A stretch of DNA of 64,000 bases from Hymenobacter monticola (GTDB taxonomy: Bacteria > Bacteroidota > Bacteroidia > Cytophagales > Hymenobacteraceae): positions 5,022,001 to 5,086,000 of the forward strand of contig NZ_CP094534.1 of the NCBI RefSeq assembly GCF_022811645.1. Direction: 5' to 3'. Position 1 is the first letter of the stretch. The number at the start of each line of letters is the position of its first letter. Shown here one piece after another: positions 1 through 64,000 of this stretch. The notes beneath the pieces were generated by a model, which did no database searches, was not told the origin of the DNA, and worked only from the letters and a program-made list of their open reading frames with translations. Made by a program: the position numbers and the translations under genes.

Positions 1-1004
1 GCATCCTGCCGGGCCATGCCGATGAACACGCCCGCGAAGGCGTATTTCTGCTGCTTGGTGAGGCGGCCCACCATGCCGAAATCGATGAGCACAATGGTGC
101 CGTCGGGGCGGACCAGCACGTTGCCGGGGTGCGGGTCAGCGTGAAACACCCCAAACTCAAAAATTTGGGTCAGGTAGATGTCCATGCCGTTTTCGGCCAC
201 CGTGGCGGGGCTCAGGCCCCAGGCCTGCAGCTGCGCCTTGTCGGTAATTTTGCAGCCGCTCACGAACTCAATTACCAGCACGCGCGCCGTGCTCAGTTCG
301 CGGTAGGGCTTGGGCACATAAAAAGTGGCGTAGTCTTCGTAGAGCTTGCGAAACTGGTCCATGGAGCGCGCCTCGGCTGTGTAGTCAAGCTCCTTGCTCA
401 TGCTACGCTCGAAGGCGTCCACGATGTCCTGCGGGTTGGCTAGGCCCTGCTTTTGCAGGAAGCCGGCCGTGAGGCGCACCAACTCGTGCAGCAAGGCCAG
501 GTCCGATTTTACTTTTTGCTGCACGCCGGGGCGCTGCACCTTCACCACCACCTCCTCGCCGCTCAGCAGCCGCGCCCGGTGCACCTGCCCGATGCTGGCC
601 GAGCCCAACGTCACGTCGTCGAACTCGCTGAACACTTCCGCAATGGGTCGGCCCAGTTCCTCCTCGATAATCTGGCGGGCCAACGCCGTCTCAAACGGCG
701 GCACGTTGCTTTGCAGCTTCTCAAACTCGTCAATCAGGGCCTCGGGCAACAGGTCGGCCCGGTTGCTCATGGCCTGGGCCAGCTTGATGAACGTGGGGCC
801 CAGTTCCTCGATAATCAGGCGCACCCGCTCCCAGCGCGTGGTTTCGAACACCGGCCGGTCTTCGCGCTGCCAGCTTAGGCGGCGGCTTTTGCTCACGAGG
901 CGGCGCAGCGGCGTGGTCGTCACCACGTCCTCAAAGCCGTAGCGCAGCAGCACTTCTGCCACTTGCCGGATGCGGGTGAGGTTGGAAATCGTGTTTTTGA
1001 ACAT
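1..1004 (-). CDS. ABC1/UbiB (AarF) family atypical kinase, 3' end beyond window
   Basis: Reading leftward from ATG at 1004, 334 codons are visible before the window edge. The family consists of protein-kinase-like ATPases linked to quinone/isoprenoid lipid metabolism. Visible signatures are the family N-terminal motif as KLAQAMSNR (about 74-82; the usual KxGQ Gly is Ala here), an Ala/Ser-rich nucleotide loop GSASIGQVH (134-142), the ATP-binding Lys in VVVKVQRPG (155), HADPHPGN (288-295) and the metal-binding LIDFG (306-310). A TAA lies five codons upstream in frame, which fixes the start. The C-terminal third, including any membrane helices, is not in the window. Substrate unknown. Confidence 0.92.
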   Translation of the reverse strand, partial: MFKNTISNLTRIRQVAEVLLRYGFEDVVTTTPLRRLVSKSRRLSWQREDRPVFETTRWERVRLIIEELGPTFIKLAQAMSNRADLLPEALIDEFEKLQSNVPPFETALARQIIEEELGRPIAEVFSEFDDVTLGSASIGQVHRARLLSGEEVVVKVQRPGVQQKVKSDLALLHELVRLTAGFLQKQGLANPQDIVDAFERSMSKELDYTAEARSMDQFRKLYEDYATFYVPKPYRELSTARVLVIEFVSGCKITDKAQLQAWGLSPATVAENGMDIYLTQIFEFGVFHADPHPGNVLVRPDGTIVLIDFGMVGRLTKQQKYAFAGVFIGMARQD

Positions 1005-1008
1005 CAGA

Positions 1009-1047
1009 CCGCAGATTTACGCAGATTAAACCGATTTCGCAGATTTG
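1009..1047. repeat. Short CGCAGATT-type intergenic repeat
   Basis: The unit GCAGATT occurs three times, spaced by 3-11 nt, just upstream of the UbiB-like gene. The same style of CGCAGA-rich spacer recurs at 4316-4355. Dispersed CGCAGATT tracts are familiar in environmental bacterial genomes. The function is unknown. Confidence 0.5.
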
Positions 1048-1076
1048 AGGCGGTCAGCGGCACTGCTTTTTGTTAA

Positions 1077-1108
1077 AAAACCCCGCTTGCTTGCGCAAGC
1101 GGGGTTTT
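1077..1108 (-). terminator. Rho-independent terminator of the phasin-like gene
   Basis: A 14-bp perfect stem (1077-1090 with 1095-1108, loop TTGC) whose GC core is flanked by A and T runs. It lies 22 nt past the stop of the leftward gene at 1130-1606. Confidence 0.85.
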
Positions 1109-1129
1109 GCATTTCGAAACGACGGTATT

Positions 1130-1606
1130 TTAGGCCTGCTCGTCGGCCTGAGAAGCCGAAGCAGCGGCCGGTTTCTTGGCAGCCGGCTTCTTAGCCGCGG
1201 CAGGTTTGGCGGCACCGGCTTTCGCCGCGGCCGATTTCTGCGCCGAGCCGGCGGCGTCGCTCACTTTGTCGGCGGCTTTTTTGGTGGCGCCGGCTGCTTT
1301 GCTGGTGGCGCTGCTGGCTGGCTTGGCGGCCGATTTCGCGGCGGGCTTTTTAGTGCCTGCATTGCCTTTTGAGCCGCCAAGGCCCACGGTCTTCTTCACG
1401 CTGTCGGCCAGGCCCTGGAACTGCTTTTCGAGCTCGGCGCGCTTGGTTTCGCCGCTTTTCAGCAGCTCATCCACAATCTTTTTGCCTTCTTCCTGGGTCA
1501 TCTTGTTGTCTTTCACCAGTTTGTCGATGGTGTTTTGCACCGTCTTGCTGCCTTGGGCAATGTAGCCGACGCCGGCATTCACGAACTTCTTGAACAAATC
1601 TTCCAT
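1130..1606 (-). CDS. Phasin-like protein with Lys/Ala-rich tail
   Basis: 158 residues from ATG 1606. Residues 1-75 form an amphipathic helical segment (start MEDLFKKFVNAG) like phasin/PhaF-type proteins that coat polyhydroxyalkanoate granules. Residues about 80-158 are a low-complexity tail with repeated KKPAA/AAKPA units, as in histone-H1-like bacterial tails that bind DNA. A longer frame to ATG 1666 exists, but its extra 20 residues look non-coding and a -7 promoter box at 1675-1682 would place transcription start at about 1668. No PHA synthase is nearby, so granule binding is inference. A role in nucleoid binding is the alternative. Confidence 0.75.
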   Translation of the reverse strand: MEDLFKKFVNAGVGYIAQGSKTVQNTIDKLVKDNKMTQEEGKKIVDELLKSGETKRAELEKQFQGLADSVKKTVGLGGSKGNAGTKKPAAKSAAKPASSATSKAAGATKKAADKVSDAAGSAQKSAAAKAGAAKPAAAKKPAAKKPAAASASQADEQA

Positions 1607-1674
1607 GGGTAAGAAACGGTTTGAGGTGAAAGGGTTAAAAGGCGAAACGGTTGAAGTAAAAGCCATTGGCCTAC

Positions 1675-1682
1675 AAAAGTAG
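1675..1682 (-). promoter_or_regulatory. -7 promoter box (TACTTTTG)
   Basis: Matches the Bacteroidota -7 consensus TAnnTTTG, about 70 nt upstream of the phasin-like start. No good TTTG at the expected -33 distance is visible. Confidence 0.5.
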
Positions 1683-1844
1683 TATGCAAGCCGAATAAAT
1701 CCTGCAGCAAACCTACGATTACTTCTTAATATAGTTGAGTTGTGTACGCTGTTTTGCGTTTAAAGTGACTCTGAGCTATTAAAAAGCCATCTTTTTTTGC
1801 CGGGACCAGGCATGAGGTGTATTGGCTTAAAGAGTATGAATGAT

Positions 1845-1940
1845 GTAGAGACGCAACGTGTTGCATCTCGTCGTCCGCACCGCTCGGGGGCGTTCAGGCG
1901 TCATCGTTCAACGACGAGGCGCAACACGTTGCATCTCTAC
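1845..1940. repeat. Palindromic element, family D
   Basis: Two 30-nt arms (1845-1874 and 1911-1940) are nearly perfect reverse complements, built on GTAGAGACGCAACGTG. The right arm touches the stop of the hydrolase gene. The rest of the 1683-1936 gap is AT-rich and shows no gene. The GTAGAGA motif also occurs inside the family A copies at 60336 and 60958. Confidence 0.85.
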
Positions 1941-2911
1941 GCTGCCATCCGCCGCCGGGGCTGGGGCCGCGCAATGGCTCCCGTTTCCCGCCGCTCCGCC
2001 TCCACCTGTTCCCACCGCTTCTGCAGAAACGCGGCCACCTGGTCGAGGGCCTGCCGCGCCTCGGGCACGATGCGCCAGAACAGGTGCCACCAATGCACTA
2101 GTCCTTCGAAGGGTTGCAGTGTGACGGGTACGCCAGCGGCGCGGGCCTTGTCGGCAAAGCGCAGGGCGTCGTCGTAGAGTACTTCGGCCGAGGAAACCTG
2201 GATGAGCAGCGGCGGCAGCCCGTGCAAATCGGCCTGCAGGGGCGAAAGCAGCGGGTGCGAAAGGGCGGTTTTGTGGGCGTAGAGGGGACCCCAGTTGCGC
2301 ATCTGCAGGGCTTCGAGCAGGAGGCCTTCCTCGCGGGCCACGCGGCGCAGGGCCGAAACGGGCAAGTTGAGGTCGGTCCAGGGCGAGAGGCCAATGCCGG
2401 CGGCGGGCATGTTTTCGCCTGCATTGCGCAGGGCCAGCAGCAGGGCCAGGGCCAGCCCGCCCCCGGCCGAGTCGCCGGCCACCACGATGTCGTGCGGCTG
2501 GTAACCTTGGCGCAGCAGCCACCGATAAGCGCGCTTGGCATCATCCAGCGCGGCCGGAAACGGGTGGTCGGGCGCCTTGCGGTAGTTGATGGTGAGCACG
2601 TTGAGGCCACAGCGCTGGGCCAGGCTGCCCACCAGGCTGCGGTGGGTGTTGAGCGAGCCCAGCACGTAGCCGCCGCCGTGCAGGTAGAGCATCACCCGCG
2701 TGGGGTGGGCGGCGCGGGGGCGCAGCCACTCGGCATCCAGGCGGTTGTCGAGCCGGAAGCTTTCCAGGTTCACCTTCCAGGGCATGAAGTTGAAGAGCGA
2801 ACCAGCCTCCATGGCCAGCCGCATAGCGCCCACACTGGGCTTGCGGCGGGCCAGCGGCGCGGCGGCAGCCGTGAGGAGCTGCTTGAGCAGCAGGTGCTGG
2901 AAGGAGGGCAT
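1937..2911 (-). CDS. Alpha/beta hydrolase of the HSL-like esterase family
   Basis: 324 residues from ATG 2911. It has the oxyanion-hole motif HGGGY (about residues 77-81) and the nucleophile elbow GDSAGGG (about 146-152) of hormone-sensitive-lipase-like carboxylesterases. The C-terminal half supplies the expected Asp (SSAEVLYDD) and His (GLVHWW). There is no signal peptide, so it is probably cytosolic. The reading frame runs on to a GTG at 3007, but those codons lie in a palindromic element and are unlikely to be coding. The substrate cannot be read from the sequence; short-chain esters are usual for the family. Confidence 0.9.
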   Translation of the reverse strand: MPSFQHLLLKQLLTAAAAPLARRKPSVGAMRLAMEAGSLFNFMPWKVNLESFRLDNRLDAEWLRPRAAHPTRVMLYLHGGGYVLGSLNTHRSLVGSLAQRCGLNVLTINYRKAPDHPFPAALDDAKRAYRWLLRQGYQPHDIVVAGDSAGGGLALALLLALRNAGENMPAAGIGLSPWTDLNLPVSALRRVAREEGLLLEALQMRNWGPLYAHKTALSHPLLSPLQADLHGLPPLLIQVSSAEVLYDDALRFADKARAAGVPVTLQPFEGLVHWWHLFWRIVPEARQALDQVAAFLQKRWEQVEAERRETGAIARPQPRRRMAA

Positions 2912-2949
2912 TGGGTGGGGTTTGGGGAGGAAGAATCGATAGAACCTAC

Positions 2950-3053
2950 TGTCATCCTGAGCGCAGCGAAGGACCTTATCACGTGTGCAGTTGTTAACCG
3001 CTGCCACTAGCTGTTCAAACCTGATAAGGTCCTTCGCTACGCTCAGAATGACA
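2950..3053. repeat. Palindromic element, family A (copy 1)
   Basis: The outer arms TGTCATCCTGAGCGCAGCGA and their degenerate reverse complement ending at 3053 enclose a 35-nt spacer. It lies between the hydrolase start and the acyltransferase stop. Confidence 0.85.
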
Positions 3054-3073
3054 GGCGATTTCAGGCGATTAAA

Positions 3074-4237
3074 CTACGGCTTCTCGCCTAGCTTATTGCC
3101 TTTGTATCCTTTGATTGCCAAGGGAATCCACCCTAACAACGGGATGAAATAGGCCAGGGTTATGGGGTTGCGCCAGAGCATGCGCAGCCAGGCGCCAGGC
3201 CGGTCGAGCTGCATGCGGAAACTGCGGCGGCCTTCTTTCACGTAGAGGCGCTCGAACTCGGTGAAGACGGCCGGCCAGGCGAAGGGCAGGAAAAACGGGA
3301 AGAAGCGACGGTTTTCCTTCATGCGCTGCCAGAGCTCGCGCCAGCGGTAAGGCTTTTGGCCGTGGTTTTTGACGGCTACGTCCATTTCGGCCTGCATCTG
3401 CTGGCGGATTTGCTCGCTCAGGGCCAGGTATTCCTCGCGGCTCAACTCGTCCACGGTTTTATCGGTCAGGTCCGACGGGCGGATGCGGGTGCCCATCACG
3501 AAGACCAGCTTGGCCGGCAGGGCCAAGTAGAAGGCCCAGGGCTGCACCAGCACCAGCAGCAGCAACACCGTGAGCGGCAAAAACGGGATGCCGATTTTCT
3601 TGGTGAGCCGGTTGATGGGGTCGAAGCTGTAGGCGTAGGGGTTGAGGTATTCGGCGTTGATGGTGTAGAAGGGCACGATGTCGGTGCCGTGCTGCAGGCC
3701 CAGGCGCACCATGCTGGTGGCCAGGCGCTGCAGCTCGTACTTGCGGTTGAACCCCTTGCCGATGCCGGGCACGCCCTCAGGGTAGAGCATCAGGTTGTGG
3801 TCCTGGTAGTACATCATGGTTTCGAAATTCAGCGTCGTGGCATCCACGCAGCCGCACTTCTTCCAGAAATCCTTTACCAGGTAGGGGTTCATCAGCGCCG
3901 TTTGGGAGAGCAGCGGGGCCGAGAGCGGGCGCGGCAGGTCGCTCATGCGCTCGTGCTTGGGCAGGTAGCGCCACAGGTGCGATAAGGCCACGATGGCATC
4001 CCAAGGAAAGGCCATGCCCGAGTGGTTGGACGCAAAAATGAGCGGCCGGTCGGGGTTGTTGCGCTGCGGGAAGTTCTCAAATCCCACCAGCTCGGAGCGA
4101 AACCACACCCGGTCGAGCAACTGGAGGATGTTTTCATCCAAGGTCTGCGTGAATTCTTCCCGGAAATAGTCGTCGTAGATGTGCTGGTTGGCCTGAATGG
4201 CCGGCGGCGGAGGCGAGGACGCGGTGGTGGCGGGCAT
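3074..4237 (-). CDS. PlsC-like phospholipid/glycerol acyltransferase
   Basis: 387 residues. The acyltransferase catalytic motif appears as NHSG followed by Asp eight residues after the His (71-80: NHSGMAFPWD), and the substrate-binding motif as YPEGVPG (about 152). A hydrophobic stretch at about 220-245 (LTVLLLLVLVQPWAFYLALP) and a second near the C-terminus suggest membrane association. It is longer than typical PlsC (about 240 aa), with a C-terminal extension of about 130 residues. It probably acylates a glycerolipid or lysophospholipid at the inner membrane. The exact acceptor is not evident. Confidence 0.85.
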   Translation of the reverse strand: MPATTASSPPPPAIQANQHIYDDYFREEFTQTLDENILQLLDRVWFRSELVGFENFPQRNNPDRPLIFASNHSGMAFPWDAIVALSHLWRYLPKHERMSDLPRPLSAPLLSQTALMNPYLVKDFWKKCGCVDATTLNFETMMYYQDHNLMLYPEGVPGIGKGFNRKYELQRLATSMVRLGLQHGTDIVPFYTINAEYLNPYAYSFDPINRLTKKIGIPFLPLTVLLLLVLVQPWAFYLALPAKLVFVMGTRIRPSDLTDKTVDELSREEYLALSEQIRQQMQAEMDVAVKNHGQKPYRWRELWQRMKENRRFFPFFLPFAWPAVFTEFERLYVKEGRRSFRMQLDRPGAWLRMLWRNPITLAYFIPLLGWIPLAIKGYKGNKLGEKP

Positions 4238-4369
4238 GGGTGGGCGGGGCGGCGGACGAGAGGCGGAAGATAGGCGAATTTCTAGCGTTGCGCTTGAGCG
4301 GCTGTTCTGGCGCCGGTCACCGCAGAGGGCGCAGAAGAGAACGCAGAGGTTCGCAGCGCGCCAACACCC

Positions 4370-5038
4370 CTAGCCCCGGCTGCCAAAGATGGCGCTGCCC
4401 ACCCGCACCAGCGTGCTGCCCTCGGCCACGGCCAGCGGGTAGTCGCCGCTCATGCCCATGGAAATATCCCGGAAAGCGTCATCAGCCACGAAATACGTGG
4501 CTTTCAGGTGCTCGAAGTAGCCGCGCAGCTGCTGAAACTCGTGCCGCAGCTGGGCCTCGTCGTGGGTGAAGGTGGCCACGCCCATCACGCCGGTCAGGCG
4601 CACGTGCTGGAATTGCTGGTACTCGTCGGAGCGCAGGATTTCCTCGGCCTCGGCCAGCGTGAGGCCGGATTTGGTTTCTTCCTGCGCGATGTGGAATTGC
4701 AGCAGGCCGTTGATTACGCGCCCATTAGCGGCGGCGTGCTTGTTGATTTCGCGCAGCAGCTTTGCGCTGTCGATGCTTTGGATGGTGTGCACGAAAGGCG
4801 CCAGTAGCTTCACCTTGTTGGTTTGGAGCTGGCCGATGAGGTGCCACTCCACGTCGGCGGGCAGCTGGGGCTGCTTGGCGGCCATTTCCTGGGGCCGGTT
4901 TTCGCCGAAGCAGCGGGCGCCCGCGTCGTAGGCTTCCTGCAGCTTCTCGACGGGGTGGGTTTTGGTGACGACGCACAGCCGGGCGGGCGTGCCGGTCAGC
5001 TCGGCGTTGATGCGGTGGATGTTAGTGGCGATGGACAT
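4370..5038 (-). CDS. yggS: PLP homeostasis protein, YggS/PLPBP family
   Basis: 222 residues, the usual family length. This is a fold-type III barrel protein that binds pyridoxal phosphate without known catalysis and keeps vitamin B6 and amino-acid pools balanced. The PLP-binding Lys is K26 in VVTKTHP. FGENRPQE, WHLIGQLQTNK, GLLQFHIAQEETKSG, GVMGVATF and SMGMSGDY are family signatures, and the C-terminal VRVGSAIFG binds phosphate. It is cytosolic and stands alone between the acyltransferase and a palindromic element. Confidence 0.95.
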   Translation of the reverse strand: MSIATNIHRINAELTGTPARLCVVTKTHPVEKLQEAYDAGARCFGENRPQEMAAKQPQLPADVEWHLIGQLQTNKVKLLAPFVHTIQSIDSAKLLREINKHAAANGRVINGLLQFHIAQEETKSGLTLAEAEEILRSDEYQQFQHVRLTGVMGVATFTHDEAQLRHEFQQLRGYFEHLKATYFVADDAFRDISMGMSGDYPLAVAEGSTLVRVGSAIFGSRG

Positions 5039-5080
5039 ATCATTTTGGATTAGGGGATGTTTGCGGATAAGCCCATACGC

Positions 5081-5210
5081 GTCGTTCGGGCGTGGGGCCT
5101 CATCCCCGGCCCCTCTCCCAAAGGAGAGGGGAGCCAGACGACTCTTTGCGCAAAACCGGTGCCCCCTCTCCTTTGGGAGAGGGGGTCAGGGGGTGAGGCC
5201 CCCGAACGAC
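5081..5210. repeat. Palindromic element, family C (copy 1)
   Basis: Arms 5081-5131 and 5162-5210 are near-perfect reverse complements with the core CTCTCCCAAAGGAGAGG and outer GTCGTTCGGG. It fills the gap between yggS and the secreted coiled-coil gene. Confidence 0.9.
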
Positions 5211-5221
5211 ACCGGCAGTAT

Positions 5222-6385
5222 TTACTGCTTCATCTCTTTAAAGCCCATTTTCTTCACTTCCTCCTCCGAGAGGTTTTTCACTTCCGAAATCACGCTCACG
5301 TCGGATTTCTGCACCAGCGGGGCGGCCGTGGCGGCGGCGGTGCGGGTTTGGGCCTGTTGCTGCTGCTCGGAGCTGGCCTGCACCACTTTCGTATTGCTTT
5401 CGGCCTGCTTGAACTCGATGTTGACCTGGTTGACGCGCTGCTGGGCCACCACGAGGTCGCGGCGCAGGCCTTCTACCTGGTGGCGGTACTCGTCGGTGGT
5501 CAGGGCTTGCTTTTTCAGGTTTTCCTGGATTTCGGCCACCTTGCGCTTGAGCTCGTCGGCTTCGGCCTTGGCGGTTTTCAGCTCGCTTTCCTTTTGGCGG
5601 CGTTCCTGCTCGGCGCGGTCGGCGTCCTGGCGGGCGCGGTCCGACTGCAGGCGGCCAGCCAGCTCGTTGCTGCTGATGAGGTTGTCGCAATTCTTGGTGA
5701 GCAGCAGGTTGTTAAGGCTCACCAGGTCCACGCTCACCACGTAGTCGGTTTTGAACTGGTCGGAGCTGCTGTACACCTTGCCCCCGGCGCTGAAAACGGT
5801 GCCCGACACGCCCGATTCGGCCCCCACTTCCTGGTACACGCGGCTGTGCACGCTGGAAAGCTTGGCCGAGCGGATGTAATAGATGCGCTTTTTCAGCTCC
5901 GGGGCCACGTTTTTGGCCGCCCGGCAGATGTCGAGGTAGGGCACGGCGGGTTCGGGCACCAGCACGCCGGCGATATCGGTGATAATGAGCTCCACGATGG
6001 AGGCATGGCTGGCCGCCACCGAAGCCACCATGTAGCTGCCGTTCATCTTGAAGGCAGTGCTGATTTTAGAGCTGTAGAGCACGTCGGCCAGGGCTTGGTT
6101 GCGCAGCGGCGGCTCGCCCGGCTTGATGTACTGGCCGATGATGCTGGCCTTGTCGCGGTCTTCGAGCAGGATGAGGCAGCCGGTGAGGTCCTCAATCTTG
6201 TTGCGGTACATGGCCAGGCCCTTGATGAAGGTGCGGTCGGTGTAGTCGCGCGGCAGGTTGGCGTTGAGGGTGGGCGCGCCGTCGGTGAGGCGCACCCGCA
6301 TGATGTGGCCCTGGGCGCGGGCGGAAAAGTTGCCCAGCGTTATCAGCAACGCCGTGCTGAGAAGAGCCAACAGGCTTTTGTTCAT
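5222..6385 (-). CDS. Exported coiled-coil protein of unknown function
   Basis: 387 residues. Residues 1-24 form a Sec signal peptide (MNKSLLALLS... ARAQ). Residues 25-240 are a globular domain with no family I can name, carrying two Cys (CLILLEDRD and LDICRAAKN). Residues about 245-340 are a charged heptad-like coiled coil (RQDADRAEQERRQKESELK, ending near EFKQAESNT), followed by a Gln/Ala-rich linker and the end EEEVKKMGFKEMKQ. Likely periplasmic. It is downstream of the Bat-like operon but separated from it by a 154-bp palindromic element, so co-transcription is uncertain. Confidence 0.8.
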   Translation of the reverse strand: MNKSLLALLSTALLITLGNFSARAQGHIMRVRLTDGAPTLNANLPRDYTDRTFIKGLAMYRNKIEDLTGCLILLEDRDKASIIGQYIKPGEPPLRNQALADVLYSSKISTAFKMNGSYMVASVAASHASIVELIITDIAGVLVPEPAVPYLDICRAAKNVAPELKKRIYYIRSAKLSSVHSRVYQEVGAESGVSGTVFSAGGKVYSSSDQFKTDYVVSVDLVSLNNLLLTKNCDNLISSNELAGRLQSDRARQDADRAEQERRQKESELKTAKAEADELKRKVAEIQENLKKQALTTDEYRHQVEGLRRDLVVAQQRVNQVNIEFKQAESNTKVVQASSEQQQQAQTRTAAATAAPLVQKSDVSVISEVKNLSEEEVKKMGFKEMKQ

Positions 6386-6446
6386 GAAAGGCAGCCAGGA
6401 GAGGAATGGAGCCGGGCTGTTCTGGCAAAAATAAGGCCGCGCGCCG

Positions 6447-6600
6447 GCAGAACGTGTACCCCGAAGCTCCGCTTCGGCCCACGCAGGGTATTATGGGCGG
6501 CTTTGCAACTCACATGGGGCGGCGCTTTGGACCAGGCCCGCGGCAAATGCCTGAAGTTATTACGCGGGCCGAAGCAGAGCTTCGGGGTACACGTTCTGCC
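6447..6600. repeat. Palindromic element, family B (copy 1, long form)
   Basis: Terminal inverted repeats of about 37 nt (6447-6483 and 6563-6600, core GTACCCCGAAGCTC) flank a spacer of about 80 nt. This is the longest family B copy here. The long perfect ends around unique spacer DNA resemble a MITE. Confidence 0.9.
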
Positions 6601-6604
6601 AGCC

Positions 6605-7627
6605 TCAGTCTTCCAGCGGGTTGCTCAGAAACGTGCTTTTCAGCGCCAGCCAAGCCAACCACAAGCCAATGCTCAGCCATAGGTAGGGCCGGTAAAAGTC
6701 CTTGGTGTTGCGGAAGCGCAGCTGCTTGATTTCGGACTTTTCGAGGCGGTTGATTTGGCTGAATACCGCGCGCAGGGCGCCGTTGTCGGTGGCCCTGAAA
6801 AACTGGCCGTCGGCCGCGGCGGCCAGCTCGCGCATGGTGGTTTCGTCGAGGCGGGTTTGCACGTAGCGGGTTTTGCCGTTGTCGTCCTGGCCGTAGGGCA
6901 CAAAGCCGTCTTTGCCCAGCCCGATGGTGTAGAGGCGAATGCCGAAGGCGTGCGCCAGCTGCGCCGCCAGCAAGGGGTCGAGGCTGCCGGCGTTGCTTTC
7001 GCCGTCGGAGAGCAGGATGCACACCCGCGAGCGGGCCGTGGACTCGCGCAGGCGGTTCACGGCCACGCCCAGGGCCGAGCCGATGGCCGTGCCGTCGTTG
7101 GCAATCATGCCGATGCGCAGGCCGGCCAGGTTTTCGCGCAGCAGGTCGTAGTCGGTGGTGAGGGGCGCCAGTGAATAGGCGTCGCCGGCGAAGGCCACCA
7201 GGGCCAGGCGGTCGCCCACGCGGCTTTTGAGGAAGTCGGTGGCAATGCGCTTGGCGGCTTCGAGGCGATTGGGGCGCAGGTCCTGGATTTCCATGGAGCC
7301 CGACACGTCGAGGGCCAGCACGATGTCGATGCCGCGGCCCGACTGCTCCACCCGCTCGTCGGTGCGCTGCGGGCGGGCCACCGCCACAATGGCAAAAGCC
7401 AGCGCGAAGCCCAGCAGCACGTCGGGCACAAAGCGCAGGGCCGCCGTCCAGTCGCGCCCGCCCTCGCCCGGCCCGAAGGCCACGCCCACCCGGGGCCGGC
7501 GCCGCGCCAGCAGCCGCCGCAGCAGAAACAGCAGCGGCACGGCCCCAATCAGCAGCAGCAGCTTGGGGTGCTGCCACTGGTAGCTGGCCAGCGTGGCGTA
7601 GCGTAAGAGGTTGAAAAGGTCGTTCAC
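6605..7627 (-). CDS. BatA-like von Willebrand factor A membrane protein
   Basis: 340 residues. Membrane segments at about 22-37 and 67-85 precede a vWA domain with an intact MIDAS: DVSGS (107-111), a downstream Thr in NDGTAIG and an Asp in LLSDGES. A third helix near 310-330 anchors the C-terminus, so the vWA domain faces the periplasm in the usual BatA model. Bat (aerotolerance) proteins work with MoxR ATPases in envelope stress or cofactor assembly. It is the last gene of the leftward run DUF58 - BatD-like - BatA-like. BatB, a TPR protein and MoxR are not in the window. Confidence 0.9.
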   Translation of the reverse strand: MNDLFNLLRYATLASYQWQHPKLLLLIGAVPLLFLLRRLLARRRPRVGVAFGPGEGGRDWTAALRFVPDVLLGFALAFAIVAVARPQRTDERVEQSGRGIDIVLALDVSGSMEIQDLRPNRLEAAKRIATDFLKSRVGDRLALVAFAGDAYSLAPLTTDYDLLRENLAGLRIGMIANDGTAIGSALGVAVNRLRESTARSRVCILLSDGESNAGSLDPLLAAQLAHAFGIRLYTIGLGKDGFVPYGQDDNGKTRYVQTRLDETTMRELAAAADGQFFRATDNGALRAVFSQINRLEKSEIKQLRFRNTKDFYRPYLWLSIGLWLAWLALKSTFLSNPLED

Positions 7628-7664
7628 GAAGGGCGAAGGTAGGAAGTGCCTTAAGCAAAAAGAA

Positions 7665-7766
7665 CGTCATGCCGAGCGCAGCCGAGGCATCTCGCGTGCT
7701 TCCAGTAATCCAATCGAAAGAATTGCGCTGCACACGCGAGATGCCTCGGCTGCGCTCGGCATGACC
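7665..7766. repeat. Palindromic element, family A (copy 2)
   Basis: Arms CGTCATGCCGAGCGCAGCCG... and the near-perfect reverse complement ending at 7766, with a central spacer of about 35 nt. It separates the BatA-like gene from the BatD-like gene. Confidence 0.9.
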
Positions 7767-7783
7767 GGCTTTATTGGCCCTTA

Positions 7784-8800
7784 CTACCCCACCACGGCCG
7801 CGTACCGCCGCTCGGCAAAGCCGCGCAGGCGCTGAAAGGCGCGGTCTACTTCTTTGGCGTCTTCGCTTTGCAGATTGCCATAAATCACCTTATCAGTAGC
7901 GGTCAGGGCTTTGCGCACGTCGGCGTCGTTTTCGAAATACGCCACGATTTCGCGGGTGGTGAAGGAGTTGAGCCCGCTGTTTTCGAGGCCGGCGAGGTAG
8001 TTTTTCCAGAGCACCACGGCCCGCTCCACGTTGGTGGCCGAGCGCGACAAATCGAACCGCTCGACGTGGCGGGCAAACTGCGCCAGGAAGTAGCCGTGGT
8101 TTTTGCGCAGCTTGTAGGCCTGGTAGCGCCGCGTGAGGCGCCGCCGAAACAGCGCGGCGCTGCCCGCCGCCAGCAGCAGCACGGCCAGCGCGCCCGCAAT
8201 CCAGTAGGGATAATTAAAAGCGGGCTCCACGGGCACCAGGGCCAAGTTTTGGCGCAGGGCGGGCAGGTCTTTTCCCACGGCTACCAGCGCAGTGCGGCGC
8301 AGGCGTACGCGGCTGGGCGGGGGCAGCACGCTCAGGGTGTCTTGGCCTTGCAGCACGGCCACGGGCAGGGCCAGGGTTTGCACCGAATCGAGCTGGAAGG
8401 TGCGCAGGTGGTACACCGCACGGTCGAGGCTGACGTCGCCACGGGTGCGGGTGGGGTAATACGTTTTGCCTGCGTACTCAAACGGCGCAAAACGGGCCAG
8501 CGAATCCGGAAACACCACTTCCAGCCCGGGCGCGTGCTCGTAGCGCAGTTCATAGTCGAGCGGCTCGCCCACCAGCACGGTGGGCTTGAGGAAGCGGCCC
8601 TGGGGAATTGGCAGTGGGGCCGGCTGGGCGGAGGCAGTCGGGACAAGCTGTGGCAGCAATAACAAACCTGCCGTCATGCAGCGCGCAGCGAAGCATCTGG
8701 CTCGAGGAAGTAATCCTCTTCCATCGAATGAATTACCTCTGCACGCGAGATGCTTCGCTGCACGCTGCATGACGTTCTTTTTTAGACTCGAAGCCCCCAT
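7784..8800 (-). CDS. BatD-like membrane protein with palindromic element in its signal-peptide region
   Basis: 338 residues from ATG 8800. The first codons, MGASSLKK, are followed by 35 codons (8776-8672) that are exactly a family A palindromic element, and then by AGLLLLPQLVPTASAQ, a typical hydrophobic core and cleavage site. Removing the 105-bp insert would leave a normal Sec signal. After it comes an exported beta-rich domain (to about residue 200), one membrane helix (about 208-226), a basic juxtamembrane stretch and a cytosolic helical domain. The position between DUF58 and vWA genes and this topology match BatD/DUF4381-type partners. Alternative starts are GTG/ATG at 8821 and ATG 8677, the latter supplied by the element itself. 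Confidence 0.7.
   Translation of the reverse strand: MGASSLKKNVMQRAAKHLACRGNSFDGRGLLPRARCFAARCMTAGLLLLPQLVPTASAQPAPLPIPQGRFLKPTVLVGEPLDYELRYEHAPGLEVVFPDSLARFAPFEYAGKTYYPTRTRGDVSLDRAVYHLRTFQLDSVQTLALPVAVLQGQDTLSVLPPPSRVRLRRTALVAVGKDLPALRQNLALVPVEPAFNYPYWIAGALAVLLLAAGSAALFRRRLTRRYQAYKLRKNHGYFLAQFARHVERFDLSRSATNVERAVVLWKNYLAGLENSGLNSFTTREIVAYFENDADVRKALTATDKVIYGNLQSEDAKEVDRAFQRLRGFAERRYAAVVG
8672..8776. repeat. Palindromic element, family A (copy 3), inside a reading frame
   Basis: 105 bp (35 codons) with arms CGTCATGCAGCGCGCAGCGA and its reverse complement. It lies within the 5' end of the BatD-like gene and keeps the frame open in both directions of the join. Confidence 0.9.
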
Positions 8801-8804
8801 TACC

Positions 8805-9695
8805 TTACCCACGGCGGCCAAACTGTTGACGGTACCGAAACAAGTTTACCAGTTGGGGCACAAAGTCGCCCTCGGTGCTCAGGGGCAGGAAACCGGTGCG
8901 GGTGCGGCGGCACAGGTTCACCAGCTCGGCTTCCTGGCGGTCGGCGCCGGACTCGATGCGGGCCCGAAAATCGGCCGACGACGTGTTGACCCAGCGCACC
9001 TGGCCGGTTTCGGCGTCGCGCAGGGGCACGATGCCCAGGGCCGGAAACTGCCGTTCGCGCGGGGCGCGCAACTGCACCACTATCAGGTCGTGGCGCTGGG
9101 CCAACATGGTGAGCTCCCGCTCGTAGTTGCCATCGATGAAGTCGGAAATCAGCACCACCAGCGTGCGGCGCTTGAGCAGGCCCAGCGCCTGCCGGATGCC
9201 CGCGCCCACGCCCGTGCCCAGAGAGGCCGGTACCAGCGAAAACAGCCGGTTGATGAGTGCATACGCCGCCCGCGCGCCCTTGGCCGGCGGCAGGTACAGC
9301 TCCTTTTGGTCAGAAAACGCGAACAAGCCCAGCGCCGAGCCCTGCCGGGCGGCCGACAGCGCCAGCAGCCCGGCAATGTCGCGGGCCACGTCGAGCTTGC
9401 GACGCTGGCCGTCGCCCACGTCGAGGGAGGCGCTCACGTCCAGCAGCACCAGCACCTGCTGCTCTTTTTCCTCTTTGTAGGTTTTCACGAAGGTGCCGTG
9501 GCCTTTGCTGCTCACGGCCCAGTCGATGGCGCGCACCTCGTCGCCGTACTGGTAGAGGCGCACGTCGTCGAACTCCAGCCCCGTTCCCTTGAACACGGAG
9601 TGGAAATCGCCCTGCAGCTGGGCCTCCACCGCTTTGCGGATGCGGATTTCGAGGTGGCGCAGGCGGCGCACCAGGTCGGAGAGAGGGGTGGTCAC
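8805..9695 (-). CDS. DUF58 family protein (vWA-like, Bat/MoxR-associated)
   Basis: 296 residues from GTG 9695. The hallmark segment FHSVFKGTGLEF and YQYGDEVRAIDW occurs at about residues 35-60, followed by a degenerate vWA fold whose MIDAS-like motif reads DVSASLDVG and whose later loop is ISDFIDG. DUF58 proteins are encoded beside moxR and bat genes and are thought to be cytosolic partners of the MoxR ATPase. The stop is 4 nt from the start of the BatD-like gene, so the two are translationally close. Upstream Met codons at 9773 lie in a repetitive GTGAGTG tract and are less likely starts. Confidence 0.88.
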   Translation of the reverse strand: MTTPLSDLVRRLRHLEIRIRKAVEAQLQGDFHSVFKGTGLEFDDVRLYQYGDEVRAIDWAVSSKGHGTFVKTYKEEKEQQVLVLLDVSASLDVGDGQRRKLDVARDIAGLLALSAARQGSALGLFAFSDQKELYLPPAKGARAAYALINRLFSLVPASLGTGVGAGIRQALGLLKRRTLVVLISDFIDGNYERELTMLAQRHDLIVVQLRAPRERQFPALGIVPLRDAETGQVRWVNTSSADFRARIESGADRQEAELVNLCRRTRTGFLPLSTEGDFVPQLVNLFRYRQQFGRRG

Positions 9696-9796
9696 TAGTG
9701 GTGAGTGGTGAGTGATGAGTGACAATTTTACAGCGACGCAGACACTGGGAGGACAGGCCTCAAAGTTCATCACTAACCGTTAATCACTGACCACTG
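9690..9796. repeat. Imperfect inverted repeat, GTGATGAGTG type (family E)
   Basis: The tract GTGGTGAGTGGTGAGTGATG at about 9699-9718 is mirrored by ATCACTAACC...CACTGACCACT ending near 9796. It overlaps the DUF58 start and ends just before the DUF4296 promoter box. Confidence 0.55.
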
Positions 9797-9803
9797 GTAC
9801 GCG

Positions 9804-9811
9804 TAACTTTG
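9804..9811 (+). promoter_or_regulatory. -7 promoter box (TAACTTTG) next to start codon
   Basis: A consensus TAnnTTTG only 5 nt before the GTG start at 9817, so the transcript would be leaderless or nearly so. The -33 box is not clear. Confidence 0.55.
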
Positions 9812-9816
9812 CGGGC

Positions 9817-10239
9817 GTGAGAACCTACCGTCGTTGCTGCCTGGGCCTGCTGGCCCCCCTCCTGCTGGCCCTGCCCGCCTGCGACCGTCCCGAAGACGTG
9901 CCCGTGCCGCCCGACCTGGTGCCCAAAGAAAAGATGATACGCCTGCTGGCCGACCTGCACGTGCTGGAAGCCCGGGTGGAAAACAGCCGCCTGCCGCCCG
10001 ATTCGGCCCGCGCCCTTTTCCAGGCGCAGGAAAAAGACCTGCTCTGGAGCCGCGAAGTGTCGGACTCGTCTTTCCAGCGCAGCTACCGCTACTACGGCAC
10101 CCACGGCAAGGACCTCGGCGAAATCTACAGCGCCGTGGTCGACACCCTGACGCAGCGCCAGGCGAAATTTGTGCCGCCGCCAGCCGCCGCCGCGCCCGCC
10201 CCTCCACCGCCTGCGGCCAATACCGGACTGACTAAATAA
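9817..10239 (+). CDS. DUF4296 lipoprotein
   Basis: 140 residues from GTG. A signal peptide with lipobox LPAC puts the acylated Cys at about residue 22. The core PPDLVPKEKMIRLLADLHVLEA, with its downstream SFQRSYRYYGTH, is the DUF4296 signature found across Bacteroidota. The C-terminus is Ala/Pro-rich and probably disordered. Membrane-anchored on the periplasmic side or outer membrane; function unknown. It converges with csaA and overlaps its 3' end by 8 bp. Confidence 0.88.
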   Translation: MRTYRRCCLGLLAPLLLALPACDRPEDVPVPPDLVPKEKMIRLLADLHVLEARVENSRLPPDSARALFQAQEKDLLWSREVSDSSFQRSYRYYGTHGKDLGEIYSAVVDTLTQRQAKFVPPPAAAAPAPPPPAANTGLTK

Positions 10240-10591
10240 GCCGGCTGCCGTTGGGCACCGGGCCGGCCACGGCGGCCAGCACAATGTGCCCCTCGGCATC
10301 GGCAAAGCCCGTCACCAGCACTTCGGAGCGGAACTTGCCGATTTGCTTGGGCGGAAAGTTCACCACCGCCAGCACCTGCCGTCCCACCAGGGTTTCGGGC
10401 GTGTAGTGGTGGGTGATTTGGGCGCTGGATTTTTTCAGGCCGATTTCGGGGCCAAAATTCAGCAGCAGCTGATAGGCCGGGCGGCGCGCTTCCGGAAAAG
10501 GCCGGGCTTCGAGGATGGTGCCCACGCGCAGGTCCACGCGCTCAAATTCGGCCCAGGTTAAAGAGGCTGGGGAGGTGGAAGGAGAATCCAT
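10232..10591 (-). CDS. csaA: CsaA-type tRNA-binding domain protein
   Basis: 119 residues, close to the usual 110. It is a single OB-fold domain like the C-terminal EMAP/Trbp111 domain: FERVDLRVGTILEA, then GRQVLAVVNFPPKQIGKF and SEVLVTGF, ending VPNGSRL. CsaA proteins bind tRNA non-specifically and have been reported to act in chaperoning or secretion. Cytosolic. The 3' end overlaps the convergent DUF4296 gene. Confidence 0.93.
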   Translation of the reverse strand: MDSPSTSPASLTWAEFERVDLRVGTILEARPFPEARRPAYQLLLNFGPEIGLKKSSAQITHHYTPETLVGRQVLAVVNFPPKQIGKFRSEVLVTGFADAEGHIVLAAVAGPVPNGSRLI

Positions 10592-10610
10592 GTTTGTAAA
10601 GACTGAAGAA

Positions 10611-10729
10611 CGTCATACCGAGAGCTGCCGAGGCATCTCGCGTGCAATAATAATTCCAGTCGATTGGTTTACTGCTGCGCGCAAGATGCCTCGGTCCTCT
10701 GCCTGATGCGCAGAATGCTGGGTATGACG
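10611..10729. repeat. Palindromic element, family A (copy 4, degenerate)
   Basis: Left arm CGTCATACCGAGAGCTGCCG. The right arm is interrupted by about 20 extra nt (TCCTCTGCCTGATGCGCAGA) before its GGTATGACG end, so this copy is decaying. Confidence 0.8.
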
Positions 10730-10739
10730 GGCCATCAAT

Positions 10740-11309
10740 CTACTCCACGGCAAACATCTTGAGCTGCTCGAGGCGCACCTGGGTTTGCTTTTCCCAGTAG
10801 GCCTGTTTGGCGGCGTTCAGGCCGTGGTTGGTTTCGGCATCGTAGCGGTTCTGCTCCCGGTCCCACTGGTCGTATACCCCCTTGGTGAGGTTGTTGAAGG
10901 CCGGCTGCAGCTTGGCGCAGTCGGCCCGCGCCTGAAACACGAGCAGCTTCTGGCGCATGAGGCGGGCGTAGACCTCGGTGAGGTCGAAGTGCAACTGCTC
11001 GTGGCGCAGCAGCGCGGGCGTGAGGGTGGCGGGGTCCCGAATCCAGGACGTGTTGGGGTCGAAGGAGGCGCGCACGGTTCCGGTGAACACGAAGTCGCGG
11101 CACGCGGCGTTGGCTTTGATATCGGAAGTGGTGAGAGCAGCCAGCCGCTCGGAGGGGCCGGGCCGGCTCAGGAAATCGGCTACCGTGAGGGGACGCGTGG
11201 CCGACCACGGAATGGGCGCGGCGGCGGGTCGGGCGGCCGCAGCGGGCCGGGCCCCGGGGCCCTGCAGCAAGCCAGTCAGGAGCAACAGGGAATTCAGAAA
11301 CAAAAGCAT
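10740..11309 (-). CDS. DUF922 exported Zn-protease-like protein
   Basis: 189 residues from ATG 11309. A hydrophobic N-terminus (LLFLNSLLLLTGLL) serves as signal sequence. The metal site is HEQLHFDLTEVYARL (about residue 118), the HExxH-FD arrangement of DUF922 proteins, which are predicted secreted Zn-dependent proteases. PWSATRPLTVADF and a conserved Cys pair (ACRDF, ADCAKL) also fit. A start at ATG 11360 would add 17 residues and a basic n-region, and cannot be excluded. Protease activity is inferred from the family, not proven. Confidence 0.8.
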   Translation of the reverse strand: MLLFLNSLLLLTGLLQGPGARPAAAARPAAAPIPWSATRPLTVADFLSRPGPSERLAALTTSDIKANAACRDFVFTGTVRASFDPNTSWIRDPATLTPALLRHEQLHFDLTEVYARLMRQKLLVFQARADCAKLQPAFNNLTKGVYDQWDREQNRYDAETNHGLNAAKQAYWEKQTQVRLEQLKMFAVE

Positions 11310-11455
11310 AGGCGAAGTAATCTGCAGTTCTACTTGTTTGGCAAGTGAAACACGACCCATCGCACAAAAATTGCCATGTCGCGCGGCAAGGCAATCAAAA
11401 AACCGTTAGGCTTCGACCAAGCCAGGGCCGACGGCCGTCGGACTGCGGCAAAATC

Positions 11456-11827
11456 TCAGATAGTGCCCAGTTGTCGGGTGCTGGCGAGTGGGGAATTTGA
11501 AACGCCCGAGGGCCGGTGTGCCGTCGCTGGCAAGGCCCGGTAAGCGGCCGTTTGGCCGGTGGCCGTCCAAAGGTCGAAGGCCGCGAGGGAAAGCTTAGCG
11601 GCCATGAAGCTCCACAGGTCGATGCCGCGCCATTCGAGGCAGAAGCGCAGAAACTCGGGTTCGGCGCGGCAGGCGCGCAGGCCGCGCTGGCGCACCGCCG
11701 CTTGCCGGGCGGGGGGCAGCGAAGCAAGCCAATCGTAGAAGTCGGTGGCCGTGAGCGTGAGCGTCTTTGCCTGGGCGCAGTAGGCTCGGATGGCGTCGTT
11801 GATTTCGGCAAGCAGCTGGGTGTGCAT
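11456..11827 (-). CDS. Small conserved-looking protein of unknown function
   Basis: 123 residues. Residues 1-90 look like a real helical domain (LTATDFYDWLASLPPARQ, then ACRAEPEFLRFCLEWRGID and LWSFMAAKLS). The last 30 residues are low quality (Ser/Thr/Pro/Arg) and may be a read-through past a lost stop. No signal peptide or membrane segment. It follows another small gene at 11924-12112 on the same strand. Function unknown. Confidence 0.65.
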   Translation of the reverse strand: MHTQLLAEINDAIRAYCAQAKTLTLTATDFYDWLASLPPARQAAVRQRGLRACRAEPEFLRFCLEWRGIDLWSFMAAKLSLAAFDLWTATGQTAAYRALPATAHRPSGVSNSPLASTRQLGTI

Positions 11828-11923
11828 GACAACGGGCGCGAAAAACGTGACAGTTAAAGCCTATGGTGTCGAGCATTCGGCGCATCAAGCAGAACGCTCG
11901 ACCCGACAGCAATTTCCCTTCGT

Positions 11924-12112
11924 TCAAAGTCCGGGGCGTCCGAACTCGGCCAGGCGCCGCGGCTGCGGCAAGGGGGCGGGCAGGTAGTCGTGGTCGCGTT
12001 CGCCGGGCAGGCCCTCGAAGAAGGTGTAGGCTGCCTGGGCACGGCGGACCTTGCGTACGGTTTGGGGGTCGGCCGCCAGGTAGCGGCTGATGGGTTTGAG
12101 GGTGGGTTTCAT
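11924..12112 (-). CDS. Small hypothetical protein, 62 aa
   Basis: Begins MKPTLKPISRYLAADPQTV and contains KVRRAQAAYTFFEGLPGERD. It is basic and soluble, with codon use like its neighbours in this frame (GC-rich third positions). It may be co-transcribed with the gene at 11456-11827. I do not recognise a family. Confidence 0.5.
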   Translation of the reverse strand: MKPTLKPISRYLAADPQTVRKVRRAQAAYTFFEGLPGERDHDYLPAPLPQPRRLAEFGRPGL

Positions 12113-12316
12113 AGCTCAGAAAGGACGGTGAAAATGCTGCCAGCCGGGTTGGCTAACAAGTCCTTTTTAAACGCCAAAGAGCGATGCTTGGATGAGCAAA
12201 AGCCGCCTCCAGGCTCAATTTACGCACTTTCAACGAGGATGCGGCGGAGAACTACGGAGGCCGGCTGCGTAATATGCGTAACGCCTGCGGGGCCAGCCTC
12301 ACCTTTCTGAAACAAA

Positions 12317-12346
12317 ACAGGCAGGCCCCTGATGGAGCCTGCCTGT
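12317..12346 (-). terminator. Terminator after the Ser/Gly/Thr-rich protein gene
   Basis: 9-bp stem CAGGCAGGC/GCCTGCCTG (12318-12326 with 12337-12345), followed on the minus strand by TTTTGTTTC. The 12113-12372 gap holds nothing else that I can see. Confidence 0.65.
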
Positions 12347-12372
12347 GGTACTTAGCAGAGCGATGCTAGCCC

Positions 12373-12843
12373 CTAGCGGGTGGTGCTGCCCGAAGTGCTG
12401 CCGCTGGTGCTCGAGCCGCTGGTGCTCGAGCCGCTGGTGCTGCCCGAGGTGCTGCGGCCGCTCTTGCTGCGGCGGCTGCCCGAGGTGGAGCGACCGGAGC
12501 CGCTACCCGAGGTCGAACCCATTGACCCCGAACCCGACGTAGAGCCCATCGAGCCCGACCCGGAGGTGGACCCCATCGAGCCCCGGCTGCGGCCGGACGA
12601 GCCCGAAGTAGAACCCATGGAACCCGACGTAGAGCCGGAAGTGGAGCCCATCGAACCCGACGTAGAGCCCATCGAGCCGGTGGTGCTGCCACCGGTCGAG
12701 CCACTGGTAGAGCCGGCCGAGGTGCCGCTGGTAGAACCCGAGGTGCTACCACCCGCCGTAGTTTGGGCGTGCGCCGTGGTGGCCAGGCCGAGGCCGAGCA
12801 GGAAGGCAGCCGCGCGAAGCGGCCGGACAATGTGCTTGTTCAT
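12373..12843 (-). CDS. Exported Ser/Gly/Thr-rich low-complexity protein
   Basis: 156 residues from ATG 12843. A clear signal peptide (RPLRAAAFLLGLGLATTAHAQ) is followed by about 130 residues made almost only of Gly, Ser, Thr and a few Met/Arg/Lys, in irregular units such as GSMGSTSGS. Arg and Lys appear only in the last third. The mature protein must be disordered. It has no catalytic motif. It is the neighbour and probable paralogue of the similar lipoprotein at 12923-13369. Function unknown; a surface or matrix role is only a guess. Confidence 0.75.
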   Translation of the reverse strand: MNKHIVRPLRAAAFLLGLGLATTAHAQTTAGGSTSGSTSGTSAGSTSGSTGGSTTGSMGSTSGSMGSTSGSTSGSMGSTSGSSGRSRGSMGSTSGSGSMGSTSGSGSMGSTSGSGSGRSTSGSRRSKSGRSTSGSTSGSSTSGSSTSGSTSGSTTR

Positions 12844-12922
12844 AAATTGGGGTTGAAAAGTGTGGAAAGGGATTACGGACAGGAAAAACAAAGGAGGTGC
12901 CGGGAGCTGCTGGAGCTACGAA

Positions 12923-13369
12923 CTACTGGCCGCTGGTAGAGCCGCCGGTGCTGCCCGACGTGCTGCCGCCGGTGCTGCCCGACGTGCTGCCGCCCGCCGT
13001 GGTGGCGCCGCCCCCGGCGCCGCCGGTGGTGTTGCCCGAGGTACCGCCGTTGGAGCTGCCGGTAGTGGCGCCACCGGTAGAGGTGCCGCTGGTGCCGGCC
13101 GACATGCCGCCCGTGCCGCCCATGCCCGCCGTGGTGCCGCTGCCGCTGTTGGTGCCGCCGCTGCCGCTCATGGCGCCACCGTCGGTGGTCGAGCCGCTGC
13201 CGTTGGAATAGGCGCTGGAGTCGGTGCTGTTAGTGGTCGTATTGCTCATGCCGTCGGATGAGCCGCCGGCACCGGTTTCGGAACCACTACCGCTGCCACT
13301 GCAGGCCGCTAGTTGCGTGCCCGCCAGGGCGAAGCCCAGTAATGCGAGCCGGAAAGATGTTTTGTGCAT
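12923..13369 (-). CDS. Ser/Gly/Thr-rich lipoprotein
   Basis: 148 residues. The signal peptide ends in a lipobox-like LAAC, with the acylated Cys at 23. The rest is Gly/Ser/Thr/Asn with scattered Met, ending in GSTSGSTGG repeats nearly identical to those in the downstream gene. That points to shared origin or recombination between the two. Anchored to a membrane on the periplasmic side or exposed at the surface. Function unknown. Confidence 0.75.
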   Translation of the reverse strand: MHKTSFRLALLGFALAGTQLAACSGSGSGSETGAGGSSDGMSNTTTNSTDSSAYSNGSGSTTDGGAMSGSGGTNSGSGTTAGMGGTGGMSAGTSGTSTGGATTGSSNGGTSGNTTGGAGGGATTAGGSTSGSTGGSTSGSTGGSTSGQ

Positions 13370-13532
13370 GATATGCTTGTTAGAAATGGGATTGGAAAGA
13401 GTTGCCGTTTATACGATTGATAATGAAGGGCAAGCGGCGCAACAAATACGTATTTGCATCAGGAAACACGTAAGCACAAACACGGTAATTCACTTCCCGG
13501 GCCCGCCGCTCCGGCATGTGCTGCCACCGGAC

Positions 13533-13691
13533 TCAGCGCATGTGTCTGAGAGGCAAATCTTGAGTGGGCCCTTGGTTCAGCCTGCGCGGCTTCCGGGCCG
13601 GCGGCTCGCCAAAGACGGGTACTTCCTTCCGCGCGAAAAATGCTGATTTGCGGGAGGAATAATCCGTATTTACAAACGCTGCTTTTGCCAT
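13533..13691 (-). CDS. Candidate 52-aa basic protein
   Basis: Starts MAKAAFVNTDYSSRKSAFFA. A strong Shine-Dalgarno AGGAGG sits 6 nt before the ATG, unusual in this genome, and an AT-rich stretch (about 13720-13735) lies upstream. It ends in a basic RKPRRL segment. No family recognised and codon use is not decisive, so it may be spurious. The rest of 13370-13873 shows no other gene. Confidence 0.4.
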   Translation of the reverse strand: MAKAAFVNTDYSSRKSAFFARKEVPVFGEPPARKPRRLNQGPTQDLPLRHMR

Positions 13692-13873
13692 ATTGGGCCT
13701 CCTGACCCGCTTGTAACACCATAATATATAGCTGGTTACGGCGGACATTCATTGGCCGTGCCACGAGCAAGCGGCGAGCGTGGCGCCTAACGGGCCCGGC
13801 AACGCCGGCGTAAACAAGGCCGCCCGAAAAAGCGCCCTGGCGCGCCGAATCGGGCCTGCCCGCCCGCTTCCCA

Positions 13874-14764
13874 ATGAAACCCGACGCCCCCGTTTCCGCT
13901 GCTGATTCCATCAAGCGCCGCCTGGCCTCGCTGCGCCACCTCGACCTGCGGCGCCACTCCATCGATGATTTGGTGCAGCGCGTGCGCGAACTGCTCGAAG
14001 GCCAGCCCTTGCGCTGCCTCACGCTGGCGCCCGGCCGGCTGCTCTACCGCGGCATCCTGTGCGAGGAGCTGCCCGCGGGGCTGGCCGACGTGTCGTACCC
14101 CCCGGCCGAACGGGTGCACCACGACCAGCGCGCCAACCGCGCCGGGGCGCCCATGTTTTACTGCAGCGCCACTTGGCACCCGCCGTTTTTCGAGGCCCAC
14201 GTGCAGCCCGGCGACGGCATCGTCATCAGCCGCTGGCAAACGCAGCAGCCGCTTTGCATCCTCAGCTTCGGCTACGCCGACAACTGCGCCGACGACCCCC
14301 ACTCCGACCGCGAAAGGGCCCTACGCTACGCCCTGGCCCAGCTGCCCGACGAAACCCGCGAGCTGGCCGCCTTCCTCACCCGCACCTTCACCCGCACCGT
14401 GGCCGACGACAACCGCCACCACTACCGCCTCTCCATTGCCGTAGCCGAAGCCTGCCAGCTGGGCCAGGCCTTCGACGGGCTGCTCTACCCCTCAGCCGCC
14501 ATGGCCTCGCCGGCCCACAACCTGGCCCTGCATCCCAGCTGCCTCGACGCCGGCATGCTCACGCTGGACTACGTGGAGCACCTGCGCGTGCACCACGTAT
14601 CGCCCGATACCGAAGTGCTCGACGTGCGTTCCCTCGACATTGCCCGCACCGCCGGCCCCGACGGCCGCCTCGAATGGCAGGGCCGCCCCGGCAACTGGGT
14701 GCTACGCGAAGGCAGCGCCGCCACCGACTGCTGGCTGCAAAACGGCGAGTGGCGCTGTGGGTAG
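13874..14764 (+). CDS. RES-domain protein
   Basis: 296 residues. The RES fold (named for conserved Arg, Glu, Ser) is visible as LYRG (57-60), RANRAGAPMFYCSAT (86-100) with Glu at 107, and later LLYPSAAM and NLALHP. RES proteins include NAD+-consuming toxins of RES-Xre toxin-antitoxin pairs. No Xre-type antitoxin gene flanks it here, and it carries about 45 N-terminal and about 50 C-terminal residues beyond the core, so it may belong to the stand-alone branch. Cytosolic. The function is not established from sequence. Confidence 0.75.
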   Translation: MKPDAPVSAADSIKRRLASLRHLDLRRHSIDDLVQRVRELLEGQPLRCLTLAPGRLLYRGILCEELPAGLADVSYPPAERVHHDQRANRAGAPMFYCSATWHPPFFEAHVQPGDGIVISRWQTQQPLCILSFGYADNCADDPHSDRERALRYALAQLPDETRELAAFLTRTFTRTVADDNRHHYRLSIAVAEACQLGQAFDGLLYPSAAMASPAHNLALHPSCLDAGMLTLDYVEHLRVHHVSPDTEVLDVRSLDIARTAGPDGRLEWQGRPGNWVLREGSAATDCWLQNGEWRCG

Positions 14765-14784
14765 TTCGGTGAGTGAGTAGATAG

Positions 14785-14830
14785 AAAAAGCCCGTCATGC
14801 CGCAGCTACGTTCGGCATGACGGGCTTTTT
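14785..14830 (+). terminator. Strong terminator after the RES gene
   Basis: A perfect 18-bp stem (14785-14802 with 14813-14830) with A and T flanks. The stem core CCCGTCATGCCG equals the ends of family A palindromes, so it may be a collapsed copy reused as a terminator. Confidence 0.8.
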
Positions 14831-15028
14831 CTTGTCATTAATTGCAACAAATACGGGTTTTCCGGAACTGCAAACCCGTATTTCTGGCGTCATTCAACGT
14901 TGCCGTTTGCCGTAAAAACAAAGGAGCGTTTCGCTGCAAGCTTTACAAAAGCGGTGATGTGCTGGGGCCTTGGGCAGCTGATACCGGCTGCTTCGGGCCC
15001 TTTTCATTGGCAAATACGCCAGGAGTGC

Positions 15029-15286
15029 CTAGCGCATTATCTTGCCTTGGTTGTCCCAATGGCTCGCTTTCACTTCAAGGCTACCGGGCTGGCGCTTGAT
15101 GGTGCGGGTGTAGCGCTCGCCGGCAATGAGGCCGTCGGGCCGGCGCTTGCCGAAAAACAACAGCACGGGCTCGCCGTGCTCGTTGGTGGTAAAAGTGATG
15201 TCGTAGCCCTTAAACACATCGTTGATAGTCGTTTTGGGCTCGAAAATTTTGCTGAGCTTCTTGTCTAATTCAGGGTGCAGCGGCAT
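15029..15286 (-). CDS. Small soluble protein of unknown function, 85 aa
   Basis: Begins MPLHPELDKKLSKIFEPK and contains GYDITFTTNEHGEPVLLFFG and ERYTRTIKR. The alternating hydrophobic pattern suggests a small beta-sheet protein. It shares orientation with the SDR upstream on the minus strand but is 92 nt away from it. No family recognised. Confidence 0.7.
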   Translation of the reverse strand: MPLHPELDKKLSKIFEPKTTINDVFKGYDITFTTNEHGEPVLLFFGKRRPDGLIAGERYTRTIKRQPGSLEVKASHWDNQGKIMR

Positions 15287-15378
15287 GGCATGATGGTTTT
15301 GAAAAGTGCGAAGCAGCCCGAGCTTCCGAGTTCAGGCTACTTCGTCGTGCAACTGAGTATGCTGATTGCGAAATGGCG

Positions 15379-16242
15379 CTAGGTGTTGAGCACCTCGCCG
15401 CCGTTGGGGTGAATGGCCTGGCCGGTGATGTAGGACGCATCTTCCGAAGCCAGGAACACGAAGGCGGGCGCCACTTCGGAGGGCTGACCGGGGCGCTTCA
15501 TGGTGGTGTCTTGGCCGAACTTGGCCACCTTCTCGGGCGGGAAGCTGGCCGGGATGAGCGGCGTCCAGATGGGGCCGGGCGCCACCGAGTTGGCCCGGAT
15601 TTTCTTCTCCGCCAGCTGCTGCGCAATGGAGCGGATATAGGCCGTGATGGCCCCCTTGGTGGCCGAGTAGTCGACCAGCTGCTGGTTGCCGCGGTAGGCG
15701 TTGATGGAGGAAGTGGCAATGATGGAATCGCCTTCCGTGAGGTGCGGCAGGGCGGCTTTCACCACCCGCACCATGGCAAAGAAGTTGACCTGGAAGGTGT
15801 CTTCGAACTGCTCGTTGGGCAGCTCGGCCACGTCGGTGCTCACGAACTGCTCGGCCGCGTTGCTTACCACAATGTTGAGCTTGCCCAGCTCCTGCATCGT
15901 CTGGCTCACAATGCTTTCGCAAAAGCCCGCCTCGCGCAGGTCGCCGGCCAGGGTGAGGCAGCGGCGGCCTTCGGCTTCCACCAGCTGGCGGGTGGCGGAG
16001 GCGTCGTTTTCTTCTTCGGGCTGGTAGGTGATGGCCACATCGGCGCCTTCGCGGGCAAAGTGCACGGCCACGGCCCGGCCAATGCCGGAGTCGCCGCCCG
16101 TGATGAGGGCCACTTTGCCCTGGAGCTTATCGCTGCCCTTGTAATTGGCCCGGATGTATTCGGGCTGGGGCGTCATCTCGGTTTCGAGGCCGGGCTGTTG
16201 GTCTTGGTGCTGCGGAGGCAGCGCGGTGGGTTTGTCTTCCAT
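15379..16242 (-). CDS. SDR oxidoreductase, general-stress-protein-39-like
   Basis: 287 residues from ATG 16242. A polar N-terminal extension of about 40 residues precedes the Rossmann motif TGGDSGIGRA, as in YdaD/GspA39-type SDRs. It then has NAAEQ, the active-site Ser (ATSSINAY), YSATKGA (the YxxxK pair) and VAPGPIWTPLIP. It probably reduces a carbonyl with NAD(P)H in the cytosol; the physiological substrate is unknown for this group. An in-frame upstream Met (16296) would add 18 residues of poor quality. Confidence 0.9.
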   Translation of the reverse strand: MEDKPTALPPQHQDQQPGLETEMTPQPEYIRANYKGSDKLQGKVALITGGDSGIGRAVAVHFAREGADVAITYQPEEENDASATRQLVEAEGRRCLTLAGDLREAGFCESIVSQTMQELGKLNIVVSNAAEQFVSTDVAELPNEQFEDTFQVNFFAMVRVVKAALPHLTEGDSIIATSSINAYRGNQQLVDYSATKGAITAYIRSIAQQLAEKKIRANSVAPGPIWTPLIPASFPPEKVAKFGQDTTMKRPGQPSEVAPAFVFLASEDASYITGQAIHPNGGEVLNT

Positions 16243-16424
16243 AGTTCGGAGAAAAGAATTAGCTCTCCGTCTATACGGCCGCCCGCCAAGCGCCATGAAC
16301 CGGATTTATACGGGTTTCCTTTCCGTATAAATCGGCAGATTTTGGGGTTGCACTCTTATCGAAGTCCGATGCATTCAATGCCAGTTATTCTGGGGGTGAG
16401 GCGCCCCGCCCGAATAAAGCGTAC

Positions 16425-17066
16425 TCAAGTCAGCCAGCCCTGGCTGGCGGCGGTTTTGATGAGGGCGGCGGTGTTTTTGGCGCCGGTTTTCTCCATGATG
16501 TTCTGGCGGTGGGTTTCGACGGTGCGCGGGCTGGTGTAAAGCTTCTCGGCAATCTGGGCAGTGGTCAGCCCCTCGGCCACCAGCTGCAAAATTTCCTGCT
16601 CGCGTGCCGAGAGGCCGCCCGAAATTTTCACCACGGGCTCGGGGATGACGGCCAGCAGCTTTTCCAGCATGGCCAGGCCCAGCTCCGAGCACAAAAAGCG
16701 CCGGCCCGCGGCCACGGCCCGCACAGCCATCACGATTTCGTCGTGGCCGGCATTTTTGAGCACGTAGCCGTGAGCGCCGGCCGCCAGCACCTGCCCAATG
16801 GCGCGCTCACCGTCGGCCATCGAGAGTATCAACACCCGCACGTCGGGGTATTCGGCGTGCAGCCGCTGGGTGGTGGCCAGGCCGTCGAGGCCCGGCATGT
16901 GCAGGTCGAGCAACACCACGTCGCAGGGCGTGGTGGACAGCCGGGCCAGCAACTGCTCGCCGTCTTCGGCTTCGCCCACTACCTCCAGCCCGTCTTCTTG
17001 CTGAAAAAGCGCACGGAGGCCGTGGCGCAGCACGGCGTGGTCATCAACGAGGAACAGGCGAATCAT
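16425..17066 (-). CDS. NarL/FixJ-type response regulator
   Basis: 213 residues. The receiver domain (1-120) has the acidic pair D8/D9, phospho-acceptor D54 in LLDLHMPG, S82 and K104. The LuxR-type HTH (about 148-211) has LSAREQEILQLVAEG and the recognition region SPRTVETHRQNIMEKTG. Its start overlaps the stop of the large histidine kinase by 4 nt (ATGA), which marks it as the cognate regulator. Cytosolic DNA-binding activator or repressor with unknown targets. Confidence 0.95.
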   Translation of the reverse strand: MIRLFLVDDHAVLRHGLRALFQQEDGLEVVGEAEDGEQLLARLSTTPCDVVLLDLHMPGLDGLATTQRLHAEYPDVRVLILSMADGERAIGQVLAAGAHGYVLKNAGHDEIVMAVRAVAAGRRFLCSELGLAMLEKLLAVIPEPVVKISGGLSAREQEILQLVAEGLTTAQIAEKLYTSPRTVETHRQNIMEKTGAKNTAALIKTAASQGWLT

Positions 17067-20000
17067 GGTTTGAGGAAAACAGGTAAGGGAATGCGGATGC
17101 GTACGTAGGCGCCGCCGGTAGGGACGGAACCGATTTCAAGCTGCCCGCCGAGCAGGGCCACCCGGTCGCGGATGCTGCGCAGGCCCAGGCCGGGGCTTTG
17201 AGCCGGCGCGGCGGCAAAGCCGGGGCCGTTGTCTTCGGCCCGGAACAGCACCCAGCCGGGCATGGTTTCCAGCTCCAGGCCGGCTTCGGTGGCGCCGCGC
17301 GCGTGCTTCACCACGTTTTGGGTGAGCTCCTGGGCCATGCGGTAGAGGGCCATTTGCAGCGAGGGCGCCAGCGGGGCCGCGTCGGCGTCGAGCTGCACCG
17401 AGCAGTGGAAACGCAGCTGCGGGCTGCTCATCTTGCGGCAAATATCCTGCAGGGCCGCCGCCAGGCCAAACTCGGCCAGCACCATGGGCACCAGCTCGTG
17501 CGAGAGGGCGCGGGTTTGGCGGATGGCCTCGCCCAGGAGCTGGTCGGCCTCGCGGCGGGCGGCCACCAGACTGGGGTCGGTGCCCAGCAGGGGGGCGTGC
17601 AGGCGGTCGAGGTGCAGCTTGGTGGCGTACAGAATCTGGCCGATGCCGTTGTGCAGGCTTTCGGCCATGCGCTTGCGCTCGGCTTCCTGGGCGGCCTGCA
17701 CCGCCTCAAACAGCGCGCGCTGCTGCGTCAGGCGTAGGCGCAGATTGTCCTGTTCCAGGCGCTGCAGCTCGCTGATGTCCAGGTCGACGCCCAGCACGCG
17801 CACGGCCTGGCCCTGTGCATCGCGGAGCACCACCGACTTCATGCGCACGGTTTTCACCCGACCGGCCACCTGCAGGCGCAAGGTGTCTTCCGAGTCGCCG
17901 GCGCCGGTGGCCAGGCGCTGCACCAGGTGCTCGGCCCGGGGCCGGTCCTCGGCCACCACGCGGCCCAGGTAGTCGGCCGGGGCCACGGGGCTGCCGGCGG
18001 GCAGGCCGAAGAGTTGGTACATGCCGTCGGACCAGCGCAGGGTGCCGGTGGCCAGGTCGTAGTCCCAGCTGCCCAGGCCGGCCACGGCTTCGGCCTGCTC
18101 CAGCAGGCGCAGGTTTTTGAGGCGTTCCTGCTCGGCAGTTTTGCGCTCGGTGATGTCGAGGTTGGTGGCCACAATGCCGTTGTCGCCCAGCTTCACAAAC
18201 TGGCAGGCAAACCACTTATCGAAGCCTTCATACGGGTAGAAATACTCCATGCCCTGGGGCACGCCGGTTTCCAGGGCTTGCACGGCCAGGTCGAAGATGC
18301 CCGCCTCGCGGATGCCGGGGTACTCCTGGGCGTAAAGCTTGCCCACGAGGTCGGTGCGGCCGGTTTCGCGCACCAGCTCCCCGCTCACCAGCCGCAGCCG
18401 GAAGTCCTGCACGGCGCCGGTTTCGTCGCGCACGGCCTCCTGCACACTCATAGCAATCAGGTTGGTATCGAACACCGACTGCAGCAGGTCGCGGCTGGCT
18501 TGCAGCTCGCGGGTGCGGCGGGCCACGCGCTGCTCCAGCCGGCTGTTGAAGTCGGCCAGCCGCTGCTGGGCCATCATCGTCTCGGTCACGTCCCAGTGCA
18601 CGCCGCGCAGGTACACCACGCCCGTGGCGGCATCGCGGAAGCCTTGGCCGCGCTCTTCTATCCAGCGCACTTCGCCGTCGTTGGGCCGCACAATGCGGAA
18701 AATGCTGTGGAAGTCCTCGCCCGTGCGGCACGCCTCGTCAAACAGGGCCCGGTGGCGCGCGTGGTCGTCGGGGTGCAGCAGCAGCGTGGCGCCCTCCTCG
18801 CTCGTGGCCAAGGCCGTGCCCGGCAGCAGGCCAAACAATTCTTTCGACGTGGCCGACAAGGCAATGCCGTCGCCCTCGGACGTCCATTCGAAGCTGCCCA
18901 TGCGGCCCGCCTGCAAGGCCAGCGACAGCCGCGCCTCGCTCAGGCGCAGGGCGTCTTCGGCCTGCTTGCGGGCCGTGATGTCGGTAAACAGCACGGCCAC
19001 CAGGTTGCTGCCCGGTGCCCCCACCGGGAAGGCGTAGAGCGTGAAGCAGCGCCCCAGCGCCGCCGAGTCTTCCTCGAAGCGCAGCGGCTGGCCGGTTTGC
19101 GCCACCCGGCCGTAGGTGGCAAACCACTTGGGCTCGATGTTGGGCGTCAGCTCCCGAATGGTTTTGCCGGTGGCGTTGGTGAGGCCGTTGTTTTTCTCGA
19201 AGGCGGGGTTAACATCGATGTAGCGCCAGTCGTAGGGCTGGTCCTCCGCATCAAACATCACTTCGATGATGCAATAGCCCTCGTCCATCGAATCGAACAG
19301 GTTGCGGTACTTCTGTTCCGATTCCTGCAGGGCGGCTTCGGCCTGACGCCGGTCCGAAATATCCACCACCGAGCCCACGATGCGCGCCACCTGGCCAGCG
19401 GCATCGCGCAGCACCAAGCTGCGGTCCAGCACGTAGGCGTAGGAGCCGTCGGCGCGGCGCACGCGGTACTCGTTCGTGACGTGCGCGTCGCCAACCGGCG
19501 TCACCCAGCGGGCGACCGCCGGCTGGTCATCGGGGTGGATGAGCCCCAGCCACGTGGCCGAGGTGTTCCCCAGGTCTTCCGGCGCGTAGCCCAGCATGTG
19601 GGTGATGCCGGCACTGCGCGTCACGGCATCGGGGTGCGCCGTCCAGTCGTAAATAAATCCGTTGGACGCTTCTTCGGCCACCCGAAACCGGGTTTCGGAC
19701 GCCTGCACGGCCGCCTCGGCCTGCTTGCGGGCCGTAATATCGTAGCTCACGGCCAGCACGGCCACCACGGCGCCGACGGCGTCGCGCAGGGGGCCGCCCC
19801 GCGTGGCATACGCCCGCCCGCCCTGCTCGTGCTCGTACTCGAAGGGCCGGCCGGCCAGCGCCTGCTCGTAGTGCCGCTGAAAGTCGGGCCACTGCTCGGG
19901 GGAGGCCATTGCCTGCACCGATTGGCCCACAAAGTCGGCGGCCTCGTACCCGGACTGCCGCAGGGCGGCGCCCTCGGCCAGCTGGTAGCGCAAGCTGCGG

Positions 20001-23000
20001 TCCACGATGAACACGGCCGCACCGGGCAAGTTTTCTATCACGGCCCGCAGGCGCTGCTCGCTCTCGCGCTGGGCTTCTTCGGCCCGGCTGCGCGCCACGG
20101 CGGCCCAAGTGCGCTCGGCGGTTTCCTCCACCAGGCTCATTTCCTCGTCCGTCCACCGGCGGGCCCGGTCCCAATAAACCCCCAACGCGGCCACGAGCCG
20201 CCCTTCCTTCACGAGCGGCACGGCAATGTAGGTGCGGGCCCCAATGCCCTCGTGGGCGGCCAGGGCCGCTTCTTCCACGCGCGGGTCGGTGGCGGCGTCG
20301 GCCATGGCCAGCGGTTGCCCCGCGGCAATGGCGTCTTTAACGTAGGGCCCCAGGTCGTCGAGGCGCACGCGGCTGGTGGGGGGCGGGCCGTCTTTGGCGT
20401 AGCCGCTCACGGCCACAAAATGCTCCCCGTCGGGTTCGGCCTCCCAATACTGGGCGCGGTCGGCGCCGAAATGCTCGCCCAGCACGCGCGTGGCCGCCGT
20501 CTGGATGTCGGCCGGGTTTTGCAGTGGCCGCAACGCGTCGCTGAGCTGGAGCAGGAACGCCTGCCGCTCCTCGGCGCGCTTGCGGGCCGTGATGTCGCGA
20601 AAAAAAACCGCCAGGCCGCCGCGCGGGCTGGGGTACATGCTCGCCTCAATCCAGATGCCCAGAATGGGCGACACCGTTTCGAAATGTGCCGGCTGGCGGG
20701 TTTTCAGCACTTCTTGCTGGCGGCGGTAGGGTTCGCTGCCCACCGCCTGCGGGAACACCTTCCAGTAGTGCTGGCCGAGGAGCAAGGCGGGGTCGAGGCC
20801 CCAAAGCTGGGCCGCCCGCTGGTTTATGTAAGTGAAGTTGGATTCGGCATCGAGGGCGTAGAAGGCGTCGTGCGTGCTTTCCAGCACGCCCGCCAGCTGG
20901 GTGTGCACGTCCTGCAGGGCGGCCTCGGCCTGGGCGCGCTCCAGGCGGATGTAGATGCGGGCGGCCAGCTGTTGCAAGAGCTTCACCTCGTCGGGCGCCC
21001 AGGCGCTGGGACCGGTCCGTGCCACGGAGAGCAGAAAATGCCACCGCCCGTTGACGAGGTAGGGAATGTCGACGGACGAGCCAAAGCCCATGTCGGCCAG
21101 AATGCCGAGGGGCATGTTGATGAGCGGGCTGGACTCCTCACCGGTGAGCACCAGTGGCTGGCCGGCGTCGAGGTGCGCCCGGCCGGCCGGCGTGAGGTAG
21201 CCGTCGATGCGGTGCCGCCCCAGCACCGCGGGCAGGTGCGCGGCGTCGCGCCGCCAGTCGAAGACGACGTCCAGCAGCTCCCCGGTGGCATCCACCACCG
21301 CCAGGTGGCAGCGCGAGAGCTGCAGGTAGCCGGCCAGGCGTTCGGTCACGCGCGCCATAATCTGCTCGGCGCTGAGGGCGGGTGCAAACTCCACGTTCAG
21401 GTCGGCCAGAAAGGCCAGGTTGGCTTCGCGGCGCTTGCGCCGGGTGATGTTGCGCACGATGACGCCCACGCGCCGGCTCTCGGCGCTACCAATGCGCGCC
21501 GCCGTGGTTTGAAACCATTGGCCGCCCAGGCTGTGCATCTGGTATTCAAGATGCAGCGGCTCGCCGGTGGCCATAATGCCGGCGTATTTCTCCAGCAAAA
21601 GCCCCTGGTTTTCCGGCAATACCTCGGAGCGGCGCCGGCCCTGCACGTCTATCCCCACATGGCGGACGAAGGCCGGGTTGGTTTCGAGGTACACAAAATC
21701 GGCCAATTGCCCGTGGGCATCGGGCAGCAGCTCCAGAATGGCAAAGCCATCGTCGACGGCCGCAAACAGCGTGCGGTATTTCTCTTCCGATGCGGCCAGG
21801 GCCTGCTCGGTACGGGCCCGCTCCACCGCCGACCAGGTGCGCTCGGCTACTTCGGTGGCCAGGGCCATGTCGGCGGCCGTCCATTCGCGGGGCGTGGCTT
21901 GCATCAGGCACAGCACGCCGGTGGGCTGCCCGTTTTTGAGGAGGGGAACGTTCAGGCAGGAAACCACCCCGAGCCGCGCGGCCTGCTGGCGCAGGGGCTC
22001 GTCGAGGGCCTGGACCTGGCCCAGGTCGTACACGGCGAAGGGGCGGCCTGCATCCACCAAGGTCCGCAGCTGGCCAAAATCGGTCAACGGGTAGGTACCG
22101 GCCGCCGAGGGCAGGCCTTCGGCAGCGTCGTCGCAGCGGATGGTGGCCTGCTCGTCCGAGATTTCGCAGTAGTAGCAGCGGTCGGCGTTGAAATACAGCC
22201 GGGTCAGGCGGGTGATGGCTTCCTGGATGGCCACCGGGCTGGTAAGCGGGCCCAAGTCATCGACCAGGCGCAGCCGAAATGCGTCGGCCTCGGCGGCGCG
22301 GCGCAGCGACGTTTCGGCGTCTTTGCGGGGCGTGATGTCGTTGAACAGCACCGCCACCTGGTGGGCTTCGGGCGCTCCCACCCGAAAGGCGTGCACGTCG
22401 AGCCAGCGGCCCACGGGCGGCACGTAGTGCTCCACGCGCACGGTTTCGCCCGTCAGGGCCACCCGGCCATAGGTTTCAAACCAGAAGGCGTCCAGGTCGG
22501 GCAGCAGTTCGGAGGCGGTTTTGCCCAACACGTTGGCCGGCATGCCCGACTGACGGGCAAAAGCCGGGTTCAGCTCCAGGTAACGAAAATCCACGGCCCG
22601 CTGCCCGGTGGCGTCGAACAGGACTTCGAGCACGCAAAACCCTTGGTCCATGCTGTGGAACAAGGACTGGTACCGGTCGGTGGCGCGCTGCGTCAGCTCG
22701 TCGCCCAGGCGCAGGGCTTCGGCCTGGGTTTGTTTCAACTCGGTAATGTCGCGGGCGATGCCGAGGACGGTGTCGATTTCCCCGTCGCGCACTTCGGGCA
22801 CCAGGCGCGAGTAGAAGTACGCCGTGCCGTGCGGCCCGGGAAAAGGGTTGTAATGTTCCTGCGGCTGGCCCGTGGCAAACACGCGCCGCAGGGCCGCCAT
22901 GTAGGGCCCAGCGATGTCGGCGGATGCGCCCATCTCGGCGAAAGTGCGGCCAAGCAAGGCCTCCAGGGGCTGGCCCATCTTGGCGGCGAGGGCGGCGTTG

Positions 23001-23449
23001 GCGTAGCGCAGGCGCAGGTCGGGCGTCCAGCGGGTGAGCACGTCGGGGGTGTTTTCGGCCAGGGCCTGGTACTGCTGCTCGCGCTGCTTCTGGGGGGTGA
23101 TGTCTTGCCCGTAGAGCGACCAGCCGCCGGGCTGCCGGGCGGCCGAGAGGGAAATCCATTGCTCCTGTGCGGCCAGAAACACCTCGCGGGGCGCCGTGGC
23201 ATCGGTTTCGAGCAGCTGCAGCAGGGCTGCGCGCGCGGGCGCCGGCAAGCCAGCCGCTGCTAAAGGCCGGCCCAGCAGGTCGGCGGCGGGGGCGCTGCAC
23301 CAGCGGGCCGCCTGCCGGTTGATGCGCCGGATGACGCGCTGCTCGTCCAACACAAGCACTCCCCACGGCAAGGCATCGAGCAGCCCCTCAGCCGCCAAGG
23401 TACCGTCCGGCTGAATAGGGTCGGGCTGCGCGGCGGGGGTGGGTTCCAT
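17063..23449 (-). CDS. Giant multi-PAS/GAF sensor histidine kinase
   Basis: 2128 residues, no transmembrane segment. I count eleven PAS and three GAF modules in the order PAS-PAS-PAS-GAF-PAS-GAF-PAS-GAF and then six PAS, most closed by a DIT-(A/E/P)RK linker. The kinase end is the NarX/DesK-like type: phospho-acceptor His1933 in SLHNGIGQ, N-box ELTQNVVKH (about 2042) and G-box DNGPGF (about 2073) with GLGLRSIRDR. There is no receiver domain, matching the separate NarL-type regulator downstream (4-nt overlap). PAS modules 3, 4 and 8 are very alike (FxSMDxGxCxxEV), which suggests internal duplication. Multi-signal cytosolic sensing is inferred; ligands are unknown. Confidence 0.95.
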   Translation of the reverse strand: MEPTPAAQPDPIQPDGTLAAEGLLDALPWGVLVLDEQRVIRRINRQAARWCSAPAADLLGRPLAAAGLPAPARAALLQLLETDATAPREVFLAAQEQWISLSAARQPGGWSLYGQDITPQKQREQQYQALAENTPDVLTRWTPDLRLRYANAALAAKMGQPLEALLGRTFAEMGASADIAGPYMAALRRVFATGQPQEHYNPFPGPHGTAYFYSRLVPEVRDGEIDTVLGIARDITELKQTQAEALRLGDELTQRATDRYQSLFHSMDQGFCVLEVLFDATGQRAVDFRYLELNPAFARQSGMPANVLGKTASELLPDLDAFWFETYGRVALTGETVRVEHYVPPVGRWLDVHAFRVGAPEAHQVAVLFNDITPRKDAETSLRRAAEADAFRLRLVDDLGPLTSPVAIQEAITRLTRLYFNADRCYYCEISDEQATIRCDDAAEGLPSAAGTYPLTDFGQLRTLVDAGRPFAVYDLGQVQALDEPLRQQAARLGVVSCLNVPLLKNGQPTGVLCLMQATPREWTAADMALATEVAERTWSAVERARTEQALAASEEKYRTLFAAVDDGFAILELLPDAHGQLADFVYLETNPAFVRHVGIDVQGRRRSEVLPENQGLLLEKYAGIMATGEPLHLEYQMHSLGGQWFQTTAARIGSAESRRVGVIVRNITRRKRREANLAFLADLNVEFAPALSAEQIMARVTERLAGYLQLSRCHLAVVDATGELLDVVFDWRRDAAHLPAVLGRHRIDGYLTPAGRAHLDAGQPLVLTGEESSPLINMPLGILADMGFGSSVDIPYLVNGRWHFLLSVARTGPSAWAPDEVKLLQQLAARIYIRLERAQAEAALQDVHTQLAGVLESTHDAFYALDAESNFTYINQRAAQLWGLDPALLLGQHYWKVFPQAVGSEPYRRQQEVLKTRQPAHFETVSPILGIWIEASMYPSPRGGLAVFFRDITARKRAEERQAFLLQLSDALRPLQNPADIQTAATRVLGEHFGADRAQYWEAEPDGEHFVAVSGYAKDGPPPTSRVRLDDLGPYVKDAIAAGQPLAMADAATDPRVEEAALAAHEGIGARTYIAVPLVKEGRLVAALGVYWDRARRWTDEEMSLVEETAERTWAAVARSRAEEAQRESEQRLRAVIENLPGAAVFIVDRSLRYQLAEGAALRQSGYEAADFVGQSVQAMASPEQWPDFQRHYEQALAGRPFEYEHEQGGRAYATRGGPLRDAVGAVVAVLAVSYDITARKQAEAAVQASETRFRVAEEASNGFIYDWTAHPDAVTRSAGITHMLGYAPEDLGNTSATWLGLIHPDDQPAVARWVTPVGDAHVTNEYRVRRADGSYAYVLDRSLVLRDAAGQVARIVGSVVDISDRRQAEAALQESEQKYRNLFDSMDEGYCIIEVMFDAEDQPYDWRYIDVNPAFEKNNGLTNATGKTIRELTPNIEPKWFATYGRVAQTGQPLRFEEDSAALGRCFTLYAFPVGAPGSNLVAVLFTDITARKQAEDALRLSEARLSLALQAGRMGSFEWTSEGDGIALSATSKELFGLLPGTALATSEEGATLLLHPDDHARHRALFDEACRTGEDFHSIFRIVRPNDGEVRWIEERGQGFRDAATGVVYLRGVHWDVTETMMAQQRLADFNSRLEQRVARRTRELQASRDLLQSVFDTNLIAMSVQEAVRDETGAVQDFRLRLVSGELVRETGRTDLVGKLYAQEYPGIREAGIFDLAVQALETGVPQGMEYFYPYEGFDKWFACQFVKLGDNGIVATNLDITERKTAEQERLKNLRLLEQAEAVAGLGSWDYDLATGTLRWSDGMYQLFGLPAGSPVAPADYLGRVVAEDRPRAEHLVQRLATGAGDSEDTLRLQVAGRVKTVRMKSVVLRDAQGQAVRVLGVDLDISELQRLEQDNLRLRLTQQRALFEAVQAAQEAERKRMAESLHNGIGQILYATKLHLDRLHAPLLGTDPSLVAARREADQLLGEAIRQTRALSHELVPMVLAEFGLAAALQDICRKMSSPQLRFHCSVQLDADAAPLAPSLQMALYRMAQELTQNVVKHARGATEAGLELETMPGWVLFRAEDNGPGFAAAPAQSPGLGLRSIRDRVALLGGQLEIGSVPTGGAYVRIRIPLPVFLKP

Positions 23450-23475
23450 CGGGGTGGGCGGGCTGGTGGGCTCAG

Positions 23476-23483
23476 CAAATGTA
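23476..23483 (-). promoter_or_regulatory. -7 promoter box (TACATTTG) of the kinase-regulator operon
   Basis: Consensus TAnnTTTG 26 nt before the kinase ATG, on the minus strand. The -33 element is not obvious. Confidence 0.5.
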
Positions 23484-23654
23484 AGCCGTACGAACAGTGC
23501 TTACACGGGTTAGCACCGGGGCAAAACAGGACTGCGGCGGTTAGCCGAATCGTAGCGGCGGGCGGATTTTGTGGTGGTCTGTGAAGTGCGCTTTTGGGTT
23601 GAAATCCGGGCTCTTGTTTAAGCCCAGTAAATCCGCTGCGTCGTTCTGACGTGG

Positions 23655-23777
23655 CGCCTCACCCCCCGGCCCCCTCTCCGGGTGGAGCGGGAGTGCGTTC
23701 AACGATTCATTGCCACGCAAAAATGTGCAAAGCCGCTGCTCCCTCTTCTTTTCGGAGAGGGGGCCATGGGGTGAAGC
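23655..23777. repeat. Palindromic element, family C (copy 2, degenerate)
   Basis: CGCCTCACCCCC and CCCCTCTCCGG at the left and GGAGAGGGGGCCATGGGGTGAAGCG at the right (written here as its parts) form imperfect arms around a spacer of about 60 nt. It occupies most of the 23484-23801 gap, where no gene is seen. Confidence 0.75.
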
Positions 23778-23801
23778 GCAACATCTGGCAGAAATGCTTT
23801 C

Positions 23802-25178
23802 CTAATACACCCGCTCCGATTCCGGCGTCGGTACCACCGCTCCGGGCGCCGTTTCGCGGCGGAAGCGCAGCAGCAGCACCCCGGCCACGATGGTGAGCCC
23901 CAGCAATAGCCCCACCCACACGCCCGGCGCGCCCCAGTGCAGCCGGAAGCCCAGTACGTAGCCCAGCGGCAAGGCCACCGCCCAGTAAGCCAACAGCGCC
24001 ACCACCGAGGGCACCTTCACGTCTTCAAGCCCCCGCAGGGCGCCCAGGCCCACCACCTGCAAGCCGTCCGACACCTGAAACAGGGCCGCGATGAGCAGCA
24101 GCGTGGCCGCCTGCGCCACCACGGCCGGGTCGTGGCTGTAGAGCAGCGGTGCCACTTGCCGCGTGGCCACAAACAGCAGCCCCATTGTGCCCATAAAGGC
24201 AAACGCCAGCCCGTAGGCCGCAAAGCCCGCCTGCCGCGCCTCGGCCAAGTGGCCGCTGCCCTGCAGGTTGCCCACCCGAATGGTGGCCGCTGCCGCAATG
24301 CCGCTGGCGGCCATGTAGGTGAACGAAGCCAGGTTGATGGCCACCTGATGGGCGGCCAGGGTGGTGGCGCCCAGCCAGCCTATCATGATGGCCGAGGCGG
24401 CGAACGCGCCCACCTCAAAAGCCATCTGCACGCCGATGGGCGCGCCCAGGTCGAAGAGGCGGCGCAGGGTGGCGGCATCGGGCAGCCAGCGGCCCACGGC
24501 GGCGCGGTATTCGTGCAGGCGCTGGGCCAGCAGCACGTAGCCGGCCATGAGCCCGGCCATGAGGATGCGCGCCGCCAGCGTGGCCCAGGCCGAGCCCATC
24601 AGCCCCATAGCCGGCGCCCCCCAGTGGCCAAACACGAGGGCGTAGCACAGGGCGGCGTTCACCACGTTGGCCAGCACCGACAGCCACATGGCCTGCCGCG
24701 TCAGCCCCAGCCCCTCGGCAAATTCGCGGAAGCCCTGGAACACCATCAGCGGCAGCAAGGACCAGCTGATGACCCGTACCCAGGGCGCGGCCATCGTCAC
24801 CACTTCGGGCGACTGGCCCAAGTAGTGCAGCAGCGAAGGCACCACCTGCCCCACCCCCGCCAGCACCAGCCCGGCCAGCGTGCACAGCCACACCGAGGAA
24901 GCCAGCAGCCGGCCCAGGTCGGGCAGGTCGCGCCGGCCGTGGGCGGCGGCTACCAGCGGCACGCTGCCCATGCTCAGGCCAATGCCCAGTATCATCAGCA
25001 CCGTGGTGCTGCTCACGCCCAGGCTCACGGCCGCCAGCGGCACCGTGCCCGTGCGCCCCACCAGCACCGAATCGACGAAGCTGACCGAGATGTGGCCCAG
25101 CTGCGACAGTACCACTGGGTAGGCCAGCAACACAGTAGGCCGCAGGTGCGGGCGGATATTTTCAAACGTCTTTCCCAT
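23802..25178 (-). CDS. MATE family multidrug/toxin exporter (NorM-like)
   Basis: 458 residues from ATG 25178. Twelve hydrophobic segments form two homologous halves, beginning with the MATE opening LAYPVVLSQLGHISVSFVDS and VLVGRTGTVPLAAVS. The second half has LGAPIGVQMAFEVGAF and LAAHQVAINLASF. It is an inner-membrane antiporter driven by Na+ or H+. The frame extends upstream to 25310, but that part translates a 21-bp DNA repeat (RF-x-TT units) and follows a promoter box, so it is not coding. Regulation through the repeat array is possible. Confidence 0.93.
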   Translation of the reverse strand: MGKTFENIRPHLRPTVLLAYPVVLSQLGHISVSFVDSVLVGRTGTVPLAAVSLGVSSTTVLMILGIGLSMGSVPLVAAAHGRRDLPDLGRLLASSVWLCTLAGLVLAGVGQVVPSLLHYLGQSPEVVTMAAPWVRVISWSLLPLMVFQGFREFAEGLGLTRQAMWLSVLANVVNAALCYALVFGHWGAPAMGLMGSAWATLAARILMAGLMAGYVLLAQRLHEYRAAVGRWLPDAATLRRLFDLGAPIGVQMAFEVGAFAASAIMIGWLGATTLAAHQVAINLASFTYMAASGIAAAATIRVGNLQGSGHLAEARQAGFAAYGLAFAFMGTMGLLFVATRQVAPLLYSHDPAVVAQAATLLLIAALFQVSDGLQVVGLGALRGLEDVKVPSVVALLAYWAVALPLGYVLGFRLHWGAPGVWVGLLLGLTIVAGVLLLRFRRETAPGAVVPTPESERVY

Positions 25179-25192
25179 AAATTTTAGCCTCG

Positions 25193-25200
25193 CAAAGGTA
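25193..25200 (-). promoter_or_regulatory. -7 promoter box (TACCTTTG) of the MATE gene
   Basis: Consensus TAnnTTTG 14 nt before the MATE start. The -33 region would fall inside the first units of the 21-bp array that begins at 25202. Confidence 0.6.
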
Positions 25201-25201
25201 C

Positions 25202-25390
25202 GGCGAGCGGTTCCGCACCGGTTCCGGGTGGTTCGGAACCGGCTCAGAGTGGTGTTGAACCGGTGGGGAGTGGTTCCGAACCGGTCACGAGTGGTTTCAA
25301 ACCGGTGCATAGTGGTTCGGAACCGGTCGCAAGTGGTTCGGAACCGGTCTGGGGTGGATTGAAACTACTCCCAACCGGTTCCGAACCACT
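25202..25390. repeat. Array of nine 21-bp palindrome-containing units
   Basis: Exactly nine units of 21 bp, ending at 25222, 25243 and so on to 25390. The consensus is nnnnAGTGGTTCGGAACCGGT, whose core GGTTCGGAACC is a palindrome. The eighth unit is degenerate and the ninth is in inverted orientation. The array fills all the DNA between the MATE promoter and the stop codon of the aminotransferase. Confidence 0.93.
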
Positions 25391-26509
25391 TTACCTCAAT
25401 TGGGAAGCAAATAACTTCTGTAGCCGCGCCAGCGCTTCATGCAGCGCCGCTTCCTCCACAGCATAAGACAGCCGTACAAAGCCCGGCGCGCCGCAGGTGG
25501 CCCCGTCCACCACCTCCACCCCGGCCGCAGCCAGTCGCTGCACGAGTTGCGCTGAGGCTTCGGGCGCTGGCAATTCGGGAGCGAGCAAGCGGGTGAAATC
25601 GGCGAATGCGTAGTAAGTGCCTTCGGGGGCGACACTCTTAGGCGCGTCAGGCAGGGCGGCCAGTCCTTCGAATAGCCGCTGCCGGTTAGGTGCCAGCTGG
25701 GCGCACAGCGCGGCCCCGATTTCCTCGGCGTGGCGGGTGGCGGCCAGCGCCGCCATCTGGGCCGGCACCGGCACGGCCGCGCCGGTGGCAAACAGCCGGG
25801 CCGTCACCGCCTCGGCCAGCGCGGGCGGGGCCACCAGGCAGCCCACGCCCCACCCCGCCAGCGCCAGCGACTTCGAAAAGCCGCTCACTATCACGTGCCG
25901 CCCGCGCGGGTCGGGCAAGGCCAGCAAGGTGGGCAACGCCTCTGGCCCAAAGCTGATGCCCTCGTAAATCTCGTCGCTCAACACCCAAAGCTCCGGAAAG
26001 TCGGCCGTCACGGCCAGCAGGTCCGCCCATTCGGCCCGCGAATACACGCGCCCGGTCGGGTTGTTGGGGTTGCTGATGAGGAGCAGCCGGGTGGCCGGCG
26101 TGAGGGCGGCGCGTAGCGTGGCGGGCGTGAGGGCGTAGTTGTCGGCCGCTGCCAGCGGCAGGGTGCGGAGCGTGCCGCCGGCCCGGCGCACCAGCTCCCA
26201 AAAGCCAAACCAATTGGGCGTGGGCAGCAGCACCTCGTCGCCGGGCCGTAGCATCTCGCTGAGCAAGGCAAACAGGCCGGTTTTGGCTCCGTTGGTCACC
26301 ACTACCTGCTCGGCACTGACGCTGGCCGCGCCGCGCTGGCGGTAGCGCTCCGCCAAAGCTTCGCGCAAGGCGGGCAGGCCCGCCGCCGGGCTCACGGCCA
26401 AGGGGCCCAGCTGCTGTTGGGCACCGGCTAGCACCTGCGTAGCCGCTGCCAACGCCACTTCGGGCACTGCAAAATTTCCGTAGCCAGAAGCCAGGCTGAT
26501 GAGGTCCAT
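25391..26509 (-). CDS. PLP-dependent class I/II aminotransferase linked to egtD
   Basis: 372 residues from ATG 26509 (an ATG at 26551 would add 14 residues encoded by an inverted repeat). Fold-type I motifs: VTNGAKTGLFALL (cofactor phosphate loop), ISNPNNPTGRV, the Asp in VLSDEIYE and the Schiff-base Lys in SGFSKSLALAGWG, with Arg in FVRLSYA. The gene follows egtD closely on the same strand, with only the inverted repeat between. An aspartate/aromatic aminotransferase role is the default reading. The location suggests it might supply the PLP C-S lyase step of ergothioneine synthesis, which is inference. Confidence 0.88.
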   Translation of the reverse strand: MDLISLASGYGNFAVPEVALAAATQVLAGAQQQLGPLAVSPAAGLPALREALAERYRQRGAASVSAEQVVVTNGAKTGLFALLSEMLRPGDEVLLPTPNWFGFWELVRRAGGTLRTLPLAAADNYALTPATLRAALTPATRLLLISNPNNPTGRVYSRAEWADLLAVTADFPELWVLSDEIYEGISFGPEALPTLLALPDPRGRHVIVSGFSKSLALAGWGVGCLVAPPALAEAVTARLFATGAAVPVPAQMAALAATRHAEEIGAALCAQLAPNRQRLFEGLAALPDAPKSVAPEGTYYAFADFTRLLAPELPAPEASAQLVQRLAAAGVEVVDGATCGAPGFVRLSYAVEEAALHEALARLQKLFASQLR

Positions 26510-26513
26510 GCTT

Positions 26514-26582
26514 TGAGTTATTTGAGTGAAGAGTTGGATGGCGTCTGTCATCCAACTCTTAACTCTTTACTCCTAACTCCTC
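26514..26582. repeat. Inverted repeat across the egtD/aminotransferase junction (family E)
   Basis: GAGTTGGATG...CATCCAACTC arms with flanking ACTC-rich tracts. The right arm encodes the last codons and stop of egtD, and the left arm runs into the upstream part of the aminotransferase frame. Confidence 0.75.
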
Positions 26583-27551
26583 TCTAGCCAGCACCACGTC
26601 GGCGAAATCGCCGGCCGCATCGGTGAAGGACGTTACCACCTGCAAGCCGACCTCAGCGGCCAGCGCTTCAATCTGGGGCATCGTGAACTTGAAGGAATTT
26701 TCGGTGTGAATGACCTCCCAGGCAGCGAAATCGACGGTTTCTTCCAAGGCGGCAAAGTGCACCTGCTGAGCCCGGGCACTCACCAGGAAGGAGCGCACGG
26801 CCCCGCTCAGCGGGCTGTAGTCGGTGTAGTGCTGCCAGTGGGCCAGGTCAAAATCGGCGCCCAGCTCGCGGTTGAGGCGGGTGAGCAGGTTCAGGTTGAA
26901 CGCGGCCGTGACGCCCTGCGCGTCGTCGTAAGCCGCCCGGATGCGGCGCGGGTCTTTCTGCAGGTCGAAGCCGATGAGCAGGCGGTCGGCGGGGCCCAGC
27001 GGGGCGGCCAGCTGGCGCAGGAAATTCAGCCGCTCGCCCGGGCCGAAGTTGCCGACGTTGGAGCCCAGAAACAGCACGGCCTTAGTGCCCGCCCATGTGC
27101 GCAGCTGGGTGAGGGCCGTGGCGTAGTCTTCCACCACCGGCGCCACGCGCAGGGCGGGCAGCTCCCGGCGCAGCGTCTCGACCAGCCCTGTCATGGCGCC
27201 CGCCGAAATATCCACCGGCGCATACGTAAACGCGGCGTTGCCTTGCAGCAGCTCGCGCAGCAGCAGCTTGGTTTTGGTGCCGTCGCCCGCGCCCAGCTCC
27301 ACCAGCGAGAAATCGGGGCTGCCGGCCGGGCTCAGGGCCGCCGCCAGCGCCGCGCCGTGCTGCTGGAAAATGGCCGCCTCGGCCCGCGTGGGGTAATATT
27401 CCGGCAAGTCCATGATTTGCTGGAACAAGCGGCTGCCCGCGTCGTCGTAGAAATACATCGACGACAACGTTTTGGGCGTTTTGCGCAGGCCGGCGGCCAC
27501 GTGTTGGGCTAGCTCGCTTGCGGCCGGATTCAGGATGGATGGTTGGGACAT
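26559..27551 (-). CDS. egtD: L-histidine N-alpha-methyltransferase EgtD
   Basis: 330 residues, typical length. It makes hercynine (trimethylhistidine) from His and three SAM in the first step of ergothioneine synthesis. Signatures: SSMYFYDDAGSRLFQQI, LPEYYPTRAE (about 49-58), the SAM-binding ELGAGDGTKT (85-94), VDISAGAM, FLGSNVGNF, LIGFDLQKD and the C-terminal IHTENSFKF that binds substrate. Cytosolic. It lies downstream of egtB with a family A palindrome between them. The last codons come from a repeat. Confidence 0.95.
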   Translation of the reverse strand: MSQPSILNPAASELAQHVAAGLRKTPKTLSSMYFYDDAGSRLFQQIMDLPEYYPTRAEAAIFQQHGAALAAALSPAGSPDFSLVELGAGDGTKTKLLLRELLQGNAAFTYAPVDISAGAMTGLVETLRRELPALRVAPVVEDYATALTQLRTWAGTKAVLFLGSNVGNFGPGERLNFLRQLAAPLGPADRLLIGFDLQKDPRRIRAAYDDAQGVTAAFNLNLLTRLNRELGADFDLAHWQHYTDYSPLSGAVRSFLVSARAQQVHFAALEETVDFAAWEVIHTENSFKFTMPQIEALAAEVGLQVVTSFTDAAGDFADVVLAREELGVKS

Positions 27552-27575
27552 AATCGGAACAGGTCATTCAAAACC

Positions 27576-27673
27576 CGTCATGCAGAGCGCAGCGAAGCAT
27601 CTCGCGTGCTTAAGTAAACCAATCGATTGAATCACCATCGCAAGCGAGATGCTTCGCTGCGCTCTGCATGACG
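27576..27673. repeat. Palindromic element, family A (copy 5)
   Basis: Near-perfect arms CGTCATGCAGAGCGCAGCGA and reverse complement around a spacer of about 35 nt. It sits between egtB and egtD, where it would form a strong hairpin in a shared mRNA. Confidence 0.92.
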
Positions 27674-27686
27674 TTCTTACTGCAGC

Positions 27687-28985
27687 CTAGCGCGCCAGCC
27701 GGATGCCGGAAAACTGCCAGCGCTTGTCGGCATGAAAAAAATTGCGGTAGCTCACACGAATGTGGCTTTCGGGCGTGACGCAGGAGCCGCCGCGCAGCAC
27801 CAGCTGGTTCACCATAAACTTGCCGTTGTACTCGCCCAGGGCCCCGGCGGCGCGCTCGTAGCCCGGGTAGGCGTGGTAGGCCGAGTAGGTCCACTCCCAG
27901 CATTCGCCCAGCAGCTGGTGGCACTGCGCGGGGTCGGCGTCGGCGGGCAGCGGCTGGGGGTCGAAGCGCTGGCTTTCCAGCCAAGTACCGCCGGCGGGCG
28001 TGGCGCCGAAGTGGCGGGCCGCCGTTTCCCATTCGGCCTCGGTGGGAAGGCGGGCTCCTGCCCAGTAGGCATAGGCGTCTGCCTCGTAGAAGCTGACGTG
28101 CGTGACGGGCGCGGCCGGGTTCACGGGCTGCAGGCCGTGGTGCGTGAAGCGGTACCAGGCGCCGTCGCGCTGCATCCAGTACAGCGGCGCTTCCCAGCCC
28201 TCGGCCTGGGCCAAATCCCAGCCCTCGCCCATCCAATAGCGGAAGTCGCGGTAGCCGCCGGCTTCCATGAAGGCCAGGTATTCGCCGTTGGTCACCAGCC
28301 GGTTTTGCAACTCAAATGGGGCCACCAGCACGTCGTGGGCCGCCAGCTCGTTATCAAAGCAAAATCCCTCTTCCTGAAACCCAATGCGGTAAATGCCGCC
28401 CGGCACGGGTAGCCAGGAAGCTGTTGATTCTGCAGGGGCTTTGGTTTCAACGCTTAACCCATTCAGGTACGCCGGTGCCAGCGGGCTGGTACTGAGGATG
28501 TATTTAATGTCGGTAGCCAGCAGTTCCTGGTGCTGCTGCTCGTGTTGCAGGCCCAGCTCCACCAGCTCATAGAACGCGGCAGGAAGGTCGTCGGCGTGGT
28601 TGAGCAGGGCGGCCATGGCCTCGTCGACGTGGGCGCGGTAGGCCAGCACGTCGGCCAGGGGCGGGCGCGAGAGCGTGCCCCGGTCGGCCCGGTTCACGCG
28701 CGAGCCCAGGGAGTTATAATAGGAGTTGAACAGGAAAGCGTAGTCGGGGTGAAAGAGCTGGTAGCCGGGGGCATACTCCTTCAGCAGAAACGTTTCCCAG
28801 AACCAGGTGGTGTGGGCCAGGTGCCACTTGGGCGGGCTCACGTCGAGCATGGGCTGCACCACCGTGTCTTCGGGCAGCAGCGGGGCGCACAGGGCCTGGC
28901 TTTGGGCGCGCACCGCCTGGTAGCGGGCCGGCCAGGGCGAAACGGCCGCACGGGGAGCAGCCAGGGAAGCAGGGGCTTGGGACAT
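27687..28985 (-). CDS. egtB: Ergothioneine sulfoxide synthase EgtB
   Basis: 432 residues. An N-terminal DinB-like domain carries the iron ligands (WHLAHTTW, H55/H58 region; HEQQHQE, H148 and H152), and a C-terminal formylglycine-enzyme-like domain ends in RGGSCVTP, SYRNFF and WQFSGIRLA. It is a non-haem iron enzyme that joins hercynine to a thiol (gamma-Glu-Cys or Cys) with O2. Cytosolic. No egtA or egtC gene is in the window, so direct use of cysteine is possible. First gene of the leftward egtB-egtD-aminotransferase run. Confidence 0.94.
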   Translation of the reverse strand: MSQAPASLAAPRAAVSPWPARYQAVRAQSQALCAPLLPEDTVVQPMLDVSPPKWHLAHTTWFWETFLLKEYAPGYQLFHPDYAFLFNSYYNSLGSRVNRADRGTLSRPPLADVLAYRAHVDEAMAALLNHADDLPAAFYELVELGLQHEQQHQELLATDIKYILSTSPLAPAYLNGLSVETKAPAESTASWLPVPGGIYRIGFQEEGFCFDNELAAHDVLVAPFELQNRLVTNGEYLAFMEAGGYRDFRYWMGEGWDLAQAEGWEAPLYWMQRDGAWYRFTHHGLQPVNPAAPVTHVSFYEADAYAYWAGARLPTEAEWETAARHFGATPAGGTWLESQRFDPQPLPADADPAQCHQLLGECWEWTYSAYHAYPGYERAAGALGEYNGKFMVNQLVLRGGSCVTPESHIRVSYRNFFHADKRWQFSGIRLAR

Positions 28986-29272
28986 GATGGTGGGCCAGCC
29001 ACTAAGGCCTGGCAGGGCACTAACCGGATTAGCACGCCAGAGGTTACGGTCCAGCTCCGGATATGTGTTTCTCCCGCTTGGCTTCTGAAAATGGCGTGCC
29101 GTCCCGAAAACCCGCAGAGCGCAACAATAACTACGTAGAAGCTCCTCAGTAAAAATTGGTATTTATGGTTCGAAACCTTGTAAATCACAACTTAAGCGAA
29201 AAATAGGGGTACGACTACCGCCGCTGCACATTACCATTGCACTCTGTTTAACCCTCTTTTTGAAAAACAAAC

Positions 29273-29530
29273 ATGGCTACTCAAACCACTTCCGCCGCTG
29301 GCGCCACTGCCACCAAACCCGCCACCCGCCCGGCTAACCGCGTGGGCACCAAAAGCCGCCGCGGCTTCGCGGCCATGAGCCCCGAGACCCAGCGCCGCAT
29401 TGCCAGCGAGGGCGGAAAAGCCTCGCACGCTAGCGGCCGGGGCCACCGTTTCTCGGCCGAAGAAGCCCGCGACGCCGGCCGCAAAGGCGGCCTGGTAAGC
29501 CGTCGCGGCAAAGCTGCTTCGACCAAGTAA
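29273..29530 (+). CDS. KGG-repeat (GsiB/Con-10-like) stress protein
   Basis: 85 residues. After an Ala/Thr-rich start it has RRGFAAMSPETQRRIASEGG and a second RKGGLVSRRG unit, the KGG-type motifs of general stress proteins that are hydrophilic and largely disordered. Divergent from egtB across a 287-nt gap in which I see no other gene and no clear promoter consensus. Probably involved in protection against desiccation or other stress, by analogy. Confidence 0.85.
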   Translation: MATQTTSAAGATATKPATRPANRVGTKSRRGFAAMSPETQRRIASEGGKASHASGRGHRFSAEEARDAGRKGGLVSRRGKAASTK

Positions 29531-29577
29531 GCACTGTTCGCCAAGCGAAGACGAAGCATGCCGCGCATCTTTGCGCC

Positions 29578-30648
29578 ATGCTTCGTCTTCGCTTTTCGCA
29601 GCGCGCGCTGCGCTTCAACTTCCCGGCCCGCACCTCGCGCGGGGCTCTGGCCGAGCACGTGGCCTGGTACCTGCACCTGACCCACGACGACGCGCCCGCC
29701 ATCACGGGGTTGGGCGAAGCCGCGCCGCTGGCCGGCCTCAGTCCCGACTATGGGCCCGACTTCCCCGCCGCCGTTGCCCAGCTTTGCGCGCGGTTCAATG
29801 CCGGCGCATTGGCCACCTTCGCGGCGGCTGATGCGCCGGCATTTGTGGGTCTGGGCCTGCCCGCCCTCACCTTCGCCCTCGAAACGGCCGCCCTCGACCT
29901 GGCCCGCGGCGGCCGGCGCCAGCTCTACGCCAACGCTTTCAGCGAGGGCCGCGCCGCGCTGCCCATCAACGGGCTGGTGTGGATGGGCGACGCCCCTTTC
30001 ATGCGCGAGCAGATTCGGCAGAAGCTGGCGGCCGGGTATTCGTGCCTGAAGCTGAAAATCGGCAGCCTCGACTTCGCCACCGAGTTAGCGCTGCTGACCG
30101 AAATCCGCGCCGCCGCCGGCCCCGAACGCCTGGTGCTGCGTGTCGACGCCAACGGCGCCTTCGCCCCGGCCGAGGCGCCGGCCAAGCTGGCGCAGTTGGC
30201 GGCGTTTCACATTCATTCCATCGAACAGCCCCTGGCCGCTGGCCAGACTGCGGCCATGGCGGAACTGTGCCGCACCTCGCTCCTGCCTATTGCCCTCGAC
30301 GAGGAGCTGATTGGGGTGACCGAGCCGGCCCGGCAAGTTGCGCTGCTCGATGAAATCCGGCCGGCCTACATCGTGCTCAAGCCCACACTGCTGGGCGGGC
30401 ACGCCGCCACGCGCCGCTGGATTGCGCTGGCCGAGGCGCGCGGCATCGGCTGGTGGATTACCTCGGCCCTGGAATCGAACGTGGGCCTCAACGCCGTGGC
30501 CCAGCTCACGGGCGAGTACGACGTGCGGGGCTTTGCGCAGGGCCTGGGCACGGGCCAGCTCTACCACAACAATGTGGAAGCCCCTCTGCACGTGGGCGGC
30601 GGCGCGCTGCGCTACGACCCGGCCGGCGCCTGGGAGCTGCCCGCCTGA
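29578..30648 (+). CDS. Enolase-superfamily enzyme, MenC-like o-succinylbenzoate synthase
   Basis: 356 residues. N-terminal capping domain, then the TIM barrel with K158-x-K160 in LKLKIG, metal ligands D190 (RVDANGAF), E216 (SIEQPL) and D241 (ALDEELIG), and K268 in YIVLKPTLLGG. ITSALESNVGLNAVAQL is close to MenC and its dipeptide-epimerase relatives. o-Succinylbenzoate synthase in menaquinone synthesis is the likelier role, since Bacteroidota use menaquinone, but no other men gene is adjacent. A CATCTTTG box is only 4 nt before the ATG. Confidence 0.82.
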   Translation: MLRLRFSQRALRFNFPARTSRGALAEHVAWYLHLTHDDAPAITGLGEAAPLAGLSPDYGPDFPAAVAQLCARFNAGALATFAAADAPAFVGLGLPALTFALETAALDLARGGRRQLYANAFSEGRAALPINGLVWMGDAPFMREQIRQKLAAGYSCLKLKIGSLDFATELALLTEIRAAAGPERLVLRVDANGAFAPAEAPAKLAQLAAFHIHSIEQPLAAGQTAAMAELCRTSLLPIALDEELIGVTEPARQVALLDEIRPAYIVLKPTLLGGHAATRRWIALAEARGIGWWITSALESNVGLNAVAQLTGEYDVRGFAQGLGTGQLYHNNVEAPLHVGGGALRYDPAGAWELPA

Positions 30649-30714
30649 AGCAGCTCGGGCGGAAAAGGCGCGGCTGTTCGCTAATTTACCGGCCCGCTCT
30701 TCCCGCTTCCCGCC

Positions 30715-31980
30715 ATGTTTGTTTCGCGCCTTGTGTGGTTGCTGCTATTCCTGCTTTGGGGCGGGGAAATGCAGCCGGCTGCGCGGGCGCAGGCCGCTTC
30801 GACTGAGGCGCCGTTTCGGCTTCGGAACACGCGGCACCCCCGGGCGCGCGTGCCGGTCCAGTTGCAGCGCAATCTGCTGATTGTGAAGTGCCTGCTGAAC
30901 GGCGCCGGTCCTTACAATTTTTTGCTTGATACGGGCGTCAGCACCACCCTCATCACCTCGCCTGCCCTGGCCGATTCGCTGCACCTGCGGCACGGCGAGC
31001 GGTTCCGGATAGTGGGCGCGGGCGGCGCCGACAGCGGCCTGCTGGCTTACCAGGCCGACAGCGTGCGCCTGACACTGGGCGGCGTGGAGGCCGCGCACCT
31101 CAGCCCGCTGGTGCTCGAAGCAGACGCGCTCAATCTCTCGGGCTACGTAGGCATGCCCATCCACGGCATCCTGGGGTCGGAGCTGTTTCGCAGCTTTGTG
31201 GTGGCGCTGCGGCCCGAGGAGTCGTTCATGGTGCTCCACGACCCGGCCACCTTTCAGGCGCCCCGGGGCCGGCAATGGTCGAGCCTGCCCATTTCGCTGG
31301 AAAAAGGCAAGGCTTACTTTCAGGCCCCGGTGCAGCTCAGCGACTCGCTCACCCTCCCCCTGAAACTGGTGCTCGACACCGGCGCCAGCCACGCCCTCTC
31401 GCTCGAAACCGACTCGGACCCGCGCCTGGCGTTGCCGCCCCGCCGCCTGGCGGCCGAGCTGGGCCAGGGCCTCACCGGCACGGTGCGCGGCTACCTGGGC
31501 CGGGTGGGGGCGCTGCACCTGGGCCGCTACCGGCTGCGCTCGGTGCTCACCTCCTACCCCGACGGGGCCGACGTGCACCGCCGCGCCGACGTGCCCCGCA
31601 ACGGCAACGTGGGCTACGAGCTGCTCAAGCGCTTTTCGCTGGTCATCGACTACCCGCACCAGCGCCTGCTGCTGCGGCCCAATGCGCACCTGTCCGAGCC
31701 CTTCGAACACGACATGTGCGGCCTCGACCTGCTAGCCTTCAGCCCCGACTACCGCCGCTACCTGGTGCTGAGCGTGGCCCCCGGCTCGCCGGCCCACCAG
31801 GCGGGCGTGGAGCTCGACGAAGAACTGCTCAGCATCAACTTATTGCCGGCCAGCGCTTTCACCCTCACCCAGCTCAGCCGGATGCTGCGGTCCGAAGACG
31901 GCCGAGCGGTGTACCTAGTGCTGCGCCGGCCCAACGGCGACCTGCACACCGTGACGTTGCGCCTGAAGCGGCAAATCTGA
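30715..31980 (+). CDS. Exported retropepsin-like aspartyl protease with PDZ domain
   Basis: 421 residues. The signal peptide ends near ARAQ (26). Two aspartyl-protease halves carry FLLDTGVSTTLI (Asp 72) and LVLDTGASHALS (about 220), which could pair within one chain, and are followed by GILGSELFRSF-type strands. A PDZ-like domain at about 345-415 contains SVAPGSPAHQAGVELDEEL. Probably periplasmic or surface. The family is widespread in Bacteroidota but substrates are unknown. Confidence 0.87.
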   Translation: MFVSRLVWLLLFLLWGGEMQPAARAQAASTEAPFRLRNTRHPRARVPVQLQRNLLIVKCLLNGAGPYNFLLDTGVSTTLITSPALADSLHLRHGERFRIVGAGGADSGLLAYQADSVRLTLGGVEAAHLSPLVLEADALNLSGYVGMPIHGILGSELFRSFVVALRPEESFMVLHDPATFQAPRGRQWSSLPISLEKGKAYFQAPVQLSDSLTLPLKLVLDTGASHALSLETDSDPRLALPPRRLAAELGQGLTGTVRGYLGRVGALHLGRYRLRSVLTSYPDGADVHRRADVPRNGNVGYELLKRFSLVIDYPHQRLLLRPNAHLSEPFEHDMCGLDLLAFSPDYRRYLVLSVAPGSPAHQAGVELDEELLSINLLPASAFTLTQLSRMLRSEDGRAVYLVLRRPNGDLHTVTLRLKRQI

Positions 31981-32042
31981 GGTCGACCGGCAGCGCCGGG
32001 CGTACCTTCGCGGCAGTTTTCGCTTTCAACTTTTTGCTGTTT

Positions 32043-32420
32043 ATGACTGCTCGACTTCTGCTTCAGCTCGCCGCCGTGTTCGGCGGCCTGGGCGTGGCCA
32101 TTGGGGCCTTCGGGGCCCACGCCCTGCACGACACGCTGGTGAAAGCCGGCCGCGTCGACACCTTCGAAACTGCCGTGCGCTACCAGTTCTTTCACGTGCT
32201 GGCGCTGCTGGCCATTGGTGTGCTGTGGGCCGCCCGGCCCGAGCTGCGCGGCCTGGGCACCACCGGCTGGCTGTGGCTGGGCGGCATCGTGGTGTTCAGC
32301 GGCTCGCTCTACGGCATCTGCTTCACGGGCATCACCAAGCTGGGCGCAGTGGCGCCGCTGGGCGGTTTGCTGTTTCTGGCTGGCTGGGTAAGCCTGATAC
32401 TGGCCGTTCGCGAGCTGTAG
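32043..32420 (+). CDS. DUF423 small membrane protein
   Basis: 125 residues with four hydrophobic segments and the DUF423 opening GGLGVAIGAFGAHAL, then YQFFHVLALL and GITKLGAVAPLGG. Inner membrane, function unknown. It lies 62 nt after the protease gene on the same strand and ends before a bidirectional terminator. Confidence 0.92.
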   Translation: MTARLLLQLAAVFGGLGVAIGAFGAHALHDTLVKAGRVDTFETAVRYQFFHVLALLAIGVLWAARPELRGLGTTGWLWLGGIVVFSGSLYGICFTGITKLGAVAPLGGLLFLAGWVSLILAVREL

Positions 32421-32448
32421 GACCCACAACCTATGTGCTAAGCCAACA

Positions 32449-32482
32449 AAAAAGGCGGCTCGCTTGCGCGGGCCGCCTTTTT
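32449..32482. terminator. Bidirectional terminator
   Basis: 11-bp stem (32449-32459 with 32472-32482) of AAAAAGGCGGC type between the convergent DUF423 and DUF1573 genes. It has A and T runs on both sides. Confidence 0.85.
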
Positions 32483-32508
32483 AGCGTTAGAGCAGAAGCC
32501 AGAAAAGC

Positions 32509-33042
32509 TTACTTGGTTTTCACTTTCACTTTGGCGTCGCCCACTTTCTCTTTGGTTTTCTTGCCGTCCGTCTTCACTTTGGCGTCGCCGGCGGCTGTGG
32601 TCGTGGTCATGGCGGGGGCGGCGTTGGCCGTGGCCGAGGCCTCTTTCACTTCGCCTACCAGCGACACGGTGGTGCTGCCAGCAGCGGCGTTCGACTCAAT
32701 GGTCAGCACTTTGTTCTGCATACCCATTTTGCCGGCCGAGTTGAAGTGGGCCGAGATGGTGCCGGTCTTGCCGGGGGCTACGGGCTCTTTGGTCCACTCG
32801 GGGGTGGTGCAGCCGCAGCTCACGCCGATGTTGGAAATGATGAGGGGCGCGGTGCCGGTGTTGCGGAACTTGAAGGTGTGGTCAACCACGCCGCCTTGCA
32901 CCACCGAGCCGAAGTCGTATTTCGACTCTTCGAAGGTGATGGCGGGGCCGGCCGTAGCGGCTGCTTTCGTGGACGTGGCCTGGGCTTGGGCGGTGTAAGC
33001 GGCAGCGGTCAGGCTCAGGGCGAGGAGCAAGGTTTTTTTCAT
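32509..33042 (-). CDS. DUF1573 exported protein with Lys-rich tail
   Basis: 177 residues. Signal peptide to about 20 (AQAQ). The DUF1573 domain (about 36-130), an Ig/ASH-like beta sandwich, shows YDFGSVVQGG, HTFKFRNTG and the conserved SCGCTTPEW. The tail from about 135 is Ala/Thr then Lys-rich (GDAKVKTDGKKTK, repeated as GDAKVKVKTK), probably disordered. Periplasmic. Function unknown, though it is common in Bacteroidota. It has one of the best promoters in the window. Confidence 0.92.
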   Translation of the reverse strand: MKKTLLLALSLTAAAYTAQAQATSTKAAATAGPAITFEESKYDFGSVVQGGVVDHTFKFRNTGTAPLIISNIGVSCGCTTPEWTKEPVAPGKTGTISAHFNSAGKMGMQNKVLTIESNAAAGSTTVSLVGEVKEASATANAAPAMTTTTAAGDAKVKTDGKKTKEKVGDAKVKVKTK

Positions 33043-33084
33043 GGAGCGGAAAGCTTAAAAAGAATTGAAGGAGTTGGGGTTTAG

Positions 33085-33115
33085 CAAATTTAACGGTTTC
33101 GCCGCCACTGGCAAA
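33085..33115 (-). promoter_or_regulatory. Perfect Bacteroidota promoter, TTTG-N19-TAAATTTG
   Basis: On the minus strand TTTG (33115-33112), 19 nt, then TAAATTTG (33092-33085). This is the full consensus for the main Bacteroidota sigma factor, and it drives the DUF1573 gene with a leader of about 35 nt. Confidence 0.85.
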
Positions 33116-33202
33116 TTTACGGCCAAACTTGGCAACGAACCCTGAAGATACCGTGAAGTACCCGAAACCCGCGCCCCGGGAATTTCATTCCATGCCCCGC
33201 CT

Positions 33203-33284
33203 GGCACGAGTACCCCGAAGCTCCGCTTCGGCCCGTTGAACGATGCGGCCGTGAGCCGAAGCGGAGCTTCGGGGTACTCGTGCC
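33203..33284. repeat. Palindromic element, family B (copy 2, short form)
   Basis: Arms GGCACGAGTACCCCGAAGCT and reverse complement with a spacer of about 20 nt. Lies between the DUF1573 promoter and the helicase stop. Confidence 0.9.
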
Positions 33285-33304
33285 ATACGGCCCACAACGC
33301 CTGC

Positions 33305-34735
33305 TCAGTCCTCTTCCACGGGGTCGCTAATCAGCTTCTGCTGAAAATTGAGCAAGAACAGCCGCTCCGACGCTCGCGTAATGGCCGTGTAGAGCCAGCG
33401 CGCAAACTCGCCCGCCAGCGGCTCGTCGGGCTTCAAAAAGCCGTGGTCGACGAACACGGCCTGCCACTGCCCGCCCTGCGCCTTATGGCAGGTGAGGGCG
33501 TAGGCAAACTTGATTTGCAGGGCGTTGAGGTAGGGGTCTTTGCGCATTTCCTTGTACCGCTCGGCCTTGGTGGTAAGGTGGGCGTAGTCCTCGCTCACGG
33601 CCAGATACAGGGCGTTATTGCGGTCGGAGGGCAGGGCCGGGCTTTCGGTGTGCAGCGTGTCGAGCAGCAGCTTCACTTCAATTTCGGGCTCGTCGGGGTA
33701 GTCCACCAAGCGCACCAGCGCCTGGGCAAAGTGAAAGCCGTACACCTCCTCGCGCCGCACCACCTTCCTGATTTCCAGGAAGTCGCCGTTGGCCAGGAAA
33801 CCGATTTCGGAGTCCTTCGGCAGCCAGAAGTAATTGTTGCGCACCACCATCAGGTAGTCGCCGCCCTCAATCTCCTCCTCGGCATCGAACAAGGCCCGCC
33901 GGATGAGCTGGTTGTACTGGTTGGCGTTGCGGTTCGAGCGGCAGATGATGGTGGTGTTTTCGTGGCCGAACTGGCGGTAGGCCCAGCGCAGACCGTCCTC
34001 CAGCTTGTCGCCGCCCATTTTGAACATGTCGCGGAAACCATTGGTATGCAGCTGAATATTGGGCGTTTCCGCGCGCAGCTCCTCGCGCAGCTCGGTGGCA
34101 TTCACCAGAATGCCCGACTGCTGGGCCTGGCGCATCACCTGGCGCAGCTCCACGCTGCCCACCGTGGCCCGGAAACGGTGCGCCAGCAGTTCCGGGTCGA
34201 GGGCCGGGCTCAGGAGCTGGCCCACCGGCGGCAGCTGCGCCGTATCGCCGATGAGCAGCAGCTTGTTGCTGGTTTTCTCGAACACGAAGCCCATCAGGTC
34301 ATCCAGCAAGCCGTTTTCGCCGAAGGCTTTTTCGTCCGAAATCATCGAGGCTTCGTCCACGATGTAGAGGGTTTGCTCGGTGCGGTTGGGTTGGCGCTGA
34401 AAGTTGAGCCGTTCGGACGGGGCGCCCGAGGTCTGACGGTAGATTTTCTTGTGAATGGTGCTGGCCGCTACGCCCGCGTAGCCCGCCATCACCTTGGCGG
34501 CGCGGCCGGTGGGCGCTAGCAGGGTGTACTTGCGCTGCAGCTTGTGCAGCCACTGCACTAGGGCACTTACCACGGTGGTTTTGCCGGTGCCGGCGTAGCC
34601 GCGCAGCACAAAAATCTTACGCCCCGGCAGCTGGTCTTTCAAAAACGCGTCGAGCTGCGTGAACAGCAGGGCCTGGTCTTCGGTGGGTTCGTAGGGGAAA
34701 TAGTCGCGGACGGACGGGGTGCGGAGGGAGAGCAT
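33305..34735 (-). CDS. RecD-like ATP-dependent DNA helicase (SF1)
   Basis: 476 residues. Walker A GYAGTGKTT (46-54), TLLAPTGRAAKVM, Walker B IVDEASM, LIGDTAQLPPVG and the C-terminal UvrD_C_2 motif LTCHKAQGGQW with TAITRAS. It is shorter than RecD2 because it lacks the N-terminal HhH region. It probably unwinds DNA 5' to 3' in repair or recombination. Cytosolic. It stands alone, with no recB or recC in the window. Confidence 0.93.
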   Translation of the reverse strand: MLSLRTPSVRDYFPYEPTEDQALLFTQLDAFLKDQLPGRKIFVLRGYAGTGKTTVVSALVQWLHKLQRKYTLLAPTGRAAKVMAGYAGVAASTIHKKIYRQTSGAPSERLNFQRQPNRTEQTLYIVDEASMISDEKAFGENGLLDDLMGFVFEKTSNKLLLIGDTAQLPPVGQLLSPALDPELLAHRFRATVGSVELRQVMRQAQQSGILVNATELREELRAETPNIQLHTNGFRDMFKMGGDKLEDGLRWAYRQFGHENTTIICRSNRNANQYNQLIRRALFDAEEEIEGGDYLMVVRNNYFWLPKDSEIGFLANGDFLEIRKVVRREEVYGFHFAQALVRLVDYPDEPEIEVKLLLDTLHTESPALPSDRNNALYLAVSEDYAHLTTKAERYKEMRKDPYLNALQIKFAYALTCHKAQGGQWQAVFVDHGFLKPDEPLAGEFARWLYTAITRASERLFLLNFQQKLISDPVEED

Positions 34736-34798
34736 TATTACAGTTTCAACAATATCAAATTAGGCACGCTGCTGCTTTCACGCTGCTGCTTTATAAAG

Positions 34799-35305
34799 TC
34801 AATCTGCGTCATAAACGTGCTTATTCCACAGCCGGAATCCTTGAAGCAGGATGCGACGCAGCACCTTGCGCTCCTGACGGGGCCACACTACCGGGCCCCA
34901 GGGATGTCCTGGCCGTCGCCATATCCCGGCGGTCACATACAATAGCTCAAACACCCGGTTGCGAACGGGAGACTTCGTATCGCCATCGAAGGGCTTTCCG
35001 GCGCTCTGGCTCACATCAGTAAAGATGTTCCAGGCTTCCAGTGAAGCGGCAGGCGGCATTTTTTCAGGGTTGTCCATCCAGGAAGCCACCGCATCGAAGT
35101 CAAGAAGTTTCGGCGGTTCAGCGTTAAGCGAAAGGTGCTGCTTTTTTGCCAGTTCAACGATTTTTTCGCTACTCCTAAACGCGGGCACAAGCTGATTATC
35201 AGAAGTCCAGAAAGAATCTTTTTCCTCCAAGCCTTCTCTCCAAAGCAAGTACATATCCTTGCGCTTATATCGTGCCCAAAAAATGTAGTAATTAAACTTG
35301 CTCAT
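34799..35305 (-). CDS. Hypothetical protein, 168 aa
   Basis: Begins MSKFNYYIFWARYKRKDMYL and is rich in Trp and aromatics (WREGLEEKDSFWTSDNQ, GIWRRPGHPWGPVVWP). Helical, soluble, no signal peptide. Codons are noticeably more AT-rich than in the flanking helicase and thioesterase genes, which hints at recent acquisition. Orphan or immunity-type proteins often look like this, but I recognise no family. Confidence 0.7.
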   Translation of the reverse strand: MSKFNYYIFWARYKRKDMYLLWREGLEEKDSFWTSDNQLVPAFRSSEKIVELAKKQHLSLNAEPPKLLDFDAVASWMDNPEKMPPAASLEAWNIFTDVSQSAGKPFDGDTKSPVRNRVFELLYVTAGIWRRPGHPWGPVVWPRQERKVLRRILLQGFRLWNKHVYDAD

Positions 35306-35335
35306 ACCCAGCGCTCAGAGGTGGAGATTCAATTA

Positions 35336-35773
35336 TCAACTGGGCTCAATCACCGCCATTGTGGCACTGGCCTTGGCAATCAGCAGGTCGTCGCACCACA
35401 CTTCGGCCTCGCAAAAATGCAGGCGGCGCCCGGCTTTCAACACCCAGCCGATGGCTTTTAATTTCTGGCCGAAGCCGGGGTGCAGATAGGAAACTCTCAA
35501 ATCGGCGGTCACCACCCCAAAATTGTCGGGCACGAGCGTGACGGCCGCAAAGCCGGCCACCAAATCGGCCAGCGTGGCGATGAGGCCGCCGTGGGCGAAG
35601 CCGCGCTGCTGCTGGTGCTGCTCGGCCAGAGTTAGCTCGGCCTCGATGCGGCCGGGGGCGATGGCCGTGAGGTCGGCCCCAATCAGGTGCATGAAGCGCT
35701 GCCCGGTGAGCTTGCGGCGGATGCGCGCTTCAAGGTCGGGGGTAGCAGCGGTTTCGGGGGTATTTGCAGACAC
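35336..35773 (-). CDS. PaaI-like hotdog thioesterase
   Basis: 145 residues from GTG 35773. Hotdog-fold signatures FMHLIGADL, RGFAHGGLIATLADLVAGFA (active-site region HGG followed by an Asp) and LRVSYLHPG. Likely hydrolyses acyl-CoA thioesters in the cytosol. An ATG at 35818 would add 15 codons that are AT-rich (TTA, CTT, TAT), unlike the GC-rich body, so the GTG is preferred. Confidence 0.85.
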   Translation of the reverse strand: MSANTPETAATPDLEARIRRKLTGQRFMHLIGADLTAIAPGRIEAELTLAEQHQQQRGFAHGGLIATLADLVAGFAAVTLVPDNFGVVTADLRVSYLHPGFGQKLKAIGWVLKAGRRLHFCEAEVWCDDLLIAKASATMAVIEPS

Positions 35774-35984
35774 GAAAAGTCGGTTAAGTTTGCTTAAATA
35801 AAGAAGCCGATAGTTCATTCATCAGCTTTGTACTGATTTGTACTCTGCACCAGGCGCTAGAACTTTCGAGAACTAAAAAGCTACTTCTAGAGGCCTTAAA
35901 TCCTCATTCTTGGGCGGAAATCCAAAGGTACTGGCTGCGGACGGGCTGGGAGTTTCTTCTTTCATTTTTTCCTTCCCAAACTCT

Positions 35985-36572
35985 ATGGAACAGCTACCGG
36001 CAATGCAATACCTAATGGCGGGCGCGCTGGGGCTGGGCCTGGCGGCATGCAGCGGGTTTCGGGTGTTTGTGCCGCTGCTGGCGGCCAGCCTCTGCTACCA
36101 TTTCGGCTACCTCGCGCCGGCGGCAGGGTTTGCGTGGCTGGGTAGCTGGGCGGCGCTGCTCACGCTGGGCACGGCCACGCTGGTCGAAATCGCGGGCTAC
36201 TACATTCCGGTGGTCGACCACGTTCTCGACACGCTCACCACGCCGGCCTCGTTTGTAGCCGGCACCATCCTCATGACGTCGGCCCTCCCCCACCTCGACC
36301 CCACCGTGCGCTGGACGCTGGGCGTTCTGGTGGGCGGCGGCACAGCCGGCCTGGTCCAAACCGCGACGGCCCTGTTGCGGGGCGCCTCCACCGCCACCAC
36401 CGCCGGCCTGGCCAACCCCGTGCTGGCCACGGCCGAAAACACGTTGGCCATTGGCGGCGTGGCGCTCACGCTGCTGTTGCCGCTGCTCGCGGCCGCTCTG
36501 GTGCTGCTTCTGGTGGTGTATGTGCTGAGCCGCCTGCGCCGCTGGCGGGCCCGGCGGCGGGCCAACGGCTGA
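35985..36572 (+). CDS. DUF4126 membrane protein
   Basis: 195 residues from ATG 35985. Five or so hydrophobic segments with the family pattern GLGLAACSGFRVFVPLLAAS at the start and a Gly-rich central helix GVLVGGGTAGLVQ, closing with a basic RLRRWRARRR tail. Inner membrane, function unknown. The preceding 166 nt hold no recognisable element. Confidence 0.85.
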   Translation: MEQLPAMQYLMAGALGLGLAACSGFRVFVPLLAASLCYHFGYLAPAAGFAWLGSWAALLTLGTATLVEIAGYYIPVVDHVLDTLTTPASFVAGTILMTSALPHLDPTVRWTLGVLVGGGTAGLVQTATALLRGASTATTAGLANPVLATAENTLAIGGVALTLLLPLLAAALVLLLVVYVLSRLRRWRARRRANG

Positions 36573-36675
36573 GTTTTTCTTTTCCCGTCAATTCTTAAAA
36601 CAAACCCCGTCGCTCCGCGTTTGCCATGCACGCTTCTCTCATCCGGTTGAAAACATTCTCGCTACTTGTTGCTGC

Positions 36676-37179
36676 ATGACCAATCCAACCACTATCGATT
36701 CCGAGGCCTTATTGGCGGCCTATTCGGGCAAAGTGCGGGTGCGCGTCGGCGGCCTGCTCCTGCGCGACGGAGCCCTGCTGCTGGCGGCGCACCGGGGCCT
36801 GCTGCCGGAGGGTGCCTCGTTCTGGTCGCCGCCGGGGGGCGGGTGGCAGTTTGGCGAAAGCATTCGGGCGGCGCTCGCCCGCGAGTTTTTGGAGGAAACG
36901 GGCCTGAATGTGCAGGTGGGCCGCTTTTTGCACCTGCACGAATTCAGCACCGACAAGCTACAGGCCCTGGAGCTGTTTTTTGAAGTCATCGCCGACGATG
37001 CCGCGCAGCCCCGGCTCGGCCACGACCCCGAGCACGCGTCTCACCAGCAGTTGCTCACCGAGCTGGCCTGGCATACACCGCGCCAGCTGCTGCAGCTGCC
37101 CCCAAACCAAGTGCACCCCGTGTTGCAGCACCTGCTCAGCCCCGACGACGTGTTCGTGCCGCAGCAGCGCTTCGCTTGA
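36676..37179 (+). CDS. Nudix hydrolase
   Basis: 167 residues. The Nudix box runs from G55 to G76 (GGGWQFGESIRAALAREF, then LEETG), intact with the REFLEE core that binds metal. VRVGGLLLRDGALLLAAH precedes it. Hydrolyses a nucleoside diphosphate linked to another moiety; the substrate is not predictable. Cytosolic, single gene. Confidence 0.92.
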   Translation: MTNPTTIDSEALLAAYSGKVRVRVGGLLLRDGALLLAAHRGLLPEGASFWSPPGGGWQFGESIRAALAREFLEETGLNVQVGRFLHLHEFSTDKLQALELFFEVIADDAAQPRLGHDPEHASHQQLLTELAWHTPRQLLQLPPNQVHPVLQHLLSPDDVFVPQQRFA

Positions 37180-37312
37180 GTTAGCGTAGAACCGGCCTTC
37201 GTGCTGAGCGTTACCAAGGACCTCTGCCACGCTCCGAACGAAGACTGGTTGCGCACATCTTTCCTTTCTCATCGGGCGAAGCGTTATCTTCGGGCATTTT
37301 CGCGCCGAATTC

Positions 37313-38182
37313 GTGTCCGTTTCCACTGCTTCAACTGCTTCTGCATCCGCCGCCAACTCTTCGTTGCGTTTGCGCGACGAGACGTTTGACGCCGCCACGC
37401 TGGGGGCCTACAATCTGTATTTGCTGGCCAGCCCCACGCGCCTGCAGCTAGCGGTGGCCGATGTGGAGCGCAATAAATTCGTAGCCCTGGAAGAGCAAGC
37501 GTTGCCAACGGGTGGCCTGCCCGCGCTGGCCGCGCAGCACGATTTTCTGGGCCAGCGGGGCTGGAACGCCGTGCGCTTGGCCATCACGGGCCGCGCCTTC
37601 ACCCTGCTGCCGGCGCCCTTGTTTCGGGCCGGCGACGAAGAAGCGGCCCTGCGCCTGCACCATTTTCTCACGCCCTTCGAAACCGTGCGCCACACCACCC
37701 ACCCCGGCCTGGAGCTGGTGAACGTGTTTGCGGCCGACGCGGCCGTTGCCAACTGGCTGGGCACTACGCATGGCGCCAGCGGCCGCCTTTTGCACCACAC
37801 CAGCGCCCTGCTGGCCGGTTTGGTGCACCAGCGCGGCGCCGCGTCGCCCCGCCGCCTCTACCTCAACCCCGGCCCGCAGGAGCTTACCCTGGTGGTGCTG
37901 GGCCAGCACCTGGAGTACTGCAACGTTTTTTCCACCTCCACGGCCGAGGACGTGGTGTACTACACCATCTTGGTGATGCAGGAACTGGGCCTCAATCCCG
38001 ACGAGGACGAGGTGACGGTGTGGGGCGAGCTCACGCCCGATTCGGCCATTTTCAGCCTGCTGCGCACCTATGTGCGGCAGGTGCGCTTCGGCCCCCGCCC
38101 CGGCAACGTGCAGTACAGCTACCGGCTCAACGACGTGTTCGAGTACCGTTATTTTGACTTGTTCAGCCTGCACTTTGCGTAA
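37313..38182 (+). CDS. DUF3822 family protein
   Basis: 289 residues from GTG 37313. An actin/ASKHA-like fold is suggested for this Bacteroidota family. Motifs seen: LYLLASPTRLQLAV, ITGRAFTLLPAPLF, LYLNPGPQELTLVVL and the closing YRYFDLFSLHFA. It precedes coaD here. In relatives an rsmD gene commonly lies between, and none is present in this window. Function unknown; cytosolic. Confidence 0.85.
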   Translation: MSVSTASTASASAANSSLRLRDETFDAATLGAYNLYLLASPTRLQLAVADVERNKFVALEEQALPTGGLPALAAQHDFLGQRGWNAVRLAITGRAFTLLPAPLFRAGDEEAALRLHHFLTPFETVRHTTHPGLELVNVFAADAAVANWLGTTHGASGRLLHHTSALLAGLVHQRGAASPRRLYLNPGPQELTLVVLGQHLEYCNVFSTSTAEDVVYYTILVMQELGLNPDEDEVTVWGELTPDSAIFSLLRTYVRQVRFGPRPGNVQYSYRLNDVFEYRYFDLFSLHFA

Positions 38183-38187
38183 ATAAT

Positions 38188-38258
38188 GTTGAGTTTTAAG
38201 GGTTGAGTATTGAATTTGAACATCTTCTCAACTCAACATTCAACTCTCAAAACTCAAC
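38188..38258. repeat. Inverted repeat, GTTGAGTTTTGAG type (family E)
   Basis: GTTGAGTTTTAAGGGTTGAG and its imperfect reverse complement ending at 38258 fill the gap between the DUF3822 gene and coaD. A half copy of the same tract lies at 60245-60275 upstream of ychF. Confidence 0.75.
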
Positions 38259-38267
38259 GCTTATACC

Positions 38268-38735
38268 ATGCCCCGCATCGCCATTTTCCCCGGCTCTTTC
38301 GACCCCTTCACCAACGGGCACCTCGACATTGTGCGCCGCGGGGCGGAGCTGTTTGATGAGGTTATCGTGGCCATTGGCACCAATAGCAGCAAGCAGCGCT
38401 ACGTGCCCATCGAGCAGATGCTGGCCCTGCTCGGCGAGGTGTTTCAGAACGAGCCGCGGGTGTCGGTGCGCACGTTTCGGGGGCTCACGGCGGAGTTCGC
38501 CCGCGAGGCAGGGGCCCGCTTCCTGCTGCGCGGGCTGCGCAATAGCATTGATTTTGAGTACGAAAAACCCATTGCCTACGGCAACCAGCACGTCAACCCC
38601 GGGCTGGAAACGGTGTTCCTGCTGACCGCGCCGGACCTGGGCGCCATCAGCAGCACCATCATCCGCGACATTCACCGCTACGGCGGCAACGTAGACGCCT
38701 TTTTGCCCTTCACCCTGCCGCCAGTAGCTTCCTGA
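38268..38735 (+). CDS. coaD: Phosphopantetheine adenylyltransferase
   Basis: 155 residues, the usual length. Fourth step of CoA synthesis: ATP plus 4'-phosphopantetheine gives dephospho-CoA. The nucleotidyltransferase motif TNGH is at 15-18 in FPGSFDPFTNGHLDI, K43 follows SSK, RGLRN binds substrate and the C-terminal ISSTIIRDI is the second ATP motif. Cytosolic hexamer in known members. Confidence 0.96.
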   Translation: MPRIAIFPGSFDPFTNGHLDIVRRGAELFDEVIVAIGTNSSKQRYVPIEQMLALLGEVFQNEPRVSVRTFRGLTAEFAREAGARFLLRGLRNSIDFEYEKPIAYGNQHVNPGLETVFLLTAPDLGAISSTIIRDIHRYGGNVDAFLPFTLPPVAS

Positions 38736-38774
38736 TAGCAGGAGCCAAGTAGGCTGTTGGGCTTTTGGTTTCAA

Positions 38775-39269
38775 CTATTGATTGAGCGCCAGCGCCAGCA
38801 CCCGCAGCCCCATGAGTTGGCTGGGCTGGCTGGCCTGAAACACGGGCAGCACCAGATAGTGGTCGGCGCCCAGCTGCAGGTGGGCGCGGCGCATGAGTTC
38901 TTCTTCGTTGCTGCCCAGCAGCAGCAGGTCGTTTACGCGGCGGGTGCGGTAATCGTAGGCCACCACCAGCGCTAGGCCGCCGCGCCGGAACATCGCCATC
39001 GAGTCGATGGGGCCCCGGCGCTGCGAGAGCGGGTCCAGCGTGGGGTCGACGAAGCCAGGCGGCACGGGCTGCCACGGCCCCACCCGCTGGTTCAGCTCAT
39101 CGAACGAGAGGGCAAGCAGGGCCGGCACATCGAGGCTGGGCGCGGCCCTGTCCGGGGCGGCCGGGCGGGCAGTGTGCTCCCGCACTTGCTCGCGCCCGCC
39201 CGAGCAGGCGCCCACGCTCAGAGCCGTTGCCGCCAACACCACTCCTGCTCCTGTCAGTATCGGTCGCAT
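38775..39269 (-). CDS. Lipoprotein of unknown function
   Basis: 164 residues from ATG 39269 (ATG 39278 also possible). Signal peptide with lipobox VGAC (Cys about 22). The mature domain (LSFDELNQRVGPWQPVPPG, RRVNDLLLLGSNEEELMRR) resembles small alpha/beta lipoproteins, but I recognise no family. Convergent with coaD. Confidence 0.75.
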   Translation of the reverse strand: MRPILTGAGVVLAATALSVGACSGGREQVREHTARPAAPDRAAPSLDVPALLALSFDELNQRVGPWQPVPPGFVDPTLDPLSQRRGPIDSMAMFRRGGLALVVAYDYRTRRVNDLLLLGSNEEELMRRAHLQLGADHYLVLPVFQASQPSQLMGLRVLALALNQ

Positions 39270-39289
39270 AGACCGCAATATACTATTAT

Positions 39290-39994
39290 TTATTTACCAG
39301 CCGCGGGGGCTGCCTTGGCGGGCTTGCCGGCCATTTCGCTCAGGTAGTGCCGCACCACCAGCGCAATGGAAGCATAGGAATCTTCCAGCTTGGCCAGGGC
39401 CTCCTGGGGCGACATCCAGCGCACTTCCTCAATGTACTCCTCGGTCTGCGGCTTCATCAGGCTGTCGTCGAGGCACTTCATCAGGTACCAGCTGGTTTTT
39501 TTCAGCATCTTGTTGCCCTTGTAGGCGTAGCTGTGCCAGGTGCTGGGCAGTTCCTCGCCCAATTCGAGCTTGATGTTGGTTTCCTCCTCCACTTCGCGCA
39601 GGGCGCCGGCGGCCGTGTCCTCGTCGCTCTTGAGCTTGCCCTTGGGCAGGTCCCACTTGCCAAGGCGGTAAATCATCAGCACCTGGTCGCCTTTCACCAC
39701 CAGCCCGCCGCCGGCTTTGGCAATTTTGAACTGGTCTTTGAGGTGCAGGATGACGTGCTTCTTCTTTTTGACCAGCATGGTGAGCGACTTCAGCTTTTTG
39801 AGCTTTTTCACTTCCATCAGGCGCAGCAGGCGGTCGATGAACAGGGGGCCGGCGTCTTTCACGAGCACATCGCCCACCAGGTCCTTCGACGTGAATTCGT
39901 CGTCGGGGCTCAGGATGAGGTCGAACTTGTGCTTGTATACTTTTTCGCTGAGCTTTTTGATAACCAGCGGTATGTCGTTGATGAAAATATTCAT
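39290..39994 (-). CDS. Nudix hydrolase with basic N-terminal domain
   Basis: 234 residues from ATG 39994. Residues 1-95 form a Lys-rich domain (MEVKKLKKLKSLTMLVKKKK) typical of a Bacteroidota Nudix subgroup. The Nudix box begins at G119 (GKLKSDEDTAAGALREVEEE) and is intact. A polar Lys/Ala tail ends the protein. The reading frame upstream of 39994 is not coding. Substrate unknown; cytosolic. Confidence 0.9.
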   Translation of the reverse strand: MNIFINDIPLVIKKLSEKVYKHKFDLILSPDDEFTSKDLVGDVLVKDAGPLFIDRLLRLMEVKKLKKLKSLTMLVKKKKHVILHLKDQFKIAKAGGGLVVKGDQVLMIYRLGKWDLPKGKLKSDEDTAAGALREVEEETNIKLELGEELPSTWHSYAYKGNKMLKKTSWYLMKCLDDSLMKPQTEEYIEEVRWMSPQEALAKLEDSYASIALVVRHYLSEMAGKPAKAAPAAGK

Positions 39995-40130
39995 CGGGAA
40001 AAGCGGCTTGAGGAAACGATAACGGGCAACGGGGCCGCCGAAATCAAGGAAGATTGAGAAAATAAGCTTTGGGCAGCGGCCGCAAGATACGGGGCCGGAC
40101 CGATTTGGCGGCGGGCCCCATCTTTGCGGC

Positions 40131-40634
40131 ATGACACGCATCGGCCTGCTTTCCGACACCCACGGCTACCTCGACGAACGAATCGCGCATCATCTGCGCG
40201 GCTGCGACGAAATCTGGCACGCCGGCGATTTCGGCGACGCCCGCGTGGTGGACGAACTGCAGGCCCTGGCGCCGCGCTTCCGGGGCGTGTACGGCAATAT
40301 CGACGGCACGGACGTGCGCCGCACCCAGCCGCTGGTGCAAGATTTTGAGGTTGAGGGCCTTCGTGTGCTCATCACGCACATCGGCGGCTACCCGGGGCAC
40401 TACGCGCCAGCCGCCCGGCCCCTGCTGGCCGAGGTTCGGCCGGGCCTATTCGTCACCGGCCACTCGCACATTCTGCGGGTGATGCCCGATAAAAAGCTGG
40501 GCCTGCTCCACCTCAACCCCGGCGCGGCCGGGCGCCACGGCTTCCACCAGGTGCGCACGCTGCTGCGCTTCGGCATCGAAGCGGGGAAGGTGGTCGATTT
40601 GCAGGCGGTGGAGTTGGGGAAACGGGCCAGTTGA
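40131..40634 (+). CDS. YfcE/MJ0936-type metallophosphoesterase
   Basis: 167 residues. Metal-binding motifs in order: LSDTHG, WHAGDFGD, GNID, THIGGY and TGHSHI, then LLHLNPGAAGR. A dinuclear-metal phosphodiesterase with activity on artificial diesters in relatives; natural substrate unknown. Cytosolic. A CATCTTTG box lies 4 nt before the ATG, suggesting a leaderless mRNA. Confidence 0.92.
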   Translation: MTRIGLLSDTHGYLDERIAHHLRGCDEIWHAGDFGDARVVDELQALAPRFRGVYGNIDGTDVRRTQPLVQDFEVEGLRVLITHIGGYPGHYAPAARPLLAEVRPGLFVTGHSHILRVMPDKKLGLLHLNPGAAGRHGFHQVRTLLRFGIEAGKVVDLQAVELGKRAS

Positions 40635-40660
40635 GGCGGATACGCCGGCTGGGGCCGTTT

Positions 40661-40840
40661 GTCATTGCGAGGCCGCAGGCCGTGGCAATCCGTCCTGTTC
40701 TCAGCGACTACCCTTCTAACGTGACAAACCAATTAAAAAGCCTCGGCATTACGCAGTGCCGGGGCTTTCTGGTAAAAGACAGCGTCTGGTTTTGACAGGA
40801 CGGATTGCCGCGTTCCGCTACGCTCCACTCGCAATGACAG
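40661..40840. repeat. Long palindromic element, GTCATTGCGAG type, with nested hairpin
   Basis: Outer arms GTCATTGCGAGG... and ...CTCGCAATGAC, then CAATCCGTCCTG mirrored by CAGGACGGATTG, around a spacer of about 90 nt. The spacer holds a second hairpin at 40737-40768 (GCCTCGGCA/TGCCGGGGC with A and T runs) that looks like a terminator. The 40635-40950 gap contains nothing else but the next hairpin. Confidence 0.8.
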
Positions 40841-40873
40841 ACCGAACCAGCCGACCACAGGCAGCGAAACCGA

Positions 40874-40910
40874 CAAGCCCCGCCATCTGTGAAACAGATA
40901 ACGGGGCTTG
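40874..40910 (-). terminator. Terminator of the LEA-like gene
   Basis: Stem CAAGCCCCG/CGGGGCTTG (40874-40882 with 40902-40910) with an inner TCTGT/ACAGA helix, 41 nt past the stop of the leftward gene. Confidence 0.75.
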
Positions 40911-40950
40911 CTACAATCTTAAACTACTGGCGCGAGGCCGCAGCGGCTGC

Positions 40951-41403
40951 TTACAGCGCGATTTCGGGCTTGGGGTGCTCGCCTTCCTGGCCGTCTTCGT
41001 TCACGGGCTTGGTCACGGCTTCGGCGTCGTCGAAAGCGTTGGCGTTGGCGGCGGTTTTGTCGCCGGCCACCACTTCTTTCACTTTGTCAACGGCGTCGCT
41101 CACCAGGTGCGAAGCTTTCTCTACCACTTCGGAGTGCGAAACGGCGTCAGCTACGTCGGCAGCCACTTCTTTCACCTTGTCAACGGCGGCGCTGGCGGCG
41201 TGCTTCACCGTGTCCAGGAGGCTACCGGTTTCGGCTTTAGCTTCGGCCGAGGCCGGGGCAGCGGTGCTGAAGCGCGACTTCAGCTCTTCCAAATCCACGT
41301 TCTTCAGCACGGGCGTGCGAAGCAGGTTTTTGATGATGTTCTGCTTGTTGTTGGCACGGGCAATGTTCTTGCGGTGCTTGCGCTTCAGACGGGTAACGGA
41401 CAT
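40951..41403 (-). CDS. Basic small-protein paralogue with LEA-like helical extension
   Basis: 150 residues from ATG 41403. Residues 1-45 (MSVTRLKRKHRKNIARANNK and on to SRF) are identical to the whole conserved part of the 52-aa gene next to it. Residues about 60-125 add amphipathic segments such as AAVDKVKEVAADVADAVS, repeated once, like LEA or YtxH-type stress proteins. The acidic tail ends EHPKPEIAL. Cytosolic, no catalytic motif. It arose by tandem duplication plus fusion or extension. Confidence 0.8.
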   Translation of the reverse strand: MSVTRLKRKHRKNIARANNKQNIIKNLLRTPVLKNVDLEELKSRFSTAAPASAEAKAETGSLLDTVKHAASAAVDKVKEVAADVADAVSHSEVVEKASHLVSDAVDKVKEVVAGDKTAANANAFDDAEAVTKPVNEDGQEGEHPKPEIAL

Positions 41404-41425
41404 GGCGGTTGGCGAAAAGGAGAAT

Positions 41426-41584
41426 TTATTCGGTGATGGCAACGGCGCTAAAGCGCGACTTCAGCTCCTCGAGGTCCACATTTTTGAGGACGGGCGTGCG
41501 GAGCAGGTTTTTGATGATGTTTTGCTTGTTGTTGGCGCGGGCAATGTTTTTGCGGTGCTTGCGCTTCAGACGGGTAACGGACAT
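41426..41584 (-). CDS. 52-aa highly basic small protein
   Basis: Begins MSVTRLKRKHRKNIARANNK and ends ELKSRFSAVAITE, with 12 Lys/Arg in the first 31 residues. Its first 45 residues match the next gene exactly, although the DNA differs at many third positions, so both copies are under protein-level selection. Probably binds nucleic acid or the ribosome, by composition only. A -7 box at 41621-41628 serves the pair. Confidence 0.8.
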   Translation of the reverse strand: MSVTRLKRKHRKNIARANNKQNIIKNLLRTPVLKNVDLEELKSRFSAVAITE

Positions 41585-41620
41585 GGCCGGAAAAAAATCT
41601 AGGTCTTACGAAATGGAGGG

Positions 41621-41628
41621 CAAAAGTA
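41621..41628 (-). promoter_or_regulatory. -7 promoter box (TACTTTTG) of the small basic pair
   Basis: Consensus TAnnTTTG on the minus strand, 36 nt before the 52-aa start. Confidence 0.5.
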
Positions 41629-41693
41629 CGCAGCTGGGCTGGGAAGTGCAAGCCTGCCAGGCTTTTTCTGGCCGACAGGTGCCTTTGCTCGGC

Positions 41694-41722
41694 GCGACGG
41701 GACCGCCGGCGCGCTAATTTTG
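41694..41722 (+). promoter_or_regulatory. Promoter TTTG-N17-TAATTTTG adjoining a start codon
   Basis: TTTG at 41694-41697, 17 nt, TAATTTTG at 41715-41722. The ATG of the threonine aldolase is 6 nt further, so the mRNA should begin at or near the start codon. Confidence 0.7.
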
Positions 41723-41728
41723 CCTGCT

Positions 41729-42775
41729 ATGACGACTTCCGCTTCCCTTTCCGTGATTGACCTGCGCTCCGATACCGTGACGCGGCCCACGCCCGCCATG
41801 CTGGCCGCCATGATGGCCGCCCCCGTGGGCGACGACGTGTACGACGAAGACCCCACCGTGCGCCGCCTCGAGGAAATGGCCGCCGCCCGCTTCGGCCTCG
41901 AAGCCGGCCTGTTCTGCCCCTCGGGCACCATGACCAACCAGATTGCCATCAAGGCCCACACCGAGCCGCTGAGCGAGGTGATTTGCGAGCAAACCTCCCA
42001 CATCTACCTCTGGGAAGTGGGCGGCATTGCGTTTCACTCCGGCGCGAGCGTGGCGCTGCTGCCGGGCCAGCGGGGCCGCGTCACGGCGGCGCAAGTGGAG
42101 GCCGCCATTCGGCCTGAAAACATTCACTACCCCACCACCCGCCTCATCAGCCTCGAAAACACCCACAACCGCGGCGGCGGCACCTGCTACGCGCTGGAGG
42201 ACCTGCGGGCCATCAGCGACGTGGCGCGGCGGCACGGCATTGCGCGGCACCTGGACGGAGCCCGCGTTTTCAATGCTCTGGTGGCCACGGGCCAGCGTAG
42301 CGAGGACTACGGGCAGCTGTTCGACTCCATTTCGGTGTGTTTGAGCAAGGGGCTGGGCACGCCGGTGGGCTCGGTGCTGCTGGGCTCGGCGGCTTTTGTG
42401 AAGAAGTGCAAGCGCATCCGCAAGGTGATGGGCGGGGGCTGGCGGCAGGCCGGCTACCTGGCCGCGGCGGGCATTTATGCGCTGGAAAACAACGTGGAGC
42501 GCCTGGCCGACGACCACCGCCGCGCCGCCCGCCTGGCTAACGTGCTCGGCCAGCAGCCCTACGTGGCCGAGGTGCTGACCCCGGAAACCAACCTCGTTAT
42601 TTTCCGGCTTGCCGACGCCATGCCGGCAGCCGACTTCCTGGCCACCTTGGAGCAGCAAGGCATCCGGGCCAGCAGCTTTGGGCCGCAGTGGATACGCTTC
42701 GTGACGCACCTCGACGTGGACGACGACGGCATCGCCCGCGTGGAAGCGGCGCTGGCTTCGCTGCGAAACGACTAA
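41729..42775 (+). CDS. ltaE: Low-specificity L-threonine aldolase
   Basis: 348 residues. PLP fold-type I: DLRSDTVTRPTPAM at the start, GDDVYDEDPT, CPSGTMTNQIAI, H91 stacking over PLP, LENTHNRGGG, HLDGARVFNA and the Schiff-base K207 in CLSKGLGTPVGS. Cleaves Thr (and allo-Thr) to Gly and acetaldehyde. Cytosolic. ATG 41729 is chosen over an upstream TTG. Confidence 0.95.
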   Translation: MTTSASLSVIDLRSDTVTRPTPAMLAAMMAAPVGDDVYDEDPTVRRLEEMAAARFGLEAGLFCPSGTMTNQIAIKAHTEPLSEVICEQTSHIYLWEVGGIAFHSGASVALLPGQRGRVTAAQVEAAIRPENIHYPTTRLISLENTHNRGGGTCYALEDLRAISDVARRHGIARHLDGARVFNALVATGQRSEDYGQLFDSISVCLSKGLGTPVGSVLLGSAAFVKKCKRIRKVMGGGWRQAGYLAAAGIYALENNVERLADDHRRAARLANVLGQQPYVAEVLTPETNLVIFRLADAMPAADFLATLEQQGIRASSFGPQWIRFVTHLDVDDDGIARVEAALASLRND

Positions 42776-42841
42776 CGGCCCAGCGCGGAAGAAAGCGCGC
42801 CGAGCCGGACCCTTCAGCGCTTTTTCAACGTTAGCCAGGCT

Positions 42842-43513
42842 ATGAATTTGTTCATCATCGGCGACGTGCATGGCTGCTTCCACACGCTTCAGGAATTGCT
42901 GAGGCGCTGGGACCCGGCCACCGACCACCTCATTCAGGTGGGCGACCTGGTGGACCGTGGCGCCCACATTCCGGCTACTGTGGAACTGGCCCGCGAGCTC
43001 AACGAAAAATACCCCGAAACGACGACCTTCCTCATGGGCAACCACGAGGACGCGCTGTTGCACCATTTTGGGCCCGATGGACCTTACCCGGGCTGGCTCA
43101 AGTGGGGCGGCCGTAGCACAACCGACCAGTACCATACCCGCGCCGGGCTGCTGGCCCGGCACCTGCCTTGGCTGATGGAACGGCCCCTGCTCTGGCAGAA
43201 CGAGCACGTGCTGGTGAGCCACGCCGGCATCAGCACCTCTCCGTTGGCCTACGACCGCGACAGCTCCGACGGCCTGCTCTGGACGCGCGGCCCGCTCCGG
43301 CGGCTCGACCACCAATTGCAGGTGGTGGGCCACACGCCGATGGAAAAGGGCGAGCCCGTGCTCGACAAGACTTCCAACACCTTGTACACCGACACGGGCG
43401 CGGTGTTTGGCGGTAACCTCACCGGCCTGCGCCTCTCCCCCACCGGCCAGGTGCTGGACATTGCGCTGATTCCGGTTTTTCCGCAGGACCTGCTCGAAAA
43501 GCCGCGTTTTTAA
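42842..43513 (+). CDS. PP2A/ApaH-like metallophosphoesterase
   Basis: 223 residues. Full set of calcineurin-type motifs: IGDVHG (7-12), GDLVDRG, GNHED, SHAG and GHTP. This is the family of bacterial Ser/Thr phosphatases and diadenosine tetraphosphatases. The sequence cannot tell which substrate is used. Cytosolic. It is followed 20 nt later by the AlkA-like gene. Confidence 0.92.
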   Translation: MNLFIIGDVHGCFHTLQELLRRWDPATDHLIQVGDLVDRGAHIPATVELARELNEKYPETTTFLMGNHEDALLHHFGPDGPYPGWLKWGGRSTTDQYHTRAGLLARHLPWLMERPLLWQNEHVLVSHAGISTSPLAYDRDSSDGLLWTRGPLRRLDHQLQVVGHTPMEKGEPVLDKTSNTLYTDTGAVFGGNLTGLRLSPTGQVLDIALIPVFPQDLLEKPRF

Positions 43514-43533
43514 CCTCTACTCCCGATTTAGTG

Positions 43534-44166
43534 ATGCTCAACCAAGCTGCCATCGAACACCTGAGCGCCGCCGACCCCTTATTGGGTGGCCTCATTGCCA
43601 AGGGCCGCGAAATCCACCCCCGGCCCCACGAAGACCTGTACCTGTCGCTGCTGCGCGCCATTGTCAGCCAGCAGATTTCGACCAAGGCGGCGGCGGCCAT
43701 CTGGAAGCGGTTTCAGGCGCTGTTTCCGCCCGAGGGCTACCCCGAGCCGCGCGAAGTGCTGGCCCTGACTGAGGACGAGCTGCGCGCCGTGGGCCTCTCG
43801 CGCCAGAAAGCCGGCTACCTCAAGGCCATTGCTGAATACAACGAGCGGGGCCTGCTCGACTACGAGCACCTCACCAGCCTTTCGGAAGAAGCTTTCACGC
43901 AGCACCTTACCGCCATCAAAGGCGTGGGCCGCTGGACGGCCCAGATGCTGCAAATGTTTGCCCTCGACCAGCCCGACGTATTTTCCGAAGGCGACCTGGG
44001 CGTACAGAACGCCATGCGCCGCCTTTACGGCCTCGAGGAAACTGGCCGCGCCCTCCAAAAGCGCATGCTCGCCATTGCCGAAGCCTGGCGTCCATATCGC
44101 ACGCTGGCTTGCAAGTACCTGTGGCAGAGCCTCGACCAAGGCACGCAGATTCCACCGACGGTGTAA
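43534..44166 (+). CDS. AlkA-type DNA-3-methyladenine glycosylase
   Basis: 210 residues from ATG 43534 (a GTG sits just before). HhH-GPD superfamily: LLRAIVSQQISTKAA, VGLSRQKAGYL, the HhH motif IKGVGRWTAQM with the GPD region and the catalytic Asp in FSEGDLGVQNAM. Excises alkylated bases from DNA. It lacks an N-terminal AlkA domain, as in the short MagIII/AfAlkA-like forms. Cytosolic. Confidence 0.93.
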   Translation: MLNQAAIEHLSAADPLLGGLIAKGREIHPRPHEDLYLSLLRAIVSQQISTKAAAAIWKRFQALFPPEGYPEPREVLALTEDELRAVGLSRQKAGYLKAIAEYNERGLLDYEHLTSLSEEAFTQHLTAIKGVGRWTAQMLQMFALDQPDVFSEGDLGVQNAMRRLYGLEETGRALQKRMLAIAEAWRPYRTLACKYLWQSLDQGTQIPPTV

Positions 44167-44186
44167 GACTTTGTTATAAAAAAACG

Positions 44187-44233
44187 CCTGTCATCCTTCG
44201 TCTCTGCTCTCGCAGAGTACTCAGGATGACAGG
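44187..44233. repeat. Hairpin between convergent genes (family A relic)
   Basis: Arms CCTGTCATCCT and AGGATGACAGG with an inner CTGCTCTCGCAG-like stem. It lies between the AlkA-like and 2H-phosphoesterase genes and could act as a terminator for either. Confidence 0.65.
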
Positions 44234-44248
44234 CCTTGCTGGGCAACT

Positions 44249-44926
44249 CTACCCCAGCACCTTTTCGCCCATTTTAAACACTTCTTCCTTCACAAACAGC
44301 TCGCCTTCCTGCCGCAGGATGGTGATGTTGTCGATGATGATTTTGAGGTTGTAGGTTTCCTGATTGAGGTAGGCTAGGACGGGGCCTAAAAGGTCGACGG
44401 TGGTGTCGTGCAGCGCCAGGGAGATGTGCGGCAGCCAGCAGTCGGGGCCGCTGAACTTGTCGGTGCGCAGGCACAGCGGCGCGGTGGCCGCCCGGATGCG
44501 CTGGTGCAGGGCGTTGAGGGCATCGGAGCGCAGCACGGGGATGTAGATGACCGGCCGCTCGCCCGGAAACACGCCCAGGCCGGTGGTGAAGGCCGGAAAC
44601 GGCTCGGTGGACGTGGCCACGTCGGCCAGCACCTCTTTCAACGATTCCAGCTTGCGCACGCCGGCCAGCTGGTAGGTCAGGTGCGGGTCGAGGGTGGCCT
44701 GCACGTCGTCGAGGCCAAACTTCTCTTCCAGGCTTTTGATGATGTTGTTGATGCGCAGCGCGTGCGGCGGGCTAAGCAGGGAAGTGATGGCGAGCATGGG
44801 GCTGTCGGGTTCGTTTTCGGCTTTGGGCTGGGGCTCTTCGGCAACTTTGCGGCGGAGCAGCGCGGGGTAGACCGGCGCCGGTTGCACGTGCTCGGCGCGC
44901 AGCTTGCCGTGGGGGTTTAAACTCAT
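44249..44926 (-). CDS. 2H phosphoesterase, 2'-5' RNA ligase-like
   Basis: 225 residues from ATG 44926, which overlaps the DinB stop by 4 nt (ATGA). The two His motifs are HLT in LDPHLTYQL and HIS in LPHISLALH, as in LigT-like enzymes with cyclic phosphodiesterase activity. The first about 40 residues are a polar extension (LRAEHVQPAPVYPALLRRK). A later ATG at 44800 would still keep both motifs. Cytosolic; natural substrate unknown. Confidence 0.87.
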   Translation of the reverse strand: MSLNPHGKLRAEHVQPAPVYPALLRRKVAEEPQPKAENEPDSPMLAITSLLSPPHALRINNIIKSLEEKFGLDDVQATLDPHLTYQLAGVRKLESLKEVLADVATSTEPFPAFTTGLGVFPGERPVIYIPVLRSDALNALHQRIRAATAPLCLRTDKFSGPDCWLPHISLALHDTTVDLLGPVLAYLNQETYNLKIIIDNITILRQEGELFVKEEVFKMGEKVLG

Positions 44927-45486
44927 GAAGTGGTTTTTTGGGCCATTTGTTGGTTGAATTGCTCGCTCTGGCCGCGCGGAATGCTGAGCGACGGGAAAGC
45001 CTCGCCGCGCAGCTGCTTGGCCAGTTGTACGAGCTGGCCGCTGTGATAGGCGTAATGCGCCACCTGGCGCTGCACGGCGGCCAGCACGGTGTGGGCCTCG
45101 CCGCGAATGGTGACGGTGCTGAGCAAGTCGGCCGGCTGCAGCGTGTCGAGCAGTTCGAAGAGTACGCGCCAGGCGGCTTTCCATTCCTCCTGCAAGGGCG
45201 CGATGGCCGCGACGGTAGCGGGCTCTTCAAATTCCTGGTCGCGCCGACGGGAGGGCTTTTCGCCGTCGGAGGTCAGAAAATCGGTGAAACGCGAGCGTAG
45301 GTTGCCGGCCATGTGCTGCACAATGACGGCGGCCGAATTGCTGCCAGGCGCCGGGCGGTGCAGCCACTCGGCCTCGCTGAGTTGGGCCAGGGCACGGTCG
45401 GCCAGATTTTTATACATCTGAAAGCTGTGCCGGAAGGAGGCCAGCAGCGCGACGCCCACGGCGTCGGGAGCAGAAGGAGTAGGCAT
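44923..45486 (-). CDS. DinB/DUF1572 family protein
   Basis: 187 residues from ATG 45486. Four-helix DinB fold with likely metal ligands in VIVQHMAGNL, and HYAYHSGQLVQLAKQL near the C-terminus. DinB-like proteins are often metal-dependent thiol-using transferases, and the bacillithiol-type S-transferases belong here. The stop is coupled to the 2H phosphoesterase gene. A TACATTTG box is 4 nt before the ATG. Confidence 0.88.
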   Translation of the reverse strand: MPTPSAPDAVGVALLASFRHSFQMYKNLADRALAQLSEAEWLHRPAPGSNSAAVIVQHMAGNLRSRFTDFLTSDGEKPSRRRDQEFEEPATVAAIAPLQEEWKAAWRVLFELLDTLQPADLLSTVTIRGEAHTVLAAVQRQVAHYAYHSGQLVQLAKQLRGEAFPSLSIPRGQSEQFNQQMAQKTTS

Positions 45487-45490
45487 AAGC

Positions 45491-45498
45491 CAAATGTA
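45491..45498 (-). promoter_or_regulatory. -7 promoter box (TACATTTG) next to the DinB start
   Basis: Consensus TAnnTTTG on the minus strand, separated by 4 nt from the DinB ATG. It implies a leaderless transcript. The -33 match is poor. Confidence 0.5.
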
Positions 45499-45657
45499 CG
45501 GGCTGGGGCTAAGCCCGGCCGACAATTTTTCCTTCGCGCCAGGCCTTCGCCGGCTCGCTGGTCGGCAAAACCCACTTCTCCATCGACACACTGCTTCCGG
45601 GGCCTAACCCCGGCCGGTTGTTTTCGCGTTACGAGATTTCCGCTTCGCTTTTGCCCC

Positions 45658-48348
45658 GTGCCCGACACCTTTCTGCCTGCCAATACTTCCTCACCCGCTT
45701 CGGCCCCGCCTCCGGAGCCGGGGGGTCGTCATCGTTGGGTGTGGTGGTTGCTGGGCGTTTGCGGGCTGTTGCTTGGGTTGGCGCTGGTGGTGCAGCACTT
45801 CCTCGACCCCTGGCTGCGGCGGCAACTGGAGAAGCAGGTGCTCACCCAAACCCACGGCCAGTACCGTCTGCACGTCAACGAGCTGGAAACCAGTATTTGG
45901 CAGCGCGCCATCCGGCTGCGCGGTCTGCGCCTGCGTCCCGCCGCCCAGGTGTCCGACACCCTGCCCCGCCTGCGCCTCGACGCGGCCGAGCTGCACGTCA
46001 CCGGCGTCGGCCTGCTGGCGCTGCTGCACAAGGGCGTGGTGCCGGTCGACAGCGCTGTGCTCGATTCCGTGCGCCTCGACGTGCTGGCCCTGCCCACCAA
46101 GCCCACCCGCCGCGCCGGCCGGCCCCTGCACCAGCAGCTGCCGCTGGGGCTGAAAGGGCTGGACATCAACTACGCCGGCCTGCAGCGTGCACAAATCAAC
46201 TACCTGCCCGACAGCGCCCAAACCACCGCCCGCCTGCGCCGCGCCGACCTCAGCGCCCGCCACCTGCTCCTGAGCCCCGCCGGCGCGGCCGACACGCAGC
46301 GCCTGGGCTACGCCGCCGGCTGGCACCTGCGCTTGCAGCAGAGCCAGGCGCGGGCGCAGGGCCACGCGCTGGCCCTGGCCAAACTGGATTTTTCGACAAG
46401 CGCGAAGCGGCTGCAGCTCGACTCAGCGCACCTACAGCCTACCAACCCAGTTTCTTCCCGCTCGCCGCGCCTGGCCCTCGCGCTGCCCCGGCTGCTGCTC
46501 ACCGGGCTGGATGCAGCGCGTTTGCAGCACACGCACCGGCTTCGGGTCGATTCGCTGCTGGTGCAAGGCCCCCACCTTACCCTGACGCCCGCTCAATCAA
46601 CAACGCCTGACCCAGCCGCCCGGGCGAATTTCATAAGGAGCGTGGAGGTAGCGCAGCTGGTTGTGCGGAATGGATACCTACACGTAGCCGGCACGCCGGA
46701 AAACCCTATTATCCGGCAAATGGAGGTTGCGGCCACCGCCATTCGATACGATTCGGCCGCGGCACCCGATGCGCGCAGCGTACTTTTTGCCAAGAGCTGG
46801 AACGTGGCCCTGGGCCGCAGCCAGGCCACGCTGGCCGCGCATCCCGTCAGCGTGGGCAGCTTGCGCTTATCGACCGCCGCCGGCACTTTCGATTTGCGCG
46901 CGCTGCGCGTGCGGCAGCCCGCCCCCGGACAGGGCAAGCCCGACGGCGCCCGCTTCGACGTGACACTGCCGCACCTGACGCTCAGCGGGTTTGACGCGGC
47001 GCAGTTGCAGCATCATCGTCATTTCAAGGCCCGCCGGCTGGAGCTGAGCGGGGCCAAGGCGCTGTTTATTCCGCCAGCCCAGCCGCCGCCCCCGCTGTGG
47101 CAGCTGCTGAGCAAGGCGGCCCGGCGCTCCGACCTGGCCGAGCTGCGCGTGCGCAACACCGAAATCCGCATCGGCCGCTGGCGGCACTCGCCCCACATCC
47201 GCCAGCTCAACCTGACGGGCCGCAGCATTCGCATCGACCAGCCTTCGGACGACGCGCCCAACCGCATTGCCTACGCCCTGGGCTGGCAAGGGCAGTCGGG
47301 CCGGCTGTCGGCCCCCTTCGACAGTCCCTTTTACTTTGCCAGCAGCGAGCGGGTGAAGGTCGACACCGACGCGCGCCTGCTGCGTTTCGAGGACATGCGC
47401 CTCAAGCCCCGCTACTCCCCCGTGGGCATGAACCTGCGCAAGGGCTACCAGGCCCCGGCCGTCACCATCAAGGTGCCCTCGCTCACGCTCACGGGGCTCG
47501 ACTACCCCAACCTGGTGAACCACGGCGACTTCCGCATTGCGCGGGCCGTGGCCCAGCGCCCCCACGTGCTGATTGCCTCCGACGGCCGCGGGCCCATCAA
47601 CCCCAACCTCTCCAAAATCTCGCCCGAGGAGATGCGCCACTTGAAGGTGACCGTCGACGTGCGCCGGCTCGACTTCGTGAACGGCAGCCTCTACACCACC
47701 TACCGCAGCCCGCGCACGCCAATCATCGGCAAGCTGAACATCAGCCGCTTCAACGGCAGCTTCTTCAACCTGAGCAACGACCGGCGCCGCATGACGCCCG
47801 CCACGCCCCTCACCGGCCGGGCCAGCACCTACCTGCAGGGCCAGTGCCGCCTCGACGCGCAAATTTCGGCCTACCTGCTCGACCCCAAGGGCCGGCACCG
47901 GGTATGGGGCACCTTCGGGCCGAGCCCTTTTGCCATCATCAACTCCATGACCGTGCCCACCCGGCTGGTGCAGTTCAAGAAGGGCGAGGTGCAGGGCATT
48001 CGCTTCGCGCTGCAGGCCGACCGCCAGGGCGTAACCGGCACCATGACTACCCGCTACACTGGCCTGCAAATGCAGCTGCTAGGCTATAAGGAAGAGGAAA
48101 TTAAGAAGACTTTCTTCAAGCGCATTATCTCTAAAGCGGCCAACGTCCTCGTCATCCGCGACCAGAACCCGCGCAAGCGCGACAAACTGATTTCGGGTGA
48201 AATGACCAGCAAGCGCGAACCGCGCTTTTCGGTGTTCACGCTCTGGCGGCAGGGCGTGGTGAGCGGCTTGTTCAACAACGTGGGCGTGCCGCAGAAGCTG
48301 GCCCAGAAGCTAAGCGAAAGCGCCGACGAAGCGCCGCTGCCAAAATAA
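45658..48348 (+). CDS. AsmA-like large envelope protein with internal repeats
   Basis: 896 residues from GTG 45658. A Pro/Ala-rich start precedes one membrane helix (about 27-45, WWLLGVCGLLLGLALVVQHF). The rest is a long beta-rich exported domain of the AsmA/TamB-like superfamily, which forms lipid-conducting bridges between membranes. A module of about 110-150 residues recurs with the signature LxLTGLDxxxLxxxxxFRxxR (LLLTGLDAARLQHTHRLRVD; LTLSGFDAAQLQHHRHFKAR; LTLTGLDYPNLVNHGDFRIA). The C-terminal KRIISKAANVLVIRDQNPRK is typical of DUF748-like members. The frame before 45658 is not coding. Confidence 0.82.
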   Translation: MPDTFLPANTSSPASAPPPEPGGRHRWVWWLLGVCGLLLGLALVVQHFLDPWLRRQLEKQVLTQTHGQYRLHVNELETSIWQRAIRLRGLRLRPAAQVSDTLPRLRLDAAELHVTGVGLLALLHKGVVPVDSAVLDSVRLDVLALPTKPTRRAGRPLHQQLPLGLKGLDINYAGLQRAQINYLPDSAQTTARLRRADLSARHLLLSPAGAADTQRLGYAAGWHLRLQQSQARAQGHALALAKLDFSTSAKRLQLDSAHLQPTNPVSSRSPRLALALPRLLLTGLDAARLQHTHRLRVDSLLVQGPHLTLTPAQSTTPDPAARANFIRSVEVAQLVVRNGYLHVAGTPENPIIRQMEVAATAIRYDSAAAPDARSVLFAKSWNVALGRSQATLAAHPVSVGSLRLSTAAGTFDLRALRVRQPAPGQGKPDGARFDVTLPHLTLSGFDAAQLQHHRHFKARRLELSGAKALFIPPAQPPPPLWQLLSKAARRSDLAELRVRNTEIRIGRWRHSPHIRQLNLTGRSIRIDQPSDDAPNRIAYALGWQGQSGRLSAPFDSPFYFASSERVKVDTDARLLRFEDMRLKPRYSPVGMNLRKGYQAPAVTIKVPSLTLTGLDYPNLVNHGDFRIARAVAQRPHVLIASDGRGPINPNLSKISPEEMRHLKVTVDVRRLDFVNGSLYTTYRSPRTPIIGKLNISRFNGSFFNLSNDRRRMTPATPLTGRASTYLQGQCRLDAQISAYLLDPKGRHRVWGTFGPSPFAIINSMTVPTRLVQFKKGEVQGIRFALQADRQGVTGTMTTRYTGLQMQLLGYKEEEIKKTFFKRIISKAANVLVIRDQNPRKRDKLISGEMTSKREPRFSVFTLWRQGVVSGLFNNVGVPQKLAQKLSESADEAPLPK

Positions 48349-48426
48349 AATGGGGGCTGCACAATCAGCGCCCTGGTGTCATCGCCCCGGTGAGTCAGTT
48401 TTTCTAAAAAAAGCTTAAACGATTAA

Positions 48427-48453
48427 TTGGCCCAGCATTCTTCTCTATATTTG
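48427..48453 (+). promoter_or_regulatory. Promoter TTG-N16-TATATTTG
   Basis: TTG at 48427-48429 and TATATTTG at 48446-48453, in a locally AT-rich gap, 37 nt before the ATG of the T9SS cargo gene. Confidence 0.8.
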
Positions 48454-48490
48454 ACTCATCCCCTTTTTCACCCCATTTCGCTTTCCATTT

Positions 48491-49474
48491 ATGCGCAACA
48501 CCTTTACTTCTTTCCGCACCCTGGCACTTCTAACGCTGGGGTTGGGCACCCTGCCAGCCGCCCATGCCGCGCTGATACCCGTGGCCGTGACCGGCTACAA
48601 CGCCGACGTGGTGGCCAACGGCGCCGGCACCGTCACCTCCTCAACCACCGACGACGTGGACGGCGGGGCGGTGGGCAACCGCTTCAATTTCATGGCGCCG
48701 ACGTTCGTGAACCCAACCGGCGCGGCGCCCACCACGTCGTTGCCAGCCAACGGCCTCTTTACCAGCGCCACCACGGCCGGCCTTACGTTTCAGCTCGCCC
48801 CTTATGCGGCCAACAACTCGCTGCGCATCAACGGCGTGGGCACGGGCACGTTGACTTTCCCCACCACGCAGCTGGCCGCTACCGAGGTGTACTTGCTGGC
48901 CACCTCCGGCAACGGGGCCAGCGCCTTCACGGCCACGGTTAACTTTGCCGATGGCACCTCGCAGATATTCACGAATCTTTCGGCGGCCGACTGGTTCTCG
49001 GGCACCACCAACATCGCCCTGCGCGGCTTTGGCCGGGTGGGCCGCGACAACAACGTCATCCAGAACAGCACCACCGACCCGCGCCTGTATGAATTCCGCT
49101 TGGCGCTGGTGGCCGCCAACGCCAGCAAGGTTATCCAAAGCGTGAGCATCGCCAAATCCTCCACCACCGGCACCCTCAACGTGATGGGGGTCAGCATTAA
49201 TTCCACCGTTACGGCTGCGCTGTCGGCCCGGGAGGCCCTGGCCGTGAACGCCTACCCCAACCCCACGGCCGACCGCCTCACCGTGCAGGCGCCCGCCGAG
49301 GCCAGCCCGGCCGCCACCGTGCAGCTGCTCGACCACACCGGCCGCATCCTGCAAGCCGCGCCCGTGCGCAACCGCGAAGTCCGCTTCGACCTCGGCAGCC
49401 TGGCCGCCGGCCTCTACCTGGCCCGCTACCAGGACGGCGACCGCACCCGCACCCTGAAAGTGGTGAAACAATAA
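48491..49474 (+). CDS. Secreted protein with T9SS type A sorting domain
   Basis: 327 residues. A Sec signal peptide (to about AHAA, 27) is followed by a Thr/Asn/Gly-rich beta domain of about 210 residues that I cannot assign. The last about 75 residues form the T9SS C-terminal domain: AYPNPTADRLTVQ, VQLLDHTGRILQ, LGSLAAGLYLARYQDGDRTR and the end TLKVVKQ. The protein is exported by type IX secretion and attached to or released from the cell surface. Monocistronic, with its own promoter and terminator. Confidence 0.9.
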   Translation: MRNTFTSFRTLALLTLGLGTLPAAHAALIPVAVTGYNADVVANGAGTVTSSTTDDVDGGAVGNRFNFMAPTFVNPTGAAPTTSLPANGLFTSATTAGLTFQLAPYAANNSLRINGVGTGTLTFPTTQLAATEVYLLATSGNGASAFTATVNFADGTSQIFTNLSAADWFSGTTNIALRGFGRVGRDNNVIQNSTTDPRLYEFRLALVAANASKVIQSVSIAKSSTTGTLNVMGVSINSTVTAALSAREALAVNAYPNPTADRLTVQAPAEASPAATVQLLDHTGRILQAAPVRNREVRFDLGSLAAGLYLARYQDGDRTRTLKVVKQ

Positions 49475-49503
49475 ACCAAGCCGTTTTTCCACGAATTGCT
49501 CTT

Positions 49504-49532
49504 CCCCGCAGCTCCGGCTGCGGGGATTTTTT
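49504..49532 (+). terminator. Terminator of the T9SS cargo gene
   Basis: 9-bp stem CCCCGCAGC/GCTGCGGGG (49504-49512 with 49517-49525) followed by ATTTTTT, 30 nt after the stop. Confidence 0.9.
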
Positions 49533-49591
49533 GTGGGCCGTGCGTCGTTTAAATCGGTGGAACACGGCGGCGTTAACCGCGCCCGGGGCCG

Positions 49592-49599
49592 TACCTTTG
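49592..49599 (+). promoter_or_regulatory. -7 promoter box (TACCTTTG) of the ABC-F gene
   Basis: Consensus TAnnTTTG 20 nt before the ATG. No clear TTTG upstream. Confidence 0.5.
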
Positions 49600-49619
49600 C
49601 CCCTGAATACCCCGACTCT

Positions 49620-51530
49620 ATGATTTCTATTTCCGACCTCGACTTCCACTTTGGCTCCCGCACGCTGTACGACAACGCCAGCCTGCACATCAAGCCCAAG
49701 GATAAAATCGGCCTCATCGGCCTCAACGGCACCGGCAAATCGACGCTGTTGCGCCTGCTGGTGGGCGAGTACAAGGCCGACGGCGGCTCGATTTCGATGG
49801 CCAAGGACGTGAGCTTGGGCTTTCTCAACCAGGATTTGCTGAGCTACGACACGCACGAAAGCATTCTGCACGTGGCCATGCAGGCCTTCGAGGAGGCGCT
49901 GGAACTGCAGAAGAAAATTGACGAGGTGCTGCTGCAGTTCGAAACCGACTACTCCGACGACCTGGTGGACAAGCTGGCCACCATGCAGGAGCGGTTTGAG
50001 GCGCTGGGCGGCTACACCATGCAGGCCCGCGCCGAAGAAATCCTGGAAGGCCTGGGCTTCAGTACCGAAGACCTGCAGAAGCCGCTGAAAAGCTTTTCGG
50101 GCGGCTGGCGCATGCGCGTGATGCTGGCCAAGATTCTGCTCCAGCAACCCTCCCTCCTGCTCCTCGACGAACCCACCAACCACTTGGACCTGCCGAGTAT
50201 CAAGTGGATTGAGAACTACCTGGCCGACTACGAGGGCGCCGTCATCATCGTGAGCCACGACCGCGCCTTCCTCGACCGTACCACCAACACCACCGTGGAA
50301 GTGCTGGGCGGCAAACTAGTGCCCTACGCCGGCAACTACAGCTACTACCTCGAAGAAAAAGAGGAGCGCAACCTCATCCAGAAAGGCGCCTTTGAGAACC
50401 AGCAGGCCCAGATTCGACAGGCCGAGCGCTTCATTGAGCGCTTCAAGGCCAAGGCCAGCAAGGCCAAGCAGGCCCAGAGCCGCGTGAAAGCCCTCGACAA
50501 GCTGGAGCGCATTGAGGACGTGGCCCAGGACGCGGCCAAAATTAACATGAAGTTCACCTTCAAGGTGGAGCCCGGCCGCCACATCCTCCGCATGGAGCAC
50601 GTGACGAAGAAATACGACCAGAAGCTCATCTTCCGCGACACCAACGTGCACATCGAGCGCGGCGACAAAATCGCGCTGATTGGCGCCAACGGCAAGGGCA
50701 AGTCGACGCTCATGCGCCTGGTGGCCGGCACTGAGGCGCCCACGGCGGGCAAGCACCAGCTGGGCCACAACGTGATTATGTCGTTCTACGCCCAGCACCA
50801 GCTCGAAAGCCTGACGCTCGACAATGAGATTTTGCAGGAAATGAGCGAGGCCGGCTCGAAGCGCAACGACATGGAATTGCGCTCGGTGCTGGGCTCGTTC
50901 CTTTTCACGGGCGACGAGGTGTTCAAGAAAATCAAGGTGCTGAGCGGCGGCGAGAAAAGCCGCGTGGCCCTGGCCAAAACCCTGATTTCGGAAGCCAACT
51001 TCCTGCTGCTCGACGAACCGACCAACCACCTGGACATGGTGTCGGTGAACATCCTCATTCAGGCCCTGGAGCAGTACGAGGGCACATTTATCGTCATCAG
51101 CCACGACCGCTACTTCGTGGAGAATGTGGCCACCAAAATCTGGTTTATCGAAGACTACCAGCTGAAAGAATACCCCGGCACTTACGAGGAATACGAGCGG
51201 TGGCAGGACGACCGCGAGAAGGCCGCCAAGAAAGCCGGCCTGCCCTCGCCATCGGCCAACAAGCCCCAGCCCAAGGAGGAGAAAAAGGCCGAGGCCATGC
51301 CCGCCAAAACGTCGTCGCCCGACCAGAAAAAAGCCCTCAAGGAGCTAGCCGAAGTAGAAGCCAAAATTGATACCTTGGAAAAGGAACTGGCCGGCTACGA
51401 AAAGCAGTTGGCCGACCCGAAAATCTACGAAAACGCCGCGCAGCTGAAAGACGCGACGATGAAATTCGAGCAGGTGAAAAAGGAACTGGCGCAGTTGAAC
51501 GACCGGTGGGAAATGCTGGCGGAAGTGTAA
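49620..51530 (+). CDS. ABC-F family ATPase (Uup-like)
   Basis: 636 residues from ATG 49620. Two ABC domains with Walker A GLNGTGKST and GANGKGKST, signatures FSGGW and LSGGE, and Walker B LLLLDEPTNHLD and FLLLDEPTNHLD. A charged linker (ERFIERFKAKASKAKQAQSR) joins them. The C-terminal coiled coil of about 80 residues (LKELAEVEAKIDTLEKELAG) fits Uup-type members, which act on ribosomes or DNA structures rather than in transport. Cytosolic. A perfect 25-bp terminator hairpin follows. Confidence 0.93.
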   Translation: MISISDLDFHFGSRTLYDNASLHIKPKDKIGLIGLNGTGKSTLLRLLVGEYKADGGSISMAKDVSLGFLNQDLLSYDTHESILHVAMQAFEEALELQKKIDEVLLQFETDYSDDLVDKLATMQERFEALGGYTMQARAEEILEGLGFSTEDLQKPLKSFSGGWRMRVMLAKILLQQPSLLLLDEPTNHLDLPSIKWIENYLADYEGAVIIVSHDRAFLDRTTNTTVEVLGGKLVPYAGNYSYYLEEKEERNLIQKGAFENQQAQIRQAERFIERFKAKASKAKQAQSRVKALDKLERIEDVAQDAAKINMKFTFKVEPGRHILRMEHVTKKYDQKLIFRDTNVHIERGDKIALIGANGKGKSTLMRLVAGTEAPTAGKHQLGHNVIMSFYAQHQLESLTLDNEILQEMSEAGSKRNDMELRSVLGSFLFTGDEVFKKIKVLSGGEKSRVALAKTLISEANFLLLDEPTNHLDMVSVNILIQALEQYEGTFIVISHDRYFVENVATKIWFIEDYQLKEYPGTYEEYERWQDDREKAAKKAGLPSPSANKPQPKEEKKAEAMPAKTSSPDQKKALKELAEVEAKIDTLEKELAGYEKQLADPKIYENAAQLKDATMKFEQVKKELAQLNDRWEMLAEV

Positions 51531-51546
51531 GCCAGTGAAACTTTGA

Positions 51547-51601
51547 AAAGCAAAAAAGCCTCTCCCGAAGCACCACGCTTCGGGAGAGGCTTTTTTGCTT
51601 T
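51547..51601 (+). terminator. Very strong bidirectional terminator
   Basis: A perfect 25-bp stem (51547-51571 with 51577-51601, loop ACCAC) with A6 and T6 runs inside the arms, 16 nt after the ABC-F stop. Confidence 0.92.
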
Positions 51602-51693
51602 ACCAAGCAACGGGCCGTGAATTGGCGATAGGCAGGATTTTTAGTACTGACGCTCATGCAAAGCCGTTCAGCTCGCTTATTACCAATACGATG

Positions 51694-52194
51694 TTAGTGG
51701 CTGTCTTTTTTGTCTTTTCGTTGGTATTCTAATGTTTCATACCACGCTTTTTGAGGTCTGCTTTTTGGATACCCCTTCTCAACGCGAAACTTTTTTCGTT
51801 CTTCGGTAAAGTCCCACCACGTTTTTTTTGCGTCGCGTGTATTTGCAAAGTTTACCACTAATCTGAACTGGTCCTCAACACAAGGGTCTGTCCAATAACC
51901 TCTTTTTATCTCGTATTCGTTCGTCAGGTCAGCACCGTCTTTATCCTTTAGTTCGTTAAGTGAATAGTAACCTAAAAACACAAGGTCTTCAGCAAATTTT
52001 ATTCCGACTGATGGAATGGTTTGAAATTCTGCCAACGCAAAAATTTCTTTTGCTCGTTCAGGTGTAACATTAAGCAAATCTTCCAATTCGTCAGTTGCAA
52101 AACTGATGATATTGGCAATTTTGATTTTGTTTTTCCTCAAATTCGCTTTTTCAATATCTGTCAGCGGAAGTTTTATATTCGCCTTACTTTTCAT
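51694..52194 (-). CDS. Cdd1-like helix-hairpin-helix protein, AT-rich
   Basis: 166 residues from ATG 52194. It is Lys-rich, with a helix-hairpin-helix-like region (LEDLLNVTPERAKEIFALAE, then IPSVGIKFAEDLVFLGYYSL) like the 'pathogenicity locus' Cdd1 family, followed by GYWTDPCVEDQFRLVVNFAN. The C-terminal third is charged and aromatic. Base composition is strikingly AT-rich (many AAA, TTT, ATT codons) against GC-rich neighbours on both sides, so it was probably acquired by transfer. Function unknown; DNA binding is possible from the HhH. Confidence 0.78.
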   Translation of the reverse strand: MKSKANIKLPLTDIEKANLRKNKIKIANIISFATDELEDLLNVTPERAKEIFALAEFQTIPSVGIKFAEDLVFLGYYSLNELKDKDGADLTNEYEIKRGYWTDPCVEDQFRLVVNFANTRDAKKTWWDFTEERKKFRVEKGYPKSRPQKAWYETLEYQRKDKKDSH

Positions 52195-52259
52195 CTTCGG
52201 CAAAGTCAGCAAGTATTTGTTATAGTCGCACAGCAGTTGCGATTGAATTGCTACCGCGC

Positions 52260-52595
52260 CTATTTCAGATTGGCAACGCCTTTGAAGAACTGGATGCCGC
52301 CGAAAATGATGGCGCCCCAGAAGATGAAGCCGATGTCGGCCAGGGTGAGGGCTGTGCCGCCCACGCACCACAGCGCCCCGTAGAGCATGTCCTTCTTGGC
52401 TTGTGCGTTTTGGGCTTGCTTAATCTGGCCTTGCAGGTTGCTGACGACGATGCCGGCGCTTTCGGCATCGAGCCCCTGCTCCTGCAGCAGCTGCTCTACT
52501 TCGGCGGCGCTTTTGCCGCCGTGCACGAGCTGATTGGCGGCGTAGTCGTATACCTGATTAACGGTTTCCTGGTTGCTGGTTGTAGAAACTTCCAT
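52260..52595 (-). CDS. Small membrane protein, 111 aa
   Basis: An N-terminal soluble helical half (YDYAANQLVHGGKSAAEVEQ; LLQEQGLDAESAGIVV, a CUE/UBA-like spacing) is followed by two membrane helices (about 73-88 and 90-105: WCVGGTALTLADIGFIFWGA). Inner membrane; function unknown. Similar two-part proteins occur in Bacteroidota. It is on the same strand as the AT-rich gene but differs in composition. Confidence 0.75.
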   Translation of the reverse strand: MEVSTTSNQETVNQVYDYAANQLVHGGKSAAEVEQLLQEQGLDAESAGIVVSNLQGQIKQAQNAQAKKDMLYGALWCVGGTALTLADIGFIFWGAIIFGGIQFFKGVANLK

Positions 52596-52755
52596 TTGGG
52601 TTGTTTTTAAGGGTAGACAAAACCAGCTTTACTGGCAAAATTCGCGAGCAATATACCACTACTGCTGATGGTTACAAGCACGTCAGCAATATCGGACGCG
52701 TAAGAGAATCAGCCGCAAGATGACCACCCTTCACCAGGCACTTCGCTTCGCCGCT

Positions 52756-53325
52756 TCAAACCTTTAGCACGCCCCGAAAGCCCCGCCCGCTGTAGTACGC
52801 CTGCGCGCCGTTGTGATACACGAAGACGGTGCCGAAGCGGAAGTCGGCGAAAAGGGCCCCGCCGAGCGTTCGGATATTCGCCGGCGTTTGCAGCCAGCTG
52901 GAAGTCTTGGCGTCGAAGCGGCCCAGCTGCTGCAATTCACGGTACTGGGCCTCGGTCAGCAACTCGATGCCCATGTCCGCGGCCAGGTCCAAGGCGCTGG
53001 TGGCGGGTCGGTGCTCTTTGCGCGATTTCAGCCCTTCGCGGTCGTAGCAGAGGCTGCGGCGGCCGGCCGGGCTTTCGGCGGTGCAGTCGAAGAACAGGTA
53101 TTCGCCCGTTTGGGCGTCAAGGCCCACCACGTCGGGCTCGCCGCCGGTGGTTTCCATGTCGTCGAGCGTCCAGAGCTTTGCCGGCTTGGCTTCCAGCCGG
53201 GCCTGCACGTCGGGCCAAGCCAAGCCTTGGTGGCGGCCCGGGTGCTTTGCAAAACGCGTTTTTAAGATGTTGATGAGCTCCTCCCGGCGCTCCATGGGCA
53301 GTTCCTTGTAGTTCTTTTTTGCCAT
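52756..53325 (-). CDS. DUF4256 family protein
   Basis: 189 residues, the usual length. Family motifs: MERREELINILKTRFAKHPG, LEAKPAKLWTLDDMETTGGE, FFDCTAESPAGRRSLCYDRE, DMGIELLTEAQYRELQQLG and the end YYSGRGFRGVLKV. Soluble and cytosolic, function unknown though widely conserved. Confidence 0.93.
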   Translation of the reverse strand: MAKKNYKELPMERREELINILKTRFAKHPGRHQGLAWPDVQARLEAKPAKLWTLDDMETTGGEPDVVGLDAQTGEYLFFDCTAESPAGRRSLCYDREGLKSRKEHRPATSALDLAADMGIELLTEAQYRELQQLGRFDAKTSSWLQTPANIRTLGGALFADFRFGTVFVYHNGAQAYYSGRGFRGVLKV

Positions 53326-53469
53326 CGTTATCGGCTATCAGCACGGGTTGTAGCTCCTGGGGCTGCTCGGTTTCAGGCGGCTAAAGTGCCGCCCGCCACG
53401 AAAATAGCGCGGTTCTGGCTTGTACCTTGCGTCCCGCCCTCCTTCCCGCCCGTCTTGCTGCCTCCCCCC

Positions 53470-54027
53470 ATGCTCACCTTCGATTTCACTCACTTCCCCA
53501 CCCTCCGCACCGAGCGCCTAACGCTGCGCCAACTCACCGGCACCGACGCGCCCGCCCTGTTTGCCCTGCGCTCCGACCCGCAGGTGATGCTGTATATTCC
53601 CCGACCACTGGCCACGTCGGTAGCCGATTGCGAAGCCCTGATTGACATGATGAACGAAGGCATGAGCCGGCACGAGCTGCTCCACTGGGGCGTGGCCCTG
53701 CGTTCGTCGGGCGAGCTCATTGGCACCATCGGCTTCTACCGGCTGCAGCCCGAAAACCACCGGGCCGAAATCGGCTACATGCTGCTGCCCGCCCGGCAGG
53801 GCCTGGGCCTGATGCAGGAGGCGGTGGCGGCCGTGCTGAACCATGGCTTCGAGGTGCTGAACCTGCACTCGGTGGAAGGCGTCATCGACCCGCAGAACGT
53901 GGCCTCGGCGCGGGTGTTGCAACGGGCGGGCTTTGTGCAGGAAGGGCTTTTTCGGGAAAACGAATACTGGGAAGGCAAATTTCTGGACACCGCTTATTAT
54001 TCGCTGCTCTGCCCCGCCAGCCGCTGA
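53470..54027 (+). CDS. GNAT acetyltransferase (RimJ/RimL-like)
   Basis: 185 residues from ATG 53470. LRTERLTLRQLTGTDAPALF at the start, GTIGFYRL, EIGYMLLPARQGLGLMQEA (acetyl-CoA loop, Q/RxxGxG/A form) and HSVEGVIDPQNVASARVLQR are RimJ/L-type signatures. It acetylates an amine on a protein N-terminus or a small molecule. Cytosolic. Frame upstream of 53470 is Pro-rich and not coding. Confidence 0.92.
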   Translation: MLTFDFTHFPTLRTERLTLRQLTGTDAPALFALRSDPQVMLYIPRPLATSVADCEALIDMMNEGMSRHELLHWGVALRSSGELIGTIGFYRLQPENHRAEIGYMLLPARQGLGLMQEAVAAVLNHGFEVLNLHSVEGVIDPQNVASARVLQRAGFVQEGLFRENEYWEGKFLDTAYYSLLCPASR

Positions 54028-54080
54028 AAAGGCTCCGGGCGGGACAGACGTAAAACGGCCATTGCCGTACCTTTCGGGCC

Positions 54081-55412
54081 ATGCGTTTCCTTCCCCTCGC
54101 CTCCCTCCTGCTAGCCACGGCCTGCGTGCCGCTGGGCACCCCCATCACCGACCCCAACGCCAGCCGCGTCGGCACCCAGAAGCCGCCGGAATACTACGCC
54201 GACAAAACCCTGAAGTACCAAGACTACGCCTACTCGCCCGACGTGCGCAGCGTGCAGTGCTACGTGGCCACGGGCCAGCCCAACGAGGTGTTTCAGCCGC
54301 CGGTGGTGCCGCTGGGGCAGTCGGGGGCCGTCACGCTGGAGTTTGACGTGCTGGGCGAGCAGAGCCAGCGCTTCACGGCCAAGCTCATTCACTGCGACGT
54401 GGACTGGCAGCCGTCCATCCTCACGGACATGCAGTTTCTCAATGAGATAAACGAATTTCTCATCACCGACTACCGGGTGGGCACGGGCACCAAAACGCCG
54501 TATTTCCACTACCGGATGCGGGCGCCCCAGGTGAAAATCAGCGGCAACTACCTGCTGGTGGTGCAAAGCCCGGGCGGTGTGCCGGTGGTGTCGCGCCGGC
54601 TGCTGGTATACGAAAACCAGGTGAGCGTGGGCCTGAAGCCGGGCATCGTGATAGGCGGCAAGGAGCGGTTCACGATGCAGCAGCTTGACTTTTCGGTGGG
54701 CTACGGCGCCGTGGAGCTGGTGAACCCGGCCGTGGAAGTGAAGGTGGTGCTGCGTCAGAACTTCCGCTGGGACAACGCCAAGTACAACCTGCGCCCCACC
54801 TTCGTGCGCGACGCCGACCGCCGCCTCGAATACCAATACTTCAACTTCGAAAACGCTTTTCCCGGCCTGAGCGAGTACCGCTTTTTCGATACCCGCTCGG
54901 TGCAGAGCGTAGGCATTGGCGTGCTGCACGTTAACCCCCAGGCCCGGCCCGTGACCACGGCCGAGCTGCTGCCCGAAACCTCGCGTGCCCTCACCGCCTA
55001 CAACCAGTATGTGGACGCCAACGGCCAGCGCGTGTTCGAGAGCCGAGAGTACGGCAACGGCGCCACCAACGCCGACTACTTCGACGTGACCTTTCAATTG
55101 AAGGCCGACCAGCCGGCGCCGGGGCCGGTGTACGCCTTCGGGGCGTTCAGCGACTGGCAGCTCCGGGACGAGTATAAGCTGACCTACAACGAAGCCACCC
55201 AGCTCTACACCGGTCACGCCCTGCTCAAACAAGGCTACTACAACTACGATTTTGCGGTGGGCGGCGCGCGCGGCGCCAACGAAGCCTATTTCGAAGGCAG
55301 CCACTACGAAACCGAAAACCAGTACGACCTGCTGGTGTACTACCGCCCGCCCGGCACCCGCGCCGACCTGCTCATCGGCTACCAGATGGTGGACATGAAC
55401 AGCCGGCAATAG
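54081..55412 (+). CDS. DUF5103 type IX secretion plug protein
   Basis: 443 residues. A lipoprotein-type signal (LLLATACVPLG). The N-terminal beta domain has SVQCYVATG, the central part LTDMQFLNEINEFLITDY and FTMQQLDFSVGYGAVE, and the C-terminal carbohydrate-binding-like fold VYAFGAFSDWQL with GYYNYDFAV, all family signatures. In Flavobacterium this family plugs the periplasmic side of the SprA outer-membrane channel. Together with the sorting domain at 48491-49474 it shows that T9SS operates in this organism. A TACCTTTC box is 5 nt before the ATG. Confidence 0.9.
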   Translation: MRFLPLASLLLATACVPLGTPITDPNASRVGTQKPPEYYADKTLKYQDYAYSPDVRSVQCYVATGQPNEVFQPPVVPLGQSGAVTLEFDVLGEQSQRFTAKLIHCDVDWQPSILTDMQFLNEINEFLITDYRVGTGTKTPYFHYRMRAPQVKISGNYLLVVQSPGGVPVVSRRLLVYENQVSVGLKPGIVIGGKERFTMQQLDFSVGYGAVELVNPAVEVKVVLRQNFRWDNAKYNLRPTFVRDADRRLEYQYFNFENAFPGLSEYRFFDTRSVQSVGIGVLHVNPQARPVTTAELLPETSRALTAYNQYVDANGQRVFESREYGNGATNADYFDVTFQLKADQPAPGPVYAFGAFSDWQLRDEYKLTYNEATQLYTGHALLKQGYYNYDFAVGGARGANEAYFEGSHYETENQYDLLVYYRPPGTRADLLIGYQMVDMNSRQ

Positions 55413-55523
55413 CCGCCCAACAACCCGGCCGGAGCGGCTGCGTTTGAGCCCGTGACGCCGCTCCGGCCCACCCATGGGTGGAGCCCGGCGGCGCACGACC
55501 ACCTCACCCACACCCTCCCACCC

Positions 55524-56987
55524 ATGAAACAACTTGTTCTTCCGGCCGTTGGCGCGGCGGCCCTGGCCTTGTTCGGCGGCTGCGCCACCAACCCCGTCAC
55601 GGGCAAAAAAGAAGTCATGCTGGTGTCTGAAGGCCAGGAGCTGGCCATGGGCCAGCAGTCGGACCCGGCCGTGACGGCCCAGATGGGCTTGTATGATGAC
55701 AAGAAAATCCAGGCTTTCATCAACGAAAAAGGCAAGAAGATGGGGGCCGTGTCGCACCGCGCCAACGTGGACTTTCAGTTTCGGGTGGTCGATTCGCCCG
55801 TCATCAACGCCTTCGCCATTCCGGGCGGCTACGTGTACTTCACGCGCGGCATCATGGCCCATTTCAACAACGAAGCCCAGTTTGCCGGCGTGCTGGGCCA
55901 CGAAATCGGCCACGTCACGGCCCGCCACTCGGCCAAGCAGCAAACCAATTCCATCCTGGGCCAGGTGGGCCTGATGGGCGCTATGATAGCCTCGCCCCGG
56001 CTGGCGCAGTTTGGCGAGCAGGCCATGCAGGGCATGCAGCTGCTGTTCCTGAAATTTGGGCGCGACGACGAGCGCCAGTCCGACGAGCTGGGCGTGCAGT
56101 ATTCGTCGAAAATTGGCTACGACGCCAGCCAGATGGCCGATTTTTTCCAGACGCTGTCGCGGCAGCAGCAGCTGTCGAAGACCGAGGCCATTCCCGATTT
56201 TCTGAGCACGCACCCCAACCCCGAGGACCGGTACAACACCGTGCACCAGCTGGCCGACCAGTGGAAGCAGGCCAACGGCAACCCCAAGCTGGCCGTGAAC
56301 CGCGACCAGTACCTGCGCCTCATCGACGGCCTGGTGTACGGCGACGACCCCAAGCAGGGCTTCGTGGAAAACAGCGTGTTTTACCACCCCGAGCTGAAGT
56401 TTCGCTTTCCCATTCCGGCGGGCTGGAAGTCGCAGAACTCGCCTTCCCAGTTCCAAATGGCCGACCCTGCCGGCAAGGGCCTGCTCATCTTGCTGCCCGC
56501 CCCCGGCACCACCCCGGAGGAAGCCGCCCAGGCCGTGGCCAAGCAAATGAGCCTGCAAGCCACCGAAGCCCCGCGCCGCACCACCATCAACGGCTTCCCG
56601 GCCCTGGTGTTTGTGGCCGACCAGGTGCAGCAGGACCAGCAAACCGGCCAGCAGGTGGCCGGCGTGCGGGTCTTGGGCCACATCATTCAGGACGGCAAAA
56701 GCCTGTATGCCTTGCTGGGCGTATCGGCGCCAGCCGACTTTCCCACCTACGCGGCCCAGTTCAGCAGCGTGGCCGAAGGCTTCCAGCGCCTCACCGAGCC
56801 CGACAAGCTCAACCGCCAGCCCGAGCGCATCCGCATCGTGAAACTCAAGCTGCGCAGCAACCTGCAGCAGGCCTTCGCCGCCAACGGCGTGCCCGAAAAA
56901 CGCTACGAAGAGTTGGCCATCCTCAACGGCATGCCGCTCAACGAGCAGGTCAATGCCGGGTCCCTCATCAAGATAGTCGGCAAATAA
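55524..56987 (+). CDS. M48 family metalloprotease, lipoprotein (copy 1)
   Basis: 487 residues from ATG 55524. The signal peptide ends in a lipobox GGC (Cys 21). The protease domain (about 25-260) resembles BepA/Oma1: LGHEIGHVTARHS supplies the HExxH zinc site and ERQSDELGV the third ligand. GGYVYFTRGIM and the HPNPEDR motif also fit. Residues about 290-440 form a second domain (FRFPIPAGWKSQNSPSQF), and the end (YEELAILNGMPLNEQV...IKIVGK) is LysM-like. Periplasmic; likely envelope protein quality control. Tandem with a paralogue. Confidence 0.93.
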   Translation: MKQLVLPAVGAAALALFGGCATNPVTGKKEVMLVSEGQELAMGQQSDPAVTAQMGLYDDKKIQAFINEKGKKMGAVSHRANVDFQFRVVDSPVINAFAIPGGYVYFTRGIMAHFNNEAQFAGVLGHEIGHVTARHSAKQQTNSILGQVGLMGAMIASPRLAQFGEQAMQGMQLLFLKFGRDDERQSDELGVQYSSKIGYDASQMADFFQTLSRQQQLSKTEAIPDFLSTHPNPEDRYNTVHQLADQWKQANGNPKLAVNRDQYLRLIDGLVYGDDPKQGFVENSVFYHPELKFRFPIPAGWKSQNSPSQFQMADPAGKGLLILLPAPGTTPEEAAQAVAKQMSLQATEAPRRTTINGFPALVFVADQVQQDQQTGQQVAGVRVLGHIIQDGKSLYALLGVSAPADFPTYAAQFSSVAEGFQRLTEPDKLNRQPERIRIVKLKLRSNLQQAFAANGVPEKRYEELAILNGMPLNEQVNAGSLIKIVGK

Positions 56988-57104
56988 GTGGCACTACTTT
57001 GGATTAAGCGGCCGTAAGCAGCCCGCGTAACTCTGTTTCGGGGGCTGCGTTTGCAAGCTCGGCCGCCACCCAACTGGCGACCCCATTTTTTACTTTTTAT
57101 TCCC

Positions 57105-58574
57105 ATGGCTATTCATACTTCCCGAGGGCTGCGCACGGGTGCCGCCCTTCTGCTCCTGCTTCCCCTGGCCAGCATTTCCAGTGTCCGCAACTGGGCCGAG
57201 AGCTTTCCGGCCGCTACCGCTACGCCCACGGCTCCCGCCGCCCGCCCCCTACAGGGCGCCAAGCCCGACCCGGCCGTTATTGCCCAGTTTGGCTTGTATA
57301 ATAACGCCAAGCTGCAAAGCCTCATCACGGCCAAGGGCAAGCAGATGACGGCCATCTCGGACCGCCCCGGCGACTACGGTTTCACGGTGGTCGATTCGCC
57401 CATCATCAACGCCTTTGCTACGCCCGACGGCCACGTGTATTTCACGCGCGGCATCATGGCCCACTTCAACAACGAAGCCCAGTTTGCTGGCGTGCTGGGC
57501 CATGAGTTGGGCCACATCACGGCGCAGCACGGCAAAAAGCAGAGCCGCAACAACACCGTCGCCGGCATCGGCATGCTGCTCGGCTCCATCATCGCGCCGC
57601 GCGTGATGCAGTCGGTGGGCGGCATTGTGCAGCAGGGCGTGGGCTTGTGGATGTTGAAATACAGCCGCGGCGACGAGAACGAGGCCGACCAATTGGGGGT
57701 GAAATACTCCACCAAAATCGGCTACGACGCCAGCTACATGGCCGATTTCTTCCAGACGCTGCAGCGCACCGAGGCCCAGAGCGGCAGCAGCATCCCCACC
57801 TTCCTCAGCAGCCACCCCAACTCGGCTGACCGCTACACCCGCGTGAAGCAGCTGGCCGCCCAGGCCAAGCAAAGCGCCGGCCGCAGCACCTTCGCCGTGA
57901 ACCGCGACCAGTACCTGCGCTCCATCGAGGGCCTGACCTTCGGCGAAGACCCACGCCAGGGCTTTGTGGAGAGCGGCGTGTTCTACCACCCCGATTTGAA
58001 GTTCCGTTTCCCCATCCCCTCGGGCTGGAAGTCGAATAACTCGCCCGAAACGTTCCAGATGCAGGAGCCTAACGGCAAGGCGATGCTGGTGTTCCTCGGC
58101 GCCTCGGGCAACTCGCTCGATGCCGCCGCCCAAAGCCTGGCCAAATCCATCGGCGTGGCCAACGCCCAAGCCCAGAAAACGACCATCAACGGCTTCCCGG
58201 CCCTCGTATTTGAAGGCGACCAGCAGGCGCAGGACCAACAGAGCACGCCGGCCCACGTGCTGGCCCAGCTCATCCAGGACGGCAACAGCATCTACGCCTT
58301 CGTGGGCCTGGCCGCGTCGGGCTCGTTCGGCACCTACGCGCCGCAGTTTCAGCGCGCCGCCCAGGGCTACGCCCGCCTCACCGAAGCCGATAAGCTGAAT
58401 CGCCAGCCCGAGCACATCCACATCCGCACCGCCACCGGCACCCAAACGCTGGCTTCGGCCTTGGCCTCGGCTGGCGTGCCGAGCAAGCGTTACGAAGAAA
58501 TGGCCATTCTCAACGGCATGAAAACGACGGATAAGCTGCCAAAGGGCATGTTGTATAAGGTGGTGGGCCGCTGA
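57105..58574 (+). CDS. M48 family metalloprotease (copy 2)
   Basis: 489 residues from ATG 57105. Same plan as copy 1: signal peptide (but no lipobox Cys), LGHELGHITAQHG zinc site, ENEADQLGV third-ligand motif, HPNSADR, FRFPIPSGWKSNNSPETF domain and C-terminal KRYEEMAILNGMKTTDKLPK. The loss of the lipidation Cys suggests a soluble periplasmic version of the lipid-anchored copy 117 nt upstream. Both probably come from one duplication. Confidence 0.93.
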   Translation: MAIHTSRGLRTGAALLLLLPLASISSVRNWAESFPAATATPTAPAARPLQGAKPDPAVIAQFGLYNNAKLQSLITAKGKQMTAISDRPGDYGFTVVDSPIINAFATPDGHVYFTRGIMAHFNNEAQFAGVLGHELGHITAQHGKKQSRNNTVAGIGMLLGSIIAPRVMQSVGGIVQQGVGLWMLKYSRGDENEADQLGVKYSTKIGYDASYMADFFQTLQRTEAQSGSSIPTFLSSHPNSADRYTRVKQLAAQAKQSAGRSTFAVNRDQYLRSIEGLTFGEDPRQGFVESGVFYHPDLKFRFPIPSGWKSNNSPETFQMQEPNGKAMLVFLGASGNSLDAAAQSLAKSIGVANAQAQKTTINGFPALVFEGDQQAQDQQSTPAHVLAQLIQDGNSIYAFVGLAASGSFGTYAPQFQRAAQGYARLTEADKLNRQPEHIHIRTATGTQTLASALASAGVPSKRYEEMAILNGMKTTDKLPKGMLYKVVGR

Positions 58575-58576
58575 TT

Positions 58577-59044
58577 CTAGGGATGGGCAAATATGAATTG
58601 CTTCACGCTTAGCGTGATGTTCCTTGGGCTAGTTTGAAGCCTTCGTGACAACAAAATGCCTCCCAGTCGGCTGCTGTCCTCTTGAATCCTTTCCATATCT
58701 CCCTCCTCACGGTATGCAATTTCTACCGCACTGACGTACCAAAGTTTATCGCTCTGCGTGGAGTCTGCAAAAACTTGCTTTTGCGTCATAGGCCAACTAT
58801 TAGCCATGATATTAAAATCCAGCTTGTGTTGTCGCATGTTGATGGCCAAGTCAGGGTGAATGCTTTTCAGATTATCAATCAGGGTTAAAGTGTCATTGAT
58901 TGGACAAGGAATGAAATAATCGAAGCTGGTATGATTTCTTGAGCCGTCAACAACCAAAATTCCCGTCTTTGTAATCCTACCACTCTTGGAAGTGCAGCCA
59001 ATCGCGAGAGCGAGAAGTAAGAATAAAGCCTGCTTCATTTTCAT
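58577..59044 (-). CDS. Lipoprotein of unknown function, 155 aa
   Basis: Signal peptide with lipobox AIGC (Cys about 17). The mature part has GILVVDGSRNHTSFDYF, PCPINDTLTLIDNL and AVEIAYREEGDMERIQE. It is more AT-rich than its neighbours, with many ATT/AAA codons. Its stop is 2 nt from the stop of the convergent protease gene. No family recognised. Confidence 0.75.
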   Translation of the reverse strand: MKMKQALFLLLALAIGCTSKSGRITKTGILVVDGSRNHTSFDYFIPCPINDTLTLIDNLKSIHPDLAINMRQHKLDFNIMANSWPMTQKQVFADSTQSDKLWYVSAVEIAYREEGDMERIQEDSSRLGGILLSRRLQTSPRNITLSVKQFIFAHP

Positions 59045-59061
59045 GAAGGCAAGGTATTAAA

Positions 59062-59101
59062 CCAAAAGTGCCCCGACCTTACCTGGTCGGGGCACTTTTG
59101 G
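59062..59101 (-). terminator. Terminator of ychF
   Basis: 17-bp perfect stem (59062-59078 with 59085-59101, loop TTACCT) with A4 and T4 flanks, 37 nt past the ychF stop on the minus strand. Confidence 0.88.
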
Positions 59102-59138
59102 TTTCCAAGCATCATGAACTGAGAAAAACAGCCGTCAA

Positions 59139-60239
59139 TTACACGTTAAACCGGAAGTGCATGATGTCGCCGTCTTGCACCACGTAGTCTTTGCCTTCCA
59201 CGGCCATTTTGCCGGCTTCTTTGATTTTTACCTCGGTCTTATATTCCTGGTAATCGGGCAGCTTGATGACCTCGGCGCGGATGAAGCCCTTCTCGAAATC
59301 GGAGTGGATGACGCCGGCCGCGGCGGGTGCTTTGTCGCCGCGATGGATGGTCCAGGCGCGTACTTCCTGCACGCCGGCGGTGAAGTAGGTAATCAGGTTC
59401 AGCAGCTCGTAGCTGGCCCGGATGAGCTTGTTCAGGCCCGACTCGGTGAGGCCGTATTCGCCCAGGAACATGGCTTTTTCCTCGGGGTCTTCCATCTCGG
59501 CAATCTGCGCTTCGATGGCGGCCGACACCAGTACCACCTGGGCGCCTTCGGCTTTCACGTGCTCGCGCAGGGCCGTCACGTGGTTGTTGCCGTTGCTGGC
59601 AATGCTGGCCTCGTCCACGTTGGCCACGTAAATCACGGGCTTGATGGTGAGCAGTTGCAGGTCGGCAATGGCTTCGAGGTCGTCGGCCGAGGCGTCCACG
59701 GCGCGGGCGTTCTGGCCGGCTTCGAGGGCAGCTTTGAATTTCTGCAGCGACACCACTTCCTTCTTGGCCACGGCGTCGCCGGCCTTGGCGCTGCGCTCCG
59801 ATTTCTGCAGCTTCTTCTCGACGCTTTCCAGGTCCTTGAGCTGCAGCTCGGTATCAATAACGTCTTTGTCGAACACGGGGTCGACGCCGCCGGCCACGTG
59901 CACGATGTTGGGGTCGTCGAAGCAGCGCACCACGTGAATGATGGCGTCCACCTCGCGGATGTTGGCCAGGAATTTATTGCCCAGGCCCTCGCCCTTGCTG
60001 GCGCCCTTCACGAGGCCGGCGATGTCGACAAACTCGATGATGGTGGGCAGCACGCGCTTGGGGTTCACCAGCGCTTCCAGGATTTGCAGGCGCTCATCGG
60101 GCACGGTGATGACGCCCACGTTGGGCTCGATGGTGCAGAACGGGTAGTTGGCCGATTCGGCCTTGGCGTTCGAGAGTGCGTTGAAAAGGGTGGATTTACC
60201 GACGTTCGGCAAGCCGACGATACCGCAGCGGAGGCCCAT
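59139..60239 (-). CDS. ychF: Redox-responsive ATPase YchF (Obg-like)
   Basis: 366 residues, the family norm. P-loop GLPNVGKST (8-16), switch region [22 protein letters not shown], and the ATP-specifying NVDE (in place of NKxD); an inserted coiled coil ([18 protein letters not shown]) and a C-terminal TGS domain ([29 protein letters not shown]). Binds ribosomes and modulates oxidative stress responses in other bacteria. Cytosolic. Confidence 0.97.
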
Positions 60240-60293
60240 TTATGTAGGGTTGAGTGTTGAATGTTGAGTGTTGAATTGCGGGCAATTCGGCCG

Positions 60294-60301
60294 CAAAGGT
60301 A
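60294..60301 (-). promoter_or_regulatory. -7 promoter box (TACCTTTG) of ychF
   Basis: Consensus TAnnTTTG on the minus strand, 54 nt before the ychF start. The leader contains a TTGAGTGTTGAA-type repeat tract (60245-60275). Confidence 0.5.
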
Positions 60302-60335
60302 CGGCTTGCGGCAATGGCATCAGGCAAAAAAAGAA

Positions 60336-60426
60336 CGTCATGCTGAGCGAAGTCGAAGCATCTCTACCGCAGCAGCAATCAAATTACTTGCGCGGTAGAG
60401 ACGCTTCGACTTCGCTCAGCATGACG
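60336..60426. repeat. Palindromic element, family A (copy 6)
   Basis: Arms CGTCATGCTGAGCGAAGTCG and reverse complement, with inner GCATCTCTACCGC/GCGGTAGAGACGC pairing. It lies between the divergent regions of ychF and the DUF3276 gene end. Confidence 0.92.
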
Positions 60427-60458
60427 TTTTTGCAGCGCCGTTGGCCCAAGAAGACGCC

Positions 60459-60827
60459 TTAGTAGCTGTCGTCGCTGCGGTTGGGGTCGAAGGCGGGGCG
60501 TTCGGTTTCGCGGCGGGGCTGGTCCCGGTCGTCGTACTCGCGGGGGCGGTCGAGTTCGGCCACCTCCTCGGGGCTCAGCAGCTCTTCGCGCACGTAGTCC
60601 ACGGCGTCCTGCAGGGCATCCACAAATTTCATGAAATCCTCCTTATAGAGGAAAATCTTGTGCTTTTCGTACGAAACGGAGTCGTCGCCGTTCTGGCGGC
60701 GCTTGCTTTCGGTGATGGTCAGGTAGTAATCCTGGCCGCGGGTGGCTTTCACGTCGAAGAAATACGTGCGCTTGCCGGCCTTAATGCGTTGGGAATAAAT
60801 CTCTTCCTGGTCGTGACGGTCGTCCAC
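60459..60827 (-). CDS. DUF3276 PUR-alpha-like nucleic-acid-binding protein
   Basis: 122 residues. The PUR fold shows IKAGKRTYFFDVKATRG, YYLTITESKRR, YEKHKIFLYKEDFMKFVDAL, followed by an acidic/Arg-rich disordered tail. The family occurs in Bacteroidota and spirochaetes and binds single-stranded DNA or RNA. Cytosolic. It is flanked on both sides by family A palindromes. Confidence 0.93.
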   Translation of the reverse strand: MDDRHDQEEIYSQRIKAGKRTYFFDVKATRGQDYYLTITESKRRQNGDDSVSYEKHKIFLYKEDFMKFVDALQDAVDYVREELLSPEEVAELDRPREYDDRDQPRRETERPAFDPNRSDDSY

Positions 60828-60957
60828 TGGAATTGGGTGGGGTATGAGTGGGAAATAAAATCGGTCGGTTGGTTGGAAAGGCTAACTTACGAAATGTGCG
60901 GTAAAGATAAACGCCGGGCGCGGGGCCGGTGTTGGGGTCGGGAACGAAGAAGAAAAC

Positions 60958-61058
60958 AGTCATGCTGAGCGCAGCCGAAGCATCTCTACTGCGCAACGTA
61001 ATTCAATCAACAGGATTACTTGCGCGGTAGAGATGCTTCGGCTGCGCTCAGCATGACG
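60958..61058. repeat. Palindromic element, family A (copy 7)
   Basis: Arms AGTCATGCTGAGCGCAGCCG and reverse complement, sharing the GCATCTCTAC inner arm with copy 6, which is about 600 bp away. It lies 33 nt upstream of the second DUF58 gene. Confidence 0.92.
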
Positions 61059-61091
61059 TTCTTTACAATAGAAAAAACACTCGCCCACCCC

Positions 61092-62009
61092 ATGCCCCTC
61101 GACCTCGCTTCCATCCGTTCCTTCGAGAACCTTGAGTTTCTGGCCCGCCAGCTGGTAGACGGGTTCATCACCGGCCTGCACCAGTCGCCCTACCACGGCT
61201 TTTCGGTGGAATTTTCGGAGCACCGCCTCTACAACCCCGGCGAGAGCACCCGGCACATCGACTGGAAGGTATTTGCCCGCACCGACAAGCTGTTCGTGAA
61301 GCGTTATGAAGAGGAAACCAACCTGCGCGCCCACCTGCTGCTCGACGTGAGCCCCAGCATGTACTACCCCGCGCCGGGTCACGACAAGCTCAAATTCAGC
61401 ATTTTGGCTTCGGCGGCGCTCACCACGCTGCTCACCCGCCAGCGCGACGCCGTGGGCCTCGTCACCTTCGCCGATACCATTGAGCTGCAAACCCCGGTGC
61501 GCTCCACCAGCACCCACCGCCACACCCTGCTGCTGGCCCTGCAGCAGCTGCTGGAACGCCCGCCCGCGCCCAAATCGGGCCGGGGCACCGACGTGGCTGG
61601 CACCATCCACGCCATTGCCCAGCAGATTCCCAAACGCTCGCTCGTCATCGTGTTCAGCGACATGCTGGGGCGCGGCGCGGCCGAGCAGGAGGCGGCCCTG
61701 GCGGCGCTGCAGCACCTCAAGCACCAGCACCACGAGGTGCTGTTATTCCACATCCTCGACCGCACCACCGAGGCCAACTTCGATTTTGCCGAGCGGCCCT
61801 ACATCTTCGAAGACGTGGAAACCGGCCTCGAAATCAAGCTGCAGCCTTCGCAAATCAAAGAGCAATATCAAGCGGCCATGACGGCTTACGAGCAGGAACT
61901 GGCCCAGCGCTGCGGCCAATTGCGCATCGACTTCGTGCCCGTGGACGTGCGCGAGCCGTTCGAGAAAGTGCTGTATGCCTACCTGGTGAAGCGCGGCAAG
62001 GTGCGCTAA
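61092..62009 (+). CDS. DUF58 family protein (second copy)
   Basis: 305 residues from ATG 61092. YHGFSVEFSEHRLYNPGEST with RHIDWKVFARTD is the DUF58 hallmark (about 36-62). The vWA-like part has DVSPSMYY as a near-complete MIDAS and FSDMLGRG later. Only distantly similar to the DUF58 protein at 8805-9695, and without Bat neighbours here. Cytosolic, probable MoxR partner. Frame upstream of 61092 belongs to the palindromic element. Confidence 0.9.
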   Translation: MPLDLASIRSFENLEFLARQLVDGFITGLHQSPYHGFSVEFSEHRLYNPGESTRHIDWKVFARTDKLFVKRYEEETNLRAHLLLDVSPSMYYPAPGHDKLKFSILASAALTTLLTRQRDAVGLVTFADTIELQTPVRSTSTHRHTLLLALQQLLERPPAPKSGRGTDVAGTIHAIAQQIPKRSLVIVFSDMLGRGAAEQEAALAALQHLKHQHHEVLLFHILDRTTEANFDFAERPYIFEDVETGLEIKLQPSQIKEQYQAAMTAYEQELAQRCGQLRIDFVPVDVREPFEKVLYAYLVKRGKVR

Positions 62010-62014
62010 AAGAA

Positions 62015-62087
62015 CGAGTACCCCGAAGCTCTGCTTCGGCTCGCGTCTGAGTCGTTCAACGACCGAAGCGGGGCTTCGGGGTACTCG
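62015..62087. repeat. Palindromic element, family B (copy 3, short form)
   Basis: Arms CGAGTACCCCGAAGCTCTGC and near-perfect reverse complement with a 25-nt spacer, directly after the DUF58 stop. Confidence 0.9.
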
Positions 62088-62117
62088 GCCCATTTTTCAT
62101 TCATTTCCTCTTTTCCC

Positions 62118-62327
62118 GTGTTCGTTCTCCGCCTCGTTCTCATTTTCACGGTTTCGCTGCTGGTGTTTGCGCCCATCACCGGCTACATCGCCTATAATTA
62201 CGGGCGCTCGTTCTGGCGGTGGTTTGCATTTGGGATGGTAGTGCCGTTTTTCTCCGTATTTGTAGCGCTGTTTGTAGCCATGCGCCAGCGGGCAGCCGAA
62301 GAGAAAGCGGAAGGCCGGCGGCGATAG
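62118..62327 (+). CDS. Small membrane protein, 69 aa
   Basis: GTG start. Two hydrophobic segments (LRLVLIFTVSLLVFAPITGY and WFAFGMVVPFFSVFVALFVA) and a basic tail AAEEKAEGRRR. Inner membrane, unknown function. Confidence 0.65.
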   Translation: MFVLRLVLIFTVSLLVFAPITGYIAYNYGRSFWRWFAFGMVVPFFSVFVALFVAMRQRAAEEKAEGRRR

Positions 62328-62448
62328 GAGGCGCGAGGGGGGGTTGAAATCCAGAAGGCGCGGAAACGCCCCGGAAGCCAACTGCCCGCCGCTTGTTTTA
62401 CTTTCGCGGCGGCGCCGTTGCCGTTTTGCTTACCCTCTTCCCCTTTTT

Positions 62449-62913
62449 ATGTACCAAACGCTGCTCGTTCTTCACTCTTGGTCCCGCTGGTTTGTGGTCA
62501 TTTTTGGCCTCATTGCCGTGTTTCGCGCCTACACAGGCTACTCCGGCCGCCGGCCCTTCGTGAGCGCCGACAACGGGATGAGCGCCGCCTTTTCGGGCTT
62601 TATGTGGCTGCAGGTGCTCATCGGCTTCGGGTTGTATTTCGGCCTCAGCCCCTGGGGACTGAACGCCATGAAGCAGGCCGGCGCCATGCAGGACCCCACC
62701 AAGCGCTTCTTCGGCATGGAGCACGTGGCCGTGATGATACTGGCCGCCATTGTGGCCCAGGTGGGCCGCATTGCCGTGAAGAAAACCGCCGACAGCACCC
62801 AGAAGCACCGCAAGGCGCTGCTGTATTTCGGCGTGGCGCTGCTGCTTGTGCTGCTCATGATTCCGTGGGGCATCTGGAATCCGGCGCGGCCGTTGTTTCG
62901 TTTCGGGTTTTAA
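62449..62913 (+). CDS. Multi-helix membrane protein, cytochrome-b-like
   Basis: 154 residues from ATG 62449. Four hydrophobic segments: VLHSWSRWFVVIFGLIAVF, MWLQVLIGFGLYFGLSP, HVAVMILAAIVAQVG and ALLYFGVALLLVLLMIPWG. His residues in helices 1 and 3 (LHSWSRW; MEHVAVM) would allow haem binding, which is inference. Inner membrane. The frame upstream of 62449 is not convincing. Confidence 0.8.
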   Translation: MYQTLLVLHSWSRWFVVIFGLIAVFRAYTGYSGRRPFVSADNGMSAAFSGFMWLQVLIGFGLYFGLSPWGLNAMKQAGAMQDPTKRFFGMEHVAVMILAAIVAQVGRIAVKKTADSTQKHRKALLYFGVALLLVLLMIPWGIWNPARPLFRFGF

Positions 62914-62990
62914 GTCTTAAGTTTGAACTGCTGCGTAGTTCGCGCAGCCCCACTTGCTATTTTGCCCGGTTCCTTTTTTCTAGCCTGCCC

Positions 62991-63164
62991 GTGCCTGCCG
63001 CGCCAAAACGAGCCTATTCCGTAGAGGACTTTTCCGACCTCATAAACACGCGCCTGCAAAAGCTGGAAAGCAAGCGCGAGGCCCAGCAGCGCTACGGCAG
63101 CCTGCTGGCCGTGCTGCGCCAGCAGGTGGACTCCTACCGCCTGCGCAAAGGGCCGGGCAAGTAG
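62991..63164 (+). CDS. Small soluble protein, 57 aa
   Basis: GTG start at 62991. MPAAPKRAYSVEDFSDLINT, then a charged helix (LQKLESKREAQQRYGSLLAV) ending KGPGK. A CTATTTTG sequence lies upstream. Helical, basic, no family recognised. A perfect 23-bp terminator follows. Confidence 0.65.
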   Translation: MPAAPKRAYSVEDFSDLINTRLQKLESKREAQQRYGSLLAVLRQQVDSYRLRKGPGK

Positions 63165-63180
63165 CCGGCCTTCATTGAAT

Positions 63181-63230
63181 CGACACAAAAAAACCTGCCT
63201 GCATTGCTGCAGGCAGGTTTTTTTGTGTCG
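63181..63230. terminator. Perfect 23-bp bidirectional terminator
   Basis: Stem 63181-63203 with 63208-63230, loop TTGC, A7/T7 runs within the arms. Lies between the 57-aa gene and the convergent SDR gene. Confidence 0.92.
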
Positions 63231-63249
63231 GGATTGCTGCAATTTAAGC

Positions 63250-63313
63250 GGCACCAGTAACCGCCTGCTCCGGTCCGACCTCCTAGGGCGGTCGGACCGG
63301 AGCAGGCGGTGCC
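63250..63313. repeat. 20-bp perfect palindrome abutting the SDR stop
   Basis: CCGCCTGCTCCGGTCCGACC (63261-63280) pairs exactly with 63290-63309, with further GGCACC/GGTGCC pairing outside and a 9-nt loop. No T run follows on either strand. It may be another palindrome family or an mRNA-stabilising 3' hairpin. Confidence 0.8.
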
Positions 63314-64000
63314 TAAATGCCCTGGCCGCCCGATACCTCGATGCGCTGGGCATTGACCCAGCCGGCCTCCGGGGTGCAGAGGAAGGCCACCACCGGGCCA
63401 ATGTCGGTGGGCAGGCCCACGCGCCCCAGGGCGGTGAGGCTGGCGATGTGGGCGTTGACGTCCTTATTGTCGCGGGTGCGGCCGCCGCCAAAATCGGTTT
63501 CGACTGCGCCGGGGGCTACTACATTGACGCGGATGCGGCGCGGGCCCAGGGCCTTGGCCAGGTAGCGGGTCAGGATTTCTACGCCCCCCTTCATGCTGGC
63601 GTAGGCCGACGACAAGTCGTTGGTCATTTTGGTGAGGCCCGACGAGATGTTGACGATGCCGCCGCCGTCGTTGAGCAGCGGCAGGGCCTGCTGCGTCAGG
63701 AAATAGGGCCCTTTAAAGTGAATGTTCAGCATGTCGTCGAACTGCTGCACCGAGGTGCTGGCAAAGGGCGCGTAGAGGCCCGTGCCGGCGTTGTTGATGA
63801 GGAAATCAAACTTTTCAGCGTTGAACGTGTCGCGCAGGGCGGCCTGCACCTGCTCAAAAAAGCGGGCGAAGCTGCTCACGTCCGACGCATCGAGCTGCAG
63901 GGCCACTGCCTTGCGGCCCTGGGCCGTGACTTCGGCCACCACAGCCTCGGCTTCGGCCTGCTGGGTGTGGTAAGTGAGGATGACGTCGAGGCCCTTTTGG
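63313..64000 (-). CDS. SDR oxidoreductase, 5' end beyond window
   Basis: About 229 residues visible, entering from the right edge at KGLDVILTYHTQQ. The cofactor-binding TGxxxGxG is outside. Visible are LDASDV, LINNAG, the active-site Ser in NISSG, YASMKGG (YxxxK), VAPGAVETDFGGG and the end EVSGGQGI. NADP preference cannot be judged. GTG at 63942 is an internal codon, not the start. Likely cytosolic carbonyl reductase of unknown substrate. Confidence 0.9.
   Translation of the reverse strand, partial: QKGLDVILTYHTQQAEAEAVVAEVTAQGRKAVALQLDASDVSSFARFFEQVQAALRDTFNAEKFDFLINNAGTGLYAPFASTSVQQFDDMLNIHFKGPYFLTQQALPLLNDGGGIVNISSGLTKMTNDLSSAYASMKGGVEILTRYLAKALGPRRIRVNVVAPGAVETDFGGGRTRDNKDVNAHIASLTALGRVGLPTDIGPVVAFLCTPEAGWVNAQRIEVSGGQGI

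Follow-up and report, generated by a model that had tools for sequence, protein, structure and literature searches.

In the window, a 64,000-nucleotide stretch of the Hymenobacter monticola genome, the gap between the stop codon of a class I/II aminotransferase gene and the TACCTTTG box of a MATE-family exporter gene is filled by a tandem array of nine units with a period of exactly 21 bp (Table 1). We take TACCTTTG to be a counterpart of the -7 box of Bacteroidota promoters. An earlier note on this DNA had described nine exact palindromic units in fixed 21-bp phase beside a -7 box, with the last unit inverted. The geometry, the box abutting the array on the minus strand and the inversion of the ninth unit all hold, as do the number of units and the period, and the dyad arms are conserved. 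The copies are inexact, however: GGTTCGGAACC occurs, on either strand, five times within the array and one unit is degenerate. The motif GGT-N5-ACC is kept in eight of the nine units, and the 4-nt linkers and the five bases within the dyad vary among them. Autocorrelation also recovered the period without any motif (match fraction 0.75), and chance is excluded, as no array of any period arose when all the surveyed sequences were resampled under a first-order Markov model. The minus-strand RNA of the array folds with z = -7.2 against 200 dinucleotide shuffles. A search for terminator-like sites at the array found none, and Rfam at gathering score gave no match in the window. The methyltransferase and sulfatase/DinB genes listed in Table 1 resemble EgtD and EgtB of ergothioneine synthesis.

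Table 1. Positions of the features at the exporter locus, elsewhere in the window and at other loci
Feature	Sequence	Positions	Strand	Remark
MATE-family exporter gene	window	23802-25181	-	Pfam MatE; start about 25181; downstream of the array
TACCTTTG, -7-box-like	window	25195-25202	-	abuts the array; visible on reading in orthologous gaps, whether or not these have an array
Eight direct 21-bp units	window	25202-25369	-	minus-strand core ACCGGT-N5-ACCACT plus 4-nt linker
Degenerate unit among the eight direct ones	window	25349-25369		
Ninth unit	window	25370-25390	+	inverted relative to the other eight
Whole array	window	25202-25390		
Long imperfect predicted hairpin	window	25331-25391	-	formed by the inverted, the degenerate and the following direct unit, immediately behind the aminotransferase stop
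Class I/II aminotransferase gene	window	25391-26551	-	stop codon 25391-25393 touches the array
Histidine-specific methyltransferase and FGE-sulfatase/DinB genes	window	26559-28985		beside the aminotransferase gene; Pfam
181-bp segment, tandemly duplicated	window	41257-41587		1.8 copies, 90% matches
Second-class array	G082:C11	74046-74245		
MKQG gene remnant (L210)	G082:C11	74342-74437		31 residues, 61% identical
Further 21-bp array	L211	4545-4792		
Further 21-bp array	L221	14637-14836		
Further 21-bp array	L223	13235-13350		
Further 21-bp array	L226	14401-14752		
Further 21-bp array	L269	7602-7819		
Further 21-bp array	L270	10260-10602		
Eighteen similar 21-bp units, ACGGGTGTAATACCTTAATGC	L200	2772-3149		
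Long heptamer array, GTGTTTG/GTGTTGG	L224	1454-1711		

Arrays with the same core, which we call type A, occur at other loci in the genus. A pattern of two units, three mismatches allowed, matched in 22 of 120 Hymenobacter genomes, that of the window included; a reversed control pattern also matched singly or doubly in a number of genomes, so isolated single matches mean little. By reading of the fetched stretches, 11 genomes hold clear type-A arrays, and four (G029, G064, G089 and G108) hold short arrays of two or three type-A-like units. A looser three-unit pattern matched in 24 of the 120 genomes of the genus and, among 390 genomes of the order, in 21; the control gave matches of similar size in many genomes. 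Multi-match arrays stand out in this search and include a neighbouring genus (G358). In a comparison of 20 arrays (140 units), the six GGT/ACC positions show the same base in 94-99% of units; the five bases between them vary, and conservation of the linker is only loose. A second class, CGCGGT-N5-ACCGCG, is present in G060, G067 and G082. At L133, L143 and L144 (G064, G108 and G029), two or three type-A units lie, by eye, inside a larger, MITE-like inverted repeat, which sits between pullulanase and histidine kinase genes.

Twelve of 23 array loci carry a gene for a small helical protein (MKQGNRIS...), whose family we name NRI, with MKQG as a subfamily; the array often lies at most 20 nt from the gene's stop, gene calls around the arrays being heuristic. 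The NRI protein has about 160 residues, is predicted to be all-helical with one helix of 53-55 residues, and has a tail that appears basic by eye. The family has no significant match in Pfam, NCBIfam or PADLOC. Searches with 11 NRI proteins brought up four Pfam models, with one member each at E 0.063 or worse and none a transposase, no PADLOC match at E 0.1, and weak PHROG matches for single members only. The L131 protein has no Pfam transposase match either, and no convincing PDB fold was found for the NRI protein. In the collection searched, the family comprises 1884 proteins at E <= 0.001. Its gene is present in 46 of the 120 Hymenobacter genomes; an alignment search of 395 genomes sampled from the whole phylum Bacteroidota found it in 31. 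The MKQG gene (61% identity or more) occurs in 12 of the 120.

The coupling of array and gene was measured at 59 Bacteroidota NRI loci (L287-L317 and L320-L347, two duplicates removed; mainly the best place of the best-scoring genomes), 32 from Hymenobacteraceae and 27 from elsewhere, which are related, so that the counts are not independent events. The strongest of lags 12-39 was taken in the 500 bp behind and before each gene, with a strict floor of 0.57. Lag 21 was strongest and at or above the floor behind the gene at 36 of the 59 loci and before it at none of the 59; with no floor the figures were 42 and 4, and 36 of 3000 random 500-bp Hymenobacter pieces passed. The passing loci come from eight families, with 25 of 32 in Hymenobacteraceae and 11 of 27 in the others (seven families). 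The MKQG subfamily was the entry point through which the family was found, and 10 of its 12 loci pass; without these 12, 26 of 47 do (15 of 20 in Hymenobacteraceae, 11 of 27 in the others). The other 23 loci fail the strict criterion, among them L332, with a period of 22. In a second batch of 20 stretches with 18 NRI genes, lag 21 came out on top in 16 of the 18, with the overlap that L366 re-reads the L298 locus and that the arrays of L351 and L367 were already known from the pattern search. In G082, the MKQG gene remnant adjoins the second-class array of Table 1, as if the gene had decayed and the array stayed.

The repeat sequence is wholly different between gene copies, as in CCGACG-N5-CGTCGG (L350), AGTC-N5-GACT (L328) and TGAAC-NN-GTTCA (L323), but of the 39 gene-linked arrays with five or more units, 26 are palindromic beyond what column shuffling yields. 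Among orthologous type-A units, 8 of 144 GGT/ACC positions had changed, 22 of 144 outer bases and 77 of 216 inner and linker positions (GGT/ACC against inner plus linker, Fisher 4e-12, three independent pairs pooled), and some of this apparent conservation could result from gene conversion among the units. On the gene's strand, the 26 palindromic arrays hold 107 G-U cells against 42 A-C cells; counted by array, 18 lean to G-U, 4 to A-C and 4 are tied (p 0.004), a ratio that becomes 13:4 (p 0.05) without five related type-A arrays. The gene's strand also gives the better fold in 28 of 39 arrays (p 0.006; 29 of 39 by 42-nt windows); with type A left out, it does so in 24 of 33 (p 0.02). RNA hairpins are thus slightly favoured by the sequence features, namely the G-U excess and the strand bias of folding, although strand-biased mutation could produce the same lean, the G-U excess included (mean G+T 0.535). 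A terminator-like hairpin precedes the second unit in 10 of the 28 gene-linked arrays that start at least 40 nt after the stop; these hairpins are awkward for an RNA role, as is array L129 of G061, which, by eye, has two divergent -7-like boxes flanking it. Rfam at gathering score gave no match in 20 loci.

The period of 21 also emerged where no motif was supplied. Autocorrelation over the window and 800 kb of four genomes returned 17 arrays, nine of them with period 21; four of the nine were known beforehand, three of the stretches having been taken from contigs that bear them, and one of the five newly found (L227) looks coding. When the threshold was lowered and six genomes were added, three of them Hymenobacter, the search returned 44 arrays, coding ones included, 13 of them with period 21. 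Of 13 period-21 arrays checked for the family gene, 12 had none found in their own stretch. G082, G061 and G358 hold further 21-bp arrays of unrelated sequence, with no NRI gene found in the 20-kb stretch. The eighteen-unit array of L200 belongs to G348, from another family of the order, where no NRI gene was found in the 6-kb stretch. The heptamer array of L224 (G061) is of a different, 7-bp repeat kind.

Since no NRI gene was found adjoining the array in the window, we call it a solo copy; with its period of 21 and its dyad core it belongs to type A. Its genome has no MKQG gene and a single NRI member, 26% identical and about 1.9 Mb away, with a different array. The profile of the window array is closest to MKQG-linked arrays (0.68-0.70) and unlike the one array that adjoins an NRI gene in the same genome (0.39). 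The six clear solo copies of type A are nearer to MKQG-linked arrays (best 0.68-0.79) than to the arrays of their genomes' other NRI members, and five of the six genomes have an MKQG gene. With the four short-array genomes added, the count becomes 6 of 10; among these four, only G108 combines a short copy with an MKQG gene. Given the MKQG-like profile, and the MKQG gene present in most genomes with solo arrays and absent from this one, we read the array as a detached copy that outlived its partner. It is now probably no more than a relic, or at best it passively keeps two transcription units apart; the latter is the mildest guess at a present role.

Arrays of this kind have a common period, dyad units, coupling to a gene in several Bacteroidota families and unequal conservation within the unit. 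The reading that we prefer, with a probability of about 0.6, is that the window array is a detached member of a family of 21-bp palindromic arrays that is at home behind NRI genes. Gene and array would form a cassette of constant period and variable repeat sequence, in which the partner NRI protein may bind a regularly spaced series of similar units, and copies of the array could move to other sites or outlive the gene. We tentatively suppose that the row behind the genes is read as RNA, in the form of successive short hairpins encoded on the same strand as the gene; the main alternative level, DNA dyad sites two helical turns apart, is possible but less probable. More broadly, and at somewhat below even odds, we propose a hitherto undescribed two-part system of Bacteroidota, made up of a small helical protein and a 3' row of 21-nt hairpin or dyad units. 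The sequence of the units would evolve freely with each gene copy, with period and palindrome maintained. The protein would read the row by its geometry or by a co-evolving motif, and solo rows would be further targets or relics. The conservation of GGT/ACC in the exporter array of the window, although the MKQG gene is absent, counts against the preferred reading of a detached member, as do the 23 loci that fail the strict criterion, the period-21 arrays with no family gene found in their stretch and the short type-A-like arrays in genomes without an MKQG gene. In an incomplete literature search no title described such a gene-array system, which does not establish its absence from print. A spacing that is kept across several bacterial families amid complete change of the repeat sequence is unusual and points to a reader of spacing. 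The link to an array gives the uncharacterised NRI family a physical partner, so that its function becomes testable, and it cautions against reading such arrays as promoter operators. From the window by itself, this tie to a protein family elsewhere in the genome was invisible.

An operator is what the earlier note had proposed, with a dimeric regulator on the nine dyads controlling the adjacent exporter promoter. We fetched 80 loci of exporter relatives, 43 of them with the aminotransferase gene upstream, and read at most the last 300 bases of each gap, with whole-locus autocorrelation run besides. Arrays of the same class abut the same box in only two of the 43 orthologous gaps, with 6 units in Hymenobacter sp. 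CA1UV-4 and 15 in H. ruricola, and one more gap (strain M29) holds a vestigial unit; autocorrelation gave non-coding lag 21 at 0.56 or more in the same two loci and in two repeat stretches of distant loci. In H. properus, the closest relative (97%), the gap has the -7 box and, of the array, only the last half unit. Because of this distribution, the array probably predates the divergence of the three species that carry it and is probably dispensable for the exporter promoter. The equal spacing of box and array in the three species, the conserved dyads and the position of L129 speak for an operator, which the absence from most orthologous gaps, the change in unit number (9, 6 and 15) and the arrays of the same core at unrelated, often 3', sites nevertheless make unlikely; the last is the distribution that the earlier note had itself said would speak against its proposal. 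For the iteron set that it also named, no replication or partition gene was seen among the four neighbouring genes scanned. The neutral minisatellite that the note had allowed for, here taken as one grown by slippage in a tolerant gap with an incidental period of 21, would suit the varying unit number, the array's span of the whole gap from stop codon to -7 box, and the other repeat elements in the same gap of relatives. We think it quite unlikely, since GGT/ACC is conserved relative to the inner and linker bases of orthologous units and since period 21 recurs behind one gene family with unrelated sequences. The gaps of L050, L056 and L090 carry other inverted-repeat elements, as if this were a landing site.

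Because 21 nt equal seven codons, the array might instead encode heptapeptide repeats, and a minus-strand frame in phase with the exporter does stay open through part of it, just as a gene in G022 reads into its own array. Variable positions in all three codon phases, nearly invariant G5, T6, A12 and C14, and a TGA in another frame of the window array make this highly improbable. RAYT transposases are thought to mobilise or multiply REPs, and by analogy the NRI protein might mobilise or multiply its array. The palindromic units, their 3' locations, the sharing of a genome by gene-linked and solo type-A arrays in five of six cases, and the type-A units within larger inverted repeats would accord with such a mobile repeat; we nonetheless consider it doubtful, given proteins without a Pfam transposase match and tandem arrays of fixed period, few per genome.

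Type III toxin-antitoxin systems (ToxIN) have units of about 35 nt, arrayed ahead of the toxin gene. Like them, the proposed NRI cassette pairs a gene for a small protein with tandemly repeated structured units, but here the array follows the gene, its units have 21 nt, and a strong lag 21 lies upstream at none of 59 loci; moreover, the predicted all-helical protein has no known toxin or defence domain, as judged from 11 proteins with Pfam and PADLOC. Iterons and ParB/parS-type arrays are likewise rows of dyad sites near a small-protein gene, whereas NRI arrays are chromosomal, multi-copy and variable in sequence, and an unsystematic look showed no replication or ParA gene. REP/RAYT elements (PMC3733652) share with NRI arrays short palindromic units, mostly 3' intergenic positions, a linked gene and further genomic copies, and differ from their long tandem rows of fixed 21-bp period, found at few loci and with a sequence of their own in each copy. 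The Y1 tyrosine transposase that marks REP/RAYT systems was not found by Pfam among the 11 NRI proteins searched. BrickBuilt, a minisatellite-MITE of Porphyromonas gingivalis, is similarly an intergenic tandem repeat of a Bacteroidota species at several loci per genome (PMC4596501); it has a 23-nt unit within a MITE with leader and tail, and its abstract names no partner gene. Its period of 23 nt sets it apart from the arrays described here, with their 21 nt, and from L332, with its 22.
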